From Natronolimnohabitans sp. A-GB9 (GTDB lineage Archaea > Halobacteriota > Halobacteria > Halobacteriales > Natrialbaceae), in NCBI RefSeq assembly GCF_030848565.1, contig NZ_JAVDDV010000007.1, positions 124,001 through 188,000 of the forward strand: a stretch of 64,000 nucleotides of DNA. The letters run 5' to 3'. Shown here piece after piece: positions 1 to 64,000 of this stretch; positions within the stretch are counted from its first letter, which is position 1; each line of letters opens with the position of its first letter. The position numbers and the translations under genes were made by a program. The notes beneath the pieces are model-generated. The model did not search any database and had not been told where the DNA came from. It saw only the letters and a program-made list of their open reading frames with translations.

Positions 1-1
1 G

Positions 2-406
2 ACTCTCGAGTCACTGGTCGATCGCGTCAAGCGGTCGCCGAAGGCCGAGCGATCGGGTGCGATCGCGACCTTTACGGGACGAGTCCGCGCAAAAGACGAC
101 CCCGACGACGCTCGCACGGAGTTTCTCGAGTTCGAGAAGTACGAGGGCGTCGCCGACGAACGGATGGCCGCCCTCGAGACGGACCTCGAAGAGCGCGAGG
201 GCGTCCTCGAGGTCGAACTCTACCACCGGACTGGCGTCGTCGAAGACGGCGAGGATATCGTCTTCGTCGTCGTGCTCGCAGGCCACCGCGAGGAAGCGTT
301 TCGCACCGTCGAAGACGGGATCAACCGGCTGAAAGACGAAGTCCCCCTCTTCAAGAAGGAAGTGACGGTCGACGACGAGTTCTGGGTGCACGAACGGACG
401 GAATAG
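2..406 (+). CDS. moaE: Molybdopterin synthase catalytic subunit MoaE, 5'-truncated by window edge
   Basis: The frame is open from base 2 to the stop at 404-406 and begins outside the window. The first visible part reads GAIATFTGRVR, followed by an LEFEKYEGVADERM-type segment, the MoaE fold that carries sulfur from the MoaD thiocarboxylate onto precursor Z. It continues with LYHRTGVVEDGEDIV and the C-terminal LKDEVPLFKKEV block holding the conserved lysines of the active site. The role is cytoplasmic conversion of cyclic pyranopterin monophosphate to molybdopterin. Haloarchaeal MoaE is often fused to an N-terminal MobB-like GTPase, and this cannot be tested here because the start is missing. 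A later in-frame ATG at 164 would cut the fold in half and is rejected. Confidence 0.88.
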   Translation, partial: TLESLVDRVKRSPKAERSGAIATFTGRVRAKDDPDDARTEFLEFEKYEGVADERMAALETDLEEREGVLEVELYHRTGVVEDGEDIVFVVVLAGHREEAFRTVEDGINRLKDEVPLFKKEVTVDDEFWVHERTE

Positions 407-619
407 TTTTCACCCCAGACTCGTTCAAAATTCTCCAACGGTTCCAGAAACTGACTGTCTATCGGTCATGATAATCGGATCGGAGATAATAGATTAGAAT
501 CGGTTCTAAAAGGTCTCGAGCGATCTCATCGTTCTATAAACACTCAACAAAACGAGAATAAAACGTCTATTACCCCTCGAATTCCTGAACACAAACGAAC
601 TGCCCCTAACCGTCTAGCC

Positions 620-655
620 ATTATAACAGCTCCTCGCTACAAGGCGTAGCTGTCG
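620..655 (+). promoter_or_regulatory. TATA-like box and leader hairpin before the small wHTH-like gene
   Basis: An AT-rich stretch (about 480-600) precedes CATTATAAC at 620-628. Bases 628-653 form an imperfect hairpin, CAGCT-cct-CGC pairing with GCG-t-AGCTG, which ends just before the ATG at 656. The rest of 407-619 shows no gene. Confidence 0.4.
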
Positions 656-895
656 ATGAGCACGACAGCCCAACCCTCCACGGAAAGCAAGGAACGCCGC
701 CTGAAGCGCTACCTGCGTGAACGCGCAGAGGACGGAGAGCTCTACTTCAAAGGCAAGTTCATCGCGGACGACGTCGGCATGTCCCCCAAGGAGATCGGCG
801 CGCTGATGGTCAAGCTCTCGGAGTCGGCGACCGACCTCGAGATCGAGAAATGGTCGTACACGAGTGCGACCACGTGGCGCGTCGAACCGGCCTGA
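656..895 (+). CDS. Small conserved haloarchaeal protein, DUF7123-like
   Basis: The product has 79 residues. After a short polar N-terminus it is a basic helical domain (KERRLKRYLRERAEDGELYF) followed by FIADDVGMSPKEIGALMVKL and a closing SATTWRVEPA strand. The pattern resembles a winged-helix fold, with the GMSPKEIGALM helix in the recognition position, and matches my memory of the widely conserved haloarchaeal family DUF7123. No catalytic motif is visible, and a nucleic-acid-binding role is only inferred. It stands alone, with a palindromic element (942-1020) downstream. The start is the first ATG after a TATA-like box. Confidence 0.75.
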   Translation: MSTTAQPSTESKERRLKRYLRERAEDGELYFKGKFIADDVGMSPKEIGALMVKLSESATDLEIEKWSYTSATTWRVEPA

Positions 896-941
896 CCGTG
901 CTCGACAGCGGTACGATCCGCTATCCGTCGGAACGCCGCTG

Positions 942-1020
942 ATACTGCCGGACAGAACGATTGTGAGAATTCGCCGCTTCCGTCCGGGAATTCTCTTCAG
1001 TGACTTCTGTCCGGCGGTAT
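942..1020. repeat. Palindromic intergenic element, type P5
   Basis: The 79 bp have 15-bp terminal inverted repeats: ATACTGCCGGACAGA at 942-956 and TCTGTCCGGCGGTAT at 1006-1020, with one mismatch. An inner pair TGAGAATTC / GGAATTCTC lies between them. The ends match other elements of this window (50985, 13096, 44772). The remaining non-coding DNA from 1021 to 1200 shows no gene. Confidence 0.75.
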
Positions 1021-1204
1021 GACCACCAGTTCGACGTGACTCGTTTCGAACCACGCTCTGCGTGTCGGCGCGTCGTCGACGCCACCCGACACGTCCCCCT
1101 GAAATGGCCCCCGTTCGTTCTGTCGGACGGTATCGCTCGTCCGCTCCGACGTTCTGTCTCCCGTTTCCGACCCTCGAGAACGGCGAGTTCGCCGACGACA
1201 GGCG

Positions 1205-1212
1205 TTTTATAT
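1205..1212 (+). promoter_or_regulatory. TATA box of the M50 protease gene
   Basis: TTTTATAT lies 24-31 bp before the ATG at 1236. This spacing implies a leaderless transcript and supports ATG 1236 over GTG 1233. Confidence 0.6.
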
Positions 1213-1235
1213 CGTGCAGTCCTGAGTAATCAGTG

Positions 1236-2393
1236 ATGGACGACGTCGAATCGTCCGGGGTCGGCTCCTCGCAACCGGGCGAACCGTCGCTACGGGATGG
1301 CCCGTCACTCGAACGCATCGAGTCGGTCTTTCGTGTCTACGAGATGCAGGCCGAAGACGACCAGCTGATTTACTACGGCGATCCGCGTGTCCACCCCGAA
1401 CGGGCGATGGAGGAGCTCTGGCCCGCGTTTCGGGAGGCGGGCTACGAGCCGCAACTGACGACACGATACGGGGAGTACGTCATCGTCGCCGAACCGATCG
1501 GTATCGGCGTCGACGGAATTCCGTGGACGAACGTCACGCTCCTGTTGGCGACGGTCGTCTCGACGCTGTTTGCCGGCGCCATGTGGTATCACATCGATCC
1601 GATCGCCAACCCGACCGAGATCTGGCGCGCCTGGCCGTTCACCGTCGCGATTCTCGGCGTGCTCGGCGTCCACGAGATGGGCCACTACGTGATGAGTCGG
1701 TACCACAACGTCGACGCCTCGCTCCCGTATTTCATCCCGGTGCCGACGCTCATCGGGACGATGGGTGCGGTGATCAAACTGAAAGGCCGGATGCCCGACC
1801 GCAAGGCCCTGTTCGACATCGGGGTCGCCGGCCCGCTGGCCGGACTCGTCGCGACGGTCGTCGTCGCCGTCATCGGCCTCCATCTACCGCCCGTCACTGC
1901 GCCGCAGTCGGTCGTCCAGGACCCCGACGCGATCCAGCTCCAGCTCGGCTATCCCCCGCTGCTGGAGTTGCTGGCGACGGCGTTCGACCAGCCACTGTAC
2001 CGGGACGATCCGGCGACAGCCGTCAATCCGGTCGTCATCGGCGCCTGGGTCGGGATGTTCGTAACGTTCCTCAACCTGATCCCCGTCGGCCAGCTCGACG
2101 GCGGCCACATCCTCCGGGCGATGACCGGCGAGTTCCACGAGACGATCGCCGCGCTCGTTCCCGGCGCGCTGTTCCTCCTGGCCGGCTACCTCTACTACGT
2201 CGCCGACTACGGCGGCCAGGCGGTGTTCGTCTGGGTTTTCTGGGGGTTCCTGACGGCCGTCCTCGCGGCGGCCGGCGCTGCGAGACCGGTCACCGACGAG
2301 CGGCTGGGAACGGGCCGTCTCGTCATCGGTCTCGTCACCTTCGGCCTGGGGCTGCTCTGTTTCATGCCCGTGCCGCTCGAGCTCGTCCAGTGA
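1236..2393 (+). CDS. Site-2-protease-type zinc metalloprotease (M50), membrane
   Basis: This 385-residue integral membrane protein has the HEMGH zinc-binding motif at residues 146-150. The second S2P signature, NLIPVGQLDGGH, has its metal-ligand Asp at about residue 288. About six hydrophobic segments surround these motifs, and an acidic soluble N-terminal part of about 90 residues precedes them. Members cleave substrate helices inside the membrane, typically to release anti-sigma-type or membrane-tethered regulators. The archaeal targets are unknown. The gene is single and converges on thiL. A GTG three bases upstream is possible, but the TATA spacing favours ATG 1236. Confidence 0.88.
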   Translation: MDDVESSGVGSSQPGEPSLRDGPSLERIESVFRVYEMQAEDDQLIYYGDPRVHPERAMEELWPAFREAGYEPQLTTRYGEYVIVAEPIGIGVDGIPWTNVTLLLATVVSTLFAGAMWYHIDPIANPTEIWRAWPFTVAILGVLGVHEMGHYVMSRYHNVDASLPYFIPVPTLIGTMGAVIKLKGRMPDRKALFDIGVAGPLAGLVATVVVAVIGLHLPPVTAPQSVVQDPDAIQLQLGYPPLLELLATAFDQPLYRDDPATAVNPVVIGAWVGMFVTFLNLIPVGQLDGGHILRAMTGEFHETIAALVPGALFLLAGYLYYVADYGGQAVFVWVFWGFLTAVLAAAGAARPVTDERLGTGRLVIGLVTFGLGLLCFMPVPLELVQ

Positions 2394-2426
2394 CCGAGTG
2401 ATCGCGGTCGGCGTCCCGCGTCCGTA

Positions 2427-3335
2427 TCAGGCGCCGTGCGTATACCCACGATCCGGCAACGTCTCGCCGTCGATCGTGATCCCCGCGTCGGTGTCCTCGA
2501 CCGTTCCGAGCACCGAGATCTCGACGTCCGTCGCCGAGCGAGCGTCCTCGAGGGCCGCCTCGGGGAGCGTCGCGACGAGTTCGAAATCCTCGCCGAACGT
2601 CGTCGCACGCTCGAGTGCCGTGTCGGTATCGTCGATGACGTCACACAGCGCGTCGGCGACCGGGATCGAATCGGATTCGATCGCGAATCCACAGTCGCTT
2701 GCGGCCGCGAGCTGGTGGAGCGAGCGGGCGAGCCCATCGCTCGAGTCCATCATCGCCGTGGCATGCGGGGAAAGCCCCAGGCCGGCTTCGATCCGCGGTT
2801 CGAACCGGAAGAGTTCGTTTGCACTCTCGAGTGTGTCGGCGTCGGTCTCCTCGCCCTGTGTGGCGCGTTCGAACTGCTCGAGGGCGGCCGCGCTCCGGCC
2901 CAGCGCACCGGTCACACAGACCAGATCGCCGGGGTTGGCACCGCTTCGTAAGACGGGCGCGTCGGTCCGGCCGACCGCCGTCGTCGCAACGGTAAACTCC
3001 TCGTGGCCGTCGAGATCACCGCCGACGTACTTCGCACCGACGTGCTCGCAGACGTCGCGTGCGCCTCGAACGAACGCCAGCAGCTCCTCGCCGTCGAATT
3101 CGGGGGCGGCGTAGGCCGCGACCGCGGCCGTGGCTTCGGCACCCATCGCTGCGACGTCCGAGAGCGAGGCACCGACCGCCCGCCACCCCGCCGTATACCG
3201 CGTCGTCCCCGTTGGAAAGTCCGTCCGCTCGTGGAGCATGTCCGTCGTGATCACGAGCCCGTCGACGACAGCGGCGTCGTCACCGACGGGATCGAGTTCG
3301 TCCTCCAGCAGCGCCAGGGCGGCGCGTTCGTCCAT
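2427..3335 (-). CDS. thiL: Thiamine-monophosphate kinase ThiL
   Basis: ThiL phosphorylates thiamine monophosphate to the active cofactor thiamine pyrophosphate in the cytoplasm. The 302-residue product shows the family Mg-ATP site DPVGDDAAV near residue 15, then LVITTDMLHERTDF and GWRAVGASLSDVAAMGA, which are typical of the PurM/ThiL fold. A second nucleotide-contacting run, MMDSSDGLARSLHQLA, comes later. An upstream extension to 3620 is open but antisense to rps19e, so ATG 3335 is chosen. The start is 109 bp from the divergent S19e gene. Read on this strand, the stop is TGA followed by TACGGAC, the same stop-fused motif seen at the palindromic elements. Confidence 0.92.
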   Translation of the reverse strand: MDERAALALLEDELDPVGDDAAVVDGLVITTDMLHERTDFPTGTTRYTAGWRAVGASLSDVAAMGAEATAAVAAYAAPEFDGEELLAFVRGARDVCEHVGAKYVGGDLDGHEEFTVATTAVGRTDAPVLRSGANPGDLVCVTGALGRSAAALEQFERATQGEETDADTLESANELFRFEPRIEAGLGLSPHATAMMDSSDGLARSLHQLAAASDCGFAIESDSIPVADALCDVIDDTDTALERATTFGEDFELVATLPEAALEDARSATDVEISVLGTVEDTDAGITIDGETLPDRGYTHGA

Positions 3336-3444
3336 AGATGGCCGTTTCGAGTCCAGGACGAAAAGCGGCCCGAACCGGTCGCCACGCGCTCGCTGTACGA
3401 GAGATACGATGCTCTTAAATGCCGCCGACGGGAACCACACGCCA

Positions 3445-3900
3445 ATGGCTACGATGTACGACGTTCCGGCGGACGACCTCATCGAGGCGCTCGCCGACGA
3501 ACTCGAGGACCGACTCGACGAACCCGAGTGGAGCGAATTCGCCAAGACTGGCGTCGACCGCGAACTGCCGCCCGAACAGGAGGACTTCTGGGCGACCCGC
3601 GCTGCGAGCCTGCTGCGCAAGGTCGCCGACCGCGGCCCCGTCGGCGTCGAGCGACTCTCGACGGAGTACGGCGGCGCGAAAGGTGGCTCGAACCGCTACC
3701 GCGTTGCCCCCGACCGACGCGCCGACGGCTCGAAGAACCTCATCCGAACGATCCTCCAGCAACTCGAAGAGGAAGACCTCGTCGAGACCGCCGAGGGTGA
3801 GGGCCGACGCATCACGGCAGAGGGTCAGAGCCTGCTCGACGACACCGCCGGTGAGGTCCTCGAGGAACTCGACCGTCCGGAACTCGAGCGCTACGCGTAG
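3445..3900 (+). CDS. rps19e: 30S ribosomal protein S19e
   Basis: S19e is a small-subunit protein found only in archaea and eukaryotes and is needed for 40S/30S head maturation. The 151-residue sequence has the family block FWATRAASLLRKVADRGPVG, then VERLSTEYGGAKGGSNRYRV, and ends in a winged-helix-like part (NLIRTILQQLEEEDLVET). It heads a cluster with a PDCD5-like protein and a PP-loop ATPase, an order that recurs in archaea. The start ATG 3445 follows CTTAAAT about 30 bp upstream. ATG 3454 is a possible alternative. Confidence 0.95.
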   Translation: MATMYDVPADDLIEALADELEDRLDEPEWSEFAKTGVDRELPPEQEDFWATRAASLLRKVADRGPVGVERLSTEYGGAKGGSNRYRVAPDRRADGSKNLIRTILQQLEEEDLVETAEGEGRRITAEGQSLLDDTAGEVLEELDRPELERYA

Positions 3901-4007
3901 AGACGAGTATTGTCCTGTTTTCACGCCGAAGCAACCCCCGAGCACCGCCAGTAGCGACGCGGTCCGTAATCATTTTCCGCCGCGCGAACTAACACGGTCG
4001 TATAGCT

Positions 4008-4355
4008 ATGAGTGGCGCACCTGACGAAGAGAAACTCGAGGAGCTACGACAACAAAAGATGGAAGAACTTCAGGAGCGCGCCGAGGGCCAGGGCGGCGAC
4101 GCCCAGGAGGCGGCCCAGCAGCAGGCCGAGGCCCAGAAGAACGCGCTCTTGCGCCAGCACCTGACCGACGACGCGCGCAAACGGCTCAACACCGTCAAGA
4201 TGAGCAAACCACAGTTCGGCGAACAGGTCGAACGGCAGGTCGTCACGCTTGCCCGCAGCGGACGCATTCAGGGGAAGATCGACGACGAGAAGATGAAACA
4301 GCTCCTCCAGGAGCTAAAGCCCGACTCCAAGAGCTTCGACATCAAGCGGCGCTGA
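4008..4355 (+). CDS. PDCD5/TFAR19-family DNA-binding protein
   Basis: This 115-residue protein belongs to the archaeal PDCD5 family. A Gln/Glu-rich helical N-terminus ([17 protein letters not shown]) is followed by the conserved three-helix core with [14 protein letters not shown] and a C-terminal [13 protein letters not shown] tail. The family is annotated as DNA-binding, and structures show a compact bundle, but the archaeal role is unclear. It follows rps19e by about 107 bp. It overlaps the next gene by one base (TGATG), which indicates translational coupling. Confidence 0.92.
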
Positions 4356-4951
4356 TGGAGGTCGGAGTGCTCTACAGCGGCGGCAAGGACTCGACGCTGG
4401 CGGCCCTTCTCCTCGAGGAGTTTTACGACGTCACGCTGGTGACCGGCCACTTCGGGATCAGTGACGACTGGAAACACGCCCGCGAGACCGCCGACGCGAT
4501 CGGGTTCGCGTTCGAACGGCTCGAGCTCGATCCGGACGTCGCTCACGAGGCCGCCGATCGGATCAAGGAAGACGGCTTCCCGCGAAACGGAATTCAGCAG
4601 GTCCACCAGCACGCCCTCGAGGAACTCGCCGCGACGGAGTACGACGCAGTCGCCGACGGTACCCGCCGCGACGACCGCGTGCCGACGGTCTCCCGAGCCC
4701 AAGCGCAGAGCTTGGAGGACCGCCACGGCGTCGACTACATCGCGCCGCTGTCCGGGTTCGGCCGGACCGCCGTCGATCGGCTGGTAGCGTCGCGACTCGA
4801 GGTGACCGTCGGCCCAAGCGAGGAGATCGATCGAGCCGACTACGAGGCCGAACTCCGGACGCTCATCGCCGAGACGGACGGATCAGAGGTTATCGCCGAT
4901 ATCTTCCCGGATCACACGCAGACGTACGTGACCGGCGTCCATCGGGACTGA
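4355..4951 (+). CDS. PP-loop (N-type ATP pyrophosphatase) family protein
   Basis: The 198-residue cytoplasmic protein opens with the PP-loop VLYSGGKDST at residues 5-14. This motif binds ATP and adenylates a substrate in tRNA thiolases, diphthamide ligase and related enzymes. A second conserved stretch, VADGTRRDDRVPTV, and an acidic C-terminus follow. No extra RNA-binding or zinc domain is visible, so the substrate cannot be named. Its place after rps19e and the PDCD5-like gene suggests a translation-linked modification, which is inference from context. It starts inside the stop of the preceding gene. Confidence 0.8.
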   Translation: MEVGVLYSGGKDSTLAALLLEEFYDVTLVTGHFGISDDWKHARETADAIGFAFERLELDPDVAHEAADRIKEDGFPRNGIQQVHQHALEELAATEYDAVADGTRRDDRVPTVSRAQAQSLEDRHGVDYIAPLSGFGRTAVDRLVASRLEVTVGPSEEIDRADYEAELRTLIAETDGSEVIADIFPDHTQTYVTGVHRD

Positions 4952-5126
4952 CTCAGCACTCGAGACTCACAACTCGAGATCAAGTCGCGTTCCGGCACGC
5001 GGATCGCTATCCCGGTCGAAACGATACGCGTTCGGCCGCTCGTTTTCCCACCCAGTCCGAATCGAAAAGCGGTGGGTCCGTCGCCGAATAACAGGATAGA
5101 AGTTCGCCGTACCCGAACCCATTGTC

Positions 5127-6425
5127 ATGTACGACCGGATCAAGGGCTTTCGTGACTTCTATCCCGGCGAGATGGCCGCCAGGCGGGAGACGATCGATAC
5201 CGTCGAGGAGACCGCTCGCCGGTATGGCTTCCGAGAGATCGACACGCCCGCACTCGAGCGGGCGGAGATGTGGACCGACAAAAGCGGTGACGACATCGTC
5301 GAGGAGCTATACGCCTTCGAAGACCAGGGCGGACGCCACGTCACGCTGACGCCGGAACTGACCCCGACCGTCGCGCGGATGGTCGTCGCGAAACAACAGG
5401 AGCTGTCGAAGCCGATCAAGTGGTTCTCGACGCGTCCGTTCTGGCGCTACGAGCAGGTCCAGCAGGGCCGCCAGCGGGAGTTCTACCAGACCAACGTCGA
5501 CATCTTCGGTTCGTCGGAACCAGAGGCCGACGCCGAGATCCTCGCGTGGGCCGCCGACGCCCTGACGGGACTGGGTCTGACCGGCGATCACTTCGAGTTC
5601 CAGATCTCCCACCGGGATATCCTCGGCGGCATCTTCGAGAGTTTCGACGCCGATGTAGACGTCGACGACGCGATCCGCGCGGTCGACAAGTCGGACAAGA
5701 TCTCGACCGCGGAGTACCACGATCTGCTCGTCGACGCCGGCCTCGACTACGATCAGGCCGCCGAGGTCGACGATCTCGTCGCCGGCGGCGACTTAGCGGC
5801 CGTCAAGGCCTTCGCCGAGACCGACCGCGTCGACGCGGCCATCGAGAACCTCCAGGCCGTGCTCTCGGCCGCGGAGGACTTCGGGGCCCGGGAGTACTGT
5901 ACGATCTCGCTCGAGACGGCCCGCGGACTCGACTACTACACGGGCGTCGTCTTCGAGTGTTTCGACTCGACCGGCGAGGTCTCGCGGTCGATCTTCGGCG
6001 GCGGTCGCTACGACGACCTCATCGAAGACTTCGGCGGCCAGCCGACGCCCGCGGTCGGCGTCGCGCCGGGTCACGCGACGCTTTCCCTGCTCTGTCAGCG
6101 TGCCGGCGTCTGGCCCGAGGAAGCGGTCACGACCGACTACTACGTGCTCCAGATTGGTGACACGCGGACCGAAGCGGCACGGATCTCCCGCGAGCTGCGC
6201 GAGCGCGGCCACGTCGTCGAGACCGACGTCGCCGGCCGTTCGTTCGGCTCGCAACTGAACTACGCCGACTCGATCAACGCCGAGACGGTCGTCATCGTCG
6301 GCGAACAGGACTTAGAGAACGACGAGGTCACGATCAAGGACATGGAATCGGGTGATCAGACGCAGGTGCCAGTCGATTCGTTCCCCGGGGACCTCGAGCG
6401 GCCGACGTACGACGACGTCGTGTAG
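5127..6425 (+). CDS. hisS: Histidyl-tRNA synthetase
   Basis: This class II synthetase charges tRNA-His. The 432 residues contain motif 1 (IKGFRDFYPGEM), motif 2 (RPFWRYEQVQQGRQREF), the histidine-specific blocks ARGLDYYTGVVFE and GGGRYDDLIEDFGG, and a C-terminal anticodon-binding domain from about residue 340. The full active-site set and the length argue for HisS rather than the shorter regulatory paralogue HisZ. It appears monocistronic. The 175 bp upstream (4952-5126) show nothing else recognisable. Confidence 0.95.
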   Translation: MYDRIKGFRDFYPGEMAARRETIDTVEETARRYGFREIDTPALERAEMWTDKSGDDIVEELYAFEDQGGRHVTLTPELTPTVARMVVAKQQELSKPIKWFSTRPFWRYEQVQQGRQREFYQTNVDIFGSSEPEADAEILAWAADALTGLGLTGDHFEFQISHRDILGGIFESFDADVDVDDAIRAVDKSDKISTAEYHDLLVDAGLDYDQAAEVDDLVAGGDLAAVKAFAETDRVDAAIENLQAVLSAAEDFGAREYCTISLETARGLDYYTGVVFECFDSTGEVSRSIFGGGRYDDLIEDFGGQPTPAVGVAPGHATLSLLCQRAGVWPEEAVTTDYYVLQIGDTRTEAARISRELRERGHVVETDVAGRSFGSQLNYADSINAETVVIVGEQDLENDEVTIKDMESGDQTQVPVDSFPGDLERPTYDDVV

Positions 6426-6517
6426 GAGTCTCGATCGAGTACCGGCTCCAGGATTGACACCGGCGAGACACCGCAGCAGGGCCACGCTTTAACTACGGCG
6501 TCGGTGTACGACGCTCG

Positions 6518-8023
6518 ATGGCCGATGCAGACGCCGACAGCCGTCCGAACGTCCTGTTCGTGTTGACCGACCAGGAGCGATACGACTGCAGTGCACCCGA
6601 GGGACCGCCGGTCGAGACCGAGACGATGGATCGCCTCTCGAGCGAGGGACTGCGATTTTCGCACGCGTTCACGCCGATCAGCATCTGTACGAGCGCCCGC
6701 GCGTCGCTGCTGACCGGGCGCTATCCACACGGCAACGGAATGCTCAACAACAGCCACGAGGCCGACGCGATCCGTCCGAATCTGCCGTCCGAGCTCCCTA
6801 CGTTCTCGGAGCTGCTTTCCGAGAGCGGATACGAACTCAGCTACACTGGCAAGTGGCACGTCGGCCGCGACCAGACGCCCGAGGAGTTCGGCTTCTCGTA
6901 TCTCGGCGGCAGCGACAAACACCACGACGACATCGATCGGGCGTTTCGCGAGTACCGCGAGGAACGGGGTGTCCCCGTCGGCGAGGTCGAGTTCGAGGAG
7001 GAACTCTACACCGGCGACGACCCTCGCAATACCGGCGAAGGGACGTTCGTCGCCGCGAAAACGCCGGTCGACGTCGACGATACCCGCGCGTACTTCCTCG
7101 CCGAGCGGACGATCGACGCGATCGAGGCCCACGCGGCGGACGGCCGCGACGGGCCGTTTTTCCACCGGGCGGACTTCTACGGCCCACACCACCCCTACGT
7201 CGTGCCCGAGCCCTACGCCTCGATGTACGATCCCGAGGCGATCGATCTCCCCGCGAGCTACGCCGAAACGTACGCCGGGAAACCGCGAGTACAGGAGAAC
7301 TACCTCGCGTACCGCGGCGCCGACGGCCTCGAGCGCGACCACTGGGCCGAAGCCATCGCGAAGTACTGGGGGTTCGTCACGATGATCGACGACCAACTCG
7401 AGCGGATCCTCACGGCACTCGAGGAGCACGGCCTCGCCGAGGAGACCGCCGTCGTCCACGCTTCCGACCACGGCGACTTCATCGGCGGCCACCGCCAGTT
7501 CAACAAGGGACCGCTGATGTACGACGATACCTATCGCATCCCGTTGCAGGTGCGCTGGCCCGGCGTCACCGAACCGGGATCGGTCTGTGACGTGCCCGTC
7601 CACCTCCACGATCTGGCTGCGACGTTTCTCGAGTGGGGTGGCGTCGACGTTCCCGAACGCTTCGACGCGCGGAGTCTCGTATCGTTGCTCGAGGTCAGCC
7701 GAGATGCCGCGGACGGAACCGTCGGCGCGGACGACGTCCCCGAGTGGCCCGACTCCGTCTTCGCTCAGTACCACGGCGACGAGTTCGGTCTCTACACCCA
7801 GCGGATGGTCCGCACCAAGCGGTACAAGTACGTCTACAACGGGCCGGACATCGACGAACTGTACGACCTCGAGGCCGATCCCGACGAACTCCAGAACCTG
7901 ATCGACCATCCCGGCTACGAGGACGTCCGCCGAGAGCTGCGCGAGCGGCTGATCGAGTGGATGGACGAAACCGACGATCCAAACCGTGGCTGGGTGCCTA
8001 ACGTCCTCAGAAACGCGTCCTGA
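6518..8023 (+). CDS. Sulfatase (alkaline-phosphatase superfamily)
   Basis: Sulfatases hydrolyse sulfate esters using a formylglycine made from an active-site Cys or Ser. The 501 residues begin with the metal-binding VLFVLTDQERYD (Asp18). The modification motif is C57-T-S-A-R61 followed by ASLLTGRYPHGN, where position 3 is Ser instead of the usual Pro or Ala. HASDHGDFIGGH near residue 317 supplies further metal ligands, and the C-terminal KRYKYVYNG/LYDLEADPDE pattern is typical. No signal peptide is seen, so it is probably cytoplasmic. The substrate is unknown, with sulfated glycans or glycolipids as candidates. No sulfatase-maturation gene is nearby. Confidence 0.88.
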   Translation: MADADADSRPNVLFVLTDQERYDCSAPEGPPVETETMDRLSSEGLRFSHAFTPISICTSARASLLTGRYPHGNGMLNNSHEADAIRPNLPSELPTFSELLSESGYELSYTGKWHVGRDQTPEEFGFSYLGGSDKHHDDIDRAFREYREERGVPVGEVEFEEELYTGDDPRNTGEGTFVAAKTPVDVDDTRAYFLAERTIDAIEAHAADGRDGPFFHRADFYGPHHPYVVPEPYASMYDPEAIDLPASYAETYAGKPRVQENYLAYRGADGLERDHWAEAIAKYWGFVTMIDDQLERILTALEEHGLAEETAVVHASDHGDFIGGHRQFNKGPLMYDDTYRIPLQVRWPGVTEPGSVCDVPVHLHDLAATFLEWGGVDVPERFDARSLVSLLEVSRDAADGTVGADDVPEWPDSVFAQYHGDEFGLYTQRMVRTKRYKYVYNGPDIDELYDLEADPDELQNLIDHPGYEDVRRELRERLIEWMDETDDPNRGWVPNVLRNAS

Positions 8024-8041
8024 TGCGCTGTCAATACTGCA

Positions 8042-8533
8042 TCAATCGACGATGACCCGTTCCCGCTCGAAGCGACCGTCGGTTCCGGAGCCGTCCCCAG
8101 CACCGCTACCATCGTCGTCCACTCGCCACCGCCAGGAGCCGATCTCGAGTGGCTCGAGCGAGACGATCAGATACGACCGATCCGGCCAGGTAGCCCGTGC
8201 GGCGTCGGTCTCGCTGGGTCGTGGCGGTCCCTGCGGGTGGGAGTGATAGAAGCCGACGATCTCTTCACCGCGATCCTCGAGGCGTTCGAAGATCGCGAGC
8301 TGTTCCTCGGGATCGATTCGGTACCGCGTCCGGAGCCGCTCGGCGACGTTTTCGGCCGGATACTGCGAACGAACGCGGCTTCGCCCCTCGGCGTCGTACG
8401 TGCCGCCGAAGACTCCACAGATCTCCTCCGGATGCCCGTCACGGGCGCGCTCGAGGATCTCGTCGCGAATCTCGGCCGGGACGACGAGTTCGGTCCTCCC
8501 ATCGGTGTCGGTCGGCACGGGTTCGTCGGTCAC
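8042..8533 (-). CDS. JAMM/MPN+ metalloprotease, desampylase-like
   Basis: The 163-residue protein has the JAMM zinc motif GFYHSHPQGPPRPSETD, that is H-S-H, seven residues, then S-x-x-D. The upstream EEICGVFGG carries the catalytic Glu. Related haloarchaeal HvJAMM1 removes ubiquitin-like SAMP proteins from targets and from linear fusions, so this is a likely desampylase. The chosen start is GTG at 8533. It overlaps the stop of the upstream gene as GTGA, and the region before it is antisense-like and Arg-rich. The C-terminus has a low-complexity DDDGSGAGDGSG linker. Confidence 0.85.
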   Translation of the reverse strand: MTDEPVPTDTDGRTELVVPAEIRDEILERARDGHPEEICGVFGGTYDAEGRSRVRSQYPAENVAERLRTRYRIDPEEQLAIFERLEDRGEEIVGFYHSHPQGPPRPSETDAARATWPDRSYLIVSLEPLEIGSWRWRVDDDGSGAGDGSGTDGRFERERVIVD

Positions 8534-9486
8534 GGTCTGGCACCCGTCGTCTCGAGTCGGTCCGACAGTGTATCGAACGGCACCGCGATCTCCTCGAGCG
8601 CCACGGACGTCGTCGTCTCGTCGAACCGGTCGGGTTGGACGATCGGAGCGAGTGCCTCGAGCGTGTCGACCAGCCGTGGCCCTGGCCGATTCAGGTAGTG
8701 GTGGCCGTCCATCGCCCAGACGCGACCCTCCTGGACGGCAGTCAGCTCCTCCCAGCCCTCGCGCTCGGTGAGGTCGGTCGCGTTCGCGGCGGTCTGCTCG
8801 AGGCCGAAGCCACAGGGCGCGACGACGACGAGTTCGGGATCGTACGCCCGGATCTCGTCCCACTCTCGGGGTCGCGAGCGCTCGCCGACGTCCGCGAGTC
8901 CGTACTCGCCGCCGGTCCACGCGACGAGTTCGGCCGTCCAGTGGCCAGCGACCATGACGGGGTCGGTCCAGTCGAAGATCGCCACGCGCGGGCGATCGGC
9001 AGGGTCCATCTCGGCCGTTCGCTCCCGGATCGCATCGATTCGGGACTCGAGGTCCTGGCGAACTTCGCGAGCCTGTTTCTCGCGTCCGGTGGCGCGGCCG
9101 ATCCGCTCGAGATCCTCGAGGACGTCGTCGATGCTGTGGGGATCGGTCGTCAGGATCTCCGGGTCGGCGTCGATCTCCGCGACGGCGTCGGCGATCGCGA
9201 CTTCGTCGACCGCACAGACGTCACACATCCCCTGGGTGACGATCAGGTCCGGCTCGAGGTCGTCCAGCAACTCGGTATCGACCTCGTAGACGCCCTCGTC
9301 GGCAGCCTCGAGGACTTGCGCGTCGATATCGGCACTCGAGGCGTCGGCGTCGATGCGAGAGTCGGTAACCGACGGCAGCGACTCGACCCTAGGCGGGTAG
9401 TCGCACTCGTGGGAGACACCGACCGGTTCGAGGCCGAGGGCGGCGACGGTTTCGGTCGCCGAGGGGAGCGTCGTGACGATTCGCAT
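8530..9486 (-). CDS. Periplasmic-binding-protein-fold protein, cobalamin-binding (BtuF-like), no signal peptide
   Basis: The 318 residues have the TroA/BtuF-like fold. The N-terminus is MRIVTTLPSATETVAALGL, followed by VGVSHECDYPP, the cysteine-bearing LIVTQGMCDVCAVDE, and a C-terminal GRVWAMDGHHYLNRPGPR. Relatives are annotated as cobalamin-binding or iron-complex-binding proteins. No signal peptide or lipobox is present, so it is probably cytoplasmic and not a classical transporter subunit. No ABC permease or ATPase is adjacent. It is translationally coupled to the JAMM protease gene (GTGA overlap). ATG 9486 was chosen because conservation begins there. Confidence 0.78.
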   Translation of the reverse strand: MRIVTTLPSATETVAALGLEPVGVSHECDYPPRVESLPSVTDSRIDADASSADIDAQVLEAADEGVYEVDTELLDDLEPDLIVTQGMCDVCAVDEVAIADAVAEIDADPEILTTDPHSIDDVLEDLERIGRATGREKQAREVRQDLESRIDAIRERTAEMDPADRPRVAIFDWTDPVMVAGHWTAELVAWTGGEYGLADVGERSRPREWDEIRAYDPELVVVAPCGFGLEQTAANATDLTEREGWEELTAVQEGRVWAMDGHHYLNRPGPRLVDTLEALAPIVQPDRFDETTTSVALEEIAVPFDTLSDRLETTGARP

Positions 9487-9545
9487 GGGTTGCCGTACGG
9501 TGGCAGCGACCAAAAACGGCGTCATCGGATCGGACCGCACGCGGG

Positions 9546-10154
9546 TTACCGTTCTGTTCTGGACGTCGTGGCGCTTTCTCCCGCTCGAGTCTCGAGGGCG
9601 CCCGCGATGGCCCCGCCGCCTCCGGCGAACACGAGCGGATAGACGATCCCGGCGAGGAAGACAGCCGGCAGGAGATCCGGCGCGCCGGTCGCGCCGGCGA
9701 TGGTCACTTCAAAGAGGAACGCGCCGGCAAGCGACGCCACCAGGTAGCCGGGGAGGACCGTCAGCTCGACGGTCGCTCCGCGAGCCGGCGCAGCTATTCG
9801 CTGGTACTTCGTGAGTGCGAAGCCGCCCGCCAGCAACGTCACGATCGGGACGAGGTACAGCAGCGCTGCGAACCCCTCCTCGCCACCGACGAACGACGTG
9901 GTGTGACTGCCGACGATCGGCAAGTCACGAAAGACGGTGTTGGCGAAATGAGCGTTGTAGAACACCCAGCCGACCATCTCGTACGTCGCCGGCTCTCCCT
10001 CGAACGCCTCGACGAAGCGCTGTAGCGGCGAATCACGGACGTCCGGCGCGACGACGATGTAGGTGATCGCGTACCCCAACAGCCACGTCACGAGACCGAC
10101 GGCAGCGCCCGCAGCGACCGGCAGGTCGGTAGCCTGGGCAGAACTCGAGCTCAT
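9546..10154 (-). CDS. Multi-pass membrane protein, haloarchaeal (DUF7978-like)
   Basis: The product has 202 residues and about five predicted transmembrane segments (AAGAAVGLVTWLLGYAITY, LLYLVPIVTLLAGGFAL, LPGYLVASLAGAFLF, AVFLAGIVYPLVFAGGGGAI). An external loop contains EMVGWVFYNAHFANT. This FYNAHF pattern resembles the haloarchaeal family DUF7978, recalled from memory. No catalytic motif is seen and the function is unknown. The start MSSSS is preferred to the upstream extension to 10223, which lacks conservation-like composition. Confidence 0.65.
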   Translation of the reverse strand: MSSSSAQATDLPVAAGAAVGLVTWLLGYAITYIVVAPDVRDSPLQRFVEAFEGEPATYEMVGWVFYNAHFANTVFRDLPIVGSHTTSFVGGEEGFAALLYLVPIVTLLAGGFALTKYQRIAAPARGATVELTVLPGYLVASLAGAFLFEVTIAGATGAPDLLPAVFLAGIVYPLVFAGGGGAIAGALETRAGESATTSRTER

Positions 10155-10281
10155 TACCGTGACGTACGGTCTCGCGGACGTTAACGGTACAGGAACGAGC
10201 GCTGTCAATCGTGAGTCGGTCACCCGTCAGATGGCCGGGATGGCGATCCCCGCAAGCGGTCACCGACGGCTACGTCAACTG

Positions 10282-10303
10282 CCACGGGCACTGTGGCCCG
10301 TGG
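10282..10303. terminator. GC-rich hairpin downstream of npdG
   Basis: CCACGGGC (10282-10289) pairs perfectly with GCCCGTGG (10296-10303) across a six-base loop. It lies 16 bases past the npdG stop on the minus strand. It could be a 3'-end or transcript-stability element. No U-tract follows. Confidence 0.35.
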
Positions 10304-10318
10304 AATCCGCCTCACAAC

Positions 10319-10987
10319 CTACTTGAACTTCACACCGACGTCGTGCAGGTCGTCGTTGTACTTCGCGATGTTGATGACCAGCGGGGTGACGCTCTCGACT
10401 TCGCTGGCGTTAGCGAGCGGGCCGACGTCGAGCGCGCGCAGCCCCTCGATTTCGGTTGCCAGGTTCCGGACGGTCGTCTTGGCGTCGTCGTCGTCCGCGA
10501 CCAGCAGGGTATCGAGCTCGAGGTCGGTGTCCAGATCCGAGAGCGCGTCGGCCGCGAGGTTGTGGAACGCGCCGACGACGGGGACCGCGTCCGGAGCCCG
10601 TTCGGCGACGAGTTCGGTTACGCTGCCGGTCCCTGGCGGGTGGTAGTGAAGGCCGTCTTCGTCACCCTGCATGCCGACCGCAGGCGTAACGAGGATCGTG
10701 TCCGAATCGAGGCTGTCCGCGACCGCGTCGACCGTGTCGGCGACGTGGTACGGCGGCACGCTGAGGACGACGACGTCGGCCCGGTCGGCCGCCATCTCGT
10801 TTGCAAAGCCCTTGATATTGGCTTCGACGCCACGCTCCTCGAGTTCGGCCTCGTAGCTCTCGACTGCGTCCCGTGCTTTCTCGGGATCGCGCGAGCCGAT
10901 GAGGATCTCGTGGTCCGTATCGCGAGCAAAACGCAGGGCAAGTCCCTGTCCGATATCACCGGTTCCGCCGAGTAGTGCGATGCGCAT
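10319..10987 (-). CDS. npdG: F420H2:NADP oxidoreductase (NADPH-dependent F420 reductase)
   Basis: The enzyme moves hydride between coenzyme F420 and NADP in the cytoplasm. The 222-residue protein starts directly with the Rossmann dinucleotide motif ALLGGTGDIGQGLA (residues 4-17), followed by the NADP-phosphate-binding IGSRDPEKA. VVVLSVPPYHVADTV and TPAVGMQG follow, and the VVGAFHNLAADAL block of the F420-contacting region comes next. The length and motifs match archaeal Fno/NpdG. It is a single gene with a hairpin downstream. Confidence 0.9.
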   Translation of the reverse strand: MRIALLGGTGDIGQGLALRFARDTDHEILIGSRDPEKARDAVESYEAELEERGVEANIKGFANEMAADRADVVVLSVPPYHVADTVDAVADSLDSDTILVTPAVGMQGDEDGLHYHPPGTGSVTELVAERAPDAVPVVGAFHNLAADALSDLDTDLELDTLLVADDDDAKTTVRNLATEIEGLRALDVGPLANASEVESVTPLVINIAKYNDDLHDVGVKFK

Positions 10988-11116
10988 ACACTGGCTTCGG
11001 GACGGAATCCGAATAAAAGGGGTGGAGAGTGGCCGATCTCGCCGGATTTTCGACCAGCGAGCTGTCAGTTACCCCGCTTCATGTGTAACGTCCTGTCTAA
11101 CCGACAGCAATCCGTC

Positions 11117-11374
11117 TCAGGGCGCGTCCTCCTCTTCCGGATTCATCGCTGCGCCCAGTTCGCTGTCGTAGGCGTCCCGCTCTTTGACCTCACGGATCCG
11201 TTGTTCGAGTCGGTCCTCGAGTTCCCGCCGTCGCTGTTCGTCGACGTCCGCGGCCGTCGAGAGGTCCTCGAGATCCTGGCGTGCCGTTTGCAGCACGGAG
11301 ACGGCCTCCTCGGTCTCGAGGTCGGTCGCACGATCGAGACTCCGTTCGACGTCCTCGAGTGTGGTCTCGGTCAT
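11117..11374 (-). CDS. Small acidic coiled-coil protein, haloarchaeal
   Basis: The 85 residues are mostly helical and charged, with a heptad-like run from LEDVERSLDRATDLETEEA through DLEDLSTAADVDEQRRREL to EDRLEQRIREVKERDAYDSE. No cysteine, membrane segment or known motif is seen. Similar small proteins are common in haloarchaea, but the function is unknown. ATG 11374 is preferred to a TTG at 11377. It is divergent from the UspA gene. Confidence 0.6.
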   Translation of the reverse strand: MTETTLEDVERSLDRATDLETEEAVSVLQTARQDLEDLSTAADVDEQRRRELEDRLEQRIREVKERDAYDSELGAAMNPEEEDAP

Positions 11375-11463
11375 CAAACGGGCTTCGACCGCGAGCGTCC
11401 TGAAAGCTGGCCCGTCATGGGCGGGTCGGGGGTCGGCGGCGACGAATCTGACGACCCCCCGTC

Positions 11464-11470
11464 TATATTA
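11464..11470 (+). promoter_or_regulatory. TATA box of the UspA gene
   Basis: TATATTA lies 32-38 bp upstream of ATG 11502, consistent with a very short or absent leader. Confidence 0.5.
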
Positions 11471-11501
11471 CCCACACCGTGGGCAGACACGGGCAGAGAC
11501 G

Positions 11502-11921
11502 ATGGTTCAAGAGATTCTGTGCCCGACGGACGGGAGCGAAAACAGCTACCGAGCGATAGCGCAAGCGACTCGGATCGCCGAGCCAGCGGATGCGACGGTT
11601 CACGTGCTGGCGGTGATTCCCGAGATGACCAGAGGGGCCCGACTCCGCGAAGAGTGGGAAGAACGCGTGACCGAGTCACTCGAGAGAGGAGAGGAACTGG
11701 TCGCGGAGGCAGACCTCGAGTTTGAGAGCGAGCGGCGACACGGACCCGTCGCCCAGGAAATCGTCGAGTACGCCGACGACCACGACGTCGACATGATCGT
11801 CATGGGAACACACGGACGGACCGGCCTCCACAAGTTCCTGGTCGGAAGCGTCACACAACGGACCATCGAACTCGCCTCGATTCCAGTGGTGACGGTGCCG
11901 CCCGACGAGGATACTGGCTGA
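11502..11921 (+). CDS. Universal stress protein, UspA family
   Basis: The product is a single Usp domain of 139 residues. It starts EILCPTDGSENSYRAI and ends with the ATP-binding pattern MGTHGRTGLHKFLVGSVTQ (G-x2-G-x9-G-S), then the IPVVTVPP strand. ATP-binding Usp proteins are cytoplasmic dimers linked to stress survival. The stop codon lies inside the terminal repeat of a palindromic element (11911-12019), so the last residues, DTG, are probably element-derived. Confidence 0.9.
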   Translation: MVQEILCPTDGSENSYRAIAQATRIAEPADATVHVLAVIPEMTRGARLREEWEERVTESLERGEELVAEADLEFESERRHGPVAQEIVEYADDHDVDMIVMGTHGRTGLHKFLVGSVTQRTIELASIPVVTVPPDEDTG

Positions 11922-12019
11922 CAACAGTCAGTGACCCGTCGGTCGCGATATCGCGACCGTCACCGTCGGCGACGGCCGCAGTCGTGTGACCGACCAGTGA
12001 ATAATGTTATCCGACAGTC
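11911..12019. repeat. Palindromic intergenic element, type P1
   Basis: This is a copy of the same roughly 108-bp element found inverted at 52016-52123, to which it aligns nearly throughout, and decayed at 44772. Its ends are ATACTGGCTGACAACAGTC and a CCGACAGT terminus. The core holds the perfect 18-bp palindrome GGTCGCGATATCGCGACC at 11941-11958. The left end overlaps the last UspA codons and supplies the stop. Confidence 0.8.
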
Positions 12020-12110
12020 TCAGTACACACCCGATCGCGTCTCGACGCCTGTCGTCCCGCGACGGCATCTCGCGTGTGATCGGTGTATGAAGTGTATTGC
12101 CCGACAGCAT
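12007..12110. repeat. Palindromic intergenic element, type P2
   Basis: This copy shares its left terminal repeat with the preceding P1 element. It contains ACACACCCGATCGCGTCTCG, then a CGCCTGTCG-type core, with a matching right arm. It aligns with 48064-48176, which forms the clearer long hairpin. Confidence 0.75.
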
Positions 12111-12161
12111 GAACAACGACGGTCGGACGGCGACGGACACTATAGTAACGATAATTCGAAT

Positions 12162-12173
12162 ACTATCGATAGT
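12162..12173. promoter_or_regulatory. Palindrome and TATA region before the Tat lipoprotein gene
   Basis: ACTATCGATAGT is a perfect 12-bp palindrome about 30 bp upstream of the TATA-like CATATATC at 12203-12210. That box in turn lies about 26 bp before ATG 12233. The placement fits an activator or operator site. Confidence 0.35.
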
Positions 12174-12232
12174 TTCATAGTTATATTGGTAACTCAATAA
12201 ACCATATATCCGAACTGCGAGCTGTTATAGAT

Positions 12233-13096
12233 ATGAATCGACGGAGATTCATTGCGATTGTCGGAACTGGTGCTGTGACCGGGCTCGCGGGCTGTGTCAG
12301 CGAGCTCGGGACGGACGATAACGACGAAAACGGCGACGATGACAACAGTGGAGAGAACGAGACCGACGGCGAGGAACACGGTGCAGTGTTGGCAGTCGAA
12401 TCATACATAGCGGCCGCCGCAGACGGTGATTTGGAGGCGATGTCCGACGCGATGCACACACACCACCCGTTCGATCCGCTCGAGATGTCCGAAGCCGCCA
12501 AAGACGACGAAAACACGGATTTCACGCTCGAGAGCGACCAGATCGACGACTACGAGGTCGAGCTCGTCGACGCGGAGTACGAGCCCGATGACGTCTACGA
12601 GATTCCCTACGTCGAGTTCTGGTTCCAGGACGTCGACCTCGAGACCGTCCTCGAGGGAGAGGAGGCCGCGCTGGTCGCCGTCGAGACCGAAATGGTCGAG
12701 GACGGCGAAACGATACTCGAGGAGGAGACGTTCGTCTCGCTGACCGACGACGGCGAGTGGACAGTCTTCGTCCAGTACGAGGCGCCACCGGAGATTCCCG
12801 ACGACGACCCCGTCGAAGACGAGGCCTACCGGATTGTCGAGAACCTCGAGTTCGACGAGGCGGCGGAACGAGTCGAGGTCCACTTCGAGCGGGACCTCGG
12901 AATCGACGTCGAGGAGGTCAACATCTACTCGACGAGTCTCGAACGAGAAAACACAGGCTATGGCTCCGACGACGTCGATGGACTCCCGATTACGATGCTG
13001 ACGTTGCCCTTCGATCCCGAGGGCGACGAGATCGTCGTCACCGCACTCGTCGACGACGAGGAGCTAGTAGTCCACCGCGAGGAATACGAACCGTAA
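12233..13096 (+). CDS. Tat-exported lipoprotein, function unknown
   Basis: The N-terminus RRRFIAIVGTGAVTGLAGC carries a twin-arginine motif and the lipobox LAGC (lipidated Cys at 22). The protein is thus exported folded and anchored on the outside of the membrane. A Asp/Glu/Asn-rich linker follows (about residues 25-48). Then come about 230 residues with an initial helix-rich part like a small NTF2-type or SnoaL-type domain (VESYIAAAADGDLEAMSDAM). The remainder is beta-rich (VEFWFQDVDLE, VYFVQYEAPPEIPDD-like). No catalytic residues are evident. The start is supported by TATA spacing for a leaderless mRNA. The TAA stop runs directly into a palindromic repeat end. Confidence 0.78.
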   Translation: MNRRRFIAIVGTGAVTGLAGCVSELGTDDNDENGDDDNSGENETDGEEHGAVLAVESYIAAAADGDLEAMSDAMHTHHPFDPLEMSEAAKDDENTDFTLESDQIDDYEVELVDAEYEPDDVYEIPYVEFWFQDVDLETVLEGEEAALVAVETEMVEDGETILEEETFVSLTDDGEWTVFVQYEAPPEIPDDDPVEDEAYRIVENLEFDEAAERVEVHFERDLGIDVEEVNIYSTSLERENTGYGSDDVDGLPITMLTLPFDPEGDEIVVTALVDDEELVVHREEYEP

Positions 13097-13120
13097 TACT
13101 GCCGGACAGCAGTCAGTGAG
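13096..13120. repeat. Solo terminal repeat of the P1/P5-type element at a stop codon
   Basis: The sequence ATACTGCCGGACAGCAGTC begins inside the lipoprotein gene's TAA. The rest of a P1 element is missing and a P6 element follows at 13137. Confidence 0.65.
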
Positions 13121-13136
13121 AAGTCGAGTTCGTCTC

Positions 13137-13216
13137 ATACGGACTGCTGTATCGATGTCCGCCAATCGCCCGAACGGGGTCCGCGATCGGCGGGACGTGA
13201 CGGCAGGAGACCGTAT
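13137..13216. repeat. Palindromic intergenic element, type P6
   Basis: The 80-bp element begins ATACGGACTGCTGTAT and ends in a GGAGACCGTAT arm. A central hairpin is formed by CCGCCAATCGC and GCGATCGGCGG (10 of 11 pairs). Its right half, read in reverse, matches 55676-55713 closely. The left end resembles the P4 element at 36032. Confidence 0.7.
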
Positions 13217-13272
13217 CGCAACCCGCCTCGAGCGAGCGTAGCACCCATTATTCCGGCGGCCATCGACCACGT

Positions 13273-14100
13273 ATGGACGATCCTTCTGTCATCGCCCACC
13301 GGGGTTTTGCGGGCGTCGCGCCCGAGAACACCGTCGGCGCCGTATCGATGGCCGCCGAAGACGACGGGACAGCGATGGTCGAGATCGACGTCCAGCCCGC
13401 CCGTTGTGGCACTCCCGTGGTGATCCACGACGAGCGACTCGAGGGAACTCGCGACGGGAGACCGCTGACCGACGCCGAGGGACTCGTCCGGGAGACCGCT
13501 CTCGAGGAACTTCGGACGACCCGCGTTCTGGGAACGGACGAACCGATACCCACGCTCGCCGAGTTGCTCGAGGCCGTCCCCGAGACCGTCGGGATCAACG
13601 TCGAACTGAAGACCCCCGGAACCGCCGACCTGCGGTTCGCCGAGTCGCTCCCCGACGACGAGCGCGACGAGCGCCGCGCGGTCTGGGAACCGTTCGTCGA
13701 GCGCGTCCTCGAGGAGTGTGAGGCGTTCGCTGGCGAACTCCTCTTCTCGTCGTTCTGTGAGGGAGCGCTTGCGGCCGTCCGCGAAATCGCACCCCAGTAC
13801 GCCGCTGCGACGCTCGTCTGGGACGACCTCGAGGCGGGCCTCGAGATCGCGCGTCGCTACGACTGTGAGGCGATCCATCCGCCCAGAAACGCGATCGTCG
13901 GGACCTCGCTCACGGACACCGCGTACGCCGGCTTCGGAGCGGAGCCGACACTCGACATCCTCGAGAAAGCCCACGCCGAGGGCCGTACGGTCAACGTCTG
14001 GACGGTCTCGAACTGGCACCAGTTCCGCGAACTGGCCGCGGCGGGCGTCGACGGGATCATCGCCGACTATCCGGGACTGGACGCGTTCTCGAGCGAGTAG
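13273..14100 (+). CDS. Glycerophosphodiester phosphodiesterase family protein (GDPD)
   Basis: The 275-residue TIM-barrel enzyme has the complete GDPD signature: H9-R10 in VIAHRGFAG, E18-N19 in APENT, the metal ligands E37-x-D39 in VEIDVQ, and H52-D53 in VVIHDE. Late blocks AIHPPRNAIV and VNVWTVSNWHQF complete the barrel. It hydrolyses glycerophosphodiesters, releasing glycerol phosphate and an alcohol. In archaea it may instead act on glycerol-1-phosphate lipids, which is inference. No signal peptide is seen. Confidence 0.9.
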   Translation: MDDPSVIAHRGFAGVAPENTVGAVSMAAEDDGTAMVEIDVQPARCGTPVVIHDERLEGTRDGRPLTDAEGLVRETALEELRTTRVLGTDEPIPTLAELLEAVPETVGINVELKTPGTADLRFAESLPDDERDERRAVWEPFVERVLEECEAFAGELLFSSFCEGALAAVREIAPQYAAATLVWDDLEAGLEIARRYDCEAIHPPRNAIVGTSLTDTAYAGFGAEPTLDILEKAHAEGRTVNVWTVSNWHQFRELAAAGVDGIIADYPGLDAFSSE

Positions 14101-14205
14101 TCACCGGAGAGCGATCCAGCAGGCGGCGAACTGAACGCCAACCGCGATAGTCGCGCCGATCGGTGTGGTGGTCAGCCAGGCGACGTCGAACAGGGACCTC
14201 GACAT
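14101..14205 (-). CDS. Possible 34-residue single-pass membrane peptide
   Basis: A short frame encodes MSRSLFDVAWL followed by a hydrophobic run containing TPIGATIAVGVQFAACWIAL and a terminal Arg. This would make one transmembrane helix. It fills most of the gap between the GDPD and FAD-Rieske genes. Support is composition only, with no clear promoter or ribosome-binding site, so it may not be real. Confidence 0.3.
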   Translation of the reverse strand: MSRSLFDVAWLTTTPIGATIAVGVQFAACWIALR

Positions 14206-14295
14206 CGCCAAAATTCCTCAGCAGTGACAGATAACCGTTCCGATCGGCTATCAGCCGTCGGCCTCGGCTCGACAGATGGCTGTCGTGGCCCGGAC

Positions 14296-15897
14296 TCACC
14301 AATCCGAGTCGCGGCGAGGTGGACGCTCCGGCGTCGATCCCTGCGTCGATAGATCCTCGGTCGCTGGCCCCTCGAGGCGCTCTCCCTCGAGCGAGAACCG
14401 CGAGCCGTGACAGGGACAGTCCCAGCTCCGTTCGGCGTCGTTCCACTCGACGAGACAGTACATGTGGGTACAGACCGCCGACGTAGTGTGGAGTTCGCCG
14501 TCGTCGTCACGAGCGCAGGCGATCGGTTTACCGCCGCGGCGGACGACGGTGCCCTCGCCAGGGTCGAGTGACTCGAGATCGGAAGCGAGCAGCGTCCGGG
14601 CCCAGTCGGTGGCGAACTGACTCACCGCGTCGGCGTTTTCGGTAAGCGTGTCCGCGAGGGACGTCTTCGGCGTGAACCGAAGGGGTGAGAACAGCTCTCG
14701 AGCTTGGGGCTTGCCGCCGGCGATGCGTTCGGCGAGGGCACGACCGGCAGCGACGCCGTTGGTCATCCCCCAGCCGCGAAAGCCCGTCGCGACGAGGACG
14801 TTCTCGGCTCGTGGGCCGGCACGGCCGACGAACGGTACCTTGTCGGCCGTGACGTAGTCCTGGGTCGACCAGCTGTAGGCGATCTCGTCGACCGGAAACC
14901 GATTGCGGGCCCAGCGCTCGAGTCGTCGGTACCGCTCGCCCGTCGGGCTGCCCTGGCCCGTCTTGTGGTCTTCCCCGCCGACCAGCAGCAGTTCACCGTC
15001 GTCGTCGCGGTGGGTTCGTACCGACCGGTAGTTGTCCCCCGATCGGTAGTACATTCCCTCCGGCGGGTCGCCGTCGAGTCGGATCCCGAGCACGTAGGAC
15101 CGTTTCGGGTGCATTCGCGCGAAGTAGCCCGCGCGGTCGAGAAGCGGAAACCCGGTCGCGAGCACGACCTTGCGCGCCGTCACCGTCGCCTCTCGGGTGT
15201 GGACGCGAGGGGGAGAGCCGGGCTCGACGTCGGTCACGCGGGTTCCCTCGTAGATCCCTGCGCCGTCGTCGGCCGCGAGTTCGGCCGCGATCGCGAGCAG
15301 GTACGACCGCGGATCGAACCACGCCTGCTCTTCGAACCGGACGGCTGCCTGTGCCCGCTCGAACGGCGGAACCGAGGTCACGTACGTCGCCTCGAGGCCT
15401 GCCGCCTGTGCTGCGTCGGCCTCGCGCCGGATCTCGTCCGGTTCGTTGCTGTAGAGATACGAGGGGTGGCGTTCGAACCCACAGTCGACGTCCAGCTCGT
15501 CGACACGCCGTTCGACGGTGTCGATCGCGTCCTCCTGGACCTGTGCGTACTGGTGGGCCTGCCGACGGCCGAACTCCCGGCGGAGATGGTCGTAGATCAG
15601 GCCGTGCTGGCTGGTCAGCTTCGCCGTCGACTTGCCAGTCGTCCCTGCTGCGACGTGATCGCGCTCGAGGACGGCGACCGACTGTCCGCGTTTGCGTCCC
15701 TCGATCGCCGTCGAGAGGCCGGCGATTCCGCCGCCGATGACGGCGACATCGACCGATCGGTCGGTCGAGAGAGGATCGTGATCGAATCGCTCGGAACGCC
15801 GCTCCGTCGGGTCACTGGGAGCCGACTCGAGTGTCTTCGCGAGCCAGGGGGAGGTCGGTTCACCGGGGAGATCACTACCGCGAGAGAAGTCGGGCAT
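14296..15897 (-). CDS. FAD-dependent oxidoreductase with C-terminal Rieske [2Fe-2S] domain
   Basis: The 533-residue protein has a DAO-type FAD module beginning VAVIGGGIAGLSTA (GGGIAG at 55-60). LVATGFRGWGMTNGVAAGRA closes the FAD fold near residue 370. A Rieske domain at about 465-530 has the cluster ligands CTH and CPCHGSRF (C-x-H and C-x-x-H). This architecture is known for putative glycine/D-amino-acid oxidase-like dehydrogenases in bacteria and haloarchaea. The physiological substrate is unknown. Electrons would pass from a two-electron flavin step to the cluster. ATG 15897 is chosen over the open extension to 15930. Confidence 0.87.
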   Translation of the reverse strand: MPDFSRGSDLPGEPTSPWLAKTLESAPSDPTERRSERFDHDPLSTDRSVDVAVIGGGIAGLSTAIEGRKRGQSVAVLERDHVAAGTTGKSTAKLTSQHGLIYDHLRREFGRRQAHQYAQVQEDAIDTVERRVDELDVDCGFERHPSYLYSNEPDEIRREADAAQAAGLEATYVTSVPPFERAQAAVRFEEQAWFDPRSYLLAIAAELAADDGAGIYEGTRVTDVEPGSPPRVHTREATVTARKVVLATGFPLLDRAGYFARMHPKRSYVLGIRLDGDPPEGMYYRSGDNYRSVRTHRDDDGELLLVGGEDHKTGQGSPTGERYRRLERWARNRFPVDEIAYSWSTQDYVTADKVPFVGRAGPRAENVLVATGFRGWGMTNGVAAGRALAERIAGGKPQARELFSPLRFTPKTSLADTLTENADAVSQFATDWARTLLASDLESLDPGEGTVVRRGGKPIACARDDDGELHTTSAVCTHMYCLVEWNDAERSWDCPCHGSRFSLEGERLEGPATEDLSTQGSTPERPPRRDSDW

Positions 15898-15966
15898 ACG
15901 ACTGGGGAGGGTTACACCGACAGCGGGCAAAAAAGGGGCGGGCGGACCTGCAAGTCCAGTTTCGGA

Positions 15967-16854
15967 TTACGATTCGAGCAGGTCGGGGAGTTCGTTGATC
16001 GACTCGAGGACGGCCGCGGCGTCTTCGGCCTCGTACTTTCGGCGCCCCTCTTCGCCCGTCAGCCCGCCCGTGAGTACGCCGATTCCGTGGTAGTCGCGGT
16101 CGGGGTCCGCATCGGCGGCGTTGGTCGCCGTTCGAACGTCGTCTAACGTATCGCCGACGAAGACGACCGTCTCGGCGTCGAACCGCTCGGCGAGGGTCAC
16201 GAGCGCCCGGGGATGGGGCTTTCCTTCCTCCCAGTCGTCCATCGTAAACCGGCGGTCGGCGGGAACGGCATCGTCGAGACCGACGCGTTCGAGGGCGATC
16301 TCGGCTTCAGCCTCGGGACGGCCGGTGAGCACGCCGACACCGAGGTCGTCGTCCTCGACGAGCGCGTCGCGGGTCGATTCCTCGAGCAAGACCGGTTCGT
16401 CGTGGATGAATCCGCGGCTCTCGATGTCCGGCTCGCCGCCCTCGAGTCCACGGTAGAGGTCAGCGCCGAGGTACAGCTGCTGGAAGACGTCGCGGAGCCG
16501 GTCGCAGTCCCAGCGGTTCACCACGCGCTGTGTCGCCTGGGCGCCGAGGCCGTCACGGACGACGGTCTCGGCTGCCTCGAGGCCGCCGCCGCTTGCGGCG
16601 ATCTCGTCGGTAACGTCGTCGATCGATTCGTCGTACCCCTCACTCGTCGCGAGGACGTACAACGCGGCCGCGTAGGTCAACTCCCAGTCGTTGTTGAACC
16701 CACCGGCGTCTTTGAACTGCTGGATGTCTTCCTTGCGGATCGTCCGGTCGTAGACGCGCTCGACGGACTCGACGATCGCGCGCCGGTAGGAGTCGGCGAC
16801 GTCGACGAGTACGCCATCGATGTCGAGGACGACGGCGTCGGAACGGATAGGCAT
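15967..16854 (-). CDS. HAD-superfamily phosphatase (TIGR01548-like)
   Basis: The 295-residue protein carries HAD motif [13 protein letters not shown] (nucleophile Asp near residue 10). Motif II is [12 protein letters not shown], the motif III lysine is EEGKPHP, and motif IV is [14 protein letters not shown] helical cap lies between I and II. It matches the archaeal/cyanobacterial HAD-IA subfamily TIGR01548, whose substrate is not established. Haloarchaeal members sometimes sit near his or aromatic pathway genes, but here the neighbour is the FAD-Rieske gene, 69 bp downstream on the same strand. Confidence 0.83.
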
Positions 16855-16915
16855 ACCCGAGCCAACGGCCTCCCAGGATAAAGGCCGACGGATCGGCGAT
16901 GGACGGCGGCGGTCG

Positions 16916-17851
16916 TTACGACGAGTCGGTGACGAGCCGTTCGTGGGCACACCACAGCGACCGGGTCTCGACGGCCGCGTCGACGATGACCGTCTGCCCG
17001 TCGCGATGAATCGTCGCCGACGACAGCGAGTTGTCGCCAGTCGTGGCCTCGTCGACGAGTGTCTCGAGTAGCTCCCCGGAGAGCCGAGCCGGATCCGCGA
17101 CGACGCCGTATCGAAGCCGGGTGCGAGCCGAGCCCGCCTCGAGGGCGACGCCGAGCGCATTTGCGGCCTCGACGACGGTACCGAGTTCGTCGGGTGCGTC
17201 CGAGAGAGAGTCGAGCAGATGGCTGCGGGTCCCGGATCCAAGATCGGCGTAGACGACGGCGTGGCCGTCGAGCAGCGCCGAAAGGGCCCCATAGCTTGCG
17301 GTCGGTCTGGTCCGGCGTCGAGCCGGGAGGAGGGGTTCGAACGCCGCGTCGAGCCGGCTCCGGGCCCGCGAGCGCGTTCGGCCGTATCCGATCCGGATCG
17401 CCGACGGTCCGACCGCGACCGCGTACGAATCGTTCGAGGCGACGAACCGGCTGTCCCCGTCGTCGCGGCGATCCGCAGCGACGAACTCGAGGTCGTGGTC
17501 CCGAAGCTCAGATTCGATCGCCTGGGTGTCGAACGAACCGGTGACGACTGCGCGGCCACCGACGACGGCGTCGCCGTGGATGGCCGCGCGTCCGGTCACG
17601 CTTGCGATGTCCTCGAGCGAGAGTGATCGTGTTCGGTCGCGTGCGTCCGCGACCAGTGAATCGAGCGGATCGGGGAGTCCGGTAACCTCGATCACCGAAG
17701 GCTCGAGGGTTGCCACGGCCGTCGTCACGGTATCGTCCCGCTGAGTCGACGCGGTGGTAGATTCCGCCGATCCGGCGGTGACACCCGTCGAAAGGGTCGC
17801 TCCGCCGACGAGTGCAAGGGTGGTTCGGAGGAGTGATCGTCTGGGGATCAT
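16916..17851 (-). CDS. Tat-exported protein of unknown function
   Basis: The 311 residues begin with [19 protein letters not shown], a twin-arginine signal ending near an AGSAES cleavage region without a lipobox. The mature part is mixed alpha/beta with repeated [28 protein letters not shown] and [11 protein letters not shown] strands. No recognised catalytic motif is present. The start ATG 17851 has a TATA box (17875-17884) at leaderless spacing. The upstream 35 codons are not conserved-looking. It is divergent from the SppA-like gene by 105 bp. Confidence 0.7.
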
Positions 17852-17874
17852 CGTCCCCCGATCGTCGCGACGCA

Positions 17875-17884
17875 CATATAAATT
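17875..17884 (-). promoter_or_regulatory. TATA box of the Tat-exported protein gene
   Basis: Read on the minus strand the box is AATTTATATG, 24-33 bp before the start at 17851. It indicates a leaderless transcript. Confidence 0.55.
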
Positions 17885-17956
17885 CAAATTCGTTATTTCA
17901 CGATCAGAAAACACTCTGCTGGAAACACATATCCTTGTTGAGAACGTCACCGACAC

Positions 17957-18865
17957 ATGACTGTTCGACTATGGAAACGACTTACGCGGCGACAGCAGGT
18001 CGCCGCCGTCGCGCTCGTCGCCATCGCGGCGGGTGCACTCGCGGCACCACAGGTCTACGCGTACGCGGACGATTCCGACGGAACGATCGCCGTCGTCGAG
18101 GTCGACGGCGGCATCGATTCGGACAGCGCCCAGGAGTTCGAGGAACAGCTCCGCGAGGTGCGACAGAACGAGTCGATCGATGGCGTCGTCCTCGACGTCG
18201 ACAGCCCGGGCGGTCGGCCCGCCTCGAGCGAGCGGATGTATACGGCGGTCGAACGGACGACGGCGGAGATGCCAGTGATCGCCGCCGTCGATAGTATGGG
18301 TGCCTCCGGTGGCTACTACACCGTCTTGCCGGCCGACGAGATCTACGTTACCTCGTCGTCGGCAGTGGGCAGCGTCGGCGTCGCTGGCGGGGAGCCGATG
18401 CCGTCGGGGCCGGACGAAGGCGACTCCGCACCGGACAAAGGCGGTCCACACCCAGACGACCAGCGAGCAAACGCCCAACTCATCCAGCAGACGTTCGTCG
18501 AGAGCGTGTTCGAACAGCGCGGCGACAGGCTCGAACTCACCCGTGAGGAGGTCGCCCACGCACGGACGTACTACGGAACGGAGGCTGTCGACAACGGGAT
18601 GGCAGACGGGATCGGAACGGTCGACGACGCGATCCACGACGTCGCCACTGACGCCGGACTGGACTCCTACGATGTGGTCACGTACAACGCCACCACGAGC
18701 AGCGGGCTCGGGTTCGGGCTTGACGAACACGGTTCGAACACAAGCGCCAACGTGAATCCATACCAACCACAGCTGATCGCGCCGGAAGTGTGGCACGACG
18801 CCGTCGGCGACTCGAGCGACTGGCCGAACGCACAGCCGGCAGCCGACGGAGGTGAGGGCCAATGA
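17957..18865 (+). CDS. sppA: SppA-like S49 signal peptide peptidase family protein
   Basis: The 302-residue protein has one N-terminal membrane anchor (VAAVALVAIAAGALAAPQVYA) and a ClpP/crotonase-fold domain. The domain starts TIAVVEVDGGI and continues with VVLDVDSPGG. The nucleophile motif DSMGASGGYY has Ser117, and SSSAVGSVGV follows. In Bacillus-type SppA the general-base Lys lies in an ISKGRG-type segment. The equivalent here reads VFEQRGDRLELTREEV with no Lys, so activity is uncertain. A Pro/Asp/Gly-rich insert sits after the GSVGV block. It is coupled by an ATGA overlap to the next gene. SppA enzymes degrade leftover signal peptides. Confidence 0.85.
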   Translation: MTVRLWKRLTRRQQVAAVALVAIAAGALAAPQVYAYADDSDGTIAVVEVDGGIDSDSAQEFEEQLREVRQNESIDGVVLDVDSPGGRPASSERMYTAVERTTAEMPVIAAVDSMGASGGYYTVLPADEIYVTSSSAVGSVGVAGGEPMPSGPDEGDSAPDKGGPHPDDQRANAQLIQQTFVESVFEQRGDRLELTREEVAHARTYYGTEAVDNGMADGIGTVDDAIHDVATDAGLDSYDVVTYNATTSSGLGFGLDEHGSNTSANVNPYQPQLIAPEVWHDAVGDSSDWPNAQPAADGGEGQ

Positions 18866-19893
18866 GTGGACACGGCAGACTGCTGGCCGCGACGTTCGTC
18901 GTTGCGTTCGTTCTGACCGTCGGACTCGTCTCGGTCGGGACGGTGGTGGTCGACGACGGCACCGAGCAGCCGACAGTCGAGAGAGAGCACTTCCAGCCGG
19001 AACACGCACTCCCCGACACGACACCAGACGGCGGCGAGATCGCGATGGACAGTTCCGAGCCCGCAAACGACGTCGTGATCCACACCGGCGACGCGATGGC
19101 GGTCGATCCGATGCAGTCGCTGTTGGCCGACGGCGCCGACCGGGAGCTCTCTACCGGGTCCGTCGGCGGTCCGGAGCGAAGCGTCGGTCCGCTCACCACG
19201 ACCCTCGTCGAAAACGGCCACGCCGTCGAGTTCTACGCCGACGAGTTCGAGGACGGACCGCTACAGCAGAGTCTCGCCGACGCAGACGCGTTCGTAACGA
19301 CCGCACCGGACCAGCTAACCAACGCCGAGCAAGACGCGCTCGAGGAGTTCGCCGACGCCGGCGGCCGCGTCCTGATCACCGCCGACCCGGGCAGTTCCGC
19401 GAGTGTCACGGAACTCGGCTCGACTGCCGGAATCCACGCCGAACCGGGCTATCTCTACAACCTCGTCGAGAACGACAACAACTACCTGAGCATCTACGCC
19501 GAGCCGGAAGATCGGTCGCCGCTGACGGCTGACGTCGAGACCGTCGTCCTTCGAAGCGCCGCGGTGGTCGAGACCACCAAGGGCGAACGCGCAATGACGA
19601 CCGCCGCTGAGACGCGACTGTCGACAACCCGCGAGGCCGACGCCTACTCGGTGGCCGCACACGATGGAGATCTGGCCGTCATCGGCGACTCGAGCTTCCT
19701 GGAGCCCGAAAACGCCTACCGTGCCGACAACAATGTCCTCATCGGCAACGTCGCCGACTTCCTCGTCACCGGGGAGAAAACGGACCAGTCCGGTCCCGAC
19801 GAGCCAAGCGACGTCGATCCGGACTCCCAGGTGCCGGACGACGGACCGGGAGCCGCCGATCAGCTCCCGGACGGGTCAGACTGGCTGCCGTAA
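18862..19893 (+). CDS. Membrane-anchored DUF4350-like protein
   Basis: The 343 residues have an N-terminal transmembrane anchor (LLAATFVVAFVLTVGLVSV) and a large external alpha/beta domain. The domain reads VIHTGDAMAVDP, DAFVTTAPDQLTNAEQDALEEF, DAGGRVLITADPG and LAVIGDSSFLEPENA, with a final VLIGNVADFLVTG helix. The pattern resembles DUF4350/GldG-type (glutamine-amidotransferase-like) domains that lack catalytic residues. The C-terminus is a disordered Asp/Pro tail. The start ATG overlaps the sppA stop (ATGA), so both are made from one mRNA and probably act together at the membrane. Confidence 0.72.
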   Translation: MSGHGRLLAATFVVAFVLTVGLVSVGTVVVDDGTEQPTVEREHFQPEHALPDTTPDGGEIAMDSSEPANDVVIHTGDAMAVDPMQSLLADGADRELSTGSVGGPERSVGPLTTTLVENGHAVEFYADEFEDGPLQQSLADADAFVTTAPDQLTNAEQDALEEFADAGGRVLITADPGSSASVTELGSTAGIHAEPGYLYNLVENDNNYLSIYAEPEDRSPLTADVETVVLRSAAVVETTKGERAMTTAAETRLSTTREADAYSVAAHDGDLAVIGDSSFLEPENAYRADNNVLIGNVADFLVTGEKTDQSGPDEPSDVDPDSQVPDDGPGAADQLPDGSDWLP

Positions 19894-19976
19894 TCGGCGA
19901 CACTAATGGCGGTCCACGCCTGTACTGCTGGGTGAAATCGATGGTCATCATCTGATTTTACCGATACGAGCCGGAG

Positions 19977-20663
19977 TCACATTCCCAGCGTCCCGACCGC
20001 GTAGAACGCGAGAATCGCGAGTCCGAGCGCATAGAGTACGTCCGCCCACAACCACGAGAGCAGGTTCACAGCGTAGATCACGGCGACGACGGGCACCCCG
20101 AGCAACACGACCGGCGACCGACGCCACTCCGCCCGCGAGCGAGTCCAGAGCGCGTTCGCGTCACCAGTGCTGGGAAACGCCTGCAGACCGACGACGAGGC
20201 CGAGCCAGCCCAGGACGACCAGCAGCGCCAGCGTCTCGAGCGACGCGGCATTCGTGACCGCCCACAATCCGCTCACGGTTTCGCCGACGTTCCCGACGAC
20301 GATCGCGTCCGCGACACCGATCGACCACGCGAGCACGCCAAACCCGAGGAAGGCGGCGAGCGAGACGACGGTGTTGACGAAAAACGGCGCGACGCTGATG
20401 ACGAACGACTCCCGGTACCGACCCGGCTGGGCGTGGCGAACGTAGCCGGGTGGATCACCGAACCTGAAATAGACGACCTCGGTGACGGGAACGCCGACGA
20501 ACCGGCAGGCCTGCCGGTGGGCGAACTCGTGGACGACGACACCGGGGGCCATCGCGAGGCGATAGAACACACGGGCCAGCGAGTCGACGACGGCGACGCC
20601 AACCACGACGGCCAGGAGGCCGAGCACGACCGCGACCGCGAACGGGACGGAGTCGACGACCAT
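19977..20663 (-). CDS. M50-like membrane metalloprotease
   Basis: The 228 residues have about five hydrophobic segments and a zinc motif HEFAH in VVHEFAHRQACRF (near residue 40). This is followed by VYFRFGDPPGYVRHAQP, as in haloarchaeal M50/DUF3267-type peptidases. A late LQAFPSTGDANALW may supply the third ligand through its Asp. The expected role is intramembrane or membrane-proximal proteolysis. It converges on the SppA/DUF4350 pair, and the three could form a membrane-protein quality-control neighbourhood (inference). ATG 20663 was chosen because hydrophobic conservation begins there. Confidence 0.75.
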   Translation of the reverse strand: MVVDSVPFAVAVVLGLLAVVVGVAVVDSLARVFYRLAMAPGVVVHEFAHRQACRFVGVPVTEVVYFRFGDPPGYVRHAQPGRYRESFVISVAPFFVNTVVSLAAFLGFGVLAWSIGVADAIVVGNVGETVSGLWAVTNAASLETLALLVVLGWLGLVVGLQAFPSTGDANALWTRSRAEWRRSPVVLLGVPVVAVIYAVNLLSWLWADVLYALGLAILAFYAVGTLGM

Positions 20664-20757
20664 CGATCGCTGAACTATCGTACACGGTGGTAACTCCTTC
20701 GACTGGGAACGTATTTCGACGCGGACTCGAGTCCTGGCCGAGATCGATCCTGGAGCG

Positions 20758-21162
20758 TTACTGAGCGGCCGTTCGAGCGACGTACAGCGTCTCCCGCTCG
20801 AGGGTTCGACGCTCGACCGGTACCGTAGGCTGATCGCCACCCAGTGTCGTAAACAGGAAGGCGGCGTCGGCCCCGCAAGCGACCTCGAGTGCGGGCCGGT
20901 GGAGTTCGGGCGGGAGGTTCAGGGCGTAGATCGCGTCGGCATCGGCGTAGATCGCCGACTCTGGGTCGACGACGTCGTCGCGGACGAATCGGACGCCGTC
21001 GGGTACCGCGCGGTCGTAGACGTCGGTCGCGGTAACGGTCACACCACGGTCGACGAGCGTCGCCGCGACGTCGGTTCGGCGGCCGATTCCGATCTCGACG
21101 ACCCGATCGTAGTCGGCGAGAACCGCGAGTAATTCCCGTTCGTTCCGGTGAGAGTGGGACAC
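20758..21162 (-). CDS. UPF0146 family protein
   Basis: The 134-residue Rossmann-like protein has VVEIGIGRRTDVAATLVDRG near the N-terminus and VTATDVYDRAVPDGVRFVRDD next. DAIYALNLPPELHRPALEVA completes the UPF0146 pattern. The fold resembles an SAM-dependent methyltransferase with a degenerate cofactor loop, and the function is unknown. The best start is GTG 21162 (VSHSHRNERELL). The longer open frame is shadow sequence. It is divergent from archaemetzincin, with about 40 bp between starts. Confidence 0.8.
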   Translation of the reverse strand: MSHSHRNERELLAVLADYDRVVEIGIGRRTDVAATLVDRGVTVTATDVYDRAVPDGVRFVRDDVVDPESAIYADADAIYALNLPPELHRPALEVACGADAAFLFTTLGGDQPTVPVERRTLERETLYVARTAAQ

Positions 21163-21201
21163 GGCGGGACGTTTATGACATCCGCGGCCATAGCCCTTGC
21201 T

Positions 21202-21723
21202 ATGCTCGTCGATATCGTGCCGGTCGGCAACGTCTCCGCTAACGTCAAGCGGGCGGCCTCGGCTGCGTTGCGATCGGTCTACGACTGCGACGTTACGATC
21301 AACGACGCCCAGTCCGTTCCCAACGGCGCCTACGACGCCGACCGGAACCAGTACACCGCCGAAACCTTCATCCAACTGGCCGAGCGGGTCGGCCGGGGGG
21401 AGAAGAACATCGCGATCACGCCACACGACCTCTTCTATCGGCGGCGAAACTACGTCTTCGGACTGGCGTACCTCGACGGCAGCGGCAGCGTCGTCTCGAC
21501 GTACCGCCTGCAGACCTCGAGCGACGGCGGGTTCTCGAACCAAAGCGCCGAGGACATCTTCGAAGACCGGGTTCGCAAGGAGATCGTCCACGAGATCGGC
21601 CACACCTATGGCCTCGAACACTGCGACAACAACCGCTGTGTCATGAACTTCTCGCCGACCGTTCGAGAAGTCGACATCAAAGAGGAGAACCTCTGTGGAA
21701 GCTGTCAACGGATGATTAAGTGA
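21202..21723 (+). CDS. amzA: Archaemetzincin AmzA
   Basis: AmzA is a zinc metalloprotease of the archaemetzincin family. The 173 residues begin MLVDIVPVGNVS. The active site HEIGHTYGLEH (His130, Glu131) is the extended metzincin HExxHxxGxxH. It is joined to the family-specific zinc finger built from C-x4-C-x-M and the late C-x2-C (DNNRCVMNF and NLCGSCQRM). Length and motif order match archaeal AmzA. The natural substrate is unknown. An in-frame GTG at 21148 is rejected because the family begins at MLVDIVP. Confidence 0.93.
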   Translation: MLVDIVPVGNVSANVKRAASAALRSVYDCDVTINDAQSVPNGAYDADRNQYTAETFIQLAERVGRGEKNIAITPHDLFYRRRNYVFGLAYLDGSGSVVSTYRLQTSSDGGFSNQSAEDIFEDRVRKEIVHEIGHTYGLEHCDNNRCVMNFSPTVREVDIKEENLCGSCQRMIK

Positions 21724-21793
21724 ACGCGCCGACGAGCGGCTGTAACTCGCTGTCCCACCGAGAGTTTTCCGTCCGTCGCCCGTAGGTCCAGTA

Positions 21794-22447
21794 ATGGCAG
21801 TGACCGACCCGTTCGAGACGCATATCGACGAGTACGACGCCTGGTACGACGCGAACGAAGGTGCCTACCGGGCCGAGCTGGCCGCCCTGGAGCGAGCCCT
21901 CCCCGACGATCCCGGACGCGCCGTCGAGATCGGCGTCGGTACCGGCCGCTTCGCCGCGTCGCTCGACGTTTCGCTCGGCGTCGACCCCGCTCGATCGCCT
22001 CTCGAGCGAGCACGCAAACGGGGCGTCGAGCCGATCCGCGGGGTTGCCGAGTCTCTTCCTCTCGCCGACGAAACGATCGATCTCGCCGTGTTCGTCACGG
22101 TTCTCTCGTTCGTCACCGATCTCGAGGCGACGCTTGCCGAAACGCGGCGTGTTCTGTCCACAGATGGAACACTCGTCGTCGCCGTCCTCGATCGATCGAG
22201 TCCGGTCGGACAGGTCTACCAGGAACACAAAGACGAGACGATCTTCTATGCCGATGCGTCGTTTCTGTCCGCCACAGAAGCGTGTACGGCCCTCGAGGAC
22301 GCCGGCTTCGTCGTCGAGCGACGGCTCCAGACGGTGTTCGACGACCCAAGCGAACTCGAGGCGTCGAACACCGGAGCCGGCAAGCCGGACGTCCGAACGG
22401 GCCACGGCGACGGCCTGTTCGCCGTGATTCGCGCCGCTCCGGCGTGA
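21794..22447 (+). CDS. SAM-dependent methyltransferase, class I
   Basis: The 217 residues show motif I, AVEIGVGTGRFAASL (about 42-56). The acidic end of strand 2 is LGVDPARSPLERA, motif post-I is GVAESLPLADETIDLA, and FVTVLSFVTDLEATLAETRRVL precedes VVAVLDRSSP. It is a Methyltransf_11-type enzyme with a short C-terminal cap. The substrate cannot be told from sequence. It follows archaemetzincin by 70 bp on the same strand and may be cotranscribed. Confidence 0.82.
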   Translation: MAVTDPFETHIDEYDAWYDANEGAYRAELAALERALPDDPGRAVEIGVGTGRFAASLDVSLGVDPARSPLERARKRGVEPIRGVAESLPLADETIDLAVFVTVLSFVTDLEATLAETRRVLSTDGTLVVAVLDRSSPVGQVYQEHKDETIFYADASFLSATEACTALEDAGFVVERRLQTVFDDPSELEASNTGAGKPDVRTGHGDGLFAVIRAAPA

Positions 22448-22484
22448 CACGACAGTCCGATACTCGAGGTGTACGGCCACACGG

Positions 22485-22883
22485 CTACGACAACAACTGA
22501 CGGATGCGGGCGACGAGTGCGGACGGACTGAACGGTTTCGTCACGTAGTCGTCGGCCCCGAGATCGTAGCCCTCGAGGACGTCTTCTTCACGAGCGCGGG
22601 CCGACACGACGACGACCGGTACGTCCTCGAGGCGATCGTCGTTTCGAATACGGCCCAGCAACCGAAACCCGTCCAGTCCGGGCACCATGACGTCCAGGAG
22701 AACGAGATCCGGCGGTTCTTCGGTAGATAGGTAAGCCCAACACTCCCGGCCGTCGGCCAGTGCCGTCGTCTCGTAGCCACTCGCCTCGAGTTTCTGCCGG
22801 AGCAACCGACGCAGTGAGTCGTCGTCCTCTAGAAGTAACACGTGGGGCGTCTCGTCGGCGCCCGATCGATCGCTCCCTGTCAT
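22485..22883 (-). CDS. Stand-alone response-regulator receiver domain
   Basis: The 132-residue receiver has the acidic pair in HVLLLEDDDSL and the phosphoacceptor Asp in LVLLDVMVPGLDGF. VVVVSARAREEDVLEGYDLGADDY and the switch Lys in VTKPFSPSALV complete the set. No output domain is attached, so it should work by protein contact, as CheY or Spo0F do. No histidine kinase gene is adjacent, and its partner must lie elsewhere. The upstream 236 bp (22884-23119) show no further gene. Confidence 0.9.
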   Translation of the reverse strand: MTGSDRSGADETPHVLLLEDDDSLRRLLRQKLEASGYETTALADGRECWAYLSTEEPPDLVLLDVMVPGLDGFRLLGRIRNDDRLEDVPVVVVSARAREEDVLEGYDLGADDYVTKPFSPSALVARIRQLLS

Positions 22884-23119
22884 CCTCGATTTCGACTCAA
22901 AACGAGCCCGAACTGGCCGGTCGAGGACGGACGCGACTCGAGACGACTCACGGTGCCGATGACGGACCGACGGATTCGCCGTGAGCTTCCGTGGTCGGCT
23001 AACGGATCAGTCGCTGTCGACCACACAGCATCCGACTTCCCACACACCATTCGGTCGACGGTTCCGTGTGGATCCCTAAAGAAGTTACCAAAGAACTGAG
23101 ATTTCGGGTGGACGTCCGG

Positions 23120-24934
23120 TCAGGGCGCGTAGTAGTACTCGCCTTCGGATTTCTGCTGTTTGTCGAGTTGCGAGTCGGGCTTGTTGATACGTGGCCGAGA
23201 GGTTCGTTCGTCCCGACGGAACGTGACCTCGAGGTTTGCCAGGAAGTCGTTCATCCCCTCCCGCATCGTCTGTGGGTTCCCGGCGCGGCCGTGGACGGCG
23301 GGTTCGCCGTCGAAGACCATCAGTCGGTCGGCCAGCAGGTCGATCATGTAGATGTCGTGGTCGATGACCATCACCGTCGCGTCCTGCTGTTCGGCGTAGC
23401 GCCGGATAGCGCTCGTAGCCTGGACGCGCTGTTCGACGTCGAGGTGAGCCGATGGCTCGTCGAGCAGGTACAGATCCGCGGAGTCGGAAAGACAGGCCGC
23501 GATGGCGACTCGCTGGCGCTCACCGCCGGAGAGATCCGAGAGGTTCTGTTCCATGATCCGCTCGAGCTGGAGCGGCTGGGCGATCTCGGTGTTCCAGTAC
23601 GAAGAGCCGAACTGATCGGTGATCGAAGAGAGGAAGGCGTCGACCCGCATGTGCTGGTCGATCGTGACGTACTGGGGTTTGTAGGAGATGTCGAGATCGA
23701 GGTCCGCGTCGCCCTCGTCGGGCTCGAGGTTTCCGGTCAGTAGCTTCGCAAACGTCGATTTCCCGATCCCGTTGGGACCGACGACGCCGAGGACTTCGTT
23801 CTCTCGGATTTCGCCGCCATCGACCTCAAGGGTGAACTCGCCGTCGCCGTAACTCTTTGTGAGATCCGGGTACTCCACGAGCGTGTCGCCGTGGGACCCC
23901 ACACGGGGTGCGTGTTCCTCGAACTGGATGGGATCCGGACGGATCCGCATGTTCTCGTTTTCGAGGTAGCCCGAGAGATACTCGTTGATCCCGTTGCGGA
24001 CCGATTTCGGTGCCGTGATGACACCGTAGGCACCGGGCTCACCGTAGGCGACGTGGAGCGTGTCGGCGAGCAGATCGAGGATCGCGAGGTCGTGTTCGAC
24101 GACCAGCATCGACTTGTCCTCCTCCTCGGCGAGTTCACGGATCAGCCGTGCCGCGGTAACGCGTTGCCCGATGTCGAGATACGGCGTCACCTCGTCTAAG
24201 AAATAGAAGTCGGTGTCTCGAGCCAGCGTCGCCGCGATGGCGACCCGCTGGAGCTCACCGCCGGAGAGGTCGTCGATCGACTGGTCCATGACCGGCTCGA
24301 TCGAGAGCCGTTCGGCCAGTTCGTCGAGGACGTCGCGTTCGTCCGTTCGCTCGAGCAGTTCGCGGGTGTTGCCGTCGAACGTGTTCGGGATCTGGTCGAC
24401 GTACTGTGGCTTGCGGGCCACGGTGACCTCGCCGTCGCGAACGTCGGCGATGTAATCTTGCAGTTCCGTCCCACGGTAGGCTTCGAGGACCTCGTCCCAG
24501 TCGACGTCCTCGTCGTGGCGGCCGAGATTCGGCTCGAGTTCGCCGGCGAGGATGCGGACGGCGGTCGTTTTCCCGATCCCGTTGGGCCCGAGGATCCCCG
24601 TTACGTTCCCTTCCTGCGGTGCGGGGAGTCCGTACAGCGAGAAGGCGTTCTCGCCGTAGCGGTGGGCGGGATCGTCCTGTAGTTCCTCGGGCAGGTTGAT
24701 GATCTCGATCGCGTCGAAGGGACACTTCTCGACGCAGATCCCACAGCTCTCGCCGAGACAGATCTCTTCGGAGATCTGTACCTGCTCGGGCTGGCCCTCG
24801 TCGGTCTCCTCGCCACGAAGGGTGATACACTCCTTGCCCGTCCGGTTTGGTGGACAGTAGTTCTTGCACTCGTAGCTACACCGGTCAGGTTGGCACCGAT
24901 CGAGGTCTACGACGGCGATACTGTCGTCGGCCAT
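23120..24934 (-). CDS. ABCE1/Rli1 ribosome-recycling ATPase
   Basis: ABCE1 splits ribosomes after termination and bridges recycling to initiation. The 604-residue protein has the N-terminal iron-sulfur region with cysteines in CQPDRCSYECKNYC, KECI, ICLGESCGICVEKC and CPFDA for two [4Fe-4S] clusters. Two ABC domains follow: Walker A GPNGIGKTT at 116-124 and GPNGIGKST near 388, with signatures DLSGGELQR and DLSGGERQR. The hinge and length match archaeal ABCE1. ATG 24934 follows the stop of the EMC6-like gene by 2 bp, so the two are one operon with ABCE1 second. Confidence 0.95.
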   Translation of the reverse strand: MADDSIAVVDLDRCQPDRCSYECKNYCPPNRTGKECITLRGEETDEGQPEQVQISEEICLGESCGICVEKCPFDAIEIINLPEELQDDPAHRYGENAFSLYGLPAPQEGNVTGILGPNGIGKTTAVRILAGELEPNLGRHDEDVDWDEVLEAYRGTELQDYIADVRDGEVTVARKPQYVDQIPNTFDGNTRELLERTDERDVLDELAERLSIEPVMDQSIDDLSGGELQRVAIAATLARDTDFYFLDEVTPYLDIGQRVTAARLIRELAEEEDKSMLVVEHDLAILDLLADTLHVAYGEPGAYGVITAPKSVRNGINEYLSGYLENENMRIRPDPIQFEEHAPRVGSHGDTLVEYPDLTKSYGDGEFTLEVDGGEIRENEVLGVVGPNGIGKSTFAKLLTGNLEPDEGDADLDLDISYKPQYVTIDQHMRVDAFLSSITDQFGSSYWNTEIAQPLQLERIMEQNLSDLSGGERQRVAIAACLSDSADLYLLDEPSAHLDVEQRVQATSAIRRYAEQQDATVMVIDHDIYMIDLLADRLMVFDGEPAVHGRAGNPQTMREGMNDFLANLEVTFRRDERTSRPRINKPDSQLDKQQKSEGEYYYAP

Positions 24935-24936
24935 GG

Positions 24937-25272
24937 TTACGCGGTCGCCTCCACGGTGAGCAGGATTCCCCACGTCACGAACCACAGCGCGAACGTCATG
25001 AAGACGATGAACAGGTAGTGTTTCGCCCCGAACTCGTCGTCATCGTAGATGCTCGTGAAGTCGTACAGGACGAACTGACCAAGGATCGCCCCCAACACGA
25101 GCAACAGCGCCCGGGTGTCCGACGCCGCCTCGCTCGCCGCCTCGAGCGACTCGACGTCGCCAACCATCGCCATCGAGGCCAGCGCCGCGGCGACGCCGAG
25201 CAACGCAGCCAGCGCCGTCACGCTGATCGAGCGAATGTGCTCGCGTCGGTCGCTAATCGATTCGGTCGACAT
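24937..25272 (-). CDS. EMC6-like membrane protein
   Basis: The 111-residue protein has three hydrophobic helices (ITVTALAALLGVAAALASMA-like, ALLLVLGAILGQFVLYDF, LFIVFMTFALWFVTWGILL). It has the short conserved SIYDDDEFGAKHYL loop typical of archaeal EMC6-like proteins, relatives of the eukaryotic ER membrane complex subunit EMC6. A role in membrane protein insertion is inferred from the family. It is the first gene of a tight operon with ABCE1. ATG 25272 was chosen over the longer frame to 25410. Confidence 0.8.
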   Translation of the reverse strand: MSTESISDRREHIRSISVTALAALLGVAAALASMAMVGDVESLEAASEAASDTRALLLVLGAILGQFVLYDFTSIYDDDEFGAKHYLFIVFMTFALWFVTWGILLTVEATA

Positions 25273-25374
25273 GAATCGAAGTCTGTGGTCAGCAGTGAAA
25301 AGGGGTTCGGGTTGGATCGCTATCGATAATCGGCAGTGGACGCGCTGTAGATCAGCAACGGTCGCGTTCGCCAT

Positions 25375-25440
25375 ATACTGATTACTGTACCGATGTCCCG
25401 ACGAAACCACGATCTCCCGACGAGCATACTAGTCCGGGTC
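25375..25440. repeat. Partial palindromic element, P4-like
   Basis: ATACTGATTACTGTACCGAT followed by GTCCCGACG matches the left end of the P4 element at 36032 over about 25 bp. The remainder is diverged. It lies between the EMC6-like operon and the stop of the large surface protein. Confidence 0.5.
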
Positions 25441-28400
25441 AGCCGGCGCTAACAGCGTCGATTGCGATATCGATCGCTGTTTCGGTCGAAATCTCGCCGT
25501 CACTACCTGCCTCTCCAAATCGACTCTCTAGATTGGCTTCCTCGATCTCGATCTCCGCTGAATCCTCTCTATCCTGACTTTGAACCGTAAGTTCACTGGT
25601 CCCAGCGTCGTCGATGCTGGTATCCCACTCGAGTGTGATCTGCTCGTCATCGTCTTCCTCCAGGAGACTCTCGAGCGTTACTTCCTTTGTATCGACAGTT
25701 CGATTGTCGGCCGTAAGCGTAATCTGCTGTGTCTCGGTCGACTCTATTCTGTCCTGGTATCGGCTGGTGATCGTCGCAGAGACTGTCGCGTCCTCACCAG
25801 CAGTCACGTTCTCCTCGACGTCGTCGATCTCGACCTCGAAGATACCCTCCGCCTCGAGTTCCCAGGTGAACCGTGGATAGTCGTCGGGAATCGCAATCCA
25901 GGGGCCACCCTCTTCTTCGAATTTGAGGTTCCCCATCCGTCCATCCTGGTTCACGTCGATACCGGTCATCTCGTCTTTACTCCGTCCGTTCCAGTCGAGT
26001 GTGGGGTCCGGCGCACCCCAGTCGACGTCGTTGACGCCGTAAGGCTCTTCGGTGTTTCGCCAGTAGACGCTCTCAGCGAACGTATCGCCTTGGGTACTCT
26101 CACGCCAACTACCCAGGACCGTTCCAACGACCGCACCGGTCGCGTCGTCGAATCCCTCCGCGCTGGTGATCGTATACATCTGTTCGAACGTGGAGTCCCG
26201 ATAGGACGACGTCCCAATGAGTCCACCTGCGTGACTCCGATCCGGTGGGCTGCTGAACCCGTACCCGTTATACTTCTCCCCGTCGGCGATTACCGTCATG
26301 TTCTGTGTGTAGCCGACGGACACTTCGGTCTGGAACGTCGACCGACCGACCAAGCCACCGATTCCTTCACCGTTCATACCGTCTCTGTTCGGCCCACCGA
26401 TGACGGTCCCTTCCGCGACGAGTTCGTTGTCGAGACTGGCGTGGACGCCGTCACCGATTAGCCCACCGACGAGTTGCTCTTCGGCCTCCACTCTGCCTTC
26501 ACTCCGTGACTGGATCACTTCCCCGCCGGCCTGTCCGACGAGTGCTCCGACGTGTTGTCGTCCGTGGACATCTACGTCCGCCAGCCTGACGTTCTCAATC
26601 GTCGAACCGGAGCCGATCGGATCGACGTTCGTCGTGTGGCCAGTTGCACCGAACAGTCCAACGAACCGCTCGTCCGGCCGGTCGATATACAATCCATCAA
26701 TCAGATGGCCGTTACCGTCGAACGTTCCCTTGAACGAGCCACTGGAAGTCCCATCGTCTACGTCGCTGTTAGCGTATTCGTTACCGTCCTGGCCGATCGG
26801 TTCGAATCCAGCACCGTCGCTCCAGAACTCCGTTCCGTGGGCGTCGATATTATCGACCAATTCGTAGTGGGCCTCGAGGTCGTGATCGTCGATACACTGG
26901 AGTTCGTCGACGGTACTCACTTGGTACGGATCGTCACTCGTACCACTTCCCTCGTAGTTGATCTCACTGCAGACAGGACCGTCGCGCTCGAGTACAACGA
27001 CGGTTTCCATCTCGTCGTCTACGACATCGTTTGCCTCGTCGTAGACCTCGGCCGTAACCCGGTGAGTGATCTCATCGTCGTCAGTCTCGTACTCGAAATC
27101 TACCGTTCCACCCCTCCAGTCATTATTGCCATACTCGATGGTCTGGATCTCGTCGCCGTCCGAATCCACTAATCGAGCAACGTAGTCGTCCGAATCGCCA
27201 CTGGCTCTGAGGACATCGGCTTCGATATCCACAGTCTGCCCCTGTTTAATCGGCTCCTCGACATCGAGATCGACTAGTTCGATATACTCGATTAGGTTGT
27301 CAGCGTCTGTCGTACTACTATCCGTCTCCGTCGTGATCGTTACCTGATCGTTCAGTCCCGGCTCTTCGACAGCACCCCACTGGAGTTCGGTTGTGCCGGT
27401 TTCGCCATCATCGAGTTCGACTGCCTCGATATCGACTACCTCCCCATCGAATCCCTCGAGTCCGACGAATTGCTGGTCGGTAACCGATCCTTCGTTCGTA
27501 ATCTCGACATCGGCTGTTAACGGCTCACCGGGCTTGACCGGATCGTTGAACTCGATATCATCGATAGTAAACGTCGGCTCGTCATCGACGACGATGAACG
27601 TCCCTTGTTCATCTAACGTGTCCCCTCCAGGGTCGGTCTTAACATCGTACTGATACTCGTTTCCAGGTTCGACACCAATGGTGTTTCCACCGTTGCCTGT
27701 TCGGAAAAAGTGATTTCCACCTTCCCACTCACTTTGATCATCCGTTCGTATCTTTTCACCCGACTCGATCGCCGCTTTCGACGTTATCTCGCGTTCCTCG
27801 ATCAGATCACCCGACTCATCACGGATCGAAAGAGTAGCAGTAACTGTCTCTTCGGAGTCGCCGTCGTTCCTCAGTGTAGTATTGATATGGAAATCAGTAC
27901 CATCTTCGACGACGTTGTCGGTGATCGTGTGTGGTTCCCCCTCACTGTGCGGAGTGAGACCGTTATCGTCCTCAACCAGGAAATATGGCTGCGACTGTGG
28001 ATCACCGAAGCCGTTTATTTTGACGACGACGGCATCTTCACCCAGCTCAGTCGGTCCGTCTACAGTGATATCCCACTCGTCGACGTCCGCTTTCTCATCA
28101 CTGAAGTGCTGTGCCCATCCTTCAGCATACGTGCTTTCGATCCTGAGAGCAAGATGATCTCCAGTGGGGTTTTCCTTTACTTGCTCGAGATCCTCAGCCG
28201 CCTCCATCGCAGTCTCGGGATTGTTTCGTATCTGTGTGGATGATTTCTCATCGGTCCCACTGGTGATCTGCATGAGATCCAGTTCGAGAGTGCCATCAGA
28301 ATCAAACCCTGTCTCCGGCGGGGATTCGATTCTGACTCCAGAGTCAGTTTGCTCCCAGATCGCACCACCTTGATGAGCGATCGTCCGGTCGTCGAGTTCG

Positions 28401-28774
28401 TACTCGAGTGCACCGAGAGTCACGGAATCCCCCGAACGGGTCTCCGATGGATTCTCTGAATCGTTGTACCAAGCGACCTCGAGCTCGCCGTCCTCGACGA
28501 CGGACAGGTCGGCGTCGGGTGGCACCTCGAGCGGTTGCGGATCGTCCGAAATCGTCGCCGTCGCGAGCGACTGATCGGTCTGGCTCATATACGTCACGGC
28601 ACGCTCCCGTTCGCTTTCGCTTTGTAATGCGTCGAACAGGGGTCCGGCAGCGACGAAAACCAGCATCGCGCCGAGGATCACCATCGCAAAGAGCAACACC
28701 AGTCCGAGTATCGGCGCAGCTGCACGGTCTTCGGAGTCCCCACCCCGTTCTTCGGGACGCTCCCACGACTTCAT
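25439..28774 (-). CDS. Giant pilin-anchored surface protein with CARDB-like and GLUG repeats
   Basis: The 1,111 residues start with a short charged leader, then a pilin-like hydrophobic helix APILGLVLLFAMVILGAM (about 20-45). This resembles the N-terminal domain of archaeal type IV pilin/DUF7289 proteins. The rest is extracellular and very acidic. It includes several Ig/CARDB-like stretches with DVEITNEGSVTDQQFV- and DVEEPIKQGQTVDIEADV-type sequences (about 300-600). From about residue 605 it has GSGTSDDPYQVSTVDELQ and a string of GLUG motifs (FVGLFGATG, VGALVGQAG, VGGLIGDG, IGGLVGRS, AGGLIGTSS) to about 900. A final CARDB-like domain follows. GC content is visibly lower than in the neighbours. 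The leaderless start is supported by a TATA box. Confidence 0.82.
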   Translation of the reverse strand: MKSWERPEERGGDSEDRAAAPILGLVLLFAMVILGAMLVFVAAGPLFDALQSESERERAVTYMSQTDQSLATATISDDPQPLEVPPDADLSVVEDGELEVAWYNDSENPSETRSGDSVTLGALEYELDDRTIAHQGGAIWEQTDSGVRIESPPETGFDSDGTLELDLMQITSGTDEKSSTQIRNNPETAMEAAEDLEQVKENPTGDHLALRIESTYAEGWAQHFSDEKADVDEWDITVDGPTELGEDAVVVKINGFGDPQSQPYFLVEDDNGLTPHSEGEPHTITDNVVEDGTDFHINTTLRNDGDSEETVTATLSIRDESGDLIEEREITSKAAIESGEKIRTDDQSEWEGGNHFFRTGNGGNTIGVEPGNEYQYDVKTDPGGDTLDEQGTFIVVDDEPTFTIDDIEFNDPVKPGEPLTADVEITNEGSVTDQQFVGLEGFDGEVVDIEAVELDDGETGTTELQWGAVEEPGLNDQVTITTETDSSTTDADNLIEYIELVDLDVEEPIKQGQTVDIEADVLRASGDSDDYVARLVDSDGDEIQTIEYGNNDWRGGTVDFEYETDDDEITHRVTAEVYDEANDVVDDEMETVVVLERDGPVCSEINYEGSGTSDDPYQVSTVDELQCIDDHDLEAHYELVDNIDAHGTEFWSDGAGFEPIGQDGNEYANSDVDDGTSSGSFKGTFDGNGHLIDGLYIDRPDERFVGLFGATGHTTNVDPIGSGSTIENVRLADVDVHGRQHVGALVGQAGGEVIQSRSEGRVEAEEQLVGGLIGDGVHASLDNELVAEGTVIGGPNRDGMNGEGIGGLVGRSTFQTEVSVGYTQNMTVIADGEKYNGYGFSSPPDRSHAGGLIGTSSYRDSTFEQMYTITSAEGFDDATGAVVGTVLGSWRESTQGDTFAESVYWRNTEEPYGVNDVDWGAPDPTLDWNGRSKDEMTGIDVNQDGRMGNLKFEEEGGPWIAIPDDYPRFTWELEAEGIFEVEIDDVEENVTAGEDATVSATITSRYQDRIESTETQQITLTADNRTVDTKEVTLESLLEEDDDEQITLEWDTSIDDAGTSELTVQSQDREDSAEIEIEEANLESRFGEAGSDGEISTETAIDIAIDAVSAG

Positions 28775-28796
28775 TTACTGAAATCCATTCACGATG

Positions 28797-28806
28797 TATT
28801 ATATAT
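28797..28806 (-). promoter_or_regulatory. TATA box of the large surface protein gene
   Basis: The plus-strand sequence TATTATATAT is a strong AT box 23-32 bp upstream of the start at 28774, indicating a leaderless mRNA. The remaining spacer to 29017 shows no convincing gene. Confidence 0.6.
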
Positions 28807-29017
28807 CTTCATGGTGATTCCAACGAACTGACTCTGACAGCGATCGACGCGACGGGACCGAACGAGGCCGCCAGACGGGGAGTGGACACTCGCACGCCGG
28901 TTCACTCTCACGAATCGGCCGCGATGCCACACCGTCGTCGACAACCGCCTCGAGGACACCGTCACCGACGCCGGTCGTCACACCGTGGGTTCACCGCCGG
29001 TGGAACACCTGGCCGTA

Positions 29018-29563
29018 TCAATCCTCGAGACACTCGATCTCGAGTTGTCGCTCGAGTTCGATCGTCACCTCGTCGTCGCTGGCGATGACCGAAATCGAGA
29101 CTGTCGCCGACCGTGACTCTTGATCGCCGGATCCGAAGAACCCACTCGCTGGACAGCGGAAGTCGCCTTTTGCGACGCCTAATCCCTCGTCGTGTTCGAC
29201 TCGAAGTCCGTCGCCGCCAGTGATGTCGTCGTTGTCCGACTCGATCGAGACGTCGTCGATTGTCAACCCGCCGTCGGGGGTGTTGTCCTCGAGGGTGAGC
29301 AGCTCTCGATCGTTGTATTCGTAGTCGCCACAGAGACCGAAAAAGCAGCCACCACCATCGTCGGCGTCGTCACTGTCCAACTCGAGCGTTCGATCGTCGA
29401 GTTCGTCGTCGTACTCGAGTCCGAGATACGCGTCCTCGTCGTCGGCCGTCTGGACCCCGACTCCCCGATCGGCAACGAGCGAGTCGAACGCACCGCTCGG
29501 TGCGACGACGAGCAGCGCGCCGACGAGTAGCAGTCCAGCACCGAGATACGTGAGCGATCGCAT
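29018..29563 (-). CDS. DUF1102-like exported surface protein A
   Basis: The 181 residues have an N-terminal hydrophobic signal (YLGAGLLLVGALLVVAPSGAF). The hallmark LVADRGVGVQTADDEDAYLG follows directly and is shared with the proteins at 30241 and 31472 (pattern ADRxVxVxTAxDxxAYLxLE). The mature part is Asp-rich with cysteines in GGCFFGLCGD, FRCPAS and IECLED that could form two disulfides. The form is like small camelysin/TasA-type beta-sandwich subunits. It lies 20 bp downstream of the membrane-anchored wHTH gene on the same strand, which suggests one operon. Its function is inferred only. Confidence 0.72.
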   Translation of the reverse strand: MRSLTYLGAGLLLVGALLVVAPSGAFDSLVADRGVGVQTADDEDAYLGLEYDDELDDRTLELDSDDADDGGGCFFGLCGDYEYNDRELLTLEDNTPDGGLTIDDVSIESDNDDITGGDGLRVEHDEGLGVAKGDFRCPASGFFGSGDQESRSATVSISVIASDDEVTIELERQLEIECLED

Positions 29564-29583
29564 CTGTTCTATCGATTCGACTG

Positions 29584-30120
29584 TTATGGTGGTTTTTCCA
29601 TCTCACCCAGACGCATCCGTCGGCTCTGTACCACGTGCACGATCGCCGACACCGCGAACAGCGCGAACACGAGCGTCGCCCAGCCGAGTTCGGGTACCGT
29701 CTCGGTCGGCACGACCTCGAGCCACAGTCCAGCCATCACAATCGCCGCGAGCACCGAGAGGCCGAGGTAGTACAGCCCCCACGGAATCGAGTTCTCCGGG
29801 ACGACGTCGAGGTAGACCTCGAGTTGGCTCGCCTCGTCGGTGAGCTCGACGGTTCGGTCGTCGAACTCGATCATGTCCGCACGCTCGAGCGTGGGCAGGT
29901 GTTGCTGCTGGAGCGCAGTGTAGACGCGCTTGCGCTCGCTCGAGGTTAGTTCCTCGATCTCCTTGTCGAGTTCCCAGGCGGCGACGTGTTCGGCGAGGTC
30001 GCCGAGTTCGACGGGTTCGTCCTCGCGTTTGCAGTAGTGGATGGCGTACCGACGCCGATGGTTACTCAGCAGGTCGAAAATCTCCCCGCGACCTGGCCGT
30101 GTCTCACCCTGTGTCCCCAT
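29584..30120 (-). CDS. Membrane-anchored winged-helix regulator (DUF7344-like)
   Basis: The 178 residues have an N-terminal winged helix beginning EIFDLLSNHRRRYAIHYC and continuing DLAEHVAAWELDKE. SSERKRVYTALQQQHLPTLE follows, then ADMIEFDDRTVELTDEA, the typical haloarchaeal DUF7344-type HTH. Two transmembrane helices come next (WGLYYLGLSVLAAIVMAGLW, WATLVFALFAVSAIVHVV) and a short basic tail. The protein would bind DNA while tethered to the membrane. It precedes the DUF1102-like gene 29018-29563 and is likely a regulator of the surface island (inference). ATG 30120 is chosen on domain start. Confidence 0.78.
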   Translation of the reverse strand: MGTQGETRPGRGEIFDLLSNHRRRYAIHYCKREDEPVELGDLAEHVAAWELDKEIEELTSSERKRVYTALQQQHLPTLERADMIEFDDRTVELTDEASQLEVYLDVVPENSIPWGLYYLGLSVLAAIVMAGLWLEVVPTETVPELGWATLVFALFAVSAIVHVVQSRRMRLGEMEKPP

Positions 30121-30240
30121 TGAAACCCGTACTGGATGTTCCTGATTTGGGATCGATAAGTATTCTGGCCAATTCCGGTCGGCTGGGAACACGAGCCGAT
30201 CGACTGACTCTCCACCGACGGTCGGTGTCTCGAGACAAGG

Positions 30241-31068
30241 CTAACACTGGACGCCATCGACGTCGGTCTGCTCGTCCGAAACCGTGCCGCTGACGTCCGC
30301 GTTGTTCCCGATCTCGACCGATCCACAGGCTGTCACGTCGCCGTCGATTTCGGCGTTGTTCCCGATCGTGACGTCCCCGCCAGCGACGATATCACCACTG
30401 ACGAGGTTGTTCGAGACCGTGATATCGCCCTGGGAGACGATCTCTCCGACGTTCGCATTGTTGTCGACGGTCACCGAGCCGCCACTGGAGATCGTCCCAT
30501 CGACGGCAACGTTGTTGTCGACTGTGACGTCGCCGCCAGTGGTGACGTCGCCGTCTTCGTCGGTCGAAATCTCGAGGGGGTCGTCCGTCCCACACGTCAC
30601 AGGGACGAACGCGGCCGTCGTTCGCGTCGCGTCGACGCTCGAGGACGTGGCCGACGCGACGAACTCCAGTTCGACCTGGTAGGCACCGTCGACCGTTCCC
30701 GCGTCGGTACACGCGAGTTCCACGTCGAACGTGCCAGTCTCGCTTCCCTGCTGAACCGTCGCCTCGAGCGACGACGCCGTCGCGTCGCCGTCGCCAGAGA
30801 GGCCAACGACGGAGGCGTCGATATCGTCCTGCTCGAGCCCGCCGAGGCCGTCGGTCAGCGTGTAGACGACCGTAGTCTCCGTCGGCGAGTCGATAGCAGC
30901 CGACGACGAGCGATCCTCGAGACCGAGGTAGGCCTCCGAGTCAGGGGCGGTCTCGACGCTCACGCCGCGATCGGCGGCGATCGTCCCGAATCCGAAGGTC
31001 GGCCCGGCCATGACTACCGCTCCGAGGACGATTAACCCGATCGCGACGACTGAAAGTATCCGTGACAT
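30241..31068 (-). CDS. DUF1102-like exported protein B with bactofilin-like beta-solenoid repeats
   Basis: The 275-residue protein has a signal helix (LSVVAIGLIVLGAVVMAGP). The DUF1102 hallmark AADRGVSVETAPDSEAYLG follows at 31-49, then a beta-rich domain to about 165. From 178 to 266 there are five repeats of 17-19 residues: GGDVTVDNNVAVDG, GGSVTVDNNANVGE, GDITVSNNLVSGD, GDVTIGNNAEIDGD and GSVEIGNNADVSG. This is the pattern of polymer-forming bactofilin-type right-handed beta-helices. Cys120, 159, 248 and 275 may form disulfides. A role as a self-assembling cell-surface subunit is inferred. It is divergent from the third DUF1102 gene at 31472. Confidence 0.78.
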   Translation of the reverse strand: MSRILSVVAIGLIVLGAVVMAGPTFGFGTIAADRGVSVETAPDSEAYLGLEDRSSSAAIDSPTETTVVYTLTDGLGGLEQDDIDASVVGLSGDGDATASSLEATVQQGSETGTFDVELACTDAGTVDGAYQVELEFVASATSSSVDATRTTAAFVPVTCGTDDPLEISTDEDGDVTTGGDVTVDNNVAVDGTISSGGSVTVDNNANVGEIVSQGDITVSNNLVSGDIVAGGDVTIGNNAEIDGDVTACGSVEIGNNADVSGTVSDEQTDVDGVQC

Positions 31069-31471
31069 GTAGGGATAGGAGATATTCCGTACAAAGACTA
31101 CGGTGTGTGGACGTATAAGATCACGGTACTGTTCAAGAATGACATACAATGGAGCGCGACGCCGGGTGGGATATGACAACGTGGCCGGTCGTGACAGTCG
31201 TCGCGAGCGTGATGGATGTGACAGTGACTCGATCCACCGTGTGACTCGGATACATGCGTATTGATATCTATGTGTGTTCCAGGAACCGGCGTTTTCGGCA
31301 GTTCAGGCCGGGCTTGAAGCCGGTATGGATTGCCCTGTAGCGAGTATTATCAGGTCTGTAGAGTATCTTGGCACTCAATACGAAGTGGGTGGCGCTCCAA
31401 GGGTGGAGTAAGAACCGCGGCCCGGACCCCACGGGTGAGGGTCACGGCGCGGTTAGATGGAGATCACAAAC
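31069..31471. promoter_or_regulatory. Divergent regulatory region with structured leader
   Basis: This 403-bp spacer has no gene. Two hairpins lie just upstream of the rightward gene. CTCCA/TGGAG is at 31395-31408. AACCGCG (31413-31419) pairs with CGCGGTT (31448-31454) and encloses GACCC/GGGTC (31425-31429, 31439-31443). A TATA-like GAGTATTATC near 31341 would give a leader of about 100 nt. CTTATACG on the minus strand near 31112 may serve the leftward gene. Confidence 0.5.
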
Positions 31472-32023
31472 ATGAGCATGAACCGACGCAATGTGTTAGT
31501 TGGATTGGGTACGATCGTCGCGGGCGGTGGCGCTGCACTGGGGACGGGCGCGTTCAGTAGCGTGGAAGCCGATCGAGACGTGACCGTCGAGACTGCGGGT
31601 GACGGGAGTGCGTACCTCGAGATGGAAGGTGACGATGACTACGTGACTGACGGTGGCGGTGATGACGATACACTGGAACTCGATCTCGGCGGACCTGACG
31701 GTGACAGCGGTTTCAACCGGGATGCAACCACCGTCGTTGAAGGAATCGTCACGCTACGGAACAATGCAGCAGACGGTACAGATATCGAAGTCGGATTCGG
31801 AGAGACAGGTGACTTAGATGACTCGACACAGGTCACGGTAAACGATGGCGATGGGAACGTTGCGGATGTGGAGTTCTACTTCGACGATCTCGATGATGGG
31901 ACTACACCAACTGTCGAAGACAATGATGAGGCACACCTCAACGCCAAAATTGAGGTCAATAGTGACACTGATATAGACGACTCAGCAGAGATAACGATCG
32001 TCGCCGAAGAGACAGCAGACTGA
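31472..32023 (+). CDS. DUF1102-like exported protein C (SipW-type/Tat-like signal)
   Basis: The 183 residues begin MNRRNVLVGLGTIVAGGGA and continue LGTGAFSSVEADRDVTVET. The GTGAFSSVEADR segment is the signature of SipW-type signal peptides. The paired Arg also makes a Tat route possible. The mature protein is small and acidic, with beta-strand-like runs TVVEGIVTLRNNAADGTD and VADVEFYFDDLDDG, like camelysin/TasA subunits. GC content is lower than average. The start is ATG 31472, and ATG 31457 is an alternative. It opens a rightward series ending with the signal peptidase. Being the first cistron after a structured leader, it may be the major subunit. Confidence 0.78.
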   Translation: MSMNRRNVLVGLGTIVAGGGAALGTGAFSSVEADRDVTVETAGDGSAYLEMEGDDDYVTDGGGDDDTLELDLGGPDGDSGFNRDATTVVEGIVTLRNNAADGTDIEVGFGETGDLDDSTQVTVNDGDGNVADVEFYFDDLDDGTTPTVEDNDEAHLNAKIEVNSDTDIDDSAEITIVAEETAD

Positions 32024-32114
32024 AGGGAAAGAGTATTCGTCCCTGATCCCTCTACGAAATTTCGGTTTACCGATCGCTGAAAGACACCCGACTCGCATAG
32101 ATAGGACGCCATTT

Positions 32115-33284
32115 GTGATCGCTCGACAGCCATCCACCAAGATCCTGCTTACTGCTGCGGCAGTCTGCTTTCTGTTCGGACTCGCAGTCCCGACAGTCGC
32201 GATCACGGTGGGTGAGGATTCAGCGAGCGACGACGTCGTCCTCGAGCCGACCTCCCAGTACGCCGTGGTCCACGACGACGAACTCCGCCTCGATCTCGAG
32301 GCGCTCAACGAGCGTGCAGTCACGCACACGGACGGTGTGTTCGCGATCACGGTCACCGACGACACTGTCGAGGCGGTCTGGCTCGAGAACGACGTCGACG
32401 GCCTCGAGTTCTACAGCACTGCCGATCCGACGACCGAGATTACCGACTCGAGCCCGCTCGAGCCGGCGGCGGGTGAGACGATCGCCGTCGGCGCCGCGGT
32501 CGATACGCGCATCGCCCAGCAGGGAACGGAGACGTTCTCGGTACACGTCGCCTACGAAGACGAGGACGGGAGCGACGGCGAGGACGATTCCGACGACGAC
32601 GAGCCGAAGGTCGTCGCCCTCGAGTCACTGGCGGTCGGCGAGTCGACAGTCGCGGTCGGCGACTCGGTGGTCGTGAACGCGACCTACCGCAATCACGGCT
32701 CGGAGACGAAACAGACGACGGCGGCGTTGGTCGTCGACGGAACCATCGTCGACACCGAGACGGTCGACCTGGAGCCCGATACCACCGAGACGGTTACGTT
32801 CGAGCGGTCGATGCAGTGGCCCGGGACGTACGAAGTCGGCGTCGATGGCGCGGCAAGCGAGTCGGTGACCGTCGAGGGGCCGCCAGTCGACGTCCTCGAG
32901 GCCGACGTCACCGAGACCGAACTCACGGCCGGTGGAGTCGGGACGGTCGAAGCGACGGTGTCGAACCCGACCGATCGGACGGTCGAACGCACCCTCGAGC
33001 TCGCGGTCGACGACATCGTCGTCGAGACGCGAACGGTGTCGATCGAGCCGAACGACGAGCGGACGGTCGCCTTCGAGCGACAGTTCGACGAGGCAGGGAC
33101 GTACGACGTCGCAGTCAGCGGCGTCACGGCCGGTTCGGTGACCGTCTCGGAGCCCGATCCCGTCTCCGTCGAGACCCGCGAGCTCTCGGCGGCGGCGACG
33201 GCAGCGCTCGCCCCGCCGATGGCGATGGGGCTGTTGTGTCTATCCATCGCCGCGAACCGACGCTGGGCGCTGGTGTCGACGTGA
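32115..33284 (+). CDS. Exported CARDB-type surface protein with C-terminal anchor
   Basis: The 389-residue protein has a signal helix (ILLTAAAVCFLFGLAVPTVA). A DUF1102-like first domain (about 35-160) is followed by an Asp/Ser linker. Two CARDB-like Ig domains come next: VALESLAVGESTVAVGDSVV (about 172-255) and VLEADVTETELTAGGVGTVE (about 260-345). A C-terminal hydrophobic helix near ALAPPMAMGLLCLSIAA ends in Arg. It would sit on the cell surface and could hold or cap a fibre (inference). The start is GTG 32115. It lies between DUF1102 protein C and the signal peptidase on one strand. Confidence 0.72.
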   Translation: MIARQPSTKILLTAAAVCFLFGLAVPTVAITVGEDSASDDVVLEPTSQYAVVHDDELRLDLEALNERAVTHTDGVFAITVTDDTVEAVWLENDVDGLEFYSTADPTTEITDSSPLEPAAGETIAVGAAVDTRIAQQGTETFSVHVAYEDEDGSDGEDDSDDDEPKVVALESLAVGESTVAVGDSVVVNATYRNHGSETKQTTAALVVDGTIVDTETVDLEPDTTETVTFERSMQWPGTYEVGVDGAASESVTVEGPPVDVLEADVTETELTAGGVGTVEATVSNPTDRTVERTLELAVDDIVVETRTVSIEPNDERTVAFERQFDEAGTYDVAVSGVTAGSVTVSEPDPVSVETRELSAAATAALAPPMAMGLLCLSIAANRRWALVST

Positions 33285-33296
33285 TCGTCTTCGGTC

Positions 33297-33378
33297 GTAC
33301 GGTTTACTGGAAGTCATCGCCGGCGCAACCGCGACCCGGGCGGCGGTTGCGCCGGGAAACCGTTACAGCGATCCGTAT
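33297..33378. repeat. Palindromic intergenic element, type P3
   Basis: The 82 bp align with 55750-55831. The ends are GTACGGTTTACTGG and CAGCGATCCGTAT, and the core is CCGGCGCAACCGC-gacccgggc-GGCGGTTGCGCCGG. The paired changes (GTAACC in one copy, GCAACC in the other, with the opposite arm changed to match) support selection for or copying of the hairpin. Confidence 0.8.
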
Positions 33379-33509
33379 CAGGCCGAGCGCCGTGGTCGCC
33401 CGAGGCGTCCTCGAGAGGCTGGAACTCTCGCGGTTTTTATGGGGAACAGCACCCAACAGATCATGCCACTGAATAGTACTTCAACGATGACGGTCACCAA
33501 CAACTGACG

Positions 33510-34682
33510 ATGACGGGAGCGAGCCTGCTCAAACGAGCGCTGGGTCTGGTCGTCGCCCTCGTCATCGTCCTGTTGGTGGTCGGCCAACTCCTCGGCCAGC
33601 CGATTCTGCTTGGGTACGTCGCGACCGACAGCATGGAGCCGACGATGGCAGCCGGCGACGGCTTCGTCGCGATTCCGGACGTCGCGTCCGGTTCGGTCGA
33701 GGAAGGCGACGTCGTCGTCTTCGAGGCCCGAGACCTCCACGGCGGGGCGTTGACGACACATCGCGTGGTCGGTGAGACCGACGAGGGGTACGTCACTCGA
33801 GGGGACGCGAACCCCTTTACCGACCAGGACGGTGGAGAGCCACACGTCTCTGACAGCCAGATCGTCGCCACAGCCTTGCAGGTAAACGGCGAGGTCGTAA
33901 CGATCCCACACCTCGGGACGGCGATCATGGGCGTCCAGAGCGTCACGGAATCGGCTTACGGGACCGTCGCGTCGGTCGCCGGGATCACGACGACCACCGA
34001 TTCCGAGAGCCTCGGCGCCGTCCTGGTCGCGATCGGCGTCGCCCTGCTCGGGTTCGGGGCGTTGTTCGACCGTCTCGGACCCGGCCAGCGGGAACCCCGT
34101 CGCTCGCGCTCGCGTGAGAACGTGATCGCGTTCTGGACGGCATTGGGGCTGGTCTTGCTCGTGTTCGTCACGTTCGCGACCGCAGCGATGGTCGTCCCCG
34201 CTGGAACGGTCGAGTACGGACTCGTAAGCACCGATTCGCCAAGCGACGACCCGCAGGTACTCGAGCCGGGCGAGACCGGCGAACTGACCCGAACCGTCGA
34301 CAACGCGGGCTACCTGCCGATCGTGACCATCCACGAGACCGAACGCGACGACGTCGCCGTCGAGCCTGCGTCCCAGACGGTCGGACTCCGCTCGAGTAGC
34401 GAGGCGACGGTCTCGTTGACAGCGCCGGCAGAAACCGGGGAGTACACGCGCCACGTTAGCGAGTATCGGTATCTCGCGGTGCTCCCACCGTCGGTGCTCG
34501 TCTGGCTACACGGCGTGCACCCGCTGCTCGCGATCGCCGCTGTCAACGGTGTCATCGTCGGCGTTGCCGTCGCACTCGTGCTCGTCGTCTTCGGTCGCAA
34601 CGACCTTCGGTTGCGTTCGGCCGGCACTCACGTCCCGCTGTCGACGCGTCTCGAGCGAAAACTCAGAAAATGGCGAGAATGA
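33510..34682 (+). CDS. S26B signal peptidase I with extra membrane-ectodomain module
   Basis: This is an archaeal/ER-type signal peptidase. The catalytic set is Ser41 in TDSMEPTM, His84 in THRVVGE (in place of bacterial Lys), and Asp99 in VTRGDAN. Unlike a minimal enzyme of about 200 residues, it has 390. After two central helices (GAVLVAIGVALLGFGALF, FWTALGLVLLVFVTFATAAM) there is an external Ig-like domain with VLEPGETGELTRTVDNAGYL (about 235-330). A last helix, IAAVNGVIVGVAVALVLVV, follows. It stands beside DUF1102 and DUF5305 genes, suggesting a dedicated SipW-like processing enzyme for this island. Confidence 0.87.
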   Translation: MTGASLLKRALGLVVALVIVLLVVGQLLGQPILLGYVATDSMEPTMAAGDGFVAIPDVASGSVEEGDVVVFEARDLHGGALTTHRVVGETDEGYVTRGDANPFTDQDGGEPHVSDSQIVATALQVNGEVVTIPHLGTAIMGVQSVTESAYGTVASVAGITTTTDSESLGAVLVAIGVALLGFGALFDRLGPGQREPRRSRSRENVIAFWTALGLVLLVFVTFATAAMVVPAGTVEYGLVSTDSPSDDPQVLEPGETGELTRTVDNAGYLPIVTIHETERDDVAVEPASQTVGLRSSSEATVSLTAPAETGEYTRHVSEYRYLAVLPPSVLVWLHGVHPLLAIAAVNGVIVGVAVALVLVVFGRNDLRLRSAGTHVPLSTRLERKLRKWRE

Positions 34683-34723
34683 TCGGGATCACGCAAGCCG
34701 CCATCGAACGGTGGCCAGTACCG

Positions 34724-34730
34724 TTATATT
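34724..34730 (+). promoter_or_regulatory. TATA box of the DUF5305 gene
   Basis: TTATATT ends 28 bp before GTG 34758, which would make that GTG a leaderless start. Confidence 0.45.
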
Positions 34731-34757
34731 GGTCGCAGAACGTGACTGTACGCATGT

Positions 34758-36032
34758 GTGTCAGTCGGTCGGCCCGTGGGGGCGGGTCGACTCGGAATTT
34801 GGGGGAGGGTCGTCGGCTCGCCGAAGTCGACCGGGGGTGGTCGGGTCGTGATCGATAGCCCACGCCTCGAGTTGTTGCTCGCCAGACACGGCCGGACGAT
34901 CGCGATCGCACTGGTCGCCGTCGGCGTACTGGCGCTTCTCGCTTCGGGGTGGGCTGTCGCGAATCCCGCGACGACGACGACCCCACAGTACGCGGAGGAA
35001 CGGGTCTCGAGCGACGTCGACACGAGCACCGTCGTCGTCCAGGACGGGACGCTCTGGAACGAGGGTGATCGCCTCGAGAACAGTGAGGTCTACCTGCTAA
35101 ACGACTCGCCGGAGTTGACCGTCGAGCCGACGACTCGGCTGCAAAACGAGACCGACGGGACGCCAATCGAAGACGGTGACGTCCACCACGAACTGACGCT
35201 TCGGTTCGAAGCGACCCGAAACGACGCGACGTTCTGGAACGAGACACACACTTTGATCGACGAATCGACGTCCCTCGAGAACGGTGTCGCGAGTTCGGAG
35301 ACGACGGTCGACGTCGAGTCCTACCGGGACCGACAACAGCAACTCGAGGCCGAACTCTCCGGTGTCGGCTCGGTCGACCTCGTCCTCGAGTTCCGCACCG
35401 AGTACGACACCGGAACGACCGGGAACGTACAGACGGCGTCGACACCGTTTCGGGTGACCGACGACGCCTACTGGCTCGAGGAGTCGCTTTCCGTGTCGGA
35501 CGAGCACACACACAGAACGGGTCTCGAGGAGACGACCGAGTCGCGAAGCCTCGCGATGATCGCAGGCCTCTCGCTGGTGGGAACGCTGTCGCTGGCCGCC
35601 GGGGCGGTCGTCGCTCGCCGGGCGCCGATCGACGAGGAAGCCGCCCGCCGTGCCGTCCACGAACGGCGCTACGCGGAGTGGATCTCGCGTGGCTCGATCC
35701 CAATGTGGATCGGCGACTACCACGTCTCGTTGGACACCCTAGAGGACGTCGTCGACGTCGCGATCGACACGAACGAGCGCGTCGTCCACGACGAGCAGCG
35801 GGGGCTGTTCGCCGTCGTCACCGACGGCGTCGTCTACTACTACAGCGACCGCGGCCGCTGGGAGGAGACCGCCTGGCCGGAGATGAACCTCTCGGACCAG
35901 TCTACGACGGCCGCCGACGCAGACGGTGACGTGCCGATCTCGCCCGATGATCTGGATCTGGAGGGCAGCGCCGAGTTCGACGACCCCGAGGACGGATTCG
36001 ACGGGGATGAGGACGTCTGGAAGAAACTCTGA
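34758..36032 (+). CDS. DUF5305 family membrane protein
   Basis: The product has up to 424 residues, with a first transmembrane helix (TIAIALVAVGVLALLASGWAV). A beta-rich external domain of about 220 residues includes the ELTVEPTTRLQNETDG, VDVESYRDRQQQLEAELSG and VDLVLEFRTEYDTG blocks. A second helix follows (LAMIAGLSLVGTLSLAAGAVV), then a cytoplasmic part with DTLEDVVDVAIDTNERVVHD and GVVYYYSDRGRW. This is the pattern of DUF5305, which recurs near archaeal SipW-type signal peptidases. The start could instead be GTG 34848, giving 394 residues. The stop TGA leads directly into the P4 palindromic element. Confidence 0.8.
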   Translation: MSVGRPVGAGRLGIWGRVVGSPKSTGGGRVVIDSPRLELLLARHGRTIAIALVAVGVLALLASGWAVANPATTTTPQYAEERVSSDVDTSTVVVQDGTLWNEGDRLENSEVYLLNDSPELTVEPTTRLQNETDGTPIEDGDVHHELTLRFEATRNDATFWNETHTLIDESTSLENGVASSETTVDVESYRDRQQQLEAELSGVGSVDLVLEFRTEYDTGTTGNVQTASTPFRVTDDAYWLEESLSVSDEHTHRTGLEETTESRSLAMIAGLSLVGTLSLAAGAVVARRAPIDEEAARRAVHERRYAEWISRGSIPMWIGDYHVSLDTLEDVVDVAIDTNERVVHDEQRGLFAVVTDGVVYYYSDRGRWEETAWPEMNLSDQSTTAADADGDVPISPDDLDLEGSAEFDDPEDGFDGDEDVWKKL

Positions 36033-36147
36033 GACGGACTGCTGTACCGATGTCCCGACACGGTCACACGATGGGTCGCGGTCACGCCGGCACGAACTCA
36101 CACGACGAGTCGCGGTCGCGCCGGCACTGGCCGACAGCGGTCCGTCT
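36032..36147. repeat. Palindromic intergenic element, type P4, with internal tandem repeat
   Basis: The 116-bp element begins at the DUF5305 stop with AGACGGACTGCTGTACCGAT and ends GACAGCGGTCCGTCT. Inside are two 30-bp direct repeats at 36064-36093 and 36098-36127 that match at 27 positions. Confidence 0.75.
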
Positions 36148-36335
36148 GATCGATCGGCGGTAACTCTCGATGCTGCCAAATTTCACCGGTCCCTGACTGG
36201 CGAGTCAACTCTCGATATACTGGACTACAGATCGTTAGCGGCCATTTTACTACATTATATTAGTTGTAAAATTTCAAGATTCTCACTCTGCGTAAGGCTC
36301 AACTTTTATGCTGCTGGGACCGTTCGCTTCGTAAT
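36148..36335 (+). promoter_or_regulatory. AT-rich promoter of the small wHTH gene
   Basis: AT-rich DNA (about 36230-36290) precedes the TATA-like TTTTATG at 36304-36310. That box is 26-32 bp before ATG 36336, consistent with a leaderless transcript. No other gene is seen. Confidence 0.45.
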
Positions 36336-36629
36336 ATGGCAGAGACCGACGGGGAGGAGATCGAAGATTTGCCACCGAGTGCGAAATTAGTCTTCAAGGT
36401 TCTCGAGTACGATGGGCCGCTGACGCAGAAACAGATCGTCGAGGAGTCGATGCTCTCGGCCCGAACCGTCCGGTACGCGCTCGAGCGCCTCGAGGAAATC
36501 GGTATCGTCGACGAGGATATCTACTTTGCAGACGCACGACAGAGTCTCTACCGTCTCGAGGAACCGGTGGCAGCCGACGGAAACGGCGTCGAAGACTCCC
36601 CCAAGAAAGACGCCTGCTGTGCCGAGTAG
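36336..36629 (+). CDS. Small winged-helix (MarR-like) regulator with C-terminal Cys pair
   Basis: The 97 residues contain a winged helix, AKLVFKVLEYDGPLTQKQIV, then EESMLSARTVRYALERLEE with recognition helix SARTVRYALERL, then IGIVDEDIYFADARQSLYRL. The flexible tail ends DACCAE, with two adjacent cysteines that could sense metals or redox state. No ligand-binding domain is attached. Similar short MarR-like proteins are common in haloarchaea. The target genes are not known. The next gene starts 62 bp downstream on the same strand. Confidence 0.78.
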   Translation: MAETDGEEIEDLPPSAKLVFKVLEYDGPLTQKQIVEESMLSARTVRYALERLEEIGIVDEDIYFADARQSLYRLEEPVAADGNGVEDSPKKDACCAE

Positions 36630-36691
36630 CCGTCGGCAATAGTCGGATCGAAAACGGGAGGATTATTTTCCCACGATAACCGCCACCTTGC

Positions 36692-37105
36692 ATGGACAAG
36701 GAGACGCTGCCACGGTGGGGTTGGCTCTTACTGGCACTGTTCGTGATGGCGATGCTCGCCAACGCCGTGAACATCTTCGTTCTCGGTCCGGCGGGAGTGC
36801 CCCAGGAGTATCACGTGATCACCGTGATCACGTCGATGGCGCCAGTGTTGATCTATATCGGCATCTGGTACGACGAGGATCGGCAACAGTACTGGGACCA
36901 CTCGCGGGAACACATCGCCGGCGACCTGGCATTCATCCTCGTCGGTGCCGCGATCGGGTCGGCCATCGCACTCGTCCCCCTCGTCGATACGGGACTGCCA
37001 CAGATCGCACGTGACGTCGTCGCCATGGGCGTCGGCTTCATGCTCTCGTGGGGGTTGTTCTGGTGGCGAAACCCGGAGCTGTACCGGGACGCCGACCGCT
37101 ACTGA
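36692..37105 (+). CDS. Four-helix membrane protein, unknown function
   Basis: The 137-residue protein has four hydrophobic segments (WLLLALFVMAMLANAVNIFV, YHVITVITSMAPVLIYIGIW, LAFILVGAAIGSAIALVPL, VVAMGVGFMLSWGLFWW) and no large loops. No known motif is seen. The stop overlaps the nadE stop by 7 bp in convergent orientation. It follows the small wHTH gene and may be its target or cotranscribed partner (inference). Confidence 0.65.
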   Translation: MDKETLPRWGWLLLALFVMAMLANAVNIFVLGPAGVPQEYHVITVITSMAPVLIYIGIWYDEDRQQYWDHSREHIAGDLAFILVGAAIGSAIALVPLVDTGLPQIARDVVAMGVGFMLSWGLFWWRNPELYRDADRY

Positions 37106-37983
37106 TCGCGACCGCCGATCCCCGGCGTCGGCGGCATCGCCCGTTTGTGCTCGGTTTCGGCACAGAGCCACGCGACCGATCGGGCCGTCTCGCGATCGAT
37201 CTCGAGTGCGTCCGCGGCGTCGACGATCGATTCGTCGTCGTCGACGAGTCGCTGTAACAGCGGGTCGATATCGTCGTAAGTTGCGCCGAGTTCGTCGGCG
37301 TCGGTCTGGTTCGCCCAGAATCCGGCCGACGGCTCCTTGCTGACGATTCGTCGTGGAACGCCGATGTGTTTCGCAAGCGCCCGGACCTCGGTCTTGTAGA
37401 GGTCGCCGAGCGGAAACCGGTCGGCCGCTCCGTCTCCGTACTTGGTGAAGTAGCCGAGCAACAGCTCCGACCGGTTTGCGGTCCCGAGGACGAGCCGGCG
37501 TTGCCTGTTCGCGGCGTAGTACGCACAACACATCCGCAATCTGGCGGTCGCGTTCCCGACCGCATGGGTGCGCTCGTAGGGACGGTTGCCGTCCGAATCG
37601 CGGTCGTCGACCGTGTCGGTGATCGTCTCCTCGAACGCCTCGAGGACCGGCCGGAGTCGGATCTCCTCGAACTCGATCCCCAGTCCGTCGGCGATGGTTC
37701 GAGCCTCGCTGACGTCAGTCTGATCTCGTTTGTGACAGGGTAAGCCGAGTCCGAGTACCCGGTCACCGCCGAGTGCTTCGACGGCCAGGGCGGCCGTCAC
37801 GGTCGAATCGATACCGCCGCTCATCGCCACGACGACGCCTTCGGCACCGGCGTCGGCGACGGCCGTTCGAATATCGTCGACGATCCGCGATCGGACGCGA
37901 TCGAGGTCCGACCGGTCGGTCACGAACGACCCCTTCGTGTGACCGATGCTCGAGTATACAGTCGTTTCCTCATCGACGCTCAT
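37099..37983 (-). CDS. nadE: NAD+ synthase, ammonia-dependent
   Basis: NadE amidates nicotinic acid adenine dinucleotide to NAD using ATP. The 294 residues carry the PP-loop VVAMSGGIDSTVTAALAVEA, then GNATARLRMCCAYYAANRQ, LVLGTANRSELLLGYFTKYG and the GDGAADRFPLGDLYKTEV block. The C-terminal KEPSAGFWANQTDADELG loop matches family members. No glutaminase domain is attached, so ammonia is the likely nitrogen donor. ATG 37983 is chosen over a TTG at 37992. The divergent spacer to 38201 holds only AT-rich promoter-like DNA. Confidence 0.92.
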   Translation of the reverse strand: MSVDEETTVYSSIGHTKGSFVTDRSDLDRVRSRIVDDIRTAVADAGAEGVVVAMSGGIDSTVTAALAVEALGGDRVLGLGLPCHKRDQTDVSEARTIADGLGIEFEEIRLRPVLEAFEETITDTVDDRDSDGNRPYERTHAVGNATARLRMCCAYYAANRQRRLVLGTANRSELLLGYFTKYGDGAADRFPLGDLYKTEVRALAKHIGVPRRIVSKEPSAGFWANQTDADELGATYDDIDPLLQRLVDDDESIVDAADALEIDRETARSVAWLCAETEHKRAMPPTPGIGGRDQ

Positions 37984-38201
37984 TGCGTTCAATCACCATC
38001 TTATTTCGTACCTGGTTGGACATTCGTCTCGTATAAATGCTTAACCCTTAAACAGACAATAGTGGTAACGAGTTCCAATGATCGATCGGGCACCAAAGCC
38101 GATCGAGAGTGACCAGACGAAATAGGGGTGTCCCTCGGCTGGCGACGAACACCATTATATCGATAGATTACAAACGAACGACAGCTACGGTCACTGTCGT
38201 A

Positions 38202-38900
38202 ATGTCCCTGCCAGACGATCACGACCTCCGCCTCCGAATGCTCGTCGCGCTCGGGTTGCTCGTCGTCCTCCCGTTCGCGTTCGTCTACACCTTCGTGGTT
38301 CTCGCAAACACCCTCGGCATCGCGTTGCTCGAGTGGGCCAACGAGCGGCCGTATCACGGCGAGTTCTACGTCGATCCCGTCTTGCTTACCGTCGTCGTCG
38401 GCGGCGGCCTCGTCGTCCAGTATTGGTTCGGTCCGAGTGCCGTCGTCAGCTCCGTCGACGGTCGCCCGGTCGACGCAAACGCATATCCCGACCTCCACGC
38501 GACCGTAACGCGGCTGGCCGCCCAGGTCGACGTTGCAAAACCCGAGATCGCGGTCGTCGAAAGCCAAGCCCCGAACGCCTTCGCCGTCGCCGGCGGCGGA
38601 GACGAGCACATCGTCGTCACCTCGGCGCTGCTCGAGGAACTCGACGAGGCCGAACTCGAGGCCGTCCTGGCTCACGAACTCGCCCATCTCAGCAATCAGG
38701 ACGCGAAGCTGATGACCGTCGCGTGGCTGTTGCCGACGATCACGTACTACCTCGCGATCGCGGCGTTTTACGTCCTCTATGACGGAACGACTGTGACTGG
38801 CTCCTTCCGGTCGATCGCCTGCTCCAGTTCGTCGGCGATCGCACTTCCGCGCGACACCTGGATCTCGCCGCCGCGGCTCACTGTCGCGGTAAAGAGGTAG
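38202..38900 (+). pseudogene. M48 (HtpX-like) metalloprotease, 3'-truncated
   Basis: The N-terminal part is normal for M48: a double hydrophobic anchor (MLVALGLLVVLPFAFVYTFV, LLTVVVGGGLVVQYWFG), then VAKPEIAVVESQAPNAFAVA and the zinc motif HELAHLSNQDAKLM. Shortly after WLLPTITYYLAIAAFYVLYDG (about 38782) the frame runs into DNA that is antisense to the 3' end of the PIN-ATPase gene. It continues as Ser/Arg-rich shadow to a stop at 38900. The third zinc ligand (Glu in an ERxAD-type motif) and the C-terminal helices are missing. A deletion probably removed the 3' half. If it is translated it should be inactive. Native sequence covers about 38202-38782. Confidence 0.75.
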
Positions 38901-40654
38901 TCGCCGCCAGCCTGGACTTCGACGGTCTCGCCGTGGTTGCCGTCGACGGGGATAACGATGTGTCTCGAGGTGATCTCCGGGGTGACCATCTGGCCCGCCG
39001 CCCCCTGGCTGCCGGCGCTGTTGGAACTGGCGCCGGCACCGCCACCAGCACCGGCGCCGTAGTTGGGGTTCTCGTCGTGCGTACGGACGTCGATGTCGAT
39101 CCCCAGTCGGTTCTCGACGTCGGAGATGCGACCGCCGCCTTTCCCGATGACACTCGAGATGTCGTCCTCCTCGACGTAGACGACCGCGCGATCCTGGCTC
39201 TTGAGTTCGACGTCGACGTAGCCCCGCGCGATCGAGCGGATCTCGCGTTCGATCTCCTGTTTGGCGATGCGGTCGACGCCAGACTCGCTGCCGGGGCCAC
39301 CCTCCTCGTCTTTCAGCGGGACGGTGACGACCTGACGGTTGAAGGTGTAGATCTCGTACTCGGGCTCGCCGGTCTCGAAGTTCGTGACCTGGATGACCGG
39401 CCGCGCGAGGTCTTCCTCGGTGAGACCGGCGGGAACTTTGACCTCCGTGCGGACGTCGTAGACGGTCTCGACCTGACCGGCCTCGATGTAGACGACGGTG
39501 TCGACGACCTGCGGGATCATCCCGAGTTCGACACGGCCGACGAGGCGCTGGAGGGCGTCGATCGGTCGCGTCGCGTGGACGACGCCGATCATGCCGACGC
39601 CCGCCAGGCGCATGTCCGCGAAGACTTCGAAGTCGTCGGTCTTGCGGACCTCGTCGTAGATCGTGTAGTCGGGTCGGACCATCAGCAGGGCGTCGGCGGT
39701 CTTTTCCATCTCGCCGCCGAGTTCGGTGTACTGGGTGATCTCGGGGCCGACCTGCAGGTCCCGGGGCTTTTCCATCGTCTTGACCGCGTAGTCGTGATCC
39801 GAGATGAATCGGGCGACCGCCTGGGCGAACGTCGACTTCCCGGCTCCGGGCGCCCCCGAGATGAGGACGCCACGCTGGCGCTCGAGCAGCCGATCTTTGA
39901 GTTCAGTGGCGTTCTCGTAGTCCTCGATGTCCGTCTGGGCGATCGGTCGAACGGCAGTGATCTCGATGCCGTCCGAGAACGGCGGTCGACCGATGGCGAT
40001 CCGGTAATCCCGGAACTGGACGATTTTCATGCCAGGCTCGGAGAGTTCGATGAAGCCCTCGGCGGCCTCCTTCGCGCCGTCGACGATCTCGCGAGCGTAC
40101 TCGTCCATCGTCTCCTCCTCGAGGGGATCGTCGGCGATCTCCTGGTAGTGCATGTCGCCGAGTTCGCCCCGTTTGGCCATCGGGACCATCCCCGTCTTGA
40201 GGTGGACGCTCATCGTCTGGTCGTCGAAGTAGTTCTCGACGGTCAGCGTCCCGACCGTCCTGACTTCGGGAGAGACGTGTTCGACGTCGAGACCCTTCGC
40301 CTGGGCGACTTCCGCCTGGACGATATCGCTGGTGAGAAACGTCGCCTCGAGGTCCTCCGCGAGGTCCCGAATCAGCGCGTCGATCTCGCCTTCGGAAGCG
40401 TGGCCGCGCTCGATCGCGCTTGGCCGCTCGCCGACGTACTCGAGGTCGACTGTCCCCTCGTCGGCGAGTGCAGCGAGTCGCTGGAGCTCCTCGAGCCCGT
40501 CCCAGCCGGTCTCGATGCCGTCGTTTGCCTGCGCCTCGAGTTCCGCGACGACGGCTTCGGGTACCGAAATCGTCGCTCCCTCGAACTGCCCGTCTTCGAT
40601 CGTCGCCGAAACGCGGCCGTCGATGACCACGCTCGTATCCGGCACGACGTTCAT
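38777..40654 (-). CDS. PIN domain-ATPase-KH protein (PINA-like)
   Basis: The 625-residue protein combines an N-terminal PIN nuclease domain, a RecA/VirB11-like ATPase and a KH domain. The PIN domain (PDTSVVIDGRVSATIE; acidic residues also in EIDALIRDLAED and FLTSDIVQAEVA) spans about residues 1-140. The ATPase has Walker A GAPGAGKST near 270 and the Walker B-like DYTIYDEVRKTDDF. The KH domain has its GKGG motif in SSVIGKGGGRISDVE (about 480-530). A Gly/Ala-rich linker and a beta domain ending TVSRGGEIQVSRGSA follow. The archaeal homologue PINA is hexameric and works with Hjc and Hel308 in Holliday-junction processing. That link is known for Sulfolobus and inferred here. Confidence 0.92.
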   Translation of the reverse strand: MNVVPDTSVVIDGRVSATIEDGQFEGATISVPEAVVAELEAQANDGIETGWDGLEELQRLAALADEGTVDLEYVGERPSAIERGHASEGEIDALIRDLAEDLEATFLTSDIVQAEVAQAKGLDVEHVSPEVRTVGTLTVENYFDDQTMSVHLKTGMVPMAKRGELGDMHYQEIADDPLEEETMDEYAREIVDGAKEAAEGFIELSEPGMKIVQFRDYRIAIGRPPFSDGIEITAVRPIAQTDIEDYENATELKDRLLERQRGVLISGAPGAGKSTFAQAVARFISDHDYAVKTMEKPRDLQVGPEITQYTELGGEMEKTADALLMVRPDYTIYDEVRKTDDFEVFADMRLAGVGMIGVVHATRPIDALQRLVGRVELGMIPQVVDTVVYIEAGQVETVYDVRTEVKVPAGLTEEDLARPVIQVTNFETGEPEYEIYTFNRQVVTVPLKDEEGGPGSESGVDRIAKQEIEREIRSIARGYVDVELKSQDRAVVYVEEDDISSVIGKGGGRISDVENRLGIDIDVRTHDENPNYGAGAGGGAGASSNSAGSQGAAGQMVTPEITSRHIVIPVDGNHGETVEVQAGGDYLFTATVSRGGEIQVSRGSAIADELEQAIDRKEPVTVVPS

Positions 40655-40824
40655 ATGCTAACTGGTCGTCGGATCCCTATAAGGGTGTTCCACCAGCAAC
40701 GGCAGACAAACGACGGGAAACACTCCCTCGAGCGGTTCGCACTACTTCCAACAGTTCACGTGACTGTCTTCTAAACTGATGGGAAAACACCTATCATCTT
40801 AACCCGGAAATCGAACACGTCCAT

Positions 40825-42471
40825 ATGATGAATCCAGAACAGACCTTCGGGAAGGGTGAACTCAACGATTTCTTCGATGCCGACCAGCTCGTCGACCGAA
40901 TCGGCCTCGACGAAGAGGAGATCGCCTGGCGAAAGGACTTTATCGGGTTCGACGAAGACGACGAACGGCGACTCGCCGATCTCGAACCGCTGTTGCGTGA
41001 CAACCAAAACGACATCGCAGAGGACTTCTACGACAACCTGATTCGGTCCCGGCAGACTCGGGAGGTAATCGGACGCTCTCCCAAAGACATCGAGGCGCTG
41101 AAACAGACCCAGCGTGCCTATCTAGTCTCGCTTGCGACCGGCCCCTACGATCAGCAGTTCTTCGAGAACCGGGCCCGGGTCGGCAAGCTCCACGAACTGC
41201 TCGACATGCCCCTGAAACACTACATCGGGCAGTACGGCGTCTACTACGATCTCCTTCTCGAGCGGTTGAACGAACGGATCCAACAGCAGGTCGTCGACGA
41301 GATCGAAGCGTGGGCGGCCGAACAGGACGAAAGCGGCGGTGGGCTCGGCGGACTCGCCGGTGCGCTCGGATTCGGCGGCAGCGACGACGGAGAAGACGGC
41401 CTCGAGGAGTCGTTCGAGGAGACCGTCAGGGAAGCGATCGACGACGGGATGAACGACGTTCTCTCGCTGTTGCGAATCATCAACTTAGACATGCAGATCG
41501 CGACCGAGACGTACGTCGACTCCTACGCCCAGGACCTCGAGGATTCGATCGAACGGCGCCAACGGCTCGCCCGCGAGGTCGACGAAGACGTCCAGGGACC
41601 GATCGAGGAGCTCCACCAGGCCAGCGAGGAGATCGCCACCCGCGCCGAGGCGATCAGCAACCACACCTCGAACCAGGCGACAGACACCAATCGGGCGGCG
41701 ACCCAGCTGGGCGAGTTGAGCGCCGCGATCGAGGAGGTCGCCAGCGTGACCGACAACGTCTCCGAGGAAAGCGAACGGACCGAACAGCTCACCGCCGAAG
41801 GCGTCTCGGCGGCCAACGAGGCCCTCGAGGAACTCGAGCGTATCGAGTCGGCGACCGAAGCCGTCGCACAGTCCGCCGGCGACTTAGAGGACAGAACCGA
41901 CGAGATCGACGAGGTCCTCGACCGACTCGACGACGTGGCCGACCGGACGACCGTGCTGGCGAAAAACGCGAAGATCGAAGCCTCCCGGTCGGACGGCGAG
42001 GACAGCGCACAGACGATGGGTGTCATTGCCGACGAAGTCGAGTCGTTCGCCGAACAGACGCGACGTGACCTCGAGGCGATCGAAGACGCCGTCCAGGGCG
42101 TCCGCGAGGAGGCCGTCGAGACGGTCGAAGCGACGGACGACACCGTCGATCGGCTCGACGACGGCGCCGATCGGATCCGGGCGGCGATGGACTCGCTCGA
42201 GGCGATCCACGACTCGGCCCAGACGACGGCGGCCCAGATGGAAGACGTGGCGGCGGCGACCGACCAGCAGGCGCGCAACGTCGAGACGGCGGCGGCGACC
42301 GTCGAGGACATCTCCGAGACCGCAGAGGAGGTCGCCACTGCCGCCGAGTCGGTCGCGGCGGCGAGCCAGGAGCAGACCGCCAGCCTCCAGGAGGTCGGCG
42401 AGACGGTGTCACGGCTGACCGACGAGGGAGCGGCCGGGGAGCAGACGCCGGTGTACGAGCAACTCGACTGA
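40825..42471 (+). CDS. HemAT-type globin-coupled aerotaxis transducer
   Basis: The 548-residue soluble transducer has an N-terminal sensor globin (about 40-190) with proximal His123 in RVGKLHELLDMPLKHYIGQY, the same position as the heme ligand of HemAT-Hs. A Gly/Ser/Asp-rich linker follows. The long coiled coil is a methyl-accepting signalling domain with its hairpin tip at TTVLAKNAKIEASRSDGEDS, then IADEVESFAEQTRRDLEAIE. There are no transmembrane helices. It senses oxygen and signals to CheA. No che genes are nearby. Two consecutive ATG codons (40825, 40828) can serve as start. Confidence 0.9.
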   Translation: MMNPEQTFGKGELNDFFDADQLVDRIGLDEEEIAWRKDFIGFDEDDERRLADLEPLLRDNQNDIAEDFYDNLIRSRQTREVIGRSPKDIEALKQTQRAYLVSLATGPYDQQFFENRARVGKLHELLDMPLKHYIGQYGVYYDLLLERLNERIQQQVVDEIEAWAAEQDESGGGLGGLAGALGFGGSDDGEDGLEESFEETVREAIDDGMNDVLSLLRIINLDMQIATETYVDSYAQDLEDSIERRQRLAREVDEDVQGPIEELHQASEEIATRAEAISNHTSNQATDTNRAATQLGELSAAIEEVASVTDNVSEESERTEQLTAEGVSAANEALEELERIESATEAVAQSAGDLEDRTDEIDEVLDRLDDVADRTTVLAKNAKIEASRSDGEDSAQTMGVIADEVESFAEQTRRDLEAIEDAVQGVREEAVETVEATDDTVDRLDDGADRIRAAMDSLEAIHDSAQTTAAQMEDVAAATDQQARNVETAAATVEDISETAEEVATAAESVAAASQEQTASLQEVGETVSRLTDEGAAGEQTPVYEQLD

Positions 42472-42580
42472 TCGCATCTCTCGTTCGTACGGAACTTCCA
42501 GAGTCAGAGCCGGCAGAGAAACGGTGGCTGCCGTGGGTTCTATCGGCACAATCAACACCCAGCGTACCGATAACGCGACC

Positions 42581-43702
42581 ATGGACGTCGCCGAACTGAC
42601 CCGCGACCTCGTCTCGATTCCGAGCCACGACGACGAGACGGGCGCGGGCGACTACATCGAGGAGTGGCTGCGACGCGAAACCGACGCCGACGTCGTCCGG
42701 GACGAGGCCGGAAACGTGATCGCTCGCAGCGGCGACGAGGACGGGCCAACGATGGCGCTCGTCGGTCACCACGACGTCGTCGAACCGGCCGACTCTCAGA
42801 TCGACTCGAGCGGCGAGTACGTCGTCGAACGGCGGAATGGACGCCTGTACGGCCGCGGAGCGGCGGACATGAAAGGCGCCGTCGCGGCCGCGATGTGTGC
42901 GTTTCGCGACGTCACGACCGGGGACGACGCGTCGGTCGAGGGCGAACTCGTCTTCGCGAGTTTCGTCGGTGAAGAGGTCGGCGGCGTCGGCGCACGCCAC
43001 GCCATCGAACGAGGGTTTACTCCCGACTACGCCATCGTCGGGGAGGGATCGACGGGCTACTCGAGTCCGGGTGTCACGGACGTCGCCGTCGCCCACAAGG
43101 GTCGGCGCGGAAGCACGATCACCGCCGTCGGCACCGCGGCCCACGCAAGCGAGGTCGGGGCCGGCGAGAACGCGATCTACCGCGCGACCGACGCCGTCGA
43201 CCGCGTTCGCAGACTCGAGGTCCCGACCGTCGAAGTGGCGGGCGACCGCCTCGAGGGCAGCCTCACGGTCACCGAAATCGAGGGTGGGACGGCGATGAAC
43301 GTCGTCCCCGACCGCTGTGAGCTGACCGTCGACGAGCGGACCGTCCCGGGACAGCGGGCCGATCTCGAGCGTGTCGAGTCGATCGAGGGCGTCGAGTGGA
43401 CCGTCGATCAGGATCTGCCGCCGATGCAGTGTCACGACGACGCGTTCGCGGAGGCGGTACTCGAGGCAGCCGACCGCGCACAGTCGGGGACGCCGGAACT
43501 GGTAACGAAACCCCACGCGACCGACGCAGGGTGGCTCTCCGACGCCGGAACCGAGTGTGTGATCTACGGTGCCGCAGAGCCCGGCGAAGCACACACCGAA
43601 GACGAGAGCGTCTCGCTCGAGGTGCTGCGACGCTGTCGTGAGACCTACCGGCTGGCGGCGTCGTCGTGGCTCGCGGCGTCGCCGACGTCCGAGAAATCCT
43701 AA
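42581..43702 (+). CDS. M20-family deacylase/peptidase (ArgE/DapE type)
   Basis: The 373-residue zinc enzyme has the M20 metal sites: His in [12 protein letters not shown], the bridging Asp in [14 protein letters not shown], catalytic Glu-Glu in [10 protein letters not shown], Glu in IVGEGSTG, and the last His in [11 protein letters not shown]. The lid domain starts near [20 protein letters not shown]. Members remove acyl groups from amino acids or cleave dipeptides. The specificity here (ArgE, DapE, or amino-acylase) cannot be fixed. The stop overlaps the stop of the convergent TrmB-type gene by 4 bp. ATG 42581 is preferred to the open extension to 42524. Confidence 0.87.
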
Positions 43703-44523
43703 ACGGCGTCGTCTCCCGCCCGAACGGGGCCGGCCGGTCGACGATCCGTCTCTCGGCCGTTGGTCCAGAGTAGATCGAACAGCTGGGCCTGTGTCCGGTA
43801 CAAGGTGTCGCTCGTGGTGGAGATTGCAGCGTAGCCGTCGGCGTCGCTGACGGGGAACGCGACTAACACGTGCGTGCTGTCGTAGAGATAGATCCGCCCC
43901 TCGATGGTCTCGACGCGTCGAATGTCCATGATCTCCGCAGCGCGCTCGTAGACGGCGGGCGAGATCGACTCGTCCTCGGAGACGATCGCCTGAATCGTCG
44001 TTCCGGCGTCGGCTTTCCGAGCCAGTTCCTCGGCGTGGTGGTTGAGGATCCGCTCGAAGCTGATCGGCGTCGTGATCATCCGGATCTCCGAGGTCGTCGA
44101 ACTCGTCAGTTCGGACAGCTTCTCGAGGATGCGGTGACGGTTGGAGTAGGTCCAACAGACGTCCGACTGGCCGGGAGGGCGCGTTTCGGTATCAACTGTC
44201 TCGGCGAGCTGTTCGCCGAGGCGCTGGATCTCCGCCAGCCGCTCGTCGTACTGGCGCTGTTTGTACTGCTTGAACCGATCGATCGCGGTGTCGGGTTCGA
44301 CGGGCCCGAACTTCTTCGGTCGGCCGGACTGGACGTCGACGAACCCTTTCTGTGAGAGCTCGTCGAGCGCGTCGTAAACACGTGGCTGTGGAACGTCAGC
44401 ACCGTCGGAAACTTCCTGTGCGGTCGATACACCCTGCCGAAGGAGACACGCGTACGACTGCGCCTCGTACTCGGACAACCCGATCTCCTTGAGATACATT
44501 ACCACCCGTCGCTCCATACCCAT
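43699..44523 (-). CDS. TrmB-family transcription regulator
   Basis: The 274 residues start with a winged helix, [20 protein letters not shown], then [20 protein letters not shown], with recognition helix [19 protein letters not shown] coiled linker ([20 protein letters not shown]) leads to a PLD-like TrmB effector domain with [20 protein letters not shown] and [20 protein letters not shown]. TrmB proteins sense sugars or other small molecules. It is divergent, across 439 bp, from the copper amine oxidase gene and may regulate it (inference). Confidence 0.85.
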
Positions 44524-44771
44524 ACGGCATCGACGACCGAGTTAAGAGTTCGTCATGTATTCACACACCGGGCCCAGAAATGCATTCTCAGTATCTTTCG
44601 AATTAAATATATCAACTCGAGAAGTCCGAGAAAGAGAGTTCGAACGGAGTTATCGTGTCGTTCGTGCGGCGACGGTTCATCACCACACAACGATCTTGTG
44701 CGTCCGAGAGCGGGGAACTCGTAGCCGACACCCGTGGCTCGAGTCCCGTCTGGTGGCCGTGACACGGCCTA
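44524..44771. promoter_or_regulatory. Spacer between TrmB-type regulator and amine oxidase
   Basis: There is no gene. An AT-rich TTAAATATATC at 44603-44613 could be a minus-strand TATA about 80 bp before the regulator start. AGAAATGCATTCTC (44576-44589) is an imperfect palindrome between it and the start codon, in a fitting place for an autoregulatory site. Confidence 0.3.
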
Positions 44772-44850
44772 ATACTGCCGGACAGCAGTCAGTAACACGT
44801 CGGTCACGAACTCGCGGCTGTCACCCGCTGGGACGGCCGCAGTAGCGCAG
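44772..44850. repeat. Decayed palindromic element, type P1
   Basis: The left half is clear: ATACTGCCGGACAGCAGTC, then CGTCGGTCACGAACTCGCGG, then a GACGGCCGCAGT segment shared with 52016 and 11911. The right terminal repeat is not recognisable. Confidence 0.65.
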
Positions 44851-44962
44851 GAATGCCAGGTTACTACTGGTGAGTTGTTACCAAACACCAATACAAAACC
44901 CGACAGAAAGACGCGTATCGGTCCGATCCACGACGAGCACCGCGATCGGGCCAGCACAACCT

Positions 44963-46915
44963 ATGAGCAAACAACGAGAATCCGTAACCGTCGATCATCC
45001 GCTCGATCCGCTCACTGCCGACGAAATCGAAACCGCAGCCGCTACCGTCGAGTCGGAAACTGATCTCGAGGACGAGATACAGTTCCACAACATCGTCCTC
45101 AACGAACCGCCGAAGGAGTTGGTCAAGGCGTTCGAACCCGGTGACGCGTTCGAACGGGAGGCGTCGGTCGTCGCCAGGGCCGACGAGGAGACCTACGAGG
45201 GGACCGTCTCACTATCCGACGAGACGCTCCTCGAGTGGGAGCACCTGCCCGACGCCCAGCCCGCGGTGATGCCCGAAGAGATCGAGGCGGCTCGAGAGGT
45301 CGTCAAGAACGACCCCGAGTGGCGGGAGGCGGCGGCGAAACGCGGCGTCGAGAACTTCGATCTCGTCATGGTCGACCCCTGGTCGGCCAGCGGATTCGAA
45401 CCGGAAGAACACGAGGGGAAACGGCTCTGTAGAGCGATCTCGTGGATTCGAACGAGCGAGAGCGACAACGGTCGGGCACGGCCGATCGAGGGGCTGTTCG
45501 CGTTCGTCGACCTAGACGAGATGGAGGTCGTCGACATCGAGGACAACGGCGTCCCGGATCCGGAGAATCCGCTGCCGCCGGAGGACGCCGACTACCGGGC
45601 CGACAGGGTCGAAACCCGCGACGACTTCGAACACCTAGACGTCGTCCAGCCCGACGGCCCAAGCTGGGAAGTCGACGGCCACAACGTCGAGTGGCTCGAC
45701 TGGGAGTTCCGTGTCGGCTGGACCGCCCGCGAGGGGCTCGTCTTCCACGATATCACGTTCGACGACGGCGACGAGTCCCGGTCGGTCCTCCATCGCGCGT
45801 CGGCCTGTGAGATGGCCGTTCCCTACGGCGACCCGGACCCCAACCACTCCTGGAAGAACGCCTTCGACATCGGCGAGTATCACGTCGGCCGGATGGCCAA
45901 CAGGCTCACCGAGGGGTGTGACTGTCTTGGCGTCATGAAGTACTTCGACGTCGAGATGAACACCATCGAGGGCGAGTCCGAGACCCTAGAGAGTGCGATC
46001 TGCATGCACGAGGAGGACGACGGCGTCCTCTGGAAACACACCGAAGAACGGAAACCACACACCGAGGTCCGACGGCGACGTCGGCTCGTCGTCTCCTTTA
46101 TCGCGACGGTGTACAACTACGACTACGGCTTCTACTGGTACTTCTACCCCGACGGGAGTATCGAAGCCGAGGTCCGACTGACCGGCATCGACTCGAACGG
46201 CGTCGTGCCGGCCGAGGAGACCGCCGAGGACACGTACGGCCAGTACGCCATCGTCGCGCCACAGGTGAAAGCCCCCATCCACCAGCACTTCTTCAACTTC
46301 CGGCTGGACTTCGACATCGACGACGGCCCGATGCGGGCCTACGAGGTCCACAACGAGCCGACGGGCAGCGAACGCAACCGAAAGAACGGGTTCCGAGCCA
46401 AGGAGACGTTACTCGAGCGCGAAAACGAGGCCCGCCAGGATATCGATCCCCTCCGCGGTCGATACTGGCGGATCGCCAACAGCGAGACCGAAAACTCCTA
46501 CGGACGCAGCTGTGGCTACAAGCTCGAGCCCCACACGAACGTCTCGGCACCGATGAAGCCGACCTCGAGTTACAAAGAGCGGTCGGGATTCATCCAGAAC
46601 AACTTCTGGGTGACGCCACACGACGACGACGAACGGTTCGCCGCCGGCGATTATCCGAACCTGAACGACGACACGACCGGCCTGCCCGAGTGGACGGAAC
46701 AGGACCGATCGCTCGTCGACGAGGATCTCGTCGTCTGGTACACGCAGGGGGTCAACCACGTCCCTCGAGCCGAGGACTGGCCCGTGTTGCCGGTCGAGAT
46801 CGCGAACTTCGAGTTGAAACCCGAAGGATTCCTCGACGGCAACCCCTCGATCGATCTGCCGCCCGAGCCGTGTCACACGGAGTACGACATTACGAGTCCC
46901 AGCGACGACGACTGA
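44963..46915 (+). CDS. Copper-containing primary-amine oxidase
   Basis: The enzyme oxidises primary amines to aldehydes, ammonia and H2O2 using copper and a topaquinone made from its own Tyr. The 650-residue protein has the catalytic base Asp302 in NAFDIGEYHVG and the TPQ Tyr386 in VYNYDYGF. The copper ligands are His440 and His442 in APIHQHFF and His599 in GVNHVPRAEDWP. N2/N3-like domains precede the catalytic domain. No signal peptide is seen, suggesting a cytoplasmic enzyme. ATG 44963 is chosen at the start of acidic, conserved-type sequence. The TGA stop is fused to a P3-type repeat. An HCxGMCGP membrane protein gene follows. Confidence 0.93.
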   Translation: MSKQRESVTVDHPLDPLTADEIETAAATVESETDLEDEIQFHNIVLNEPPKELVKAFEPGDAFEREASVVARADEETYEGTVSLSDETLLEWEHLPDAQPAVMPEEIEAAREVVKNDPEWREAAAKRGVENFDLVMVDPWSASGFEPEEHEGKRLCRAISWIRTSESDNGRARPIEGLFAFVDLDEMEVVDIEDNGVPDPENPLPPEDADYRADRVETRDDFEHLDVVQPDGPSWEVDGHNVEWLDWEFRVGWTAREGLVFHDITFDDGDESRSVLHRASACEMAVPYGDPDPNHSWKNAFDIGEYHVGRMANRLTEGCDCLGVMKYFDVEMNTIEGESETLESAICMHEEDDGVLWKHTEERKPHTEVRRRRRLVVSFIATVYNYDYGFYWYFYPDGSIEAEVRLTGIDSNGVVPAEETAEDTYGQYAIVAPQVKAPIHQHFFNFRLDFDIDDGPMRAYEVHNEPTGSERNRKNGFRAKETLLERENEARQDIDPLRGRYWRIANSETENSYGRSCGYKLEPHTNVSAPMKPTSSYKERSGFIQNNFWVTPHDDDERFAAGDYPNLNDDTTGLPEWTEQDRSLVDEDLVVWYTQGVNHVPRAEDWPVLPVEIANFELKPEGFLDGNPSIDLPPEPCHTEYDITSPSDDD

Positions 46916-46993
46916 TACGGGTTACTGTAAGTCAATTCCGGAACACCCACGACCCGTCTTTCGGGCTCCGGTAATTCGGTACGGCAGACCGGA
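46914..46993. repeat. Diverged palindromic element, type P3
   Basis: GATACGGGTTACTGTAAGTC starts within the amine oxidase stop and matches the start of the 55750 copy almost exactly. The centre keeps CACGACCCG and a ...CGGTAATTCGGTACGGCAGA right arm. The rest is diverged. No gene is seen from 46994 to 47195. Confidence 0.65.
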
Positions 46994-47183
46994 TGACCAC
47001 ACCGGTCCCGAGAGCGACTGACCGGGACGGCGGCTCGGTCGCTTCTCGGCGTCGCGTCCGACAGGAACCGGCCACCGCCGAGCGGACGACTCTCGAGCGG
47101 TACCGAACCACGATGTTCGTGTTGCAAACGTTCACGTCCGATATGAAACCACGTCAACGCCGGTCAGACCCGAACCGATCACC

Positions 47184-47189
47184 GGAGGG
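47184..47189 (+). promoter_or_regulatory. Shine-Dalgarno site of the HCxGMCGP protein gene
   Basis: GGAGGG lies 6 bases before ATG 47196. A strong ribosome-binding site is uncommon among the first genes of this window, so this gene probably has a leader. Confidence 0.6.
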
Positions 47190-47195
47190 AGTCGA

Positions 47196-48002
47196 ATGAT
47201 CGAGCTCGGCGTCCTGACCCGCGTCGATCTCCTGTTGTTCTTCGCGATCGGTGTCCTCGGTGGCGTCCACTGTATCGGAATGTGTGGGCCGATCGTGACG
47301 ATGTACGACGGAGCACACTCGAGCGGCCAGTCGACAACCGGCGTGTCGACCGAGTCGCTGTACTACCACGGACTGTTCAATCTCGGCCGGACGGCGAGCT
47401 ACACGCTTCTCGGAGCCCTCTTCGGGACGATCGGCGGACTGGTGTATCTGACGATGGAGTCACTGTTGGCCGTTGCGAATCCGATCCGTGGAACGGTTGG
47501 CGTCGCACTCGGGCTCGTCATCATCGCCCACGGTGTCGCCACCTTGATCGGACGGCACACGTTCGATCTCCACCGACTCCCGATTCCGAACGTCGGTCTC
47601 AAACACACACTACAGGGGGCGGCGAATCGGGTGCGACGAATCGCCGACGGGCCGGGAATCGTCGGGCTCGGTCTGGCACACGGGCTGGTCCCGTGTCCGA
47701 TGCTGTATGCCGCGTTCGTCTACGCCTTCGCCGTCGGCTCGCCTGTCCTCGGCGCCGCGTCGCTGGCCGCGCTCGGTCTCGGGACGTTTCCCGCCGTGTT
47801 CCTCTACGGAATCACCCTCAACTCGCTTGGATCGCGCCACGCGAGTCGGCTTCACCGCGTTCTCGGCGTCGCGTTCGTCGTCCTGGGCTACGTCCTCCTC
47901 GCACACGGCCTGATGGCCGTGGGGATCCATCTCCCCCATCCGGACCTCCCACACTACCTCCCGCCGGAGCTCTCCGACGCCGGCCATCACTCCCACGAGT
48001 AA
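47196..48002 (+). CDS. HCxGMCGP membrane protein (DsbD_2 / TauE-SafE-like)
   Basis: The 268 residues have six to seven hydrophobic helices and the hallmark GGVHCIGMCGPIV near residue 25. VPCPMLYAAFVYAFAVG in the second half mirrors it. A His-rich tail contains HLPHPDLPHYLPPELSD and HHSHE. This is the bacterial/archaeal family often labelled sulfite exporter TauE/SafE-like or UreH-like, which sits near copper oxidase genes and may move metal ions or electrons. Following a copper amine oxidase, a copper-supply role is plausible but unproven. It is translated from a good Shine-Dalgarno site. Confidence 0.8.
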   Translation: MIELGVLTRVDLLLFFAIGVLGGVHCIGMCGPIVTMYDGAHSSGQSTTGVSTESLYYHGLFNLGRTASYTLLGALFGTIGGLVYLTMESLLAVANPIRGTVGVALGLVIIAHGVATLIGRHTFDLHRLPIPNVGLKHTLQGAANRVRRIADGPGIVGLGLAHGLVPCPMLYAAFVYAFAVGSPVLGAASLAALGLGTFPAVFLYGITLNSLGSRHASRLHRVLGVAFVVLGYVLLAHGLMAVGIHLPHPDLPHYLPPELSDAGHHSHE

Positions 48003-48063
48003 CGCGACGCCCGGGTGGTTCGGCCGTCAGAAACCAGTTGTCCCGGCCGACGGGACCGCTGTT

Positions 48064-48176
48064 CATACTACCGGACAACAGTCAATACACACCCGGTCGC
48101 GTCTCGACGCCTGTCGCGGAACACGACAGCGTCTCGAGTGCGATCGGTGTGTGCATCGTTTTGTCCGGAAGTATCA
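48064..48176. repeat. Palindromic intergenic element, type P2 (long hairpin)
   Basis: CACACCCGGTCGCGTCTCGA, then CGCCTGTCG, pairs across a CGGAACA loop with CGACAGCGTCTCGAGTGCGA, then TCGGTGTGTG. The ends are CATACTACCGGACAACAGTC and TTTTGTCCGGAAGTATCA. The right end coincides with the stop codon of the minus-strand gene 48174-48530. The sister copy is at 12007-12110. Confidence 0.8.
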
Positions 48177-48530
48177 GGCGCCGGGGACGCCGGCGGCTTC
48201 GAAGCCGGTGACCCCGACGGCGGCCAGGGCGTAGAGTACGATCAGGACCGTCACCCAGGCGACGAGCCCGATCATCGCGGCGGCGGTCCAGTCGCCGGGA
48301 TACCGGAAGTTGATGACCGCGATGTACGCCAGCAAGGCCAGCAACGGTCCAAGCAGCGGAATCCAGCCCACGAAGAAGCCGACGGCGGCCCAGACGATCG
48401 CCCCGATTAGCGCAGTGACGATCGCGTGATCGTAATCGCCGGCACCGACGATGATGCGAGCACCGACGTAGATGCCCAGTGCACCGATCAGTAGGCTCAC
48501 GAAGAACACGACGGCTGATGCAAGGACCAT
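48174..48530 (-). CDS. Small multi-pass membrane protein
   Basis: The 118-residue protein has four hydrophobic helices (SAVVFFVSLLIGALGIYVGA, AIVTALIGAIVWAAVGFFVG, LLALLAYIAVIN, WVTVLIVLYALAAVGVTG). DYDHAIVTA and NFRYPGDW loops lie between them. No known motif is seen. The stop TGA is the first base triplet of the P2 palindromic element read in this orientation, so the 3' end is element-linked. ATG 48530 is chosen over the extension to 48590. Confidence 0.65.
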   Translation of the reverse strand: MVLASAVVFFVSLLIGALGIYVGARIIVGAGDYDHAIVTALIGAIVWAAVGFFVGWIPLLGPLLALLAYIAVINFRYPGDWTAAAMIGLVAWVTVLIVLYALAAVGVTGFEAAGVPGA

Positions 48531-48648
48531 AGGTACCAGTACACACGTCAGCGCGACCGAACACGTCACTGCTTGCAGATTCCACACCACGTTCGTCGGT
48601 CCACCGGAACCCCGACGTTGATACGATCACCGCACGTAGGAACGGTCG

Positions 48649-50175
48649 ATGGCGACCGATCAGGCCCAGGAGGCGGCTGACACCGAGACCTACGAGCAGT
48701 TCGAGGAACGCGTCAAACGGATCGCGAACGTCTCGAACGCGTCGGGCGTGCTCCAGTGGGATCAGGAAGTAGTGATGCCCGACGAGGGAACGCCCGCCCG
48801 CGCACAGCAGCTCTCGACGCTGTCCTCGATTAGCCACGAACTGTTGACCGCCGACGAGACCGGCGAACTGCTCGAGGCACTCGAGTCGAGCGAACTGGAC
48901 GACGAGCAGGCCGCGGTCGTCCGCGAAGTCCGGCGGCGCTACGACCGCGAAACCAGCGTTCCGGGCGAGCTCGTCGCGGAGATTTCCGAGACGACCGCCA
49001 ACGCCCACCCCGTCTGGAAGCGGGCCAAAGAGAACGACGACTTCGAAACGTTCGCGCCCGTCCTCGAGGACCTCGTGGAGCTGAAACGGGAGTACGCCGA
49101 GCACATCGACCCCGACGCCGACCCTTACGACGTGCTGTTTGCCGATTACGAACCCTACATCGATCTGGAGACGGCCGAACGGGTCCTCGAGCGACTGCGT
49201 GACGAGCTCGTGGCGTTGATCGAGGCGATCGACGATGGTGCCGACCTCGAGACCGACGCCTTCGCCGGCGAGTTCGACGACGACGGCCAGGAGGCACTTG
49301 CCCGTGACGTCCTCGACTCGCTGGGCTACGACTGGGATCGTGGTCGACTCGACACCGCACCCCACCCCTTCTCCTCGGGGACGCAGTTCGACGCCCGCGT
49401 GACGACCCGCTTCGAGGAGGACGATCTGCTGGGCTCGATCACCTCGACGATCCACGAGTTCGGCCACGCCAACTACACGCTTGGGCTCCCCGACGACGGC
49501 TACGGCACCCCTCTCGGTGAAGCGCGTGATCTATCGGTCCACGAATCCCAGTCCCGCCTCTGGGAGAACCACGTCGGTCGCTCGCGCCCCTTCTGGGAGC
49601 AGTTCCTGCCGATCGCCCGCGATCGGTTCCCCGCTCTCGAAGACGTCACCCCCGAGGAGGCCTACGAGGCTGCAAACCAGGTCTACGACGACAACCTCAT
49701 TCGGACCGAAGCGGACGAACTCACCTACCACCTCCACATCGTCATCCGCTTCGAGATCGAACGCGACCTGATTCGTGGCGACCTCGAGGTCTCGGACGTG
49801 CCCGAGGTCTGGAACGACAAGTACGAGGAGTACCTTGGCGTCCGTCCCGAAACCGACGCCGAGGGCTGTCTCCAGGACATCCACTGGTCGCACGGCTCCT
49901 TTGGGTACTTCCCGACGTACTCGCTTGGCTCCGTGCTCGCGGCCCAGCTGTACGCGGCCGCCGAGGACGAGCTGGGCGACCTCGAGGACGATATCCGCAA
50001 CGGCGACTTCGACGAGCTCAACGGCTGGCTTCGGGAGAACGTCCACCAGCACGGAAAGCGGTACACGACCCAGGAGCTGATCGAACGCGCGACCGGCGAG
50101 GAGCTGACGGCGGCGTACTTCCTCGAGTACGTCGACGAGAAGTACGGCGAACTGTACGGACTCGAGGAGTACTGA
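48649..50175 (+). CDS. M32 carboxypeptidase (Taq family)
   Basis: The 508-residue cytoplasmic zinc carboxypeptidase has HEFGH at 269-273 in STIHEFGHANYTLG, followed by the family ESQSRLWENHVGRSRPFWE block that holds the third ligand Glu. GVLQWDQEVVMP is at the N-terminus, and FDARVTTRFEEDD plus DIHWSHGSFGYFPTYSLGS complete the M32 signature. It removes C-terminal residues from peptides with broad specificity. The TGA stop is followed directly by TACGGACCGCCGTAC, a solo repeat end. Confidence 0.94.
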   Translation: MATDQAQEAADTETYEQFEERVKRIANVSNASGVLQWDQEVVMPDEGTPARAQQLSTLSSISHELLTADETGELLEALESSELDDEQAAVVREVRRRYDRETSVPGELVAEISETTANAHPVWKRAKENDDFETFAPVLEDLVELKREYAEHIDPDADPYDVLFADYEPYIDLETAERVLERLRDELVALIEAIDDGADLETDAFAGEFDDDGQEALARDVLDSLGYDWDRGRLDTAPHPFSSGTQFDARVTTRFEEDDLLGSITSTIHEFGHANYTLGLPDDGYGTPLGEARDLSVHESQSRLWENHVGRSRPFWEQFLPIARDRFPALEDVTPEEAYEAANQVYDDNLIRTEADELTYHLHIVIRFEIERDLIRGDLEVSDVPEVWNDKYEEYLGVRPETDAEGCLQDIHWSHGSFGYFPTYSLGSVLAAQLYAAAEDELGDLEDDIRNGDFDELNGWLRENVHQHGKRYTTQELIERATGEELTAAYFLEYVDEKYGELYGLEEY

Positions 50176-50241
50176 TACGGACCGCCGTACGCGCACTCGA
50201 AAACCACGTTCTTTAGGCAGCTGTCGTCGTCAGAGCCGACT

Positions 50242-50985
50242 ATGGCAACGACGTCACTCGAGTCGAAGACGGCGATCGTGACGGGTGCGAGTTCGGGCAT
50301 CGGCGCAGCGACCTGCCGTGAGTTCGCAGCTGAAGGTGCAGACGTCGTCCTCGCGGCCCGAAGCGAGGACCGGCTGACGGAGCTGGCCGACGAACTCGAG
50401 ACCGACCACGGCGTCGAGACGCTGGTCGTCCCGACGAACGTCCGCGAGGAGGACGACGTCGACGCGTTGATCGAAGCAACGGTCGAGACCTTCGGCGGTA
50501 TCGACGTACTGGTGAACAACGCCGGCCTCTCGCGGGGCAGCGAGATCGAGACGATGTCGACCGACGAGTACGAGACGATGCAAGAGACCAACGTCGACGG
50601 CCTCTTCTATGCGACACGAGCGGCGATCCCCCACGTCCGTGAGACCGACGGTCACCTGATCTTCGTCGGCAGTTTCGCCGGCCAGTATCCGCGGTCGTTC
50701 AACCCCATTTACGCGGCGACGAAGTGGTGGACCCGCGGCTTCGCAAAGAGCGTCGCGGCACAGGTCGGCGACGACGGCGTCGGCGTCACGGTCGTCAATC
50801 CCGCCGAGGTGCGCACGGAGTTCGAGGCGACCGACGGGAAAACCTTCGAAGAGCACTTCGAGGAGGGCAAAGCCAGCGAACCCAACGAGGTCGCCGAGGC
50901 CATCGCCTTCGCCGCGAGCCAGGCACACTCGAGCATCAGCGAGATCGACATCAATCGCCGCGACAAGTTCGCCGATCGGTTCTGA
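50242..50985 (+). CDS. Short-chain dehydrogenase/reductase (SDR)
   Basis: This 247-residue classical SDR has the cofactor motif TGASSGIG at 14-21 and NNAG in VLVNNAGLSRG. The catalytic Ser lies in FVGSFAGQYP and the Y-x-x-x-K motif is IYAATKW (about 158-162). VVNPAEVRTEF follows. AARSEDR after strand 2 suggests NADP preference. The substrate is unknown. The stop TGA runs straight into ATACTGCCGGACAGCAGTC. Confidence 0.9.
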   Translation: MATTSLESKTAIVTGASSGIGAATCREFAAEGADVVLAARSEDRLTELADELETDHGVETLVVPTNVREEDDVDALIEATVETFGGIDVLVNNAGLSRGSEIETMSTDEYETMQETNVDGLFYATRAAIPHVRETDGHLIFVGSFAGQYPRSFNPIYAATKWWTRGFAKSVAAQVGDDGVGVTVVNPAEVRTEFEATDGKTFEEHFEEGKASEPNEVAEAIAFAASQAHSSISEIDINRRDKFADRF

Positions 50986-51008
50986 TACTGCCGGACAGCA
51001 GTCAGTAT
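50985..51008. repeat. Solo terminal repeat of P1/P5-type element at a stop codon
   Basis: ATACTGCCGGACAGCAGTC followed by AGTAT starts in the last base of the SDR stop. No matching right arm is found before the next gene. Confidence 0.6.
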
Positions 51009-51138
51009 GAAACGGCCCGCCGGAGTTTCCGGTACGTTGGGTTGCTCGCGGTCGCACCAAAACTGACGGTAGTCTTTGAAAAGGGAGGTAGCACGTGCCG
51101 GCTGTAGACTCACCCGTCACGGACCCCTTGGCTCGCGT

Positions 51139-51783
51139 ATGCGTCTCTCGATACCTGGCCTCCCTGGCGTCTACTACGACACCGATTCAGGGACGACGGC
51201 CATCGGCGTTGCCACGACGGCCATCGGTCGCAAAGCGCCCAAACCGAAGGGGTACGCCATCCAGCTGTTGCCCTATCTCTGGTCGTTCGACGTCGACCTC
51301 CACGAGGTCCCAAACGACCATCCGATTCAGTATCTGCATCCGGAGGGCGCACAGAGCCTGGGTGAGCTCTCACCCGAACAAAACGTACGCCGGGCCGGAA
51401 CCGAACTCGAGTCGGTTCTCCGGTTCGTCTGGTCGATCAACCAGGAGGTCGAGTCGACGACGAATCAGTTGCTCGGCCGCAGTCAGAGCGACGACGGCGT
51501 CGTTATCGAGATCGAAGCGGGAACGGTCAGCGTCGACGGCGAGCAACTCGCGACCGACGAGTTCGACTTCGAGGAGCCGTCTCCGGATCCGGCCGAGCGG
51601 GCCGACACCGAGATCGAAATCGACGACGGGACCGACGTCATCGACGAGACGGAATCCGACAGTGAAGTCGACGCCGACGACGTGTTCGGCGCTACCGAGG
51701 AGACACCAGTCGACGACGAGTTCGATTCCGACGAGGAGTTCGGCGTCGACGACACGGACGATATCGACCCGGACGAGACCTAA
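51139..51783 (+). CDS. Haloarchaeal acidic protein, unknown function
   Basis: The 214 residues split in two. Residues 1-125 form an ordered domain (MRLSIPGLPGVYYD, then TTAIGVATTAIGRKAPKPKG, YAIQLLPYLWSFDVDLHEVP, RAGTELESVLRFVWSINQEV). The rest is a disordered Asp/Glu tail with repeated DD and VDDEFDSDEEFG-type runs. No known motif or membrane segment is seen. The start follows the domain boundary, and the longer frame to 51076 reads through repeat-derived sequence. Confidence 0.65.
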   Translation: MRLSIPGLPGVYYDTDSGTTAIGVATTAIGRKAPKPKGYAIQLLPYLWSFDVDLHEVPNDHPIQYLHPEGAQSLGELSPEQNVRRAGTELESVLRFVWSINQEVESTTNQLLGRSQSDDGVVIEIEAGTVSVDGEQLATDEFDFEEPSPDPAERADTEIEIDDGTDVIDETESDSEVDADDVFGATEETPVDDEFDSDEEFGVDDTDDIDPDET

Positions 51784-52015
51784 CCTCAGACCGTAAGTGT
51801 TTACCCCCAGAAACCGGGGAGGGAAACGGGTTCAAAATCACCACGGTATCACTAGGTTCAGTGAAATCGGGCTACGTCTGTCGGTTCGCTCAATTCTCTT
51901 GCCTCGCTCTGACTTATAAATGCTATATTGGGTGCGATTTTCAGCAGTCTTAGCCCCTCAGGCGGCAACTCTATGGGGCTAAACACGTACCTCAGACCCA
52001 AGAGAGCCGTCGCTC
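51784..52015. other. AT-richer intergenic stretch with hairpin, possible mobile-element relic
   Basis: There is no gene. TTAGCCCC (51950-51957) pairs perfectly with GGGGCTAA (51975-51982) over a 17-base loop, preceded by TTATAAATGCTATATTGGG. The composition differs from neighbours, which hints at the edge of a lost insertion sequence. This is not proven. Confidence 0.35.
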
Positions 52016-52123
52016 ATACTGTCGGACAGCACGATTCACCGGGCGGTCACACGACTGCGGCCGTCGCCGACAGTGACAGCCGCGAATTCGCGACCGACGG
52101 CGCACTGACTGCTGTCCGGCAGT
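52016..52123. repeat. Palindromic intergenic element, type P1 (best copy)
   Basis: The 108-bp element has terminal inverted repeats ATACTGTCGGACAGCA and TGCTGTCCGGCAGT. The core has GCGAATTCGC and GACTGCGGCCGTCGCC. In reverse complement it aligns over its full length with 11911-12019. Confidence 0.82.
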
Positions 52124-52169
52124 TTCACCACTGATCTCGGTCGTCGAAAAGGGAGTTCGCAGACGTGCG

Positions 52170-52439
52170 TTAGGCGCCGGCGGACTCGAGGGCGTCTTCG
52201 AGGTCGTCGCGCTGGGTAACACCGACGAAGCGCTCGACGATTCCGTCCTCGTTCTCGACAACGAGCGTCGGAAGCGAGCGTACCTGGTACTCGTTGGCGA
52301 CGTCCTGTTGTTCGTCAACGTTGATCTTCTCGACCTCGAATCGGCCCTCCCAGTCCTCCTCGAGTTCCTCGAGGATCGGGTCCTGGGTCTTACAGGGGCC
52401 ACACCAGTCCGCGTAGAAATCCTTCAGTGTGACAGTCAT
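52170..52439 (-). CDS. Thioredoxin-like protein
   Basis: The 89-residue minimal thioredoxin fold begins at TVTLKDFYADWCGPCKTQDP with redox pair C13-G-P-C16. INVDEQQDVANEYQVRSLPT with the cis-Pro and a C-terminal helix follow. The first beta-alpha unit of classical thioredoxin is missing, as is usual for short archaeal forms. It reduces disulfides in the cytoplasm. ATG 52439 is chosen on domain start. Confidence 0.88.
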   Translation of the reverse strand: MTVTLKDFYADWCGPCKTQDPILEELEEDWEGRFEVEKINVDEQQDVANEYQVRSLPTLVVENEDGIVERFVGVTQRDDLEDALESAGA

Positions 52440-52566
52440 CGGTTCATCGCTAGTTCCGACGCGGCGCGCATAAGGGTTTCCCACCGCTTGGAGATTGCCG
52501 CAAACCGTGACACGTCCGCGACCGGAGGGACGAAAGATTTAGTTCCGTCGACTCATAGTACCGTGT

Positions 52567-52728
52567 ATGGACCGAGGACAGAATTCAGGTGGGCTGATGT
52601 CCAGTGCCGGACTCGTCCGGTACTTCGACGCAGAGGACTCGAACGCGATCCAGATCGATCCGAAGACGGTCATCGCGACCGGCGTGATGATCGGGATTCT
52701 GGTACAGCTCCTGACGTTCGCCGCGTAA
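52567..52728 (+). CDS. secG: Preprotein translocase subunit Sec61-beta (SecG-like)
   Basis: The 53-residue protein has a polar N-terminus with [20 protein letters not shown], then [20 protein letters not shown] and a single transmembrane helix to the end ([15 protein letters not shown]). This is the signature of archaeal Sec61-beta. It is the small tail-anchored subunit of the SecYE-beta channel. Such genes are easily missed because of size. It is divergent from the thioredoxin gene. Confidence 0.92.
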
Positions 52729-52869
52729 GCGACGCTCCCACCTCCTCGTCGACGATCCGCTCGAGAGCGACGCGTTCGCCGCGATTCGAGCGAGACTCGA
52801 GATTCGCCTCGCCGTTGAAGACTGACCGGGGGCACGAGCTTTTTGATCCCCCTCTGCTTACCCGCGGGC

Positions 52870-53499
52870 ATGTCGCTGACCGCTGGCGTCGTCGCCGTCC
52901 AGGGCGACGTCGAAGAACACGCAGCCGCTATCGAGCGGGCCGCACAGGCTCACAACTACGACGTCACCGTCCACGAGATCCGCGAGTCGGGGCTCGTCCC
53001 CGACTGTGACCTGCTGGCGATGCCCGGTGGTGAGTCGACGACGATCTCCCGACTGATCCACAGCGACGGAATCGCCCCTGAAATTCGTGACCACGTCGAC
53101 GCCGGCAAGCCGCTACTTGCGACCTGTGCTGGCCTGATCGTCGCCTCGAGCGATCCGAACGACGACCGCGTCGACGAACTCGGCCTCCTCGACGTCGCCG
53201 TCGAGCGCAACGCCTTCGGCCGCCAGCGAGACAGCTTCGAGGCCCCGCTCGCGGTCGACGGACTCGCAGACGACGAGCCGTATCCAGCGGTGTTCATCCG
53301 CGCGCCGGCGATCGACGACGTCGAGAGCGGTGACGCCGAGGTGCTTGCCGCCTGGGACGACCGCCCGGTCGCCGTACGGCAGGGTCCCGTCGTCGGCACG
53401 GCCTTTCACCCCGAACTGACCCCCGACAGCCGGATTCACGGCCTAGCTTTCTTCGAAAACGAAGCCGCGGACGTACCTACACTTGAGGGAGCTAAGTAG
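52870..53499 (+). CDS. pdxT: Pyridoxal 5'-phosphate synthase glutaminase subunit PdxT
   Basis: PdxT hydrolyses glutamine and passes ammonia to PdxS for PLP synthesis. The 209-residue class I amidotransferase starts SLTAGVVAVQGDVEEHAAAI. It has LAMPGGESTTISRLI, the nucleophile Cys in LLATCAGLIV, RNAFGRQRDSFEAPL, and the His-Glu pair in GTAFHPELT. The length matches the family. PdxS is not in this window. ATG 52870 is the family start. The 141 bp before it are non-coding or carry a short decayed frame. Confidence 0.93.
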   Translation: MSLTAGVVAVQGDVEEHAAAIERAAQAHNYDVTVHEIRESGLVPDCDLLAMPGGESTTISRLIHSDGIAPEIRDHVDAGKPLLATCAGLIVASSDPNDDRVDELGLLDVAVERNAFGRQRDSFEAPLAVDGLADDEPYPAVFIRAPAIDDVESGDAEVLAAWDDRPVAVRQGPVVGTAFHPELTPDSRIHGLAFFENEAADVPTLEGAK

Positions 53500-53554
53500 C
53501 GTTCCACGGGGAGCACGATCGATCCGAACCGAGCGCGACGGCTCTATCCGACAG

Positions 53555-53563
53555 AATATATTT
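53555..53563 (+). promoter_or_regulatory. TATA box of the sensor-domain membrane protein gene
   Basis: AATATATTT is centred about 33 bp before ATG 53592. Confidence 0.45.
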
Positions 53564-53591
53564 ACTACTCCAATGACAATTCCTGAATGAC

Positions 53592-54434
53592 ATGCCCTCC
53601 TCAGAACCTCCATCGGGGACCGACGACTTCGCCGCCCGTGATATCGTCGGTGTCGTCGCCGACTGGCAGACGTACAAGAACCTCCTGTATCTGTTCCTGG
53701 CGTTCCTGCTTGGCTTCCTGTACATGATGGTCGTCACCTTCGGACTCGCGTTCGGGGCGATACTCTCGGTCTTTCTGATCGGAATCGGGATCCTGGTCGT
53801 GACCGTCGCTCTCTGTCGTGTGCTGGCCCGATTCGAGCGCTGGCTCGCGAACGCGTTGCTGGCGGTCGACCTCGAGCCCGCGGCCGACGTCGACACGTCG
53901 GCGACGGGTGTGTGGGCGAAAAGCAAGGCGTATCTCGACGCGGCGTCCACCTGGCGAGGAACCGGCTTTCTCCTGCTCAAGTTCTGGATCGGAATCGTCG
54001 GACTCATCCTCGTCGCCCTGTTCGTCAGTTCGCTCTCGGTACTGACCGCGCCGCTTCGGTACCCCCTCGAGGTGGAGTTCGTCACGATCAACGACGAGCC
54101 GATCGCGTGGACGATCGACTCGCTACCGGAGGCGATCCTCGCCGTACCGATCGGACTGGTCGTTGCGATCGTCCTCTTACACATCGTCAACGCGTTCGCG
54201 TACGTCTGTGGCCGGATCGCAGAGGCTTTGCTCGGGGAGACGGCGACGAGCGCGGGGTCGAAGTCGACGACGACCTCGAGTGAGTCACCGGGGACGGGAA
54301 CGGAGCTACCGGTGGATTCGTGGACGACTACGGACTCAGAAGGGACGACGGAGTCGAAAGCGGAGGCAGTGACGGAGCCGATGTCGGACGACGACTCGTC
54401 GACCGATCCGACCGACGACGATCGCCAGTGGTAA
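53592..54434 (+). CDS. Membrane protein with putative sensor domain
   Basis: The 280 residues have two pairs of hydrophobic helices (LLYLFLAFLLGFLYMMVVTF with FGAILSVFLIGIGILVVTVA; LLLKFWIGIVGLILVALFVS with AILAVPIGLVVAIVLLHIVN). The arrangement resembles the putative-sensor domain (Pfam family 13796 type) often found N-terminal in kinases. Here no kinase follows, and the C-terminus is a Ser/Thr/Glu/Asp-rich disordered tail. The function is unknown. The TAA stop leads into TACTGCTGG, a weak repeat end. Confidence 0.7.
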   Translation: MPSSEPPSGTDDFAARDIVGVVADWQTYKNLLYLFLAFLLGFLYMMVVTFGLAFGAILSVFLIGIGILVVTVALCRVLARFERWLANALLAVDLEPAADVDTSATGVWAKSKAYLDAASTWRGTGFLLLKFWIGIVGLILVALFVSSLSVLTAPLRYPLEVEFVTINDEPIAWTIDSLPEAILAVPIGLVVAIVLLHIVNAFAYVCGRIAEALLGETATSAGSKSTTTSSESPGTGTELPVDSWTTTDSEGTTESKAEAVTEPMSDDDSSTDPTDDDRQW

Positions 54435-54506
54435 TACTGCTGGATATGTCTCGTGCATGCATTCGCGACCGGACCTGTTTTCTCCCTTGCACGCAAGACA
54501 TAGGAT

Positions 54507-54974
54507 ATGCAGGCTTCTATCGATGCGGTTCGCGTCGCGGGGACGCCACAGGGACCGGTGCCGGTGGTGGTCCTCAGCGTCGACGACGAGACCGACGTCG
54601 TCCCGATCTTCATCGGATTCGACGAGGCGACGAGCATCGCTCGCGGCCTCGAGGCTGAGGACATCGGCCGACCGCTGACACACGACCTCCTGCTCGACGT
54701 GATGGAGGAACTGGGCGGCCGGATCGACCGCGTCGTGATCAGCGAGATCAAACGCCGCGACGACGGCCAGGGCGGGACGTATATCGCCGATCTCCACGTT
54801 CAGACGCCCCGCGGCGAAACCGTCATCGACGCCCGGCCAAGCGACTCGCTTGCGCTTGCTGCCCGGACCAACGCACCCATCGAGGTCACCAAGGACGTCT
54901 TCGAAGACGGCCGCGACGAGAGCGAAAAGTTCGAGCAACTCGAGGATATTCGCAACGTATCGGGTGACATTTAG
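54507..54974 (+). CDS. Bifunctional nuclease (BFN/DUF151) family protein
   Basis: The 155-residue protein starts MQASIDAVRVAGTPQGPVPV and has VVPIFIGFDEATSIARGLE, then RPLTHDLLLDVMEELGGRID and IDARPSDSLALAARTNAPI, the DUF151/BFN core. A C-terminal helical tail follows. Plant and bacterial relatives have RNase/DNase activity, but the archaeal activity is untested. The stop TAG abuts ATG of hisE with no gap, indicating cotranscription and coupling. Confidence 0.87.
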   Translation: MQASIDAVRVAGTPQGPVPVVVLSVDDETDVVPIFIGFDEATSIARGLEAEDIGRPLTHDLLLDVMEELGGRIDRVVISEIKRRDDGQGGTYIADLHVQTPRGETVIDARPSDSLALAARTNAPIEVTKDVFEDGRDESEKFEQLEDIRNVSGDI

Positions 54975-55259
54975 ATGGAAGACACGCTCGAAGAGTTGTT
55001 CGCCGTCATCGAAGACCGAAAGGAAACGCTGCCCGAGGACTCCTATACCGCCTCGCTGTTCACCCACGAGAAAGGCGAGAACGCGGTGTTAGAGAAACTC
55101 GGCGAGGAGACGACCGAGCTCGTGCTCGCGGCCAAAGACGACGACCACGACGAGGTCGCCTACGAGGCCGCCGATATCGTCTACCACCTACTCGTTTTGC
55201 TCTCGATGAAGGAGATGAGCCTCGAGGACCTCGAGGCCGAACTCGAGGCGCGCCGATAG
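54975..55259 (+). CDS. hisE: Phosphoribosyl-ATP pyrophosphatase
   Basis: HisE removes pyrophosphate from phosphoribosyl-ATP, the second step of histidine synthesis. The 94-residue all-helical MazG-fold protein has SYTASLFTHEKGENAVLEKL, then GEETTELVLAAKDDDHDEVA with the EExxE metal ligands, and YEAADIVYHLLVLLSMKEM. Length and motifs fit single-domain HisE. It sits directly after the BFN nuclease gene. HisI is not in the window. Confidence 0.93.
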   Translation: MEDTLEELFAVIEDRKETLPEDSYTASLFTHEKGENAVLEKLGEETTELVLAAKDDDHDEVAYEAADIVYHLLVLLSMKEMSLEDLEAELEARR

Positions 55260-55329
55260 CGGTCGGGGTCAGCGCCGCTTGCAGACGCCCGTCATAGCTT
55301 GATGGACGTCTCACGCGTTCGTCCGTGTG

Positions 55330-55677
55330 ATGGCAGTTCAACGAATCGAGCACGCGGACGACCACATGCAGGAGTGTATCGACAACTGTCTCGAGGCCGC
55401 CCAGGTTTGTGAGTGGTGTGCCGACGCCTGTGCGGAGGAGGGCGAGGGGATGGCCCGCTGTATTCGCCTCTGTCGGGACGTTGCGGACATCGCGTCGCTA
55501 CACGCCCGCTGGATGGCGCGGGACTCGAGCTATCACGAGGAACTCGGCGAACTCTGTGCAGACATCTGCGAGGCGTGTGCCGAGGAGTGTGCCCAACACG
55601 ATCACGATCACTGTCAAGCCTGTGCAGAGATCCTGCCCGACTGCGTCGAAAGCTGTCGAGAGATGGCATCGACCTGA
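55330..55677 (+). CDS. Cys-rich four-helix-bundle copper-type protein
   Basis: The 115-residue helical protein has about 16 cysteines spaced as C-x3-C, C-x2-C and C-x6-C: CIDNCLEAAQVCEWCADAC, ARCIRLCRD, LCADICEACAEEC and HCQACAEILPDCVESC. HDHDH lies between. The pattern matches the ferredoxin-like DUF326/copper-storage (Csp) four-helix bundle family that lines a bundle core with Cys to hold Cu(I). There is no signal peptide, so it is a cytosolic store. ATG 55330 follows an in-frame GTG at 55327. The TGA is fused to a P6-type repeat half. Confidence 0.85.
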   Translation: MAVQRIEHADDHMQECIDNCLEAAQVCEWCADACAEEGEGMARCIRLCRDVADIASLHARWMARDSSYHEELGELCADICEACAEECAQHDHDHCQACAEILPDCVESCREMAST

Positions 55678-55713
55678 TACGGTCTCCTGTCGTCACTGCC
55701 CGCCGATCGCCGA
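55676..55713. repeat. Half of palindromic element, type P6
   Basis: GATACGGTCTCCTGTCGTCA followed by CTGCCCGCCGATCG matches the reverse complement of the right half of 13137-13216 at about 33 of 37 positions. It starts inside the stop of the Cys-rich protein gene. Confidence 0.65.
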
Positions 55714-55749
55714 GCGGCGCGCGCTCGAGGCGATTCGGGACGCGCAGTG

Positions 55750-55831
55750 ATACGGGTTACTGTACGTCATTGCCGGCGTAACCGCGACCCGGGCGGCGGT
55801 TACGCCGGGAAATCGGTACAGCAATCCGTAT
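55750..55831. repeat. Palindromic intergenic element, type P3 (best copy)
   Basis: The 82-bp element has ends ATACGGGTTACTGTAC and GTACAGCAATCCGTAT and core CCGGCGTAACCGC / GCGGTTACGCCGG around GACCCGGGC. A short in-frame run ending ALEAIRDAQ then TGA precedes it, possibly the remnant of a lost gene. Confidence 0.8.
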
Positions 55832-55883
55832 GAGACACCGCTATCCGTCTAAAATCGTGCAGTCGTGACCGTCGGAGTCGGGC

Positions 55884-56303
55884 TCACTGATACGGTCTCC
55901 GATCGGGTCGTCGACCACGGTCGCGGTCGGGGTCGGGGTTGAGCAGTCCGCCGAGTGCGCCCGCGAGCGCGCTTTCGATGGCCATCACGAACGCGACGAG
56001 CACCACTGCAGCGAAGATACCGAGGCCGGCCACTCCCGTAAGTATGCCGCCGGCGGGGCCGGCCGCCCAGCCGGCGATCGCGACGATAACGGCGATCAGC
56101 AGCCCGGCGATGAGCCCGCCGAGCGCGCCAGCGAGCAGTCCGTGCCAGAACCCACGCAGGAGACCGCCGCCGGCGAGATAGCCGGCGGCAAAGCCGCCGA
56201 TCAGCCCCGCGGCGAGCTGTCCAAGCCCCGGCACGGCGATGCCGAACAGCCCGATAACGGTCGCGATGAGAAAGCCGATAACGACGGCACGCCAGTTTGT
56301 CAT
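55884..56303 (-). CDS. Gly/Ala-rich membrane protein (DUF5518-like)
   Basis: The 139 residues have four hydrophobic, glycine-rich helices (AVVIGFLIATVIGLFGIAVP, LAAGLIGGFAAGYLAGGG, GGLIAGLLIAVIVAIAGWAA, GLGIFAAVVLVAFVMAIESA). An arginine-rich tail, DRDRGRRPDRRPYQ, follows. The GGFAAGYLAGGG motif is typical of DUF5518-type haloarchaeal membrane proteins. The function is unknown. It is divergent from the NOG1 gene. Confidence 0.68.
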   Translation of the reverse strand: MTNWRAVVIGFLIATVIGLFGIAVPGLGQLAAGLIGGFAAGYLAGGGLLRGFWHGLLAGALGGLIAGLLIAVIVAIAGWAAGPAGGILTGVAGLGIFAAVVLVAFVMAIESALAGALGGLLNPDPDRDRGRRPDRRPYQ

Positions 56304-56385
56304 AGCTACATAACGGTCACGCGAAAGGATAAACCCGCGGCTCGTAACGAACGACCTTTTAGGACCCCATCCCGTAGCTATCGGT

Positions 56386-57387
56386 ATGATTTTCGAAGAC
56401 CTTCCGACGACGCCCACGTCGGAAGAGCTGATCGACAAGGCGTTTTCGCGGGCGGCACGGGCTGGCAAGGCGAAAGGCGGCCTCGAGGCCCAGCAGTCGA
56501 TGCTCCAGACGGCGGCGAACATCATCTCGGACAACCTAGAGAACGTCGTCACGGCGTGGCCGGACTTCGAGTACGAGGACGACGTCCATCCCTTCTACTA
56601 CGAGCTGGCAGACGCCATCGTCGACGTCGACAAGCTTCGACAGAGCCTCTCTGAGGTGATGTGGGCCAGCCGCAAGGCTCGCGAGATTCACGAGGAGTAC
56701 CAGCCCCGACTCAGAAAGACCGACGTCGATACCGCACGCAAGCACCGGAAACAGGCTTTCGCCCGCCTCGCGGACATCGTCGAGCAGGTCGACGACCACC
56801 TGCTGTACATCAACGAAGCGCGCAACGACCTGCGGGACCTGCCCGATATCAATCCCGACGAGCCGACGATCGTCGTCGCCGGCTACCCTAACGTCGGCAA
56901 GTCCTCGTTCGTCAACGACGTCACCAGCGCCCGCGGCGAGACCGCTTCCTACCCCTTCACGACGAAGGGGATCGGCGTCGGCCACTTCGAACACGAGCAC
57001 ATCCGCTACCAGCTGGTCGACACCCCCGGGCTGCTCGACCGGCCGGCCGACGAGCGCAACGAGATCGAAAACCAGGCTGTCAGCGCCATCGAACACCTCG
57101 CGGACTGTATGCTCGTGATGGTCGATCCCAGCGGCGAGTGTGGCTACCCCCTCGAGTCCCAACTCGAGTTGCGGGACTCGATCGCCGCCCAGTTCGAAAC
57201 CGTTCCGGTACTCACCATCGCGAACAAAGCCGACCGTAAAGAGGTGTGGAACGAGGACCTGCTCGAGGAGCTCGCGGCCGACTACACTATGAGCGTCGAG
57301 ACCGGTGAGGACGTCGAGACGGTGCTCGAGGCGGCGATCGAAGCCGTCGATTACGAGCCCGAACTGCCGTTCGAAGCGGACCGGTAA
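56386..57387 (+). CDS. NOG1-family GTPase
   Basis: The 333-residue protein has a long helical N-terminal domain (about 1-155) with MWASRKAREIHEEYQPRLRK. The GTPase part carries G1 AGYPNVGKSSFVNDV, G3 LVDTPGLLDRP, and G4 IANKADRKEV. It ends shortly after the G domain, as in archaeal NOG1. Eukaryotic NOG1 works in 60S subunit assembly, and a large-subunit maturation role is inferred for archaea. The start lies about 35 bp after CTTTTAGG. Confidence 0.92.
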   Translation: MIFEDLPTTPTSEELIDKAFSRAARAGKAKGGLEAQQSMLQTAANIISDNLENVVTAWPDFEYEDDVHPFYYELADAIVDVDKLRQSLSEVMWASRKAREIHEEYQPRLRKTDVDTARKHRKQAFARLADIVEQVDDHLLYINEARNDLRDLPDINPDEPTIVVAGYPNVGKSSFVNDVTSARGETASYPFTTKGIGVGHFEHEHIRYQLVDTPGLLDRPADERNEIENQAVSAIEHLADCMLVMVDPSGECGYPLESQLELRDSIAAQFETVPVLTIANKADRKEVWNEDLLEELAADYTMSVETGEDVETVLEAAIEAVDYEPELPFEADR

Positions 57388-57405
57388 CACGCGAGTACCA
57401 CGGCG

Positions 57406-57741
57406 ATGAGAGGCCCGGGAATCCTCTGGATGCTCCAGACCGCAGCCGGCATGTCGATGGCCGGTCCGCTGTTCTACCTCGCCGGCAGCTACCTGCTCAC
57501 GGGGCAGTACGTCGGCGGCGTCGCGTTTCTCGGATTCGGGCTACTCGTGCTTTATTTCCCGACGTTCCTCGTCAACCGTTTCGGCGCGCGGCTCAGACGG
57601 ATCGGCGGCCCGCGAACGTGGATCCGTCGTCGGATCGGCCGCGAAGAGAGTCCCGACAGTACTCGTGACACGAGCGACGACGACAACGACGAGGACGCCA
57701 CCGACGATCGATCGTCCCTCCGTGGCCGATTCGGCCGGTAA
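57406..57741 (+). CDS. Small membrane protein with Arg-rich, acidic tail
   Basis: The 111-residue protein has two hydrophobic helices (MLQTAAGMSMAGPLFYLAGS, GVAFLGFGLLVLYFPTFLV), a basic stretch RFGARLRRIGGPRTWIRRRI and an acidic DDDNDEDATDD tail. Similar two-helix proteins are widespread in haloarchaea with no known role. It follows NOG1 by 18 bp and is probably cotranscribed. Confidence 0.65.
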   Translation: MRGPGILWMLQTAAGMSMAGPLFYLAGSYLLTGQYVGGVAFLGFGLLVLYFPTFLVNRFGARLRRIGGPRTWIRRRIGREESPDSTRDTSDDDNDEDATDDRSSLRGRFGR

Positions 57742-57820
57742 CAACTGACAGTGGACGATCTCCTCGAGACGAAATCCCGGCGGGTCCCCGACCGATTCGG
57801 GTCGTGCGGACAGCCGTCCG

Positions 57821-59113
57821 TCAGCGCTCGACGAGGCCGACGTATCTGATCTCGACGGTAACCGGTTCGTCGGCGTGTTGACTGATCCGCTCGTTCAATC
57901 GATCGGCCAGTTCGGGTGAGGCCTCGTCGGTCGGTCCGCCGACGGTGACGACCACGCGCTCGGGACTCACGAACGGGTAGTCGTCGTCCATGATAACCTC
58001 GAACTCGAGGAGCTGGTACTCCGCGAACTCCTCCTCGGAGAGAACCATCTCGGCCTCGTTCTGCGCGTTCTGCTCGAACGTCGAGGCGACGTAGGAGGTG
58101 TAGGAGATCGCTCCGAGGAAGACGGCGAAGACGAGGACGATCGCAGCGAGTCCGAAAACCCGTCGGCGGACGCGCTGTTCGGTCTCGCCGAGCGAGAAGA
58201 GATTCTCCGGGCGGTAGCCGACGTACCACAGCGTCAACAGCCCCGCGAGATTGACCGAGAGGACGTTGACCAACACGAGCGCCGTCGAACCGATCGCCGC
58301 CGACGGCTGTCCCCAGGCGATGGCGATCCCTGCGGCCGCGGCGGGCGGGATCAATGCCGCGGCGATCATGACGCCGACGAGGGCCACGGCGGTCCCCGTC
58401 GCGATGCTGATAATTCCCGCGACGCCGGCGCCGAGCGCGATCGCAAGCGAGAGCAGATCCGGCGCGAGTCGCTCGGAAATCTCGTCGACCGCGAGGAGAT
58501 CGAGCCCCGGTGGAACGATATTGGTCATCCTGACCAGCCAGGCGAAGACTGCCGCCGCTGCGATCGCGAGGACGATTCCTACGATCTGGTACCAAAGACT
58601 CTCCCTGAACAGCTCCTCGTCGTCGATCACCGAACCGACGCTCAGTCCGAGCGCCGGACCGATCAGCGGCGCGATCACCATCGAACCGACGACGACGGCC
58701 GGCGAGTCGAGGAAGAGCCCCGCCGTCGCGACGACGGCGCTGATGATCGTCATGATCGCATAGACCGAAAACGTCGGCGTCAGCGACTCGGCCTCGCTCT
58801 GGAGTTCCTGTCTCGAGATCCGGTCGGTCGCGACGTCGCCGTTCTCGTACTCGTCTCGTAACGCCTCGAATCGACGGGAGACGACCGTCTCCGCGTCGAC
58901 GACGACCGTGTAGGCGTCCTCGTCGACGCCCGCGTCCTGCAGTTCGTCGAGGACGGGTTCGACTGCCGGCGACGGCAACGGGAAGTAGACGACCGCCGTG
59001 TAATCTCGGTCGCCGCTCTCGTCGGTCACGACGTAGTCGATCTTCCGCTCCTCGAGCGTCTCGATGATCGTCTGTCGCTTACCCGTCGGGACTGTCAACT
59101 GAACGAGCCGCAC
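57821..59113 (-). CDS. DUF389/TIGR00341 family membrane protein
   Basis: The 430 residues begin with a cytoplasmic ACT-like domain (MRLVQLTVPTGKRQTIIETL, to about 105). The family core of six helices follows, with AVVVGSMVIAPLIGPALGLS near residue 140 and VGVMIAAALIPPAAAAGIAI. A C-terminal soluble domain of about 100 residues contains VVVTVGGPTDEASPELADRL. TIGR00341 proteins are of unknown function, and transport has been suggested only from topology. Confidence 0.87.
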   Translation of the reverse strand: MRLVQLTVPTGKRQTIIETLEERKIDYVVTDESGDRDYTAVVYFPLPSPAVEPVLDELQDAGVDEDAYTVVVDAETVVSRRFEALRDEYENGDVATDRISRQELQSEAESLTPTFSVYAIMTIISAVVATAGLFLDSPAVVVGSMVIAPLIGPALGLSVGSVIDDEELFRESLWYQIVGIVLAIAAAAVFAWLVRMTNIVPPGLDLLAVDEISERLAPDLLSLAIALGAGVAGIISIATGTAVALVGVMIAAALIPPAAAAGIAIAWGQPSAAIGSTALVLVNVLSVNLAGLLTLWYVGYRPENLFSLGETEQRVRRRVFGLAAIVLVFAVFLGAISYTSYVASTFEQNAQNEAEMVLSEEEFAEYQLLEFEVIMDDDYPFVSPERVVVTVGGPTDEASPELADRLNERISQHADEPVTVEIRYVGLVER

Positions 59114-59293
59114 ACGTCCCGGTGAGTACCCCCGGGAGCATAACTTGCGGGCATACCTCGCCAGTGGCGGTCGGAGAGGCGACGGCTATCGGAGTACGGC
59201 CCGCATCCGACCGCCTGTCGGTTCATACTGAACAGTATCACCGTTGGCAACTGGACGGTAGCTTCTTTGAGCGAGTTGTGGTATCTGGCCACG

Positions 59294-59761
59294 ATGTCTC
59301 GTTCCGGTCCCTGGTTCGGTGCGTTCCTGCTCGTCCTCGTCGGCGCCTTTTTCGCCACGTTCGGACGTGCCATCCTCGCCGATCCGGTCTTCCTCGTGCT
59401 CTGTGCGGGGCTGGCGATGGCCGGCGTCCTGTCGATCGCCAGTGGCTTCGGTGACGTCTCGATCGGCTCCGTAACCCTCTCACAGCAGTTCCTCCTCGGC
59501 GCTTCGCACGTGACGATCGCGGCCGTCGTCGCGGTACTCGGCATCCGAACCGCCGTCACCACCGGAACGGGGAGTTCGCGGCTCGTCGCGGTCGGATTAG
59601 TAGTCGGCAGCGCCGTGCTCGCGTGGCTCGGCACCCAGACCGCACGGGACGGTCGGTACGTCGATCACGATCGATCCCCCTCTCGGCGCCAGCTCGTCGG
59701 CGTCGTCGTCCTCGCAGTCGCGTCGCTGGGAGTGGGGGCGCTTCTCGCATCGATTGTCTGA
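59294..59761 (+). CDS. Multi-pass membrane protein, unknown function
   Basis: The 155-residue protein has about five hydrophobic helices (FGAFLLVLVGAFFATFGRAI, VFLVLCAGLAMAGVLSIASG, FLLGASHVTIAAVVAVLGIR, LVAVGLVVGSAVLAWLGTQ, LVGVVVLAVASLGVGALLAS). No polar motif suggests a catalytic role. ATG 59294 is preferred to a TTG at 59267. Confidence 0.6.
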   Translation: MSRSGPWFGAFLLVLVGAFFATFGRAILADPVFLVLCAGLAMAGVLSIASGFGDVSIGSVTLSQQFLLGASHVTIAAVVAVLGIRTAVTTGTGSSRLVAVGLVVGSAVLAWLGTQTARDGRYVDHDRSPSRRQLVGVVVLAVASLGVGALLASIV

Positions 59762-59789
59762 CGTCTGAATTACGAAGGCGAGACAGTAA

Positions 59790-61076
59790 CTATTCAAGCA
59801 CTATACGTTTGACGTCCTGCGCGGTCGCCCGTCTCACGACGCCACCGACGGGATCTTCGACCTCTTTGAGTTCCTTTGACGTGCCGATAACCGTCATTCG
59901 CGCTCGTTTTCCTTCTTCGATCGAACCGACGTCGTCGGCCTGCTTGATCAGCTTCGCACCGTTTATTGTGGCCATCTGTAACACTTCTGTGGGCGTGAAA
60001 TCGAACAGCTTGCTTGTGAACTCCATCTCGCGGAGCATCGAGGCGGAGTTCAACATCACATTGTCCGTTCCGATCGCGACCGTCGTAGCCTCGTGAAGTT
60101 CCTCGAGCGGTGGGAGACGATCTCGGATGACGAGATTCGATCGTGGTAGCGAAACAAGACCGATATCGTTGTCCGCCATGACGTCGTAGTCTTTCGGCCG
60201 CGCATGGACCATATGGGAGGTGTAGTCCGGGTTCAACGCGAGACTGTCGTCGATGTCCTCTGCACTCGGCTCACCGGAGTGGAGAGCGAACACCTTCCCC
60301 AGTTCTGCACAGATCTCTCGCGCCCGTTCGTCGGTCTCGTCGTACGGATAGTAGGAGTTGTAGCCATCGGCCTTCTCGATTTCCTCCTCGAGATCGTCGT
60401 CCTCGTCCAGATAGTGGCCCGTCAGGAGCGTCGTCGCGTCGACGTCACTCTCGTCGTCGAGCAGTTCGAGGTCCTCGACACCCTGAACTCCCTCCTCTTT
60501 GAAATCGGCGAACGCGCCCGTGCCCGTGGTCTTCATAAACTCCATCGTTCGGCTCATCGACTCGAGTTTCTCCTTACGGCTCGCTGACTCGAGGATTTCG
60601 CCTTTCAGATCCGGTTCGATAAACAGCTCTTCCCACGAGTAGTTCTGCGCGCGTTCGCTGTCTTTCGCTACGGAGTCCGTGATATGTGTATGAGGATTGA
60701 CGAACGCGGGAACGATGATCTCGTCCGAGTTGACCCCTTCCTCAGTAATGCGTTCGATTCGACCGTCGGCAACTTCGACCGTTCCTTCGATGACCTGCAT
60801 CTCTTCGCCAACGACTATCGTTCCCTGAAGGGTCGTCGGGGTGTCGTCGTCCACCGCATCGCTTCCGCTCGTGTCGTCCCGTTCGTTACTTTGTCCAGCC
60901 GAGTCGCCATCACCTCCACCGACGAACTCCGCACACCCGGCGATCAGCGTCGACGCTGCGACTCCGCTCGTGGCAAGAAACGACCGACGACTGCTGGTAC
61001 TCGAGAGAAACGAACGCCGATCGAGTCGCTCTTCCGGTGCGTAGACTGCTTCGGCCCGACGTTTGACTTCCGGCAT
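59790..61076 (-). CDS. Exported lipoprotein of the amidohydrolase superfamily
   Basis: The 428-residue protein begins with a Tat-type segment SRRSFLATSGVAASTLIAGC giving lipobox IAGC, so it is predicted to be anchored outside the membrane. The mature domain is a metal-dependent amidohydrolase. It has HxH in VNPHTHITDS, a His in VFALHSGE, His-x2-His in TSHMVHARPKDY, and the metal Asp in VAIGTDNVMLNS, all as in cytosine/chlorohydrolase-type deaminases. C-terminal LQMATINGAKLIKQADDVGS completes the composite barrel. Such enzymes are normally cytoplasmic, so a surface-bound form is unusual. The substrate is unknown. Confidence 0.83.
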   Translation of the reverse strand: MPEVKRRAEAVYAPEERLDRRSFLSSTSSRRSFLATSGVAASTLIAGCAEFVGGGDGDSAGQSNERDDTSGSDAVDDDTPTTLQGTIVVGEEMQVIEGTVEVADGRIERITEEGVNSDEIIVPAFVNPHTHITDSVAKDSERAQNYSWEELFIEPDLKGEILESASRKEKLESMSRTMEFMKTTGTGAFADFKEEGVQGVEDLELLDDESDVDATTLLTGHYLDEDDDLEEEIEKADGYNSYYPYDETDERAREICAELGKVFALHSGEPSAEDIDDSLALNPDYTSHMVHARPKDYDVMADNDIGLVSLPRSNLVIRDRLPPLEELHEATTVAIGTDNVMLNSASMLREMEFTSKLFDFTPTEVLQMATINGAKLIKQADDVGSIEEGKRARMTVIGTSKELKEVEDPVGGVVRRATAQDVKRIVLE

Positions 61077-61492
61077 CGCTGACTGATCACGAGGACGACA
61101 ACAACTACATGTCCTGTCGTGAGATGTCACGTTAACACCCCCGAACAGTAATGAACGTTCATCGAGTGAATCTGGTCTATAGGCCCTAACCAAGAAACGA
61201 AATCCGAATATTGTTTTCGAATCATCAACCAACCATCCCGAATGAGTGATTGTAACGCTTTGCCACAAGGAGTATGGAGGATATTAACACACTCTGGATT
61301 ATAGAAAGACTGTAATCACGGTATATTTTTCTACGCATGATACTTTGCTGGAATACAAAGTGCACAGGTAGGCAGAATGGTGTCGAGACGATTCTTCTCA
61401 CACCGCAGCATCCACGGCGGATCGCCGACCCACCGAGTGGACAGCACCTCGCGTCACGTAGTTTATAACCCGTCTCGAACCTATCCAGACGT
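61077..61492. promoter_or_regulatory. AT-rich divergent spacer with palindrome and engB TATA box
   Basis: No gene is seen in these 416 bp. ATGAACGTTCAT (61151-61162) is a perfect 12-bp palindrome about 75 bp before the amidohydrolase start. GTTTATAA at 61461-61468 is 25-32 bp before the engB ATG at 61493 and marks a leaderless promoter. Confidence 0.45.
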
Positions 61493-62110
61493 ATGTTCGA
61501 TACGCGTCCCGACCGCGAGGCCGAAGTCGCCCTCGTCGGCCGCTCCAACGTCGGCAAGTCGACACTCATGCGTGAACTGACCGGCCATACGTTCGATACC
61601 GGCGGGAAACCCGGCGTCACGCGCCAGCCCAACCACTACGACTGGGCGCCCGAGGACTTCGTCATCACCGACCTCCCCGGCTTCGGGTTCATGAGCGGCG
61701 TCGACGAGGAGTATCGCGAGGAGATCAAGACGAACATCGTCCACTATCTCGAGGAGTACGCGGACAACATCCTCGTCGCCGTGCTCGTCGTCGACGGCAA
61801 AAGCGTCATCGACATCATCGATCGCCACTCTGGGCCCGACGAGATCCCCTACGACGTCGAGATGTTTCACTTCCTGCAGGATCTGGACGTCCCCACAGTG
61901 GTCGCCGTCAACAAGATGGACAAAGTCGACGACAAAGACGAGCGACTGAACGAACTCTGTGACCGGCTCGGACTCTACCCACCCTGGAAGCAGTGGCAGG
62001 AGACGATCGCCCCGATCACCGCCAAGAAGGGCCGCATCGAGCCGCTGAACGACGCTATCCGGACGCATCTCCACGAGCAAAACCGAGACGACCTGTTCAA
62101 ATTCTTCTAG
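61493..62110 (+). CDS. engB: EngB-family ribosome-biogenesis GTPase
   Basis: The 205-residue TrmE-Era-EngA-EngB-type GTPase has G1 [17 protein letters not shown], the [13 protein letters not shown] switch I, G3 [13 protein letters not shown], and G4 [12 protein letters not shown]5 is near APITAKKGR. Bacterial EngB/YsxC helps large-subunit assembly, and the archaeal form is presumed to act on ribosomes. Its mRNA is probably leaderless. Confidence 0.9.
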
Positions 62111-62151
62111 GGCCGAAAAGCGGGGCGACAGCGATTCGTCGTGGATCGCGG

Positions 62152-62655
62152 TCAGTCCAGTTGTTTTCGCATCCGAAGCGCCTCGAGTGACACGCCGTCG
62201 GTCATCTCGAGGGCGACCGTCTCGACGCCCTCGTAGCCCTGGCGCTCGTAGAACCCGATCGCGTTCTTCGAGGCCGTCAGTCCGAGCGTCTCGAGCCCTG
62301 CATCGCGGGCGATCGACTCGAGGGTCTCGAGGATCGTCCGACCGATCCCCTCACGGACGTGCTCCGGGTGGACGTAGACGGCCCCGATCGTCCCGACCGA
62401 CGGGTCGTCGGCGTCGTTCGGCTCGAGATCGAGTAGCCCGAAGCCGACGAGACCGTCGTCCCCGCGTTCGGCGACGATCATTCGGGCGTCGGCTTCCTCG
62501 AGCGGATACCGTTCCGGATCGACGTTCGAACGCCACGCCCGGACCTGCCGATCGTCGTAGGCCTCGGGACCGAGTTCACGGATCGACGCCGCGTGGACGT
62601 CGGCGATCGTCGCGGCGTCGGTCGCTCTCGCCTCGCGGAGCCGAACTCGAGACAC
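62152..62655 (-). CDS. GNAT-family N-acetyltransferase
   Basis: The 167 residues have the GNAT fold: RLREARATDAATIADVHAAS, then DDGLVGFGLLDLEP, and IGAVYVHPEHVREGIGRTIL with the acetyl-CoA-binding R-x-x-G-I-G-R variant. LGLTASKNAIGFYERQGYEG follows. The acceptor substrate is unknown. The start is GTG 62655, which lies 4 bp after the stop of the upstream dehydrogenase, so the two form an operon. Confidence 0.85.
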   Translation of the reverse strand: MSRVRLREARATDAATIADVHAASIRELGPEAYDDRQVRAWRSNVDPERYPLEEADARMIVAERGDDGLVGFGLLDLEPNDADDPSVGTIGAVYVHPEHVREGIGRTILETLESIARDAGLETLGLTASKNAIGFYERQGYEGVETVALEMTDGVSLEALRMRKQLD

Positions 62656-62659
62656 CGAC

Positions 62660-63589
62660 TTACACCACGCGATTGTGTACGTCCTCGCCGCCCTCGAGTC
62701 GCGAGACGTTTTCGCGGACGATCTCGCCGACGTCGCGGTAGTAGTCCTCCGTGTAGGCCGCACAGTGGGGCGTGACGATCACCTCGTCGAGTTCCCACAG
62801 CGGCGACGACTCGGGCAAGGGTTCCGCCTCGAAGACGTCCAGTGCCGCACCCGTGATGGCTCCCGACTCGAGGGCGGCGATCAGCGCGTCCTGGTCGACG
62901 ACGGCGCCGCGGGCGACGTTGACGAAGTAGGCGTCGTCACGCATCGTCTCGAAGGCCTCGGCGTCGAAGAGGTGGTGGGTCTCTTCGGTCAGCGGCACGG
63001 TGGCGACGACGAACTCGGCGTCGGCGATCGCCGCGTGGACGTCGTCGGTCGTGTAGATCTCCTCGAACCCGGGGACGGACTCGTCCGAGCGCCGGACGCC
63101 GGTGACCCGAACGCCGAGTGCGCCGACGGTCTCGGCGACGCCGCGGCCAAGCGTTCCCGTGCCAACGACACAGGCGGTCGTCCCCGGGAGCGTAAACGCC
63201 TCGTCCCACGCGGGTCGCTCCCAGCGACGCTCCTGTTGGTTGGCGGCGAGGTCGTGCAGTCGCCGTGAAAACGAGAGCAGATAGCCCGCGACCGTCTCGC
63301 CGACCGTTCGGTCGTGCATGCCCGTACTGTTGGTCAGGACCACGTCGTGTTCCTCGAACGCGTCGAACGGGAACCGATCGACACCCGCCTGGATGGAGTG
63401 GACCCACGCACACTCGAGAAGATCGCGGCGGTGCTCGACGGTCACGACGGCGTCGCAGGTCGCGATTTCGTCGTCGCTGATGACGTCGACGGTAACTGGG
63501 AGGTCGGCGAGGTAGTCGGCGAGTTCTCCCGGCGGAAACACTGCATCGACCGATTCGTGGACGCCGAGTCGCTCGAGGTCGAATTCCAT
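62660..63589 (-). CDS. D-2-hydroxyacid dehydrogenase (NAD(P)-dependent)
   Basis: The 309-residue D-isomer-specific dehydrogenase has the dinucleotide fold ACVVGTGTLGRGVAETVGAL, then VVATVPLTEETHHLFD, the NVARGAVVDQDALIAALESG block with catalytic Arg, Glu in LDVFEAEPLPESSPLW, and catalytic His in VIVTPHCAAYTED. It reduces 2-ketoacids to D-2-hydroxyacids. A related haloarchaeal enzyme from Haloferax has been characterised. It is the first gene of an operon with the GNAT gene. Confidence 0.92.
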   Translation of the reverse strand: MEFDLERLGVHESVDAVFPPGELADYLADLPVTVDVISDDEIATCDAVVTVEHRRDLLECAWVHSIQAGVDRFPFDAFEEHDVVLTNSTGMHDRTVGETVAGYLLSFSRRLHDLAANQQERRWERPAWDEAFTLPGTTACVVGTGTLGRGVAETVGALGVRVTGVRRSDESVPGFEEIYTTDDVHAAIADAEFVVATVPLTEETHHLFDAEAFETMRDDAYFVNVARGAVVDQDALIAALESGAITGAALDVFEAEPLPESSPLWELDEVIVTPHCAAYTEDYYRDVGEIVRENVSRLEGGEDVHNRVV

Positions 63590-63787
63590 AGCCAGCGGTA
63601 CGCTCGAGTCAGGGTTGAAGGTTTGGGCAAAACCAACGATGACGCTCGGTGTCCGTCTCAGCGAAGGGGTGGCTCAGTAAAAGCTCTCATCACAAGGGGC
63701 TGAGTGGGGGTAACACTTCGTCATCGCCACCTACTGGAGGTTAGTCCGTCGCAGGCAAAAACCCCACGAATGGGACGGCAGCGAACA
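63590..63787. other. Intergenic stretch, nothing recognised
   Basis: These 198 bp between the dehydrogenase start and the next stop contain no clear gene, palindrome or repeat of the families seen elsewhere in the window. Confidence 0.4.
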
Positions 63788-64000
63788 CTATCGCCACGCC
63801 TCGAGGTCCCGTAACTCCGCGGCGACGTCTGCGACGTCGTCGGCCTCGAGGCGTCCGCGCTCGGTGACGAACTCGTCGACGCAGTCGGCGGGCGTCACGT
63901 CGAAGGTGGGATTCAAGACGTCGATCGGTGCGTCGCCGTCGTACACCGCGGATCGACCACCGGACTCGAGATTGACGTCCTCACGTGTCGACACCTTATC
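63788..64000 (-). CDS. Ribose-1,5-bisphosphate isomerase / eIF-2B-like protein, 3' part only
   Basis: The frame is open to the window edge (codons for Asp and Lys precede the Val at 63994) and ends at 63788. The visible tail contains AVYDGDAPIDVLNPTFDVTP, then ADCVDEFVTERGRLEADDVA. This matches the C-terminus of archaeal ribose-1,5-bisphosphate isomerase (e2b2), which works in AMP salvage with AMP phosphorylase and type III RuBisCO. The related initiation factor 2B-like and MTNA proteins share this end, so the assignment within the family is tentative. Confidence 0.72.
   Translation of the reverse strand, partial: DKVSTREDVNLESGGRSAVYDGDAPIDVLNPTFDVTPADCVDEFVTERGRLEADDVADVAAELRDLEAWR

Follow-up and report, generated by a model that had tools for sequence, protein, structure and literature searches.

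A gene cluster of Natronolimnohabitans sp. A-GB9 that is very probably a divergent Tat-fimbria (tafi) locus

Eight genes of the haloarchaeon Natronolimnohabitans sp. A-GB9 (g1–g8) are best explained, taken as a whole, as a divergent Tat-fimbria (tafi) locus, and we hold this reading with high confidence. The genes lie within the window, the 64,000-nucleotide stretch of contig NZ_JAVDDV010000007.1 that was analysed, and occupy exactly positions 25439–36032, where an earlier note made from the DNA letters had placed them (Table 1). That note had envisaged an extracellular fibre made by exported subunits, a dedicated S26B peptidase and membrane proteins, and conserved linkage of the genes bears this concept out. 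The membrane-tethered winged-helix protein (g3, a DUF7344 protein with two transmembrane (TM) segments), the CARDB protein with a C-terminal hydrophobic segment (g6), the enlarged S26B peptidase (g7) and the DUF5305 protein (g8) were all found as it described them. The system itself is already known, and the cluster is a further one of the tafi type. According to a passage in PMC12687288 (citing the description of tafi by Galeva et al., iScience 2025, doi 10.1016/j.isci.2025.111793), tafi components are exported by Tat and TafA is the core component.

Table 1. Genes of the cluster, in coordinates of the window
Gene	Product	Coordinates	Strand	Profile matches
g1	Accessory surface protein	25439..28774	-	DUF7289 pilin-type N-terminus + CARDB + GLUG
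g2	Short Taf subunit, Sec-type signal	29018..29563	-	TafE 25.3 / TafC 20.8 bits
g3	DUF7344 winged helix with two C-terminal TM segments	29584..30192	-	PF24035 99.8 bits
g4	Long Taf subunit, Sec-type signal	30241..31068	-	TafC 26.6, Bactofilin 31.9 bits
g5	Tat-exported Taf pilin, main subunit (predicted)	31472..32023	+	TafE 62.8 / TafA 52.9 bits
g6	Exported CARDB protein, C-terminal hydrophobic segment	32115..33284	+	CARDB 39.9 bits
g7	S26B signal peptidase with TM-β-TM extension	33510..34682	+	TIGR02228 55.1 bits, over cut-off
g8	DUF5305 membrane protein	34758..36032	+	PF17231 159 bits

Among the exported proteins g2, g4 and g5, only g5 has a twin-arginine signal (MSMNRRNVLVGLG), which is followed by a mature start of the GTGAFSSVEADR type, the pairing looked for in a tafi pilin. 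Cleavage of g5 is predicted between GTG and AFSSVEADR, with Phe at P2', so that the mature chain would begin at position 31550. All three proteins share the ADR...DxxAYLxLE motif that the earlier note had recognised (copies VADRGVGVQTADDEDAYLGLE, AADRGVSVETAPDSEAYLGLE, and EADRDVTVETAGDGSAYLEME). Its label for them, DUF1102, was dropped, as Pfam DUF1102 (PF06510, cut-off 22.2 bits) matched none of g2, g4, and g5 at E ≤ 1 and the specific matches were to NCBIfam TafE, TafA, and TafC. DUF1102 does match paralogues elsewhere in the window genome, and in other Halobacteriota DUF1102 proteins align to the Taf profile (probability 98.2%, E 3e-14), which makes DUF1102 a remote Taf relative. The curated NCBIfam cut-offs are not reached by g5 (TafE, 62.8 of 155; TafA, 52.9 of 190), nor are they by pilins located at the same place in Natrinema and other Natrialbaceae (68.7 in locus L041 and 109.9 in L047). 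These equivalog cut-offs are thus narrow, and our claim is for a tafi relative with an orthologous locus rather than for a TafA, TafC, or TafE equivalog.

The best PDB match of g5 is 9P0A, a 2025 structure entitled ‘Structure of Natrinema sp. J7-2 Tafi pilus’, both by sequence (E 4.3e-6 for g5 alone, and 4e-47 for a profile of the g5 family) and by fold (chain C, E 6.5e-5). Identity between the two pilins is 42%, with the pairwise match stopping near residue 122. The 9P0A pilin is in turn 100% identical, over the aligned 214 amino acids, to the product of a Natrinema gari gene (L194:4935-5612), and two further Natrinema species have genes 90–92% identical to it. Counterparts of the window genes surround the pilin gene in the N. 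gari locus (g3, 69% identity; g6, 52%; g7, 71%; g8, 64%; and g9, 97%). Judged by sequence and gene order, g5 and the 9P0A pilin gene are positional orthologues. The last of these counterparts, g9 (36336–36629), lies just 3' of the cluster and encodes a 97-amino acid winged-helix protein, a small regulator. It is 97–99% identical in Natrinema loci whose pilins share only 42–46% with g5, an unusually strong conservation.

Mature g5 is modelled as a β-sandwich (pLDDT 78, pTM 0.73). Its nearest structural relatives are 9P0A and then chaperone-usher pilins (FimA, SafA, and PapG), which fill ranks 2–9 of the fold search; AbpA (PDB 7UEG) ranks 12th (E 0.039). Residues 1–8 of mature g5 form its most conserved segment and are unfolded in the monomer model, which matches the expectation for a donated strand. 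In the 9P0A chain 188 of 215 residues are modelled, which fits the loss of the first 26 or 27. The exported proteins could instead be monomeric surface or S-layer-associated proteins that do not polymerise, considering that the fibre of this organism is a predicted one and that some of the long subunits, several in number, contain large domains unlike pilins. The product of the orthologous gene is, however, the pilin of a solved pilus, and we judge a non-polymerising role to be extremely unlikely.

The cluster is widely conserved. Searching 146 Halobacteriales genomes for TafA, DUF5305, and the enlarged peptidase, a co-occurrence check of the kind proposed in the earlier note, gave a strongly positive result: 105 of 116 enlarged-peptidase matches have DUF5305 within 10 kb (chance ~0.8% each). 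A TafA match lies within 10 kb of at least 73 of the 116; this linkage count was replaced by a reading of 115 enlarged-peptidase loci using window-seeded profiles, with 19 loci around ordinary signal peptidases as controls. The Taf-type N-terminal motif was found in 104 of the 115 loci and in 0 of the 19 controls, and the same counts were obtained for DUF5305 (104/115 vs 0/19). A subunit, DUF5305, and DUF7344 occur together in 80 of the 115. The gene set looked for in a tafi locus (a long subunit, DUF7344, a pilin, the enlarged peptidase, and DUF5305) is conserved. Twin-arginine-like signals are carried by 201 of 271 subunits, and by at least one subunit in 98 of 104 loci. The consensus of the 271 subunits is MNRRKFLLGLGALAAGAGLLVGTGAFSSVEADRGVSVEVADDEDAYLGL, with the presumed P2' Phe conserved in 85%, Arg in 97%, and Asp in 91%. 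A Haloarcula-type locus (L124), whose TafA, TafC, and TafE exceed the NCBIfam cut-offs, likewise contains this peptidase, DUF7344, and DUF5305. The window genome has four such loci, the peptidases of which are widely separated in the tree; the three further peptidase–DUF5305–Taf clusters are at C67:50–54 kb, C34:43–47 kb, and C23:245–247 kb. A haloarchaeal-type cluster was also seen in a ‘Mollicutes bacterium’ metagenome-assembled genome (L231), which is probably misbinned.

The peptidase g7 is of the S26B type, dedicated and linked to the subunits. Its Ser41, His84, Asp99, and Asp105 are invariant, and its TM-β-TM extension has homologues outside Halobacteriales. In 80 of 113 loci the peptidase gene is directly followed, on its 3' side, by DUF5305. 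In the window this gene, g8, probably has its true start at GTG 34848 and encodes a TM segment, a β ectodomain, a second TM segment, and a cytoplasmic domain (model pLDDT 86). A fold search of the PDB with the DUF5305 ectodomain gave no useful match (TM on query ≤0.19), no viral match to it was credible, and no paper on DUF5305 was found in the literature searched. On the 5' side of the peptidase, a non-subunit gene of at least 270 amino acids immediately precedes it in 61 loci, and 40 of these 61 genes encode hydrophobic segments at both the N- and C-terminus. We consider g6 a candidate cell-surface anchor.

DUF7344, the family of g3, is present in 87 of the 115 loci, and 71 of 88 such genes directly adjoin one for a subunit. 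It also occurs in 12 of the 19 controls, so its presence alone is not specific, which weakened the case for a specific role of this winged-helix protein. Its position beside the subunit gene is more telling than its presence, and g3 is a candidate local regulator. In some of these 12 controls (among loci L155–L173) the DUF7344 gene directly adjoins the ordinary signal peptidase.

Besides the pilin, the window encodes two further Taf subunits. The longer one, g4, more likely starts at ATG 31068 and falls under the TafC cut-off (26.6 of 410). Its C-terminus, a feature absent from the earlier note, is a bactofilin-like β-solenoid (PF04519, 31.9 bits against a cut-off of 27.9), and full-length relatives occur in six Natronorubrum and Natrinema loci. 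With its Taf head and β-solenoid, g4 is a likely candidate for a tip or adapter; g2, identified by the shared motif, is a candidate minor subunit or adapter. We scanned 92 Taf subunits of 245–760 amino acids for domains behind the Taf head, and found laminin-G lectin domains in nine, bactofilin in five, NosL in five, GLUG in two, and ricin-B lectin in two, along with β-helix and other domains. The long subunit is modular, a Taf head joined to interchangeable C-termini (lectin or GLUG; bactofilin in the window), and resembles two-domain tip adhesins. NosL is a copper-chaperone family; the five long Taf subunits matching it fall within loci L040–L153 (best 1.1e-15).

The giant GLUG/CARDB protein of the earlier note, g1, does have a pilin-type N-terminus (PF23960, DUF7289, 63.7 bits, over threshold); its CARDB and GLUG matches do not reach threshold. 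It did not hold its place in the core: relatives of its N-terminus occur in only 5 of the 115 loci, and g1 is accessory. About 177 amino acids at 41% identity are shared between g1 and a long Taf subunit encoded elsewhere in the genome, in another cluster (L129:3645-5774), a sequence likeness which suggests that DUF7289 proteins and Taf subunits have exchanged modules.

The reduced GC content noted earlier is real (g5, 0.549 and g1, 0.562, as compared to 0.634 for the window). Together with the four dissimilar copies in the genome, it might indicate a recently acquired horizontal island, whatever its product. Against this, the flanks are conserved, with nadE beside six loci of the family and ABCE1 beside eight, and the peptidase tree groups the window copy with those of L041–L045, which are located at the same place. 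Subunit GC is moreover below that of nearby genes in 94 of 103 loci (mean difference -6.1 points), so that low GC is a trait of such proteins generally. Because the flanks are conserved and subunits are low in GC throughout the family, we rejected the horizontal island as highly improbable, and the recent horizontal spread hinted at in the earlier note is not supported.

The matrix system proposed in that note would be of the true SipW/TasA (camelysin) type. In TasA, the site cleaved by SipW has Phe at P2' and is a poor one for Escherichia coli LepB (PMC10269814), and TasA forms donor-strand fibres (PMC9674648, PMC10151520). The GTGAF site of g5 resembles the TasA site, and g7 matches the SipW model at 3.5e-7. 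However, neither Peptidase_M73 (PF12389) nor the SipW-cognate signal (TIGR04088) matched g2, g4, or g5, and Peptidase_M73 is not among the matches listed for 43 Taf members. The SipW-cognate motif was found in 0 of the 115 Halobacteriales loci, in a motif count that is noisy (2 of the 19 controls match). The Taf and camelysin profiles do not align (probability 3.6%), and direct kinship is thus not supported. The fold comparison on g5, which recovered donor-strand pilins including AbpA, disfavours TasA (5OF1), which is not among the best 50 structural matches. We therefore regard a true SipW/TasA system in this haloarchaeon as very unlikely; the shared logic of subunits, dedicated peptidase, and membrane partners stands.

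That logic extends beyond Halobacteriales, where the 20 DUF5305 loci that we read include two disjoint kinds. Nine combine DUF7344 with subunits of the DUF1102/Taf type, their DUF1102 proteins being remote Taf relatives, and with an enlarged peptidase whose homology to g7 includes the extension. Seven have SipW-cognate signals, and four are of neither kind. In the SipW-cognate kind, the subunits beside DUF5305 score over the cut-offs for camelysin (PF12389) and for the SipW-cognate signal, and TasA structures are retrieved with a profile of these camelysins (E 3e-7). The enlarged peptidase of this kind is a relative of g7 (E 2e-20). The peptidase–DUF5305 pair thus lies beside both Taf/DUF1102 and camelysin/TasA subunits and is a module common to both fibre types. 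We offer more tentatively, as a conjecture that may well prove wrong, that the pair forms a conserved archaeal membrane platform on which donor-strand subunits of these two kinds, which are not detectably related by sequence, are processed, held, and polymerised, and which loads exchangeable two-domain tips, a part like that of chaperone and usher in bacteria.

A divergent tafi locus would work as follows. The pilin g5 would be made with its twin-arginine signal, exported via Tat, and probably cleaved by g7 before the conserved AF, at a site that has its P2' Phe in common with TasA. The conserved N-terminal segment released in this way would then fill the β-sandwich of the next subunit, and this donor-strand polymerisation would produce a thin pilus. 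Minor subunits g4 and g2 would be carried by their Sec-type signals, g4 perhaps to a tip or adapter position, while g6 and g8 may hold the fibre at the membrane or aid its assembly, and g3 may regulate locally. These results define the core of the system, in which the enlarged peptidase and DUF5305 recur with the same regularity as the pilin, and the same pair accompanies true camelysin/TasA in other archaea. What was a loose analogy between archaeal and Bacillus biofilm fibres becomes a testable case of shared machinery. The long modular subunit is probably an adhesin and would determine what the cell attaches to; it and the shared peptidase–DUF5305 module are most worth following.

Of the systems known, tafi (TafA/TafC/TafE; 9P0A) is most like the window locus, having a Tat-signal pilin with the same N-terminal motif, a long subunit in the TafC position, a DUF7344 regulator, an enlarged S26B peptidase, DUF5305, and an orthologous locus in Natrinema. 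The window differs in that its proteins fall under the TafA/C/E equivalog cut-offs, g2 and g4 have Sec-type signals, an extra DUF7289/GLUG protein is present, and g4 ends in a bactofilin-like solenoid, whereas the Haloarcula-type TafC ends in a laminin-G lectin domain. Chaperone-usher pili (FimA, SafA, PapG) provide the next-best folds, and their two-domain tip adhesins a functional analogue of g4, but the window locus has no usher or chaperone gene and the cells have no outer membrane. The tapA-sipW-tasA operon of Bacillus subtilis and sipW-calY of B. cereus place secreted β-sandwich subunits beside a dedicated S26B peptidase, and TasA also has Phe at P2' of its cleavage site. Their subunits are not detectably homologous to Taf, and the operons as described have no DUF5305, DUF7344, or peptidase extension, whereas g5 has a Tat signal. 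AbpA is likewise an archaeal donor-strand fibre, reported as TasA-like in work cited in a passage of PMC9674648, but is a weak structural match and not the nearest relative of g5.

Follow-up and report, generated by a model that had tools for sequence, protein, structure and literature searches.

The analysed window comprises 64,000 nt of Natronolimnohabitans sp. A-GB9 (contig NZ_JAVDDV010000007.1, positions 124,001-188,000 of the forward strand). On its minus strand, at positions 30241..31068, lies a gene for a 275-aa protein, predicted to be secreted, that joins a TafC-type N-domain to a bactofilin-fold solenoid, as delineated from the open reading frame, profile searches, structural models and orthologues. 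All its parts are encoded on the same strand. The N-terminus, MSRILSVVAIGLIVLGAVVMAGPTFGF, resembles a secretion signal, so that the secretion proposed in the preliminary description stands as a prediction; this signal-peptide-like segment spans residues 1-27 (30988..31068), and its first 20 residues contain no RR. It is followed by the conserved segment FGTIAADRGVSVETAPDSEA (residues 27-46; 30931..30990), a beta-sandwich N-domain with conserved Cys120 and Cys159 (residues 48-159; 30592..30927; alignment, model and profiles), a five-coil beta-solenoid (residues 177-264; 30277..30540; PF04519, coil model and structure alignment), and a C-terminal tail with a Cys248/Cys275 pair (30244..30327). 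The full-length AlphaFold2 model (seven orthologues) consists of a signal helix, the beta-sandwich at residues 48-159, and short regular strands at residues 175-253. Residues 15-46, which include the segment disordered in this monomer model, have pLDDT values below 50 despite their high conservation.

Directly downstream, at 29584..30192 on the minus strand, is the gene of a winged-helix-like DUF7344 protein, a probable regulator (PF24035, 99.8 bits) and a conserved neighbour of the TafC slot. Two further minus-strand genes encode a small secreted TafE/TafC-like subunit with the same N-terminal segment (29018..29563; TafE 25.3 and TafC 20.8 bits, each falling far short of its cut-off), and a DUF7289 protein (25439..28774) whose N-terminus is type IV pilin-like and whose CARDB and GLUG matches are below cut-off; the latter is syntenic in several relatives. 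The plus-strand gene at 31457..32023, divergent from the solenoid gene, encodes a TafA/TafE-like pilin with a twin-arginine signal; its scores of 62.9 (TafE) and 52.5 bits (TafA) lie below the cut-offs, and it matches PDB entry 9p0a ('Pilin', three chains) with an E-value of 5e-22. On the same strand there follow a secreted or membrane protein with CARDB domains assigned by Pfam (32115..33284), syntenic in relatives, an archaeal signal peptidase I (33510..34682; TIGR02228, 55.1 bits vs the cut-off of 51.85) that is SipW-like, with a SipW score of 30 bits, below cut-off, and a DUF5305 membrane protein (34758..36032; PF17231, 159 bits). Judging by these gene contents, namely the TafA-like pilin with a Tat signal, the SipW-like peptidase and DUF7344, the region can be considered a Tat-fimbria-type locus. 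Tat-fimbriae (tafi) composed of TafA are known from haloarchaea (Galeva et al., iScience 2025, as cited in PMC12687288).

The N-domain was assigned by its relation to TafC. Positions 10-140 of the NCBIfam TafC profile (NF052521) match residues 9-151 with 26.9 bits, and since the equivalog cut-off is 410, the protein is not a TafC by the NCBI rule; a search of its own genome with this profile gave no match at E <= 1e-12. The N-terminal part of the profile was nevertheless matched in all ten slot members scanned, hhalign paired the N-domain profile with full-length TafC at a probability of 97.1 (E 6.8e-11), and both Cys120 and Cys159 are invariant in the 16 alignment rows. A fold search with the N-domain returned only generic Ig/cadherin-like folds (Z ~8); no TasA-like or thread pilin was among these matches, which does not speak against kinship. 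The TafC profile itself divides, positions 1-145 and 145-370 being matched on different proteins. In five of five full-length TafCs scanned, Laminin_G_3 follows the N-domain, and a Pfam scan of the 275-aa protein recognised no Laminin_G-like C-terminal module. The protein thus shares with TafC the N-domain (positions ~1-145), the Cys pair and a locus with a TafA-like pilin, a SipW-like peptidase and DUF7344, but differs in the bactofilin solenoid that replaces Laminin_G_3, in its signal lacking the twin arginine and in a score far under the equivalog cut-off.

The preliminary description had proposed a solenoid fused to a fibre-type domain, which is borne out with that domain identified as the N-terminal domain of the fimbrial protein TafC; its name for the domain, DUF1102, had to be abandoned. 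The protein is not matched by PF06510 even at E <= 1, and a search of the whole genome with this profile picks out four other genes and not 30241..31068. The DUF1102 genes of this genome have a similar signal and an ADR-type start. Three DUF1102/TafA-like genes of the genome form a cluster of their own (G000:C34:42898-44713), at least two of them with twin-arginine-like signals and two with PF06510 matches over the cut-off.

The C-terminal part is built of tandem units: TGGDVTVDNNVAVDGTIS (residues 177-194, 18 aa), SGGSVTVDNNANVGEIV (residues 195-211, 17 aa), SQGDITVSNNLVSGDIV (residues 212-228, 17 aa), AGGDVTIGNNAEIDGDVT (residues 229-246, 18 aa) and ACGSVEIGNNADVSGTVS (residues 247-264, 18 aa), with a partial coil ahead of these five full ones. 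Five repeats of 17-19 residues at positions 178-266 had been described previously; the five tandem units are real, while their boundaries and lengths are corrected to 177-264 and 17-18 aa. Each coil has one Asn-Asn pair, and every pair is invariant in the seven orthologues. At an offset of 18 the self-identity is 0.32, a value matched by none of 20,000 residue shuffles, and a cyclic coil model scores 174, whereas three shuffled sequences reach at most 23. The bactofilin profile PF04519 matches residues 169-263 with 32.1 bits, above its cut-off of 27.9 (E 1.4e-7). The model of residues 160-275 (pLDDT 82.4, pTM 0.75) has as its top three structure alignments the three bactofilins of the PDB: 6rib_A, the filament form from Thermus (Z 15.3, rmsd 1.4 Å over 97 residues), 2n3d, BacA (Z 12.6), and 6ria, also from Thermus (Z 12.0). 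The C-terminal domains of adhesins (Z ~11) and then ice-binding proteins (Z ~9) come next. Foldseek by itself did not decide the matter: with either model it returned no match at E <= 0.001, and among the bactofilins 2n3d came third and 6rib sixth. A left-handed hexapeptide (LbH) solenoid was rejected, phmmer having matched GlmU and VioB only at E 0.015 or worse, and left-handed hexapeptide enzymes aligning to the model at an rmsd of ~10 vs 1.4 for bactofilins. Profile and modelled structure, the two checks that had been proposed for the bactofilin-like solenoid, agree in its favour and support a right-handed beta-solenoid of bactofilin type.

A bactofilin is a rod of stacked coils that serves bacteria as an intracellular skeleton. 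With the bactofilins of known structure (PF04519; BacA 2n3d, Thermus 6rib and 6ria) and the halofilins of haloarchaea the protein shares the right-handed beta-helix and coils of 17-18 residues, and the whole core can be aligned; it differs from them in a predicted extracellular location, a fimbrial N-domain, a C-terminal Cys pair and a number of coils that varies in its family from 5 to ~27. From the signal-peptide-like N-terminus and the fimbria locus, the intracellular, membrane-associated cytoskeletal role of bactofilins is not predicted for it. The same genome encodes a second extracytoplasmic bactofilin-like solenoid (L033; G000:C34:86176-86409), in which a signal peptide and the solenoid are followed by hydrophobic, membrane-helix-like stretches, and a third (L035; G000:C2:133228) that lacks a signal peptide and resembles cytoplasmic haloarchaeal bactofilins. 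Other secreted haloarchaeal solenoids have no TafC domain; lipobox-like signals occur in L017 and in a tandem pair of L025, and a twin-arginine-like one in L014. A type IV pilin-like N-terminus precedes bactofilin-like repeats located mid-protein in L026:316-2943, which shows the solenoid joined to a second kind of pilus as well.

The number of coils, obtained with the cyclic coil model, which replaced a noisy repeat regex, and trimmed at the N-domain end in L089, L091, L094 and the first protein of L115, where the model start points overran into the N-domain, is not constant. The preliminary description had counted an unconserved repeat number in orthologues against the fold. The number is conserved at five in five of the seven close orthologues; the other two have six, and the wider family ranges from 5 to ~27 (maximum in L099). 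Two strains of Natrinema hispanicum differ by one 18-codon unit, and the extra coil in L044, one of the two orthologues with six, is a recent tandem copy with 50 of its 54 bases identical. We take this variation to reflect a tunable length and do not count it against the fold. Each of the seven pairs compared has a dN/dS ratio below 1 in both halves of the protein, and in six pairs the ratio of the solenoid is lower than that of the N-domain. One Cys in the last coil and one in the tail are both present or both absent in 21 of 21 solenoid proteins (present in 18, one of them of unusual layout); their spacing is 16-18 residues, equal to one coil, and 27 in the clade of the gene described here. 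Because these terminal residues occur as a pair or not at all, Cys248/Cys275 and their equivalents probably form a disulfide that caps the solenoid end.

The fusion, for which the preliminary description had proposed a survey, is found in other haloarchaea, both in orthologues and in other members of the slot. Six orthologues of 58-66% identity, from Natronorubrum and Natrinema, retain the order of the locus. A scan of genome contigs with a narrow alignment and a single pattern found nine loci, a number that is no census; in the class survey the N-domain was present in 97 of 145 genomes. SipW, TafA-like and DUF7344 genes lie within ~8 kb in 36 of the 47 N-domain loci that were fully read, and six loci with a TafC above the curated cut-off, five of which supplied the full-length TafCs scanned for Laminin_G_3, have the same neighbours. 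Slot members of other loci carry bactofilin or FapA-like solenoids, PKD, Laminin_G, or no module recognised by Pfam. On the N-domain tree nine changes between solenoid and no solenoid were counted, of which strongly supported branches force four or more, the total being approximate since the weak solenoids of L081 and L083 (58.6 and 45.8) were scored as 'no'. Given the varied C-terminal modules and these changes, the TafC slot is therefore modular, and in this lineage the lectin-like module was replaced by a bactofilin-fold rod. A viral origin was rejected, viral contigs containing no relative. The parts are of kinds already known, and what we rate as new is the exchange of a lectin-like module for a bactofilin fold on a fimbrial subunit; no such case was found in the literature searched, which did not extend to the primary descriptions of tafi and halofilins.

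Canonical TafCs carry RR, and so do 46 of 50 TafA-like neighbours in the form of a twin arginine; its absence here, judged from the signal sequences, suggests an export route different from both. At the position of F27, 58 of 63 family members have Phe and one more has Tyr (regex and hand check). Phe at P2' of the cleavage site is given in PMC10269814 as a mark of TasA, a substrate of SipW. By analogy, and because this residue is nearly invariant, processing at a SipW-type site with F27 at P2' appears plausible. The segment of residues 27-46 is common to the TafA-like subunits, and a homologous stretch is present in the solved pilin 9p0a. It is a candidate donor strand, since TapA, the minor partner of TasA, has a TasA-like N-terminal strand able to prime assembly (PMC9674648). 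The likeness to the TasA/TapA/SipW system of Bacillus and to archaeal bundling pili comprises a dedicated SipW-like peptidase encoded in the locus, a Phe in the predicted P2' position, a conserved N-terminal segment that may serve as donor strand, and a minor subunit beside a major pilin; on the other side, no sequence match to TasA was found here and the TafA-like neighbour has a Tat signal. Neither TapA nor TasA is known to have a solenoid module.

On balance, the gene probably encodes a TafC-slot minor subunit of a Tat-fimbria-like (TasA/SipW-like) fibre, with the lectin-like module replaced by a bactofilin-fold solenoid. The protein would be exported via its non-Tat signal and cut before Gly26-Phe27 by the SipW-like peptidase encoded in the locus. 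The conserved ADRxVxV segment, freed by this cut, would then dock into the fimbria as a donor strand. The beta-sandwich domain would form a joint, from which the solenoid would project as a short, rigid five-coil rod held by internal packing, the Asn ladder and the putative Cys248-Cys275 disulfide. Such a rod may serve for adhesion or as a spacer at the tip or base of the fibre, and entire coils would be gained or lost to set its length. Its exchange with a lectin-like module suggests display, and a capped rod displayed by a modular minor subunit is most likely what the gene encodes, rather than a self-polymerising extracellular bactofilin.

Polymerisation was weighed in two forms. Neighbouring solenoids could stack end to end (C-C or N-N) in the manner of cytoplasmic bactofilins, cross-linking fimbriae or forming a second polymer, an extracellular one as the preliminary description had in mind; the core has the full bactofilin length and its close match is to the filament form 6rib, coil positions are conserved, and the solenoid is mostly the more constrained half. 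Self-polymerisation may occur, but only ~8 residues link the Ig-like domain to the first coil in the full-length model, which appears to block N-to-N stacking, and the last coil is tied to the tail by the probable disulfide in most members. The short linker and the cap would hinder the stacking used in bactofilin filaments; the number of coils varies, moreover, and homologous slots carry lectin-like, PKD and other modules, so that we consider this arrangement unlikely. Still less likely is that the exported bactofilin within the fimbria polymerises through its free end and ties the fimbriae into a network, whose spacing would then be set by the coil number.

A position where the fibre meets the cell, at which the protein would serve as base anchor or length terminator, with the solenoid lying against the S-layer or exopolysaccharide, and would nucleate TafA as TapA does TasA, falls between these two forms in probability. 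The priming ability of TapA as a minor component and the N-terminal segment shared with the TafA-type pilin favour it, but the lectin-like module that can take its place makes more sense at a tip, and the present findings fit either end. Six of the 47 loci encode an N-domain protein without SipW, TafA-like or DUF7344 neighbours, and solenoids are secreted without the N-domain elsewhere, with lipobox or Tat signals or, in the same genome, with membrane helices. These cases would fit a secreted or surface protein that stands on its own and just happens to lie beside fimbria genes, its N-domain being a generic SipW substrate domain; the strong synteny across genera and the slot shared with full-length TafC make this the least probable reading.

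If the minor-subunit reading is correct, a cytoskeletal fold has found a second, extracellular use as an interchangeable component of a type of archaeal surface fibre that was described only recently. The TafC slot combines one N-domain with many display heads, lectin-like, PKD or solenoid, and offers a testable handle on how haloarchaea vary the binding of their fibres and the length of the display rod. It is also worth mentioning that a slot paralogue, L043:9505-10128, ends in a GGGNNGVGN repeat tail only, with no folded module. The slot proteins of L102, L103, L104, L107 and L111 have a different repetitive C-terminal half, possibly another type of solenoid head; for some of them Pfam gives matches that are haemagglutinin-repeat-like or beta-helical. 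Genome G025 encodes two solenoid slot proteins (L115:7785-8726 and 9770-11416) of ~9 and ~17 coils that flank a DUF7344 gene, one with the Cys cap and the other without it.

Follow-up and report, generated by a model that had tools for sequence, protein, structure and literature searches.

Between the convergent genes at 51139-51783 (+) and 52170-52439 (-) of the window (the whole analysed stretch of 64 kb from Natronolimnohabitans sp. A-GB9, hereafter the host) lies a full-length copy of a short palindromic element, termed F1 (Table 1). The earlier note had described a 108-bp palindrome present in three copies, the first of them inverted. All three exist, about one base off the positions then given, and copy 1 is in reverse orientation (corrected span 52017-52124). 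The reported alignment through ends and core holds for copies 1 and 2 (83 % ungapped identity over 114 bp), but the right half of copy 3 is decayed; copies 1 and 3 share 84 % ungapped identity over 70 bp, and copy 3 was extended to 44879 by a covariance model (E 5e-7). Likewise, the segment GACGGCCGCAGTCGTGTGAC is present in copies 1 and 2, with copy 3 having its first part only. The perfect palindrome noted in one copy is located in copy 2 and measures 20 bp (11940-11959, the longest found) instead of 18 bp; that in copy 1 measures 12 bp.

Overlooked at that time were two subfamilies sharing the ends of F1 (48066-48173 and 943-1019) as well as the single ends at 13097 and 50986. In case of the element at 48066-48173, the right target-site duplication doubles as the TGA stop of gene 48174-48530 (minus strand). 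The 15-base F1 end, allowing up to 3 mismatches, is found 21 times in the window versus a mean of 2.9 in shuffles, some of these sites being counted on both strands since the end itself is palindromic. Elements of a second family (F2) are also present in the window, and half of an F2-like element adjoins a large gene at 25375-25408.

Table 1. F1 and F2 elements in the 64-kb window, with target-site duplications (TSD) or flanking triplets given as left/right
Feature	Positions	Strand	TSD, flanks and context
F1 copy 1, full length, 108 bp	52017-52124	-	TSD TCA/TCA
F1 copy 2, full length, 108 bp	11912-12019	+	left flank GGA, right flank TCA; TSD decayed
F1 copy 3	44773-44879	+	left half intact, right half decayed; left flank TAA
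F1 subfamily, diverged core, 108 bp	48066-48173	+	TSD TCA/TCA
F1 short subfamily, 77 bp	943-1019	+	TSD TGA/TGA
Single F1 end	13097-13130 (feature end approximate)	+	directly 3' of TAA stop of gene 12275-13096
Single F1 end or very short derivative	50986-51007	+	directly 3' of TGA stop of gene 50242-50985; TGA then follows
F2 element, 78 bp	13138-13215	+	ends TACGG..CCGTA; flanks TCA/TCG
F2 element, 80 bp	33298-33377	+	flanks TCG/TCA
F2-type element, 114 bp	36033-36146	+	TSD TGA/TGA; directly 3' of stop of gene 34848-36032
F2 element, 78 bp	46916-46993	+	TSD TGA/TGA; directly 3' of TGA stop of gene 44963-46915
F2 element, 80 bp	55751-55830	+	flanks TGA/TGA

F1 has a length of 107-108 bp, with derivatives of 75-80 bp and shorter, and is too short for a transposase; its interpretation as a coding element was considered and dropped. 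Both termini carry TACTGYCGGACAGCA as inverted ends (TACTG..CAGTA). In the host genome (4.30 Mb, 72 contigs), this 15-base end occurs 448 times with at most one mismatch, versus 0 times for the reversed control. F1 is multicopy and dispersed. Out of 103 rows, 5 with diverged cores were set aside, and 57 of the remaining 98 full-length F1 rows served to build a covariance model, which matches at least 145 distinct places in the host genome at E 0.01. This lower bound was obtained from 149 matches minus 4 opposite-strand repeats, with 150 candidates scored. The best of these matches reach E 3e-28.

Exact F1 ends were detected in 29 of 125 genomes of the Natrialbaceae. The spread of F1 across the family is patchy: at E 1e-6, the model matches 72 of the 125 genomes, representing 20 of 29 genera. 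An order-wide sample of 293 genomes contains 38 that match the model, 5 of them in other families; copy numbers per genome are lower bounds in both surveys, as at most 31 candidates per genome were scored in the family and at most 13 in the order-wide sample. A 23-base F1 pattern matches 24 stretches in the genome contig collection (Natronorubrum, Natrinema, Natronococcus, Natronolimnohabitans, Natrarchaeobius, Salinadaptatus and Natrialba). The plasmid collection yielded two records (Natrononativus and Natrialba), the phage collection no match. In viral contigs, the F1 pattern is found in 6 stretches, all of them without the element, and the F2 pattern matches 50 stretches (at the pattern level only). 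Loci beyond the window were selected for carrying F1 ends, so that conservation of one end and copy density are biased there. At L096 ~13600 and L141 ~3130 (G059), F1 copies are interrupted by N and have a repeated core, probably because the hairpin was misassembled.

Genomes of this kind often contain GC-rich repeats, and many weak repeat families emerged from the window comparison, as would be expected if the likeness of the F1 copies were due to chance or to palindromes arising convergently at high GC content. The 448 ends against none in the control, the number and E-values of the model matches and their occurrence in two thirds of the genera surveyed (20/29) render such an origin practically negligible.

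In the host, 47 of 66 F1 elements are bordered by a TNA triplet at either end, with an identical middle base in 45 of these 47 (18.0 expected). Other genomes yielded nearly the same picture (68 elements, 47 with TNA on both sides, same middle base in 45; 18.6 expected). F1 thus has a target duplication of fixed length, i.e., the 3 bp TNA, resembling that of some IS5 subgroups and of PIF/Harbinger elements. F2 elements are palindromic, mostly 79-80 bp long, have the ends TACGG(A/T)(C/T)TGCTGTA, and occur in the stretches read roughly as often as F1. Among the matches listed, 87 F2 elements were detected, some of them loosely and with an odd length. TNA borders both ends of 65 elements, and the middle base is shared in 61 of these; judging from these flanks, F2 uses the same kind of TNA target as F1.

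This duplication bears on an assignment of F1 to the SMRs as in Haloquadratum walsbyi, moved by a non-DDE mechanism. Size (~110 bp), prominent inverted ends and the absence of a known related transposon, as given for SMRs in parts of PMC3119063, would agree with F1, for which no parent was found here. However, SMRs make no target duplication and SMR-A resides mostly in IS605/PATE sequences according to the same parts of that account, whereas F1 duplicates TNA and lands at gene ends, making this assignment quite improbable.

In Salinadaptatus halalkaliphilus (G118), at least 13 F1 copies are identical or a few bases apart while their flanks differ; F1 appears to have been active recently in this organism. 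One of its loci (L204, C71:53500-64500) contains a pair of identical or nearly identical F1 copies that point in opposite directions, 7 kb apart, with swapped flanks (TTA/TCA and TCA/TTA), which would fit a single inversion by recombination between the copies. Furthermore, the two families nest into each other: L254 and L255 each carry an F2 element inserted into F1, and L031 shows the converse. Removal of the insert together with one TNA leaves an uninterrupted host element at the nested loci; at L255, the F1 sequence restored by removing F2 and one duplication is 100 % identical over 83 bp to an intact copy. In Natronolimnohabitans innermongolicus JCM 12255 (Natrialbaceae), the only congener searched, the orthologous intergenic region lacks copy 1 of the window; this region is much shorter and its flanks are unalignable, such that the comparison is one of presence and absence rather than of a base-exact empty site. 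At the level of sequence, mobility is apparent from the nested insertions, the near-identical copies in S. halalkaliphilus and the inversion between copies.

Insertions are mainly intergenic. In 464 kb of host sequence, only 1 of 40 F1 and none of 32 F2 elements are located inside called genes, versus 85 % of random sites; gene calls were obtained with a purpose-written hexamer script and are uncurated. Convergent gene pairs hold 10 of the 40 F1 elements, about twice their share of intergenic sites. The same 464 kb contain 26 listed single F1 ends (including the two ends of full copy 1), of which 20 are preceded by TNA. Such unpartnered ends with TNA before them suggest one-sided loss of the hairpin.

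Many insertions coincide with stop codons. Of 222 F1/F2 elements shorter than 150 bp, 149 remained after filtering for perfect duplications, and in 77 of these 149 the duplicated TNA coincides exactly with the stop of an open frame that spans 80 codons or more (host, 39/68; S. halalkaliphilus, 9/22; others, 29/59). Applied to all TNA triplets, the same open-frame test yielded 207 of 1597 for the window and 350 of 3270 for the S. halalkaliphilus loci. With called genes instead of open frames, 50 of 121 insertions are at stops, versus a share of stops of about 9 % among non-genic TNA sites (binomial p at or below about 2e-11 in each set). Per available site, 50 of 638 stops are hit, compared to 28 of 944 TNA sites located 1-60 bp downstream (Fisher p 1e-5). 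A frame-shift control was left unused, being empty by construction (no shifted stop fits into a TNA beside TAC). Selection against insertions elsewhere can account for some of the excess at stops.

Pre-insertion sites of F1 and F2 have a common palindromic lean, roughly CGAC-TNA-GTCG, and often coincide with stop codons. The lean persists off stops, where C is enriched just before TNA (0.45 for F1 and 0.54 for F2 versus a background of 0.21) and A is depleted at this position; F2 additionally prefers G three bases before. Compared to 265 unoccupied stops, occupied stops are more often preceded by C (0.66 vs 0.40) and followed by G (0.45 vs 0.19). In the host, the frequencies of G, A and C at the three pre-stop bases are 0.52, 0.44 and 0.40 for unoccupied and 0.58, 0.52 and 0.66 for occupied stops. 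Haloarchaeal proteins are acidic, and the target appears to resemble GAC-TGA, a natural gene end in such proteomes. Since the target leans to GAC-TNA-GTC, gene ends reading GAC-TGA would represent ready-made targets.

The proximity to gene ends, the 77 elements at stop codons and the doubled share in convergent pairs would also be expected if F1 were a domesticated hairpin of the REP kind, kept at gene 3' ends for mRNA stabilisation or transcription end, with mobility being historical only. The F1 consensus forms indeed one long interrupted hairpin, an imperfect palindrome. Pairing in its outer helix reaches 92.9 % in 57 rows, all of them picked for having an exact terminus at one side; across the full palindrome, 92.4 % of cells are paired versus 91.3 % in shuffles. 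Changes on both sides affect 9 of 34 pairs (33 cells vs 12.8 in shuffles), mostly concentrated at one outer and one inner pair. Conservation of the fold has modest support, given the relatedness of the rows and the one-sided selection of the outer end. Rfam yielded no match in the whole window, and an assignment to an RNA family was dropped. Besides this modest covariation, the still fresh duplications, the near-identical copies at different loci of S. halalkaliphilus, the mutual nesting of F1 and F2 and the missing copy 1 in the congener argue against purely historical mobility, so that a REP-kind structural element is considered unlikely.

The partial search for an autonomous parent with F1 ends covered loci of the transposase families PF01609, PF13359 and PF13586 as well as the stretches read, and revealed none. 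No TNA-flanked TAC..GTA ends were found at PF01609 loci of the host (12), S. halalkaliphilus (9) or a further genome, G057 (21 of 49 matches), and the F1 end itself was not found at the 12 host loci; a few weak end pairs in L058-L060 match at most 9 of 16 end bases. The nine genomes searched contain no match to PF13359, a Harbinger-type transposase domain (DDE_Tnp_4), at E 0.1, and nothing above the cut-off for PF13586. Likewise, F1/F2 end pairs 130-3500 bp apart with equal duplications included no long element with F1 ends. Four long end pairs were rejected as parents, as they enclose ordinary genes between separate F2 copies; their translations, judged by eye, contained no recognisable transposase.

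Considering all evidence, F1 is very probably a non-autonomous MITE-like DNA transposon that targets TNA, often at stop codons, and would depend on a transposase acting in trans. The MITE-like reading had already been proposed in the earlier note, which named further genomic copies, target-site duplications and a parent transposon with the same ends as points to look for. It is supported by the inverted ends, the 3-bp TNA duplication, the at least 145 distinct places matching the model and the signs of mobility; the parent is the one point for which the partial search gave nothing. From its sequence features, F1 is best read as a new haloarchaeal MITE-like family.

A cut-and-paste DDE transposase provided in trans may recognise the TAC(T/G)G ends of F1 and F2 and insert the element at a palindromic site like GAC-TNA-GTC. 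The stop codon itself would often be the target because many gene ends here read GAC-TGA. As the duplication would restore the stop codon, the gene would remain unharmed and copies could accumulate at gene 3' ends. Once settled, copies may serve as substrates for homologous recombination and may decay to single ends. Beyond F1, one may speculate on a family-wide superfamily comprising F1 and F2, with different ends but one target motif, mobilised by a single, possibly stand-alone transposase and using the stop codon as a safe harbour; we regard this broader view as possible rather than probable. If true, GAC-TNA-GTC would match the way in which acidic haloarchaeal proteins typically end (an Asp codon followed by TGA), and each insertion would duplicate the stop and place a hairpin directly after the gene.

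F1 would add a very abundant MITE family to the haloarchaea, and neither a report of it nor its end strings were found in the open-access literature, to which the search was confined (subscription papers being outside its scope). It may represent a concrete case of a transposon reaching hundreds of copies in a gene-dense genome via stop-codon landing sites. Its copies could readily take part in genome rearrangement and serve as natural experiments on 3'-UTRs. Since F1 appears recently active in S. halalkaliphilus, the missing transposase is a well-posed question.

Among known systems, REPs and REPINs with their RAYT resemble F1 in being palindromic, intergenic and present in more than 100 copies. 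Parts of PMC3733652 describe REPs as palindromes of 20-40 bp with GTAG/CGTC tags, compared to the 108 bp, long inverted ends (TACTG..CAGTA) and target duplication of F1, which was therefore not assigned to this class. PATEs and other IS605-type derivatives of H. walsbyi are, like F1, transposase-free haloarchaeal mobile repeats with palindromes; they were rejected since PATEs have neither inverted ends nor a target duplication, as far as described in PMC3119063, and F1 has both. Tourist-type (PIF/Harbinger) and IS5-group MITEs share with F1 the short, non-coding format, inverted ends, TNA duplication, high copy number and location near genes. F1 differs from them in that no parent with the same ends was found and in its GACTNAGTC-leaning target, often at stop codons. 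For PIF/Harbinger elements, 3-bp duplications are described in the relevant part of PMC2213677. Archaeal MITEs have been named in Sulfolobus, Halobacterium, Haloquadratum and Desulfurococcus, according to sections of a 2024 review (PMC10969869). In H. walsbyi, MITEs with transposon-related ends, SMRs (SMR-A of ~110 bp, no target duplication) and PATEs are told apart in the corresponding sections of PMC3119063. SMR-A (HqIRS42/43/55), as presented there, shares with F1 the haloarchaeal host, the size, the prominent inverted ends and a mobiliser that is not known; its targets are IS605-type/PATE palindromes, which are not duplicated, in contrast to the TNA duplicated by F1. F1 is SMR-like in size and MITE-like in its target duplication.
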